Below, piece after piece: positions 1-10,395 of a stretch of DNA of 10,395 nt. A program made the translations under genes and the position numbers. The stretch covers positions 1 to 10,395 of the forward strand of contig JAOUOK010000022.1 in NCBI GenBank assembly GCA_029880425.1, in the 5' to 3' direction. This DNA comes from Gammaproteobacteria bacterium (GTDB lineage Bacteria > Pseudomonadota > Gammaproteobacteria > UBA6429 > Thiohalophilaceae). Position 1 is the stretch's first letter. Every line of letters begins with the position of its first letter. The notes beneath the pieces are model-generated. The model was not told the origin of the DNA. It searched no databases and worked only from the letters and a program-made list of their open reading frames with translations.

Positions 1-563
1 ATACGATCAAAAATACTGCAGTAAGTCGAGTGCATTTGCTGGTAAGTTTCAGCGAGAGAGGCTTCATCAATATGGAATGAATAAGCATCCTTCATTAGAA
101 ATTCGCGAGCGCGCATCACGCCGAAGCGGGGACGAATTTCATCACGAAACTTGGTCTGAATCTGGTAAAAATTTGCAGGAAGTTGTTTATAACTACGTAG
201 TTCATTACGAACCATATCAGTAATCACTTCTTCATGAGTCGGGCCAATACAAAAATCCCGGCCATGACGATCCTGGATGCGGAGTAGTTCAGGCCCATAT
301 TGGTCCCAACGACCTGACTCTTTCCACAACTCAGCGGGCTGGGTGGCCGGCATCAGGACTTCCTGTGCCCCCACCTTATCGAGTTCATCTCTAACAATAT
401 TTTCAACTTTACGTAAAACACGTAATCCCAGTGGTAACCATGTATAGAGACCAGAAGCCAGCTTACGAATCATGCCTGCACGCAACATAAGTTTATGACT
501 GATAACTTCAGCGTCAGATGGGGATTCTTTTAAAGTGGCAAGTAGCAGTTTTGATGCGCGCAT
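1..563 (-). CDS. proS: Prolyl-tRNA synthetase, N-terminal part (cut by window edge)
   Basis: This is a class II aminoacyl-tRNA synthetase that charges tRNA-Pro with proline in the cytoplasm. About 187 N-terminal residues are visible from the ATG at 563, and the frame stays open to the left edge. The start [20 protein letters not shown], followed by the segment around [20 protein letters not shown], is typical of bacterial ProS. Residues 84-86 (GRW) and PTHEE at 108-112 belong to the catalytic core. Class II motif 2 lies at about 138-163, with KFRDE then [12 protein letters not shown]. The editing (INS) domain and anticodon-binding domain would lie beyond the window. The ribosome binding site is weak. 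The gene lies 80 nt downstream of a small DUF4124 gene on the same strand and may be co-transcribed with it. Identification is very secure. Confidence 0.97.
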
Positions 564-643
564 AGTAGTACTGATCTCGTGAAAATGAAAATTAGGCCGA
601 TTTTATCCGGATGCAGGGGATGGGTACAGTAATTAACGGCTGT

Positions 644-913
644 TTATTTTTTCTTTTGCGAAGAAGGGGATGGCATGACATTTATTTGATCCTGCGTAGT
701 GATGGTCGTGAACGAGATTCCGCTGGCAGGAGGCGTATCAGTGATTTGCCATTCACCTTTTTGATTTTGCCATTTATACAATGTAGTCTGGTTTAATTCC
801 GGGGCAACCTGGTGAACCTTACCAAGAAGTTGTGACTGCAAGCTTTTATCCTGGTAAACATAATATGTAGCTGCAACGATAATCATTAACAGGATGATGT
901 ATTTGAGCTTCAT
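644..913 (-). CDS. Small membrane-anchored DUF4124 protein
   Basis: This 89-residue protein has a hydrophobic N-terminal segment at about residues 5-20 (YIILLMIIVAATYYVY), which looks like an uncleaved signal anchor. It is followed by a DUF4124 core at about 45-62 (LYKW, then GEWQITDTPP). DUF4124 proteins are small envelope proteins defined by a YKWxDxxGxxxYSDxPP-like signature, and their biochemical role is not known. Here the usual D after W is N, and the usual YSD is ITD. The C-terminus ends in three lysines. The gene starts 17 nt after the stop of a second DUF4124 gene on the same strand, so the two almost certainly share a transcript. No strong Shine-Dalgarno sequence precedes the ATG. 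I infer an envelope location and propose no function. Confidence 0.8.
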   Translation of the reverse strand: MKLKYIILLMIIVAATYYVYQDKSLQSQLLGKVHQVAPELNQTTLYKWQNQKGEWQITDTPPASGISFTTITTQDQINVMPSPSSQKKK

Positions 914-930
914 ATCGTCAATTACTTAAC

Positions 931-1338
931 TTAGTTACAAAAATCGCTAATCGCTTGTTTTGCCTGTTTTATTTGTTTTGTGCGCTCATTATCATCTACC
1001 GTTTTGATATTTCCGTCTGCATCTTTAACTCGACGATAAACCTGGTAGACATTGAGCCTTTTCTTGGCATTTTCGCAATTTTTGGCTCTTATTTTTTCAT
1101 TTTTTTGCGATTCAGAGGCGCCAGTATTAATGCTGGTTTTTTTCTTTTTAGTCGTTGATTGGTATAAGGGTTTACTGTTTTCCGGAGCAGCTGATGGTGC
1201 CTTGATGCTTTTATATTGCTTATCACGGGGCGGTTTTTGTGAGTAATGCACGTTGCCTTCATTATCGACCCATTTATAAAGCCCCGCAGAAGCTGAGCCG
1301 GCAATTATCATTAGTGTCATTAAAAGTACTATTCTCAT
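931..1338 (-). CDS. Secreted DUF4124 domain protein
   Basis: This is a protein of about 135 residues with a clear type I signal peptide (MRIVLLMTLMIIAGSASA), cleaved probably after residue 18 and leaving GLYKWVDNEGNVHYSQKPP at the mature N-terminus. That is the DUF4124 signature. A lysine/serine-rich linker (about 41-80) follows, then a basic, probably helical C-terminal part with cysteines at about 88 and 134 that could form a disulfide in the periplasm. A GTG immediately upstream (1339-1341) could add one residue. I prefer the ATG at 1338 because a GGA element sits about 7 nt before it. This is the first gene of a minus-strand run leading into the 89-residue DUF4124 gene and proS. The family's function is unknown, and proximity to proS does not imply a role in translation. 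Confidence 0.85.
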   Translation of the reverse strand: MRIVLLMTLMIIAGSASAGLYKWVDNEGNVHYSQKPPRDKQYKSIKAPSAAPENSKPLYQSTTKKKKTSINTGASESQKNEKIRAKNCENAKKRLNVYQVYRRVKDADGNIKTVDDNERTKQIKQAKQAISDFCN

Positions 1339-1558
1339 CACGGTATCCGGTATAGGTTGTTTAATATCAACATGTTAACTCATTATCCTCATAAGTATCG
1401 CAGGGAGTTAGCAAGTTGTAAATTGCCTATATCGGCTTAATTTTCATCACTTGGTCAGGATGTGACGTATTTTTCGGGTTTTTGCCTTGCCAGCCGCTAA
1501 GTACCACCATAAACCATGTGGGTGTTGATGAAAAACGACATAAAATAAGGCTGATATG

Positions 1559-1588
1559 GTGCAAATCTGCTGCGAGGCTGCGTATAAT
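1559..1588 (+). promoter_or_regulatory. Candidate sigma70-type promoter for ilvBHC
   Basis: A perfect TATAAT lies at 1583-1588. The -35 region (about 1559-1565) matches TTGACA poorly, about 3 of 6 with 17-18 bp spacing. Transcription would start near 1595 and leave a leader of about 90 nt containing a hairpin before ilvB. The -10 is clear, the -35 is weak, and activity is inferred. Confidence 0.4.
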
Positions 1589-1627
1589 ACGGCGTTTCGT
1601 GTTTTCACTATTTTTAGTTGAAGCACA

Positions 1628-1649
1628 GCCCGTTAAGTCGGGCGTTTTT
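1628..1649 (+). terminator. Terminator-like hairpin in the ilvB leader (possible attenuator)
   Basis: GCCCG at 1628-1632 pairs with CGGGC at 1639-1643 around a six-base loop. The stem is followed by G, then TTTTT at 1645-1649. The hairpin lies downstream of the TATAAT and upstream of the ilvB ribosome binding site, so it would act on ilvBHC transcription and not end an upstream gene on this strand. The stem is only 5 bp, so strength is uncertain. Confidence 0.55.
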
Positions 1650-1682
1650 GTCTTTGATATTTAAGATTTGGAGCTAAAAATC

Positions 1683-3392
1683 GTGGAACTCAGTGGTGAC
1701 GACATTGTTACTCAATTCCTGAAAGATGAAGGTGTTGAATATGTATTTGGCTACCCGGGTGGTGCTGTTTTACATATTTATGATGCATTGTTCAGACAGG
1801 ATGCGGTCAAACATATTCTGGTTCGGCATGAGCAAGGGGCAACCCATGCAGCCGATGGTTATGCACGTTCAACCGGGAAGCCAGGTGTTGTTTTAGTTAC
1901 ATCAGGACCTGGTGCGACTAATGCTGTCACGGGTATCGCGACTGCGTATATGGATTCAATTCCACTTGTCGTTTTAACCGGCCAGGTAACAAGCCAGTTT
2001 ATTGGTAGTGATGCATTTCAGGAAGTTGATTCTGTCGGAATTACTCGCCCCTGCGTAAAACATAATTTCCTGGTAAAGGATGTTAAGGACTTAGCCAGTA
2101 CATTAAAGAAAGCATTTTATGTTGCAACGACAGGACGACCTGGCCCGGTAGTGGTTGATATTCCGAAAGATATCACCGATCCAAATATTAAAATTCCATA
2201 TGAATATCCCAAGTCAATGGAATTACGGTCATATAATCCAGTTTTAGAAGTTATACCGACTCAAATTGAAAAAGCAGTCGATGCTTTACTGTCCGCGAAG
2301 CGCCCCATAATATATTCCGGTGGTGGCTCGGTTCTGGGTAATGCCTCTGAAGAACTGCGTACTTTTACCAGGCAGCTTGGGTACCCAATTACACAAACAT
2401 TAATGGGGCTGGGTGCATACCCGGAACCTGATCCGTTAAATGTAGGCATGCTTGGAATGCATGGTACCTACGAAGCAAATATGGCGATGCATGAGTGTGA
2501 TGTACTGCTAGCCGTGGGAGCCCGTTTTGATGACCGTGTTACGGGTGATGTAAAACAGTTTTGTCCAAATGCAACGATTATCCATATTGATATTGACCCT
2601 GCATCGATATCAAAAAATGTACAGGTTGATATTCCGTTAGTTGGTGAAGTAAAGCATGTCCTGAAAGAGTTAAGTAAAACGGTTACTGCAACAAAACGCA
2701 AACCTGATGAAAAAGCATTAAATAGCTGGTGGGATAAAATTAAAGACTGGGCGAGTAAAGATTGTTTACGTTATGACCGTAACAGTGCTTTAATTAAACC
2801 ACAGTTTGTTGTTGAAAAACTTTACGAAGTAACCGGTGGTGATGCTTTTGTTACTTCTGATGTTGGTCAACACCAGATGTTTGCAGCCCAGTTTTATAAG
2901 TTTAACGAACCACGTCGCTGGATTAATTCAGGTGGTCTTGGAACAATGGGCTTTGGTTTGCCTGCAGCAATAGGCACACAACTTGGAAACCCGGAGCAAA
3001 CGGTTGCCTGTGTTACCGGTGAAGCTAGTATCCAGATGTGCCTGCAAGAATTGTCAACAGCACTCCAATATTCAACACCGATTAAGGTTGTTAATCTTAA
3101 TAACCGCTACATGGGTATGGTTCGGCAATGGCAGGAATTCTTTTATGAAAGTCGTTATTCGCAGTCTTATATCAATGCTTTACCGGACTTCATGAAACTT
3201 GCAGAAGCATATGGTCATGTTGGTATGAGAATTGATAAACCAGAAGATGTCGAAGGGGCATTGAAAGAAGCCTTTGCTATGAAAGATCGCCTGGTATTTA
3301 TGGACTTCATTACCGATCAAAAAGAAAACGTTTATCCAATGATAGCCGCCGGTAAAGGCCATCATGAAATGCATGAAAGAGAGTTAGCATAA
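1683..3392 (+). CDS. ilvB: Acetolactate synthase large (catalytic) subunit
   Basis: This thiamine-diphosphate (ThDP) and FAD enzyme condenses pyruvate with pyruvate or 2-oxobutyrate, the first common step of valine, leucine and isoleucine synthesis. It is 569 residues long, normal for the IlvI/IlvB family. The start is taken as GTG 1683 (MELSGDDIV), because GGAG at 1670-1673 lies 9 nt before it. An in-frame TTG at 1668 overlaps that Shine-Dalgarno sequence. The N-terminal ThDP domain has FGYPGGAVLHIYDAL at 22-36 and the catalytic glutamate E50 in VRHEQGATHAADGYA. The central domain has RFDDRVTG at 281-288. The C-terminal ThDP domain has GEASIQM at 446-452 and NLNN at 471-474. The usual GDG metal-binding motif reads GEA here. 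The gene ends 1 nt before ilvH, so the two are translationally close and form one holoenzyme. The sequence fits symbols ilvB or ilvI. Confidence 0.97.
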   Translation: MELSGDDIVTQFLKDEGVEYVFGYPGGAVLHIYDALFRQDAVKHILVRHEQGATHAADGYARSTGKPGVVLVTSGPGATNAVTGIATAYMDSIPLVVLTGQVTSQFIGSDAFQEVDSVGITRPCVKHNFLVKDVKDLASTLKKAFYVATTGRPGPVVVDIPKDITDPNIKIPYEYPKSMELRSYNPVLEVIPTQIEKAVDALLSAKRPIIYSGGGSVLGNASEELRTFTRQLGYPITQTLMGLGAYPEPDPLNVGMLGMHGTYEANMAMHECDVLLAVGARFDDRVTGDVKQFCPNATIIHIDIDPASISKNVQVDIPLVGEVKHVLKELSKTVTATKRKPDEKALNSWWDKIKDWASKDCLRYDRNSALIKPQFVVEKLYEVTGGDAFVTSDVGQHQMFAAQFYKFNEPRRWINSGGLGTMGFGLPAAIGTQLGNPEQTVACVTGEASIQMCLQELSTALQYSTPIKVVNLNNRYMGMVRQWQEFFYESRYSQSYINALPDFMKLAEAYGHVGMRIDKPEDVEGALKEAFAMKDRLVFMDFITDQKENVYPMIAAGKGHHEMHERELA

Positions 3393-3393
3393 G

Positions 3394-3891
3394 ATGCAGC
3401 ATATAATTTCATTGTTGATGGAAAATGAGTCTGGTGCGTTGTCCCGCGTAGCCGGGTTATTTTCAGCTCGTGGTTATAATATTGAATCACTGACAGTAGC
3501 GCCAACTGAAGATGAAACTTTGTCCCGTATGACAATTGTAACTTCAGGCTCTAATGAAATCATTGAGCAAATTAATAAACAACTTAACAAGCTTATTGAT
3601 GTCGTTAAGTTAGTTGATATTACAGCTAATGGTGATCACATTGAACGCGAGTTAATGTTGATTAAAGTTAAAGCTGATACTAATGAAAAGCGTGAAGAAA
3701 TAAAGCGTCAGGCTGATATTTTTCACGGGCAAATACTTGATGTCACAGATACTACTTATGTTATTGAGTTAATTGGCGAAGGCAGTAAGTTAGATGCGTT
3801 TATTAAAGCTATGGATGCTGCTGATATTTTGGAAACAGTACGTTCAGGTGCGACCGGTATTACTCGTGGTGAAACATGTTTACGACTCTAA
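3394..3891 (+). CDS. ilvH: Acetolactate synthase small (regulatory) subunit
   Basis: This is the regulatory subunit of acetolactate synthase. It activates the catalytic subunit and confers feedback inhibition by valine. It is 165 residues long, close to the 163 of E. coli IlvH, and collinear with it. An N-terminal ACT domain covers about residues 3-75, with ENESGALSRVAGLFSARGYN and then IESLTVAPT. It is followed by the C-terminal ACT-like domain (about 80-160) with HGQILDVTDTTYVIEL and a conserved terminal RSGATGITRGE. N11, G14 and N29, positions implicated in valine binding in E. coli IlvH, are all present, so valine sensitivity is expected. The ATG at 3394 follows the ilvB stop by one base, with a GAGAG ribosome-binding element inside the end of ilvB, which indicates coupled translation. 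Confidence 0.97.
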   Translation: MQHIISLLMENESGALSRVAGLFSARGYNIESLTVAPTEDETLSRMTIVTSGSNEIIEQINKQLNKLIDVVKLVDITANGDHIERELMLIKVKADTNEKREEIKRQADIFHGQILDVTDTTYVIELIGEGSKLDAFIKAMDAADILETVRSGATGITRGETCLRL

Positions 3892-3918
3892 AAATATTTT
3901 TTGAGTCAGCATTTTTAG
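3888..3918 (+). repeat. AT-rich inverted repeat between ilvH and ilvC
   Basis: CTAAAAAT at 3888-3895 is the exact reverse complement of ATTTTTAG at 3911-3918, with 15 nt between. The left arm overlaps the ilvH stop codon. The stem is A/T-dominated and lacks a following T-run, so it is unlikely to be an efficient terminator. It could be a processing or mRNA-stability element, or chance in AT-rich DNA. Confidence 0.35.
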
Positions 3919-3947
3919 AAGAACTAATTTTTAAGATTAAAATTTAA

Positions 3948-4979
<1,032 letters not shown>

Positions 4980-4989
4980 ATGATATACC

Positions 4990-5013
4990 GGCCGGGATTT
5001 TCCCGGCCTTTTT
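4990..5013 (+). terminator. Intrinsic terminator of ilvBHC
   Basis: GGCCGGGA at 4990-4997 pairs perfectly with TCCCGGCC at 5001-5008 around a TTT loop. TTTTT follows directly at 5009-5013. It begins 11 nt after the ilvC stop and should end the ilv transcript before the Psd-like gene. Confidence 0.92.
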
Positions 5014-5043
5014 AATTGTTTAAGAAAAAATCTAATAAATTCA

Positions 5044-5676
5044 ATGGCTGTATCTCGACACCCAATTATTGCGAAAGAAGGCTGGGGCTTAATTTTTGCC
5101 CTTAGTGCAATTGTTGCATTACTGCAGCATTTTGTTAGTCATTACATGGCCTTGTTATGGTTTTTTCCCCTGGCGGCACTATGGCTTTTTCGTGATCCTC
5201 ATCGTCTTTTACCTTCTGAACCGCTTGGAATAGTCAGCCCGGTAAGTGGTACGGTTATTCTTGCTAAAGAGCATCCTGATCCTTTCCTCGGGCGAGATGC
5301 CTTTTTATTTCGAATTTCGGTTTCACTCATGGACATCTATTCAATCCGTAGTGTTACGGAAGGTAAAATTATTCAACAATGGCTCGATCCTGAGGAAGAT
5401 GATGACGATGAACGTTCATTGGCTCATGCTATACAACTAAAAACTGATGAAGATGATGATATTATGGTCGTGCTGCGGCCAGGTCGTTTTTTTAAGAAGT
5501 TAAGTTGTGATGCCGTGATTGGTCAGCGCATTGGGCATGGACATCGTTGTGGGATTATTCCATTTGGTGCCAATGTCGATGTATATGTGCCACTCTCAAG
5601 CGTAATTAAAGTAGCAGTGGGGGATCATGTTGAGGCAGGAATTAGTTTTCTTGCTTCACTAAAACATCGTGCCTGA
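5044..5676 (+). CDS. Phosphatidylserine decarboxylase-like protein, triad residues lost
   Basis: This 210-residue protein matches the short (PSD-A type) phosphatidylserine decarboxylase family in length and layout. It has two N-terminal hydrophobic segments (about 14-30 and 33-48), then LFRDPHRLLP and a lipoyl-like beta domain ending GIIPFGANVDVYVP and VAVGDHVEAG. Active enzymes cleave themselves to form a pyruvoyl group, using an Asp in a PADG motif, a His in a DVHVNR motif and a Ser in an FGSRVD motif. The aligned stretches here read PVSG (S68), DIYSIR (Y99) and FGANVD (A176), so all three are replaced. Self-processing and decarboxylation are therefore not expected. Acidic runs occur at about 115-123 and 135-139. 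It lies 31 nt after the ilvC terminator and upstream of pssA, which makes PE. A regulatory or structural role is inferred. There is no obvious ribosome binding site before the ATG. Confidence 0.85.
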   Translation: MAVSRHPIIAKEGWGLIFALSAIVALLQHFVSHYMALLWFFPLAALWLFRDPHRLLPSEPLGIVSPVSGTVILAKEHPDPFLGRDAFLFRISVSLMDIYSIRSVTEGKIIQQWLDPEEDDDDERSLAHAIQLKTDEDDDIMVVLRPGRFFKKLSCDAVIGQRIGHGHRCGIIPFGANVDVYVPLSSVIKVAVGDHVEAGISFLASLKHRA

Positions 5677-5724
5677 TTTTAAAACTCATTTAATATCAAT
5701 AATCTAGCTGTATATTTTTCTTTT

Positions 5725-5751
5725 TTGAAATAACGACTATATCTGTATAGT
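5725..5751 (+). promoter_or_regulatory. Candidate promoter for pssA
   Basis: TTGAAA at 5725-5730 (5 of 6 to the -35 consensus) is followed after 15 bp by TATAGT at 5746-5751 (5 of 6 to the -10 consensus). The spacing is short, which would weaken it. It lies in the 204-nt AT-rich gap before pssA. Confidence 0.3.
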
Positions 5752-5779
5752 TCATAATAATTTTTACTATCCCCCTTTT

Positions 5780-5795
5780 ATATATTTAAATATAT
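5780..5795. repeat. 16-bp perfect AT palindrome upstream of pssA
   Basis: ATATATTTAAATATAT is its own reverse complement. It lies about 85 nt before pssA and about 30 nt after a candidate promoter. It could be an operator or a DNA-bending site, but an A/T-only palindrome in AT-rich DNA has little specificity. Confidence 0.35.
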
Positions 5796-5880
5796 CGCGT
5801 AAAAAGTGACGAGTAGGTTTCCTTAAAACACCGTTATTGGTGTATCCTTTGAGCTGGGATTTCCATCAGAACTGATCAAT

Positions 5881-6654
5881 ATGAACGCTAATATGACAAC
5901 AAAAAAACCGCGTCGCGGCATCTATTTATTACCCAATCTTTTTACCACGTCGGCTTTGTTTTGTGGTTTTTATGCCATCGTTTCTTCCATAAATGGAAAG
6001 TTTGAAATTGCCGCGATTGCTATTTTTGTTGCCATGGTACTCGATGGAATAGATGGCCGGGTTGCACGTTTGACCCATACAGAGAGCGATTTTGGCGCCG
6101 AATATGACAGCCTCGCGGATATGGTTTCGTTTGGCCTGGCACCGGCACTGGTGATGTATTTATGGATTTTGTCAAACTATGGCAAGCTCGGATGGATAGT
6201 TTCATTTGTCTACGTGGTCTGTGCAGCTCTACGCCTTGCCCGTTTCAATACCCAGGCAACTCATACGGATAAAAATTATTTCCAGGGGCTGGCCAGCCCG
6301 GCAGCGGCAGCCATTGTGGCAGGCTTAATCTGGAATGGACCATTAATTACGCAATACTTGTCACAACCGGCCCTTAATATGTTGGCTTTAGTTTTAACCT
6401 TGAGTGCTGGCTTATTGATGGTTAGTAATGTTCGCTACCATAGCTTTAAAGGCATCAACTGGCGGAGTAAAGTTCCGTTTGCCACGATTTTAATGATTGT
6501 TTTAGCGCTGGTATTCGTGACAATTGCACCTGAATTATTGCTATTTGGCGGCTTCTTTATATATGCCTTGTCGGGTCCCGTGTATACCTTAATATTATTG
6601 CGTCGCCGCCGTGCTGAACGGGCGCAAAATAAGCAGCATGATAAAGTGGATTAA
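5881..6654 (+). CDS. pssA: CDP-diacylglycerol-serine O-phosphatidyltransferase
   Basis: This integral membrane enzyme transfers phosphatidyl from CDP-diacylglycerol to serine, giving phosphatidylserine, the precursor of phosphatidylethanolamine. The 257-residue protein carries the complete CDP-alcohol phosphatidyltransferase signature at 58-80: D58, G59, A62, R63, G72, D76 and D80. These fit DG-x2-AR-x8-G-x3-D-x3-D, and the acidic residues bind metal. Several hydrophobic segments lie between about 18 and 240, and the C-terminus is basic (RRRRAERAQNK). The N-terminus, GIYLLPNLFTTSALFCGFYA, is typical of the Bacillus/proteobacterial type II PssA, which is unrelated to the PLD-type PssA of E. 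coli. No strong ribosome binding site precedes the ATG, and a second ATG at 5893 is possible. It follows the Psd-like gene, a common pairing, but by 204 nt. Confidence 0.95.
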   Translation: MNANMTTKKPRRGIYLLPNLFTTSALFCGFYAIVSSINGKFEIAAIAIFVAMVLDGIDGRVARLTHTESDFGAEYDSLADMVSFGLAPALVMYLWILSNYGKLGWIVSFVYVVCAALRLARFNTQATHTDKNYFQGLASPAAAAIVAGLIWNGPLITQYLSQPALNMLALVLTLSAGLLMVSNVRYHSFKGINWRSKVPFATILMIVLALVFVTIAPELLLFGGFFIYALSGPVYTLILLRRRRAERAQNKQHDKVD

Positions 6655-6664
6655 CAATCAGCGC

Positions 6665-6693
6665 TTGGCAAAATCCAAAACTCAGGCTATATT
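6665..6693 (+). promoter_or_regulatory. Sigma70-type promoter of the leuA leader
   Basis: TTGGCA at 6665-6670 (5 of 6) and TATATT at 6688-6693 (5 of 6) are separated by exactly 17 bp. Transcription would start near 6698-6700, giving a leader of about 290 nt before leuA. The start would coincide with the first ATG of the leader frame, so translation may be leaderless or begin further in. Confidence 0.6.
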
Positions 6694-6699
6694 ACCCAG

Positions 6700-6816
6700 A
6701 TGAACAGTCCAATTAACAGAAAAGCAAGTCAGAACCATGGTGTATCGCACCCGGTGGGTTTTTCTGTGCCTGAAAATTTCAGCTTTAGCTTATTACTTTT
6801 ACGTCTCCTGCCTTAG
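6700..6816 (+). CDS. leuL: Putative leucine-rich leader peptide of leuA
   Basis: This is a short frame of at most 38 codons, ending ...FSFSLLLLRLLP-stop. Between 6790 and 6810, six of seven codons are leucine (TTA TTA CTT TTA CGT CTC CTG), followed by CCT and TAG. That is the expected pattern of a leader peptide that senses charged tRNA-Leu. It lies between a good promoter and leuA. The true start is uncertain. The ATG at 6700 would be at or near the 5' end of the RNA. A GTG at 6766, about 7 nt after a GGTGGG element, would give the 16-residue MPENFSFSLLLLRLLP. The leucine run and its position are read directly, whereas the attenuation role is inferred from the leuL/ilvL/thrL type of control. 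Confidence 0.6.
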   Translation: MNSPINRKASQNHGVSHPVGFSVPENFSFSLLLLRLLP

Positions 6817-6986
6817 GGCATATATCACGTAGCGCGCTAGCCTGGGGCGCCTAAATACACAACCAGCATCTAAATTAAAAGAAAACCCCTGTTAGATTTA
6901 TATCTGCAGTCCATGGCATAATTGCACTTGCTGTGAGTTGAAAAACAGTGAATCAACAGGGCAAAGAGATAAAGCGGAGACATCAA

Positions 6987-8543
6987 ATGTCCAATAGTAA
7001 ACAAGACAAGTTAATAATTTTTGATACGACTTTACGCGATGGCGAGCAAAGCCCTGGCGCCTCAATGACCAAAGAAGAAAAAGTTCGTATTGCCAAGACT
7101 CTCGAAAAAATGCATGTTGATGTCATTGAAGCGGGTTTTCCTATTGCTAGTCCGGGTGATTTTGAAGGTGTACAGGCCGTTGCTCGAAGCATCAAGGACA
7201 GCACCGTCTGTGGCTTATCACGGGCACTGGATAAAGATATTGATCGTGCCGGTGAAGCCCTTAAAGATGCAAACCGTGGCCGGATTCATACCTTTATTGC
7301 TACTTCACCCATTCACATGCAAATGAAATTACGTATGGAACCAGAGCAAGTCATTGAACAGGCTGTTCACGCAGTGAAACGTGCACGTCAATATACCAAT
7401 GACGTGGAATTTTCACCCGAAGATGCAGGTCGTTCTGAACCGGAATTTTTATGTCGTATTTTAGAAGCCGTTATCAATGCCGGTGCAACAACTTTAAATA
7501 TTCCTGATACGGTAGGGTATAACGTTCCGGAACAGTTCGGTGGCCTGATTAAATATTTACGTGAAAACATTCCAAACTCAGATAAGGCAATTTTTTCGGT
7601 GCATTGTCATAATGACCTGGGTTTGGCTGTAGCCAATTCTTTATCAGCTGTGATGAATGGTGCACGACAAGTGGAATGTACTATTAACGGACTGGGTGAA
7701 CGAGCGGGTAATGCTTCGTTAGAAGAAATTGTAATGGCGGTTAAAACGCGGAAAGATATTTTCCCTTGTTCAATTGACCACATCGATACCACGCATATCG
7801 TTCCGGCTTCGCGTTTAGTTTCAGGTATTACGGGGTTTGCCGTGCAACCAAACAAAGCTATCGTGGGTGCCAATGCGTTTGCACATGAGTCGGGTATTCA
7901 CCAGGATGGTGTTTTAAAGAACCGTGAAACGTATGAAATTATGCGTGCAGAAGATGTAGGCTGGTCTGCGAATCGTATGGTACTGGGTAAACATTCAGGC
8001 CGTAATGCATTTCGTACCCGTTTACTTGAACTCGGTGTCGAGTTTAAATCTGAAAATGAATTAAATGATGCTTTTTCTCGTTTTAAAGATTTAGCTGATA
8101 AGAAACATGAAATTTATGATGAAGACTTGCAGGCACTGGTTACCGAAACAAACATGGCGGCTGAAAATGAAGTTTGTAATTTAGTGGCATTAAAAGTATG
8201 TACTGAAACCGGTGAAATTCCAGAAGCTAATATTACCCTGAATATTGTGGGTGAAGAAAAATCGGCAACGTCTATTGGAGGTGGTCCGGTTGATGCAACC
8301 TTTAAAGCAATTGAAAAGATTGTTAACAGTGGGACAGAGTTACAACTTTATTCGGTTAATAATATCACCAGTGGAACAGATGCGCAGGGTGATGTAACCG
8401 TGCGCCTTGAAAAAGGTGGTCGTATTGTTAATGGACAAGGTGCTGATACGGATATTGTTATTGCCTCCGCCAAGGCATATATCAATGCGCTGAATAAAAT
8501 TCTTGAACCATCTGAACGTGAACACCCGCAGGGTGATGTTTAA
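6987..8543 (+). CDS. leuA: 2-isopropylmalate synthase
   Basis: This enzyme condenses acetyl-CoA with 2-ketoisovalerate to 2-isopropylmalate, the committed step of leucine synthesis. It is 518 residues long, close to the 523 of E. coli LeuA. The start is taken as ATG 6987 ([20 protein letters not shown]), because GGAG at 6976-6979 lies 7 nt before it. A GTG at 6948 would add 13 residues that do not look conserved. The TIM-barrel catalytic domain has R17 and D18 in [13 protein letters not shown]206 and H208 in HCHNDLG, and [14 protein letters not shown] around 234-247. Metal ligands are D18, H206, H208 and N242. The C-terminal LeuA dimerisation/regulatory domain (about 390-505, with GGGPVDA at 431-437) binds leucine in the family, so feedback inhibition is expected. 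It has its own leader and terminator and so is probably a single-gene transcript. Confidence 0.97.
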
Positions 8544-8564
8544 TTCTTTACTATCAGAATATTT

Positions 8565-8607
8565 GCCTGTCTTGTTGTTGAAGTTTTCTCAACGAGCCAG
8601 GCTTTTT
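8565..8607 (+). terminator. Intrinsic terminator of leuA
   Basis: GCCTG at 8565-8569 pairs with CAGGC at 8598-8602. After a single T/C mismatch, CTTGTTG at 8571-8577 pairs with CAACGAG at 8590-8596, including one G-T pair, around a 12-nt loop. TTTTT follows at 8603-8607. It ends only about 12 nt before the next gene, so that gene depends on read-through or an unseen promoter. Confidence 0.85.
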
Positions 8608-8618
8608 AACGGGTTGTT

Positions 8619-9380
8619 ATGATGTCTGCACAGCAACAAGCCTACCTTAAAGCAATGGGGATCGATGTCTGGGTCGAACGAGATCCTGTTGCTTTGGTTG
8701 AAGACAGTTCGCGTATAGAGCCTGAACAACCTGTATCGGTAGAACCTGCAGCGACTGAAACTGTTGCTCAAGTTATTCCAGAAGCAGGACCTGTACGCAA
8801 TATCGAAGCTTTAAACTGGCCAGAATTTCAATCTGCTGTAGCAGAGTGCCAGTTATGTGATTTAGCAGCTAATCGAACTAAAGTAGTTGTCGGTGCAGGT
8901 AATCAATCTGCTTCGCTAATGATTCTTGGTGATGCACCAACCAGGCAAGATGAGCAACAGGGTATGCCTTTTAGTGGTGAGGCTGGTAACTTGTTAACTG
9001 CCATGATTAAGGCCATGGGTTATCAACGTAACGAGGTTTATATTTCTAACCTGGTCAAATGTCGAACAGCTGAAAATCAGGAGCCCGCTACCGATGAAGT
9101 GGAAGCTTGTAAAGCCTATATAACAAGACAGATTCAGTTAGTACAACCTAAAGTAATCCTGGTACTGGGAAGTGTTACCGCGCAACGATTCTTAAAAAGT
9201 AAATCAACCATGGCTCGCTTACGCGGACAATTACACTATATTGATGAACTTGCAGTTCCGGTTATTGTTACCTATGAACCGGGTTATCTTTTACGTTCAC
9301 CAAGTGAAAAACGTAAAGCATGGGAAGACTTACAACTCGCAATGAAAGAACTGTCAACTGTAAATATTTCATTAAAATAA
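8619..9380 (+). CDS. UDG-fold protein with HolD (psi)-like N-terminus
   Basis: This is a 253-residue protein. Residues 8-24 (AYLKAMGIDVWVERDP) match the LxxxGIxxWxxRxP motif at the N-terminus of E. coli HolD, the psi subunit of DNA polymerase III, which binds chi there. A variable linker (about 25-65) follows. Then comes a uracil-DNA glycosylase superfamily domain like family 4, with C77, C80, C148 and C164 spaced as for its 4Fe-4S cluster. Two active-site motifs differ: GEAPG reads GDAPT at 104-108, and the HPA-LLR motif reads EPGYLLR at 220-226, with Glu at the usual His. Like E. coli holD, it sits directly before rimI (23 nt). I infer a psi-like replisome role more than glycosylase activity. 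Automatic annotation would call it uracil-DNA glycosylase. The second ATG (8622) has better spacing to a weak ACGGG element. Confidence 0.8.
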   Translation: MMSAQQQAYLKAMGIDVWVERDPVALVEDSSRIEPEQPVSVEPAATETVAQVIPEAGPVRNIEALNWPEFQSAVAECQLCDLAANRTKVVVGAGNQSASLMILGDAPTRQDEQQGMPFSGEAGNLLTAMIKAMGYQRNEVYISNLVKCRTAENQEPATDEVEACKAYITRQIQLVQPKVILVLGSVTAQRFLKSKSTMARLRGQLHYIDELAVPVIVTYEPGYLLRSPSEKRKAWEDLQLAMKELSTVNISLK

Positions 9381-9403
9381 CCTGGCAGGATTAAGATTTT
9401 ACT

Positions 9404-9895
9404 ATGAGTGCAATACTTCAATCTCCTGAATCAGATTACTCGTTTAGAAAAATGCAGGAAACCGATCTTGATGAGGTTCTGGCTATTGAAGAGTCTGTTT
9501 ATAATTTCCCCTGGACACAGGGGATATTTCATGACTGTTTGAATGTTGGTTACTTTTGCAGGGTCTTAACACAGCAGGGAAAAATTGTGGCTTACAGCAT
9601 CATGTCGATTGCTGCAGGTGAATCACATCTTTTAACCATCGTTGTTGCCAAGGATAAGCAAGGCCATGGGTATGGTAAAAAAATGCTGGATGAAATGATT
9701 CACCTTGCGGTTAAGAATGATGCACAAGCGATGTATCTTGAAGTAAGAATCTCTAATAAAGCTGCTATTCAGCTTTATCATCAGCGTGGATTTAATGAAC
9801 TGGGTGTAAGGAACAATTATTATCCAGCAGAAAAAGGCAGGGAAGATGCATTAATACTTGCATTGGATTTAACTTTGGAAATGTCTTTTAACTAA
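9404..9895 (+). CDS. rimI: Ribosomal protein S18 alanine N-acetyltransferase (GNAT)
   Basis: This is a GNAT-fold acetyltransferase that transfers acetyl from acetyl-CoA to the N-terminal alanine of ribosomal protein S18. It is 163 residues long, slightly longer than the 148 of E. coli RimI because of an N-terminal extension of about 10 residues. The AIEESVYNFPWTQGIF segment (28-42), the acetyl-CoA binding loop QGHGYGKKML at 86-95, and LEVRISNKAAIQLYHQRGF followed by NNYYPAEKGREDALILAL are all characteristic of RimI. E113 and Y125 occupy the positions of the E. coli catalytic E103 and Y115. The gene follows the psi/UDG-like gene on the same strand by 23 nt and is probably co-transcribed with it, the same order as holD-rimI in E. 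coli. The ribosome binding site is weak. Confidence 0.93.
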   Translation: MSAILQSPESDYSFRKMQETDLDEVLAIEESVYNFPWTQGIFHDCLNVGYFCRVLTQQGKIVAYSIMSIAAGESHLLTIVVAKDKQGHGYGKKMLDEMIHLAVKNDAQAMYLEVRISNKAAIQLYHQRGFNELGVRNNYYPAEKGREDALILALDLTLEMSFN

Positions 9896-9975
9896 TTCAT
9901 TATTATATAGTCGAGTATTTTAACCCGGAGACAGTATACCTGCCTCTGAGTAGAAACTATTAAACAGGATTTAAG

Positions 9976-10197
9976 TTAGCCTGAAATGATATCGGGATGA
10001 AGTCCTTTGTGATGTAATTTATCCATTACCAGCATTGGAATATTAAAGTGTTCTTCATATTCTACAAGCATATCATGTGGAACTTTTGAATTGACTTCAA
10101 CATTAGTAACATGCGGAAGAGATTGCATAAGTTGTTTTAGTTCATTAAGAGATTTTTCGTCGAGAGTTTCATCGATATAGACTTGTATTGAATGCAT
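9976..10197 (-). CDS. Small HMA/ferredoxin-fold-like protein without CxxC
   Basis: This is a 73-residue cytoplasmic protein with no signal peptide, no membrane segment and no cysteine. An initial strand (MHSIQVYIDE), a helix (LDEKSLNELKQLMQSL), a strand (VTNVEVNSK) and a later helix/strand (about 43-70) resemble the beta-alpha-beta-beta-alpha-beta order of heavy-metal-associated domains. The LPHVTNVEVN stretch recalls the 'pGVxxVxv' of that fold. The metal-binding CxxC is absent, although His residues are present (H2, H29, H41, H50, H62, H63, H67). The Shine-Dalgarno sequence is excellent: GAGG lies 6 nt before the ATG (10204-10207 on the minus strand). It converges on rimI across an 80-nt gap. 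I recognise the shape only, and the function is unknown. Confidence 0.75.
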   Translation of the reverse strand: MHSIQVYIDETLDEKSLNELKQLMQSLPHVTNVEVNSKVPHDMLVEYEEHFNIPMLVMDKLHHKGLHPDIISG

Positions 10198-10214
10198 ACA
10201 ACACCTCGTTTTAT

Positions 10215-10245
10215 ATAATAATTACGTTTTTTAATTAATTATTAT
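10215..10245. repeat. 10-bp AT inverted repeat upstream of the small minus-strand gene
   Basis: ATAATAATTA at 10215-10224 is the reverse complement of TAATTATTAT at 10236-10245, with 11 nt between. It lies just upstream of the ribosome binding site of the 73-residue gene, where a promoter or operator would be. The A/T-only composition limits confidence. Confidence 0.3.
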
Positions 10246-10309
10246 TCCTCAGTGTTTTATAGAAGATAAAATATTGAACGTCAAGGAAACAAAAAACATT
10301 TAACAAATG

Positions 10310-10332
10310 TACATAATTTATAAAATTATGTA
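10310..10332. promoter_or_regulatory. Perfect 23-nt dyad, possible operator
   Basis: TACATAATTT at 10310-10319 is the exact reverse complement of AAATTATGTA at 10323-10332, separated by ATA. The dyad lies in the intergenic region between the small minus-strand gene and a possible plus-strand gene start at 10358. No T-run follows it, so it looks more like a protein-binding site than a terminator. Confidence 0.45.
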
Positions 10333-10357
10333 TGAGAATCACAGAGAGCATAATTTA

Positions 10358-10395
10358 ATGAGTAATCGAAGCTGGGATACTGAGAAATTAGTTTC
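10358..10395 (+). CDS. Possible start of an unidentified gene (cut by window edge)
   Basis: An open frame begins at ATG 10358 (MSNRSWDTEKLV...) and runs off the right edge after 12 full codons. A GAGAG element about 9 nt upstream could serve as ribosome binding site, and a perfect dyad lies about 25 nt before the start. The visible part is too short to identify, and the gene itself is inferred. Confidence 0.3.
   Translation, partial: MSNRSWDTEKLV

Follow-up and report, generated by a model that had tools for sequence, protein, structure and literature searches.

The main finding of this study is that the window, by which we mean the whole stretch of 10,395 nucleotides analysed, encodes at 5044-5676 (+) a probable 210-aa pseudoenzyme with the fold of phosphatidylserine decarboxylase (Psd), which belongs to a class-wide subfamily of short Psds. 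As judged from its sequences, this subfamily stands one branch apart from the active short Psds, has lost the catalytic His and usually the Ser too, has kept the fold and the middle position in the gene order ilvC-X-pssA, and has fixed five other residues (E106, D135, E136, D138 and R162 in the numbering of the window protein). It is highly probable that the window protein is not a decarboxylase, and we are close to certain that the pseudoenzyme is functional and not decaying. Phosphatidylethanolamine (PE) is the main phospholipid in most Gram-negative bacteria. To our knowledge, the regulation of its synthesis is poorly known, and a conserved dead Psd beside pssA is a concrete candidate regulator.

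Results

The pseudoenzyme gene starts with ATG and runs through 210 codons with no internal stop. Its assignment is based on the translated ORF, an AF2 model (pLDDT 84.4, pTM 0.79) and a match to Pfam PF02666 (30.1 bits, cut-off 22), which places the product within the Psd domain and fold; none of the 11 listed curated NCBIfam models for Psd is reached at its cut-off, the best being PRK05305.1-5 with 122.1 bits against 262. The protein consists of two hydrophobic N-terminal helices followed by a mostly beta domain. Its upstream neighbour is an ORF at 3963-4979 (+), which by its sequence we take to be ilvC and which served as a query in the locus search, and its downstream neighbour at 5881-6654 (+) is pssA, encoding a type-II PS synthase, i.e., a CDP-alcohol phosphatidyltransferase (TIGR00473, 131.8 bits, cut-off 107). 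The gap between ilvC and the pseudoenzyme gene contains a strong hairpin with a T tail (4990-5008, +) that resembles an intrinsic terminator by consensus match only, and a scan of window positions 4900-5950 found no sigma-70-like promoter. Elsewhere in the window, two small proteins with a hydrophobic N terminus, one with DUF4124 (931-1341, -) and one with no Pfam match (644-913, -), are encoded between the end of a class II tRNA synthetase and the ilv genes, and a small frame of 73 aa at 9976-10197 (-) also has no Pfam match.

The original prediction held that the Asp, His and Ser with which active Psds process themselves are replaced by S68, Y99 and A176, and this was borne out when the window protein was aligned with active short Psds and also 58 long ones, these long Psds having been chosen by a script demanding GST and an H-x-x-H/Y-like motif. 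S68 (5245-5247, +) stands for the Asp of SP[AV]DG, Y99 (5338-5340, +) for the first His of DYHRIH, which is essential in active Psds (PMC7952604), and A176 (5569-5571, +) for the pyruvoyl-forming Ser of the G-S cleavage site. These correspond to D90, H144 and S254 in E. coli Psd, a numbering transferred by aligning the long Psd of the window genome with the E. coli protein. The correspondence is also supported at the level of structure, where model residues 12-174 align with E. coli Psd residues 22-252, and the assignment of A176 draws on both kinds of alignment. The cleavage site of the window protein is therefore G175-A176 in place of Gly-Ser, and with Ala at this position the known pyruvoyl route is impossible. 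In a study of E. coli Psd (PMC7952604), the self-cleavage set is D90/D142-H144-S254, D142 can substitute for D90, H144 mutants make zero PE, and slow cleavage persists in H144 and D90/D142 mutants. The D142 equivalent is kept in the window protein as D97, so that the predicted replacement of the triad Asp stands for the D90 equivalent but not for its stand-in. The same study has S166/V167 contacting the lipid phosphate. Opposite this stretch the window protein lacks seven residues in the alignment, the loop at about 116-126 is altered, the N125/E126 of the active form are gone, and residues 116-125 are the sole internal segment of the model with a pLDDT <50. With its phosphate-contact loop cut short, the protein is unlikely to bind PS in the canonical way, and the suggestion that the protein binds PS/PE has lost ground, this loop being both short and unconserved.

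A search for near relatives returned 219 proteins, of which the best 120 (72-100% identity, query included) gave the following picture. Residue 99 is Tyr in 62 and Phe in 58, with His in 0/120, and since all of these relatives have Y or F there, the loss of the His is old. Residue 68 is Asn in 91, Ser in 13, Asp in 13 and Thr in 3, residue 97 (E. coli D142) is Asp in 120/120, and at residue 176 there are 85 proteins with Ser and 35 with Ala. A sequencing slip is thus excluded as the cause of the triad loss, because relatives show the same Y/F at 99 and N/S/D/T at 68, and the Ser at 176 in 85 of these 120 proteins indicates that loss of the His is general and the triple loss is not. Also invariant in the best 120 of 219 are S103, S125, H128, D115, D121 and D135, and the sequences leave room for a triad private to the near-relative group or genus. 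Several genomes of the window's family are without the pseudoenzyme gene.

Of 369 genomes of the class, 123 had matches to a profile of 29 relatives. We read 148 family proteins, made up of these 123 from the class draw plus 24 His-less and 1 active from the family set (DNA stretches taken from 25 genomes belonging to the window's family), and they split into two kinds, 127 without the His and 21 with the active pattern, the latter being the active short Psds that the profile found, while others in the class may have escaped it. In the active kind, His and Ser are each present in 21/21 and Asp in 20/20 (one protein is truncated). In the His-less kind, by comparison, His is found in 2/126 (neither with Ser), Ser in 22/125 and Asp in 111/125. 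Triad combinations, counted on the 123 of 127 His-less rows that have a residue at each of the three sites, are Asp only in 88, Asp plus Ser in 19, none in 12, Ser only in 2, Asp plus His in 2, and all three in 0. The window protein is among the 12 with none, so the statement that all three residues are lost is right for this protein but describes only 12/123 rows of its subfamily; what stays constant across the subfamily in these alignments is that the His is lost, and the triple loss is not its defining feature. Conserved Ser, His and Asp elsewhere in the protein, named beforehand as the finding that would speak against a pseudoenzyme, occur in the best 120 relatives (S125, H128 and D121, among others) but not as a set shared subfamily-wide. 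Class-wide, the H128 column has His in 30/126 His-less rows and the S125 column has Ser in 11, and because neither is kept there is no alternative triad common to the subfamily; the only column with His in more than half of the His-less rows is H208 (104/125).

The residues that the His-less proteins do share set them apart from the active short Psds. E106 (5359-5361, +) is Glu in 125/126 His-less rows versus 3/21 active ones, and R162 (5527-5529, +), within GxRxGQGxRCG, is Arg in 126/126 versus 8/21. In the motif [TS]DExDD (D135-E136-D137-D138, 5446-5457, +), D135 and E136 are each present in 126/126 and D138 in 122/126, whereas active short Psds have D in 10/21, E in 6/21 and D in 4/19 at the D135, E136 and D138 columns, respectively. 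G164 (124/126), Q165 (116/126) and C169 (100/126) are also widely kept among His-less rows. In the AF2 model, the D135-D138 stretch is a turn joining strands 128-133 and 139-145. When the near-relative profile was searched against the sequences of solved structures, two chance matches came up (E 0.66-0.67), and a search with the active short Psd L053 gave nothing up to E 1. Among 103 genomes, the His-less genes of G220, G239 and G298 each have one stop within the part that was matched; the first of these (C1:678833-679381, L170) is in a one-contig genome, and the corresponding part in its congener G080 has no stop. Fusion of the gene with a partner was considered for frames of 568-577 aa in G097, G252 and G350 and rejected, these being stop-to-stop runs over ilvC in which Pfam sees PF02666 alone. 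The alignments also carry a warning for annotation, as databases often name His-less members as the enzyme: 20 listed proteins are called 'phosphatidylserine decarboxylase' by a source, and all 20 are without the catalytic His, which is absent from all 115 rows of the same alignment.

The two kinds were compared in two trees, both quick, built without bootstrap and midpoint-rooted for drawing only. In the first, with the four triad columns masked and 145 of the 148 rows included (three fragments <150 aa were omitted), one branch parts the His-less from the active proteins (SH-aLRT 100). In the second, to which 15 active Psds of other classes were added, the His-less proteins again lie on one side of a single branch (SH-aLRT 100); its rows are 41 His-less (the window protein and 40 drawn at random, seven long-branch rows having been set aside beforehand), 22 active from the class and 15 from outside it. 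The sample from other classes of the phylum was drawn from a search with 111 matches, of which the 20 with loci were read: all but the window's row have His and Ser, and the 15 among them that come from other classes all show the active pattern. Gene order is shared by both kinds. A same-strand ilvC is upstream in 120 of the 127 His-less loci and pssA is downstream in 120 (107, plus 13 with an overlapping stop-to-stop frame), and the 21 active loci have ilvC upstream in 19 and pssA downstream in 17, several of the loci without one or the other ending at a contig edge. This common ilvC-X-pssA order fits change in place over transposition. At L139 (G111) and L140 (G238), the His-less gene still adjoins ilvC, and pssA is on a different contig. 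The pseudoenzyme gene is under purifying selection, with a dN/dS of 0.027-0.078 in three congener pairs with a dS of ~0.2. Relative to the window gene, pN/pS is 0.14-0.24 over seven congeners, compared with 0.12-0.19 for pssA and 0.06-0.09 for ilvC over six each, synonymous sites being close to saturation in most congener pairs.

A second, canonical psd in the genome had been proposed as something to look for, and one was found: an intact long psd of 285 aa with PVDG, DYHRIH and MGST, on another contig. In the 369-genome set, 97 of the 103 genomes with a His-less gene have a second strong PF02666 match (E<=1e-45), judged by score alone, whereas each of the 20 genomes with an active short Psd has exactly one PF02666 match (Fisher p 4.6e-18, relatedness ignored). 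Among the 103, the second match is weaker in G213 (7e-32), and a strong one is missing in G123, G226, G252, G275 and G350. Both genomes examined from the genus of G252/G350 (drafts 96 and 95% complete) have PF02666 only via the pseudoenzyme gene, both genomes examined from the family of G123 (drafts 93 and 86% complete) have zero PF02666 matches, and the family relatives of G275 do hold a strong Psd. In the window's genus, G005, which is outside the 103/20 count, has a long Psd, an active short Psd and a His-less gene, with L215 (G005:C283) and L199 (G005:C251) each in its own ilv-psd-pssA cluster; L215 is within the 21 active rows, although G005 is outside the 20 active genomes, and contamination is possible because this is a 540-contig draft. 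Within the window's family, L214 (G036:C157) matches PF02666 (4.7e-35) in a frame of 231 aa, in addition to the long Psd of that genome, and was missed by the near-relative profile, and L216 and L217 (G015:C14 and G015:C17) are two more PF02666 matches in frames of 513-521 aa.

Discussion

The view that the protein is a maintained pseudoenzyme is supported by the subfamily-wide loss of the His, by purifying selection and by the canonical psd elsewhere in the genome; pyruvoyl formation and decarboxylation are, we infer, absent. It looks like an enzyme that was displaced by a relative from its own superfamily and then retained for another job. The explanation that we prefer, and whose chances as a whole we consider evenly balanced, is that of a conserved membrane-anchored pseudoenzyme, derived from a displaced Psd, that tunes or scaffolds the PssA-to-Psd step. 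A long E. coli-type Psd would have taken over PE synthesis, freeing the old Psd in situ, which would then have become a conserved pseudoenzyme. It would work non-catalytically at the membrane, its new acidic and Arg residues might bind a protein or small ligand, and it would in this way tune or scaffold the step between PssA and Psd. The narrower claim, that the protein regulates or scaffolds PS/PE synthesis non-catalytically from the membrane via these charged residues, has, in our estimation, not quite an even chance. A direct partnership with PssA, which had been part of the original prediction, gained no specific support. First, active short Psds occupy the same position beside pssA. Second, nothing particular to PssA emerged from rate covariation (partial r of 0.32 for PssA with n 90, 0.54 for LeuA with n 41 and 0.42 for IlvB with n 53). 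Co-occurrence with type-II PssA was discarded as uninformative: pssA is present in 345/369 genomes of the class, mostly without the pseudoenzyme gene, which argues that PssA is generally independent of it.

The same conserved residues could instead belong to a new enzyme, in which the Psd groove has been rebuilt on E106/D135/E136/D138/R162 for a different reaction, on the head group of a phospholipid or on some soluble metabolite. Five charged near-invariants across class-level divergence exceed what a bare scaffold needs, and C169 in 100/126 rows adds to this, but nothing ties the pseudoenzyme to another enzyme, and the modelled D135-D138 turn would be equally compatible with a surface or a site; we consider this reading unlikely. 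Also improbable, and slightly more so, is a prozyme-like activator that, by analogy, would form a mixed dimer with the cell's long active Psd and steer its processing or activity. It would agree with the strong second match, by score, in 97/103 genomes and has a precedent in an inactive pyruvoyl-decarboxylase paralogue (PMC5201418); however, the long psd of the window genome is on a separate contig, and G123, G226, G252, G275 and G350, all drafts, have no strong PF02666 match, that of G213 being weaker. Very little probability attaches to a Psd that still processes itself via other residues. Slow cleavage in relatives is conceivable, since S176 persists in 22/125 rows and in 85/120 of the best relatives; the E. 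coli H144 and D90/D142 mutants cleave slowly (PMC7952604), D97 is retained, and S125, H128 and D121 are invariant in the best 120 of 219. Against this, A176 closes the known pyruvoyl route in the window protein, the cited E. coli H144 mutants are without PE, the 116-126 loop is changed with loss of N125/E126, and H128 and S125 are not common to the wider subfamily. Finally, a decaying pseudogene or annotation artefact, for which one could cite the lost triad and the internal stops flagged in G220, G239 and G298 among 103 genomes, is contradicted by purifying selection, by near-invariant residues throughout the class and by the homologues themselves (219 from a single search, with >=72% identity in the best 120), and can be set aside.

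Comparison with known systems places the preferred explanation, a pseudoenzyme acting at the PssA-to-Psd step, in context. The closest system is the active short Psd (PF02666; PRK05305 models) of other Gammaproteobacteria, which has the same family, length and ilvC-X-pssA order and is one branch away. Relative to it, the pseudoenzyme subfamily has lost the His in 124/126, the Ser in 103/125 and the 116-126 motif, and has gained E106/D135/E136/D138/R162; its genomes mostly have a second Psd, whereas the 20 genomes with an active short Psd have one. The long E. coli-type Psd (PDB 7CNX, 6L06) differs in having H144 and S254, which the window protein does not, and in the window genome this active form has a gene of its own. 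The likeness to EIIA-Glc (PDB 3OUR chain B, 1GLA, 1F3G) is of fold only, the window protein adding hydrophobic N-terminal helices. No paper on a Psd pseudoenzyme was found in the open-licence PMC literature, which is no proof of being unpublished, and pseudoenzymes of pyruvoyl decarboxylases are as such already known. According to PMC5201418, prozyme is a dead S-adenosylmethionine decarboxylase paralogue that controls the active enzyme in trypanosomes. Like the Psd pseudoenzyme, it is an inactive paralogue of a pyruvoyl-dependent decarboxylase kept beside an active one, and in the window genome such an active paralogue is present as the long psd. It differs in substrate and pathway, and partner binding has been demonstrated for prozyme (PMC5201418), while the pseudoenzyme is known from sequence. 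That a class-wide family of dead Psds, of single origin and rebuilt on new charged residues, may be a membrane control protein of PE synthesis, and thus a bacterial counterpart of prozyme, concealed by database entries that give many members the enzyme's name, is an idea that we put forward tentatively and with the balance somewhat against it.
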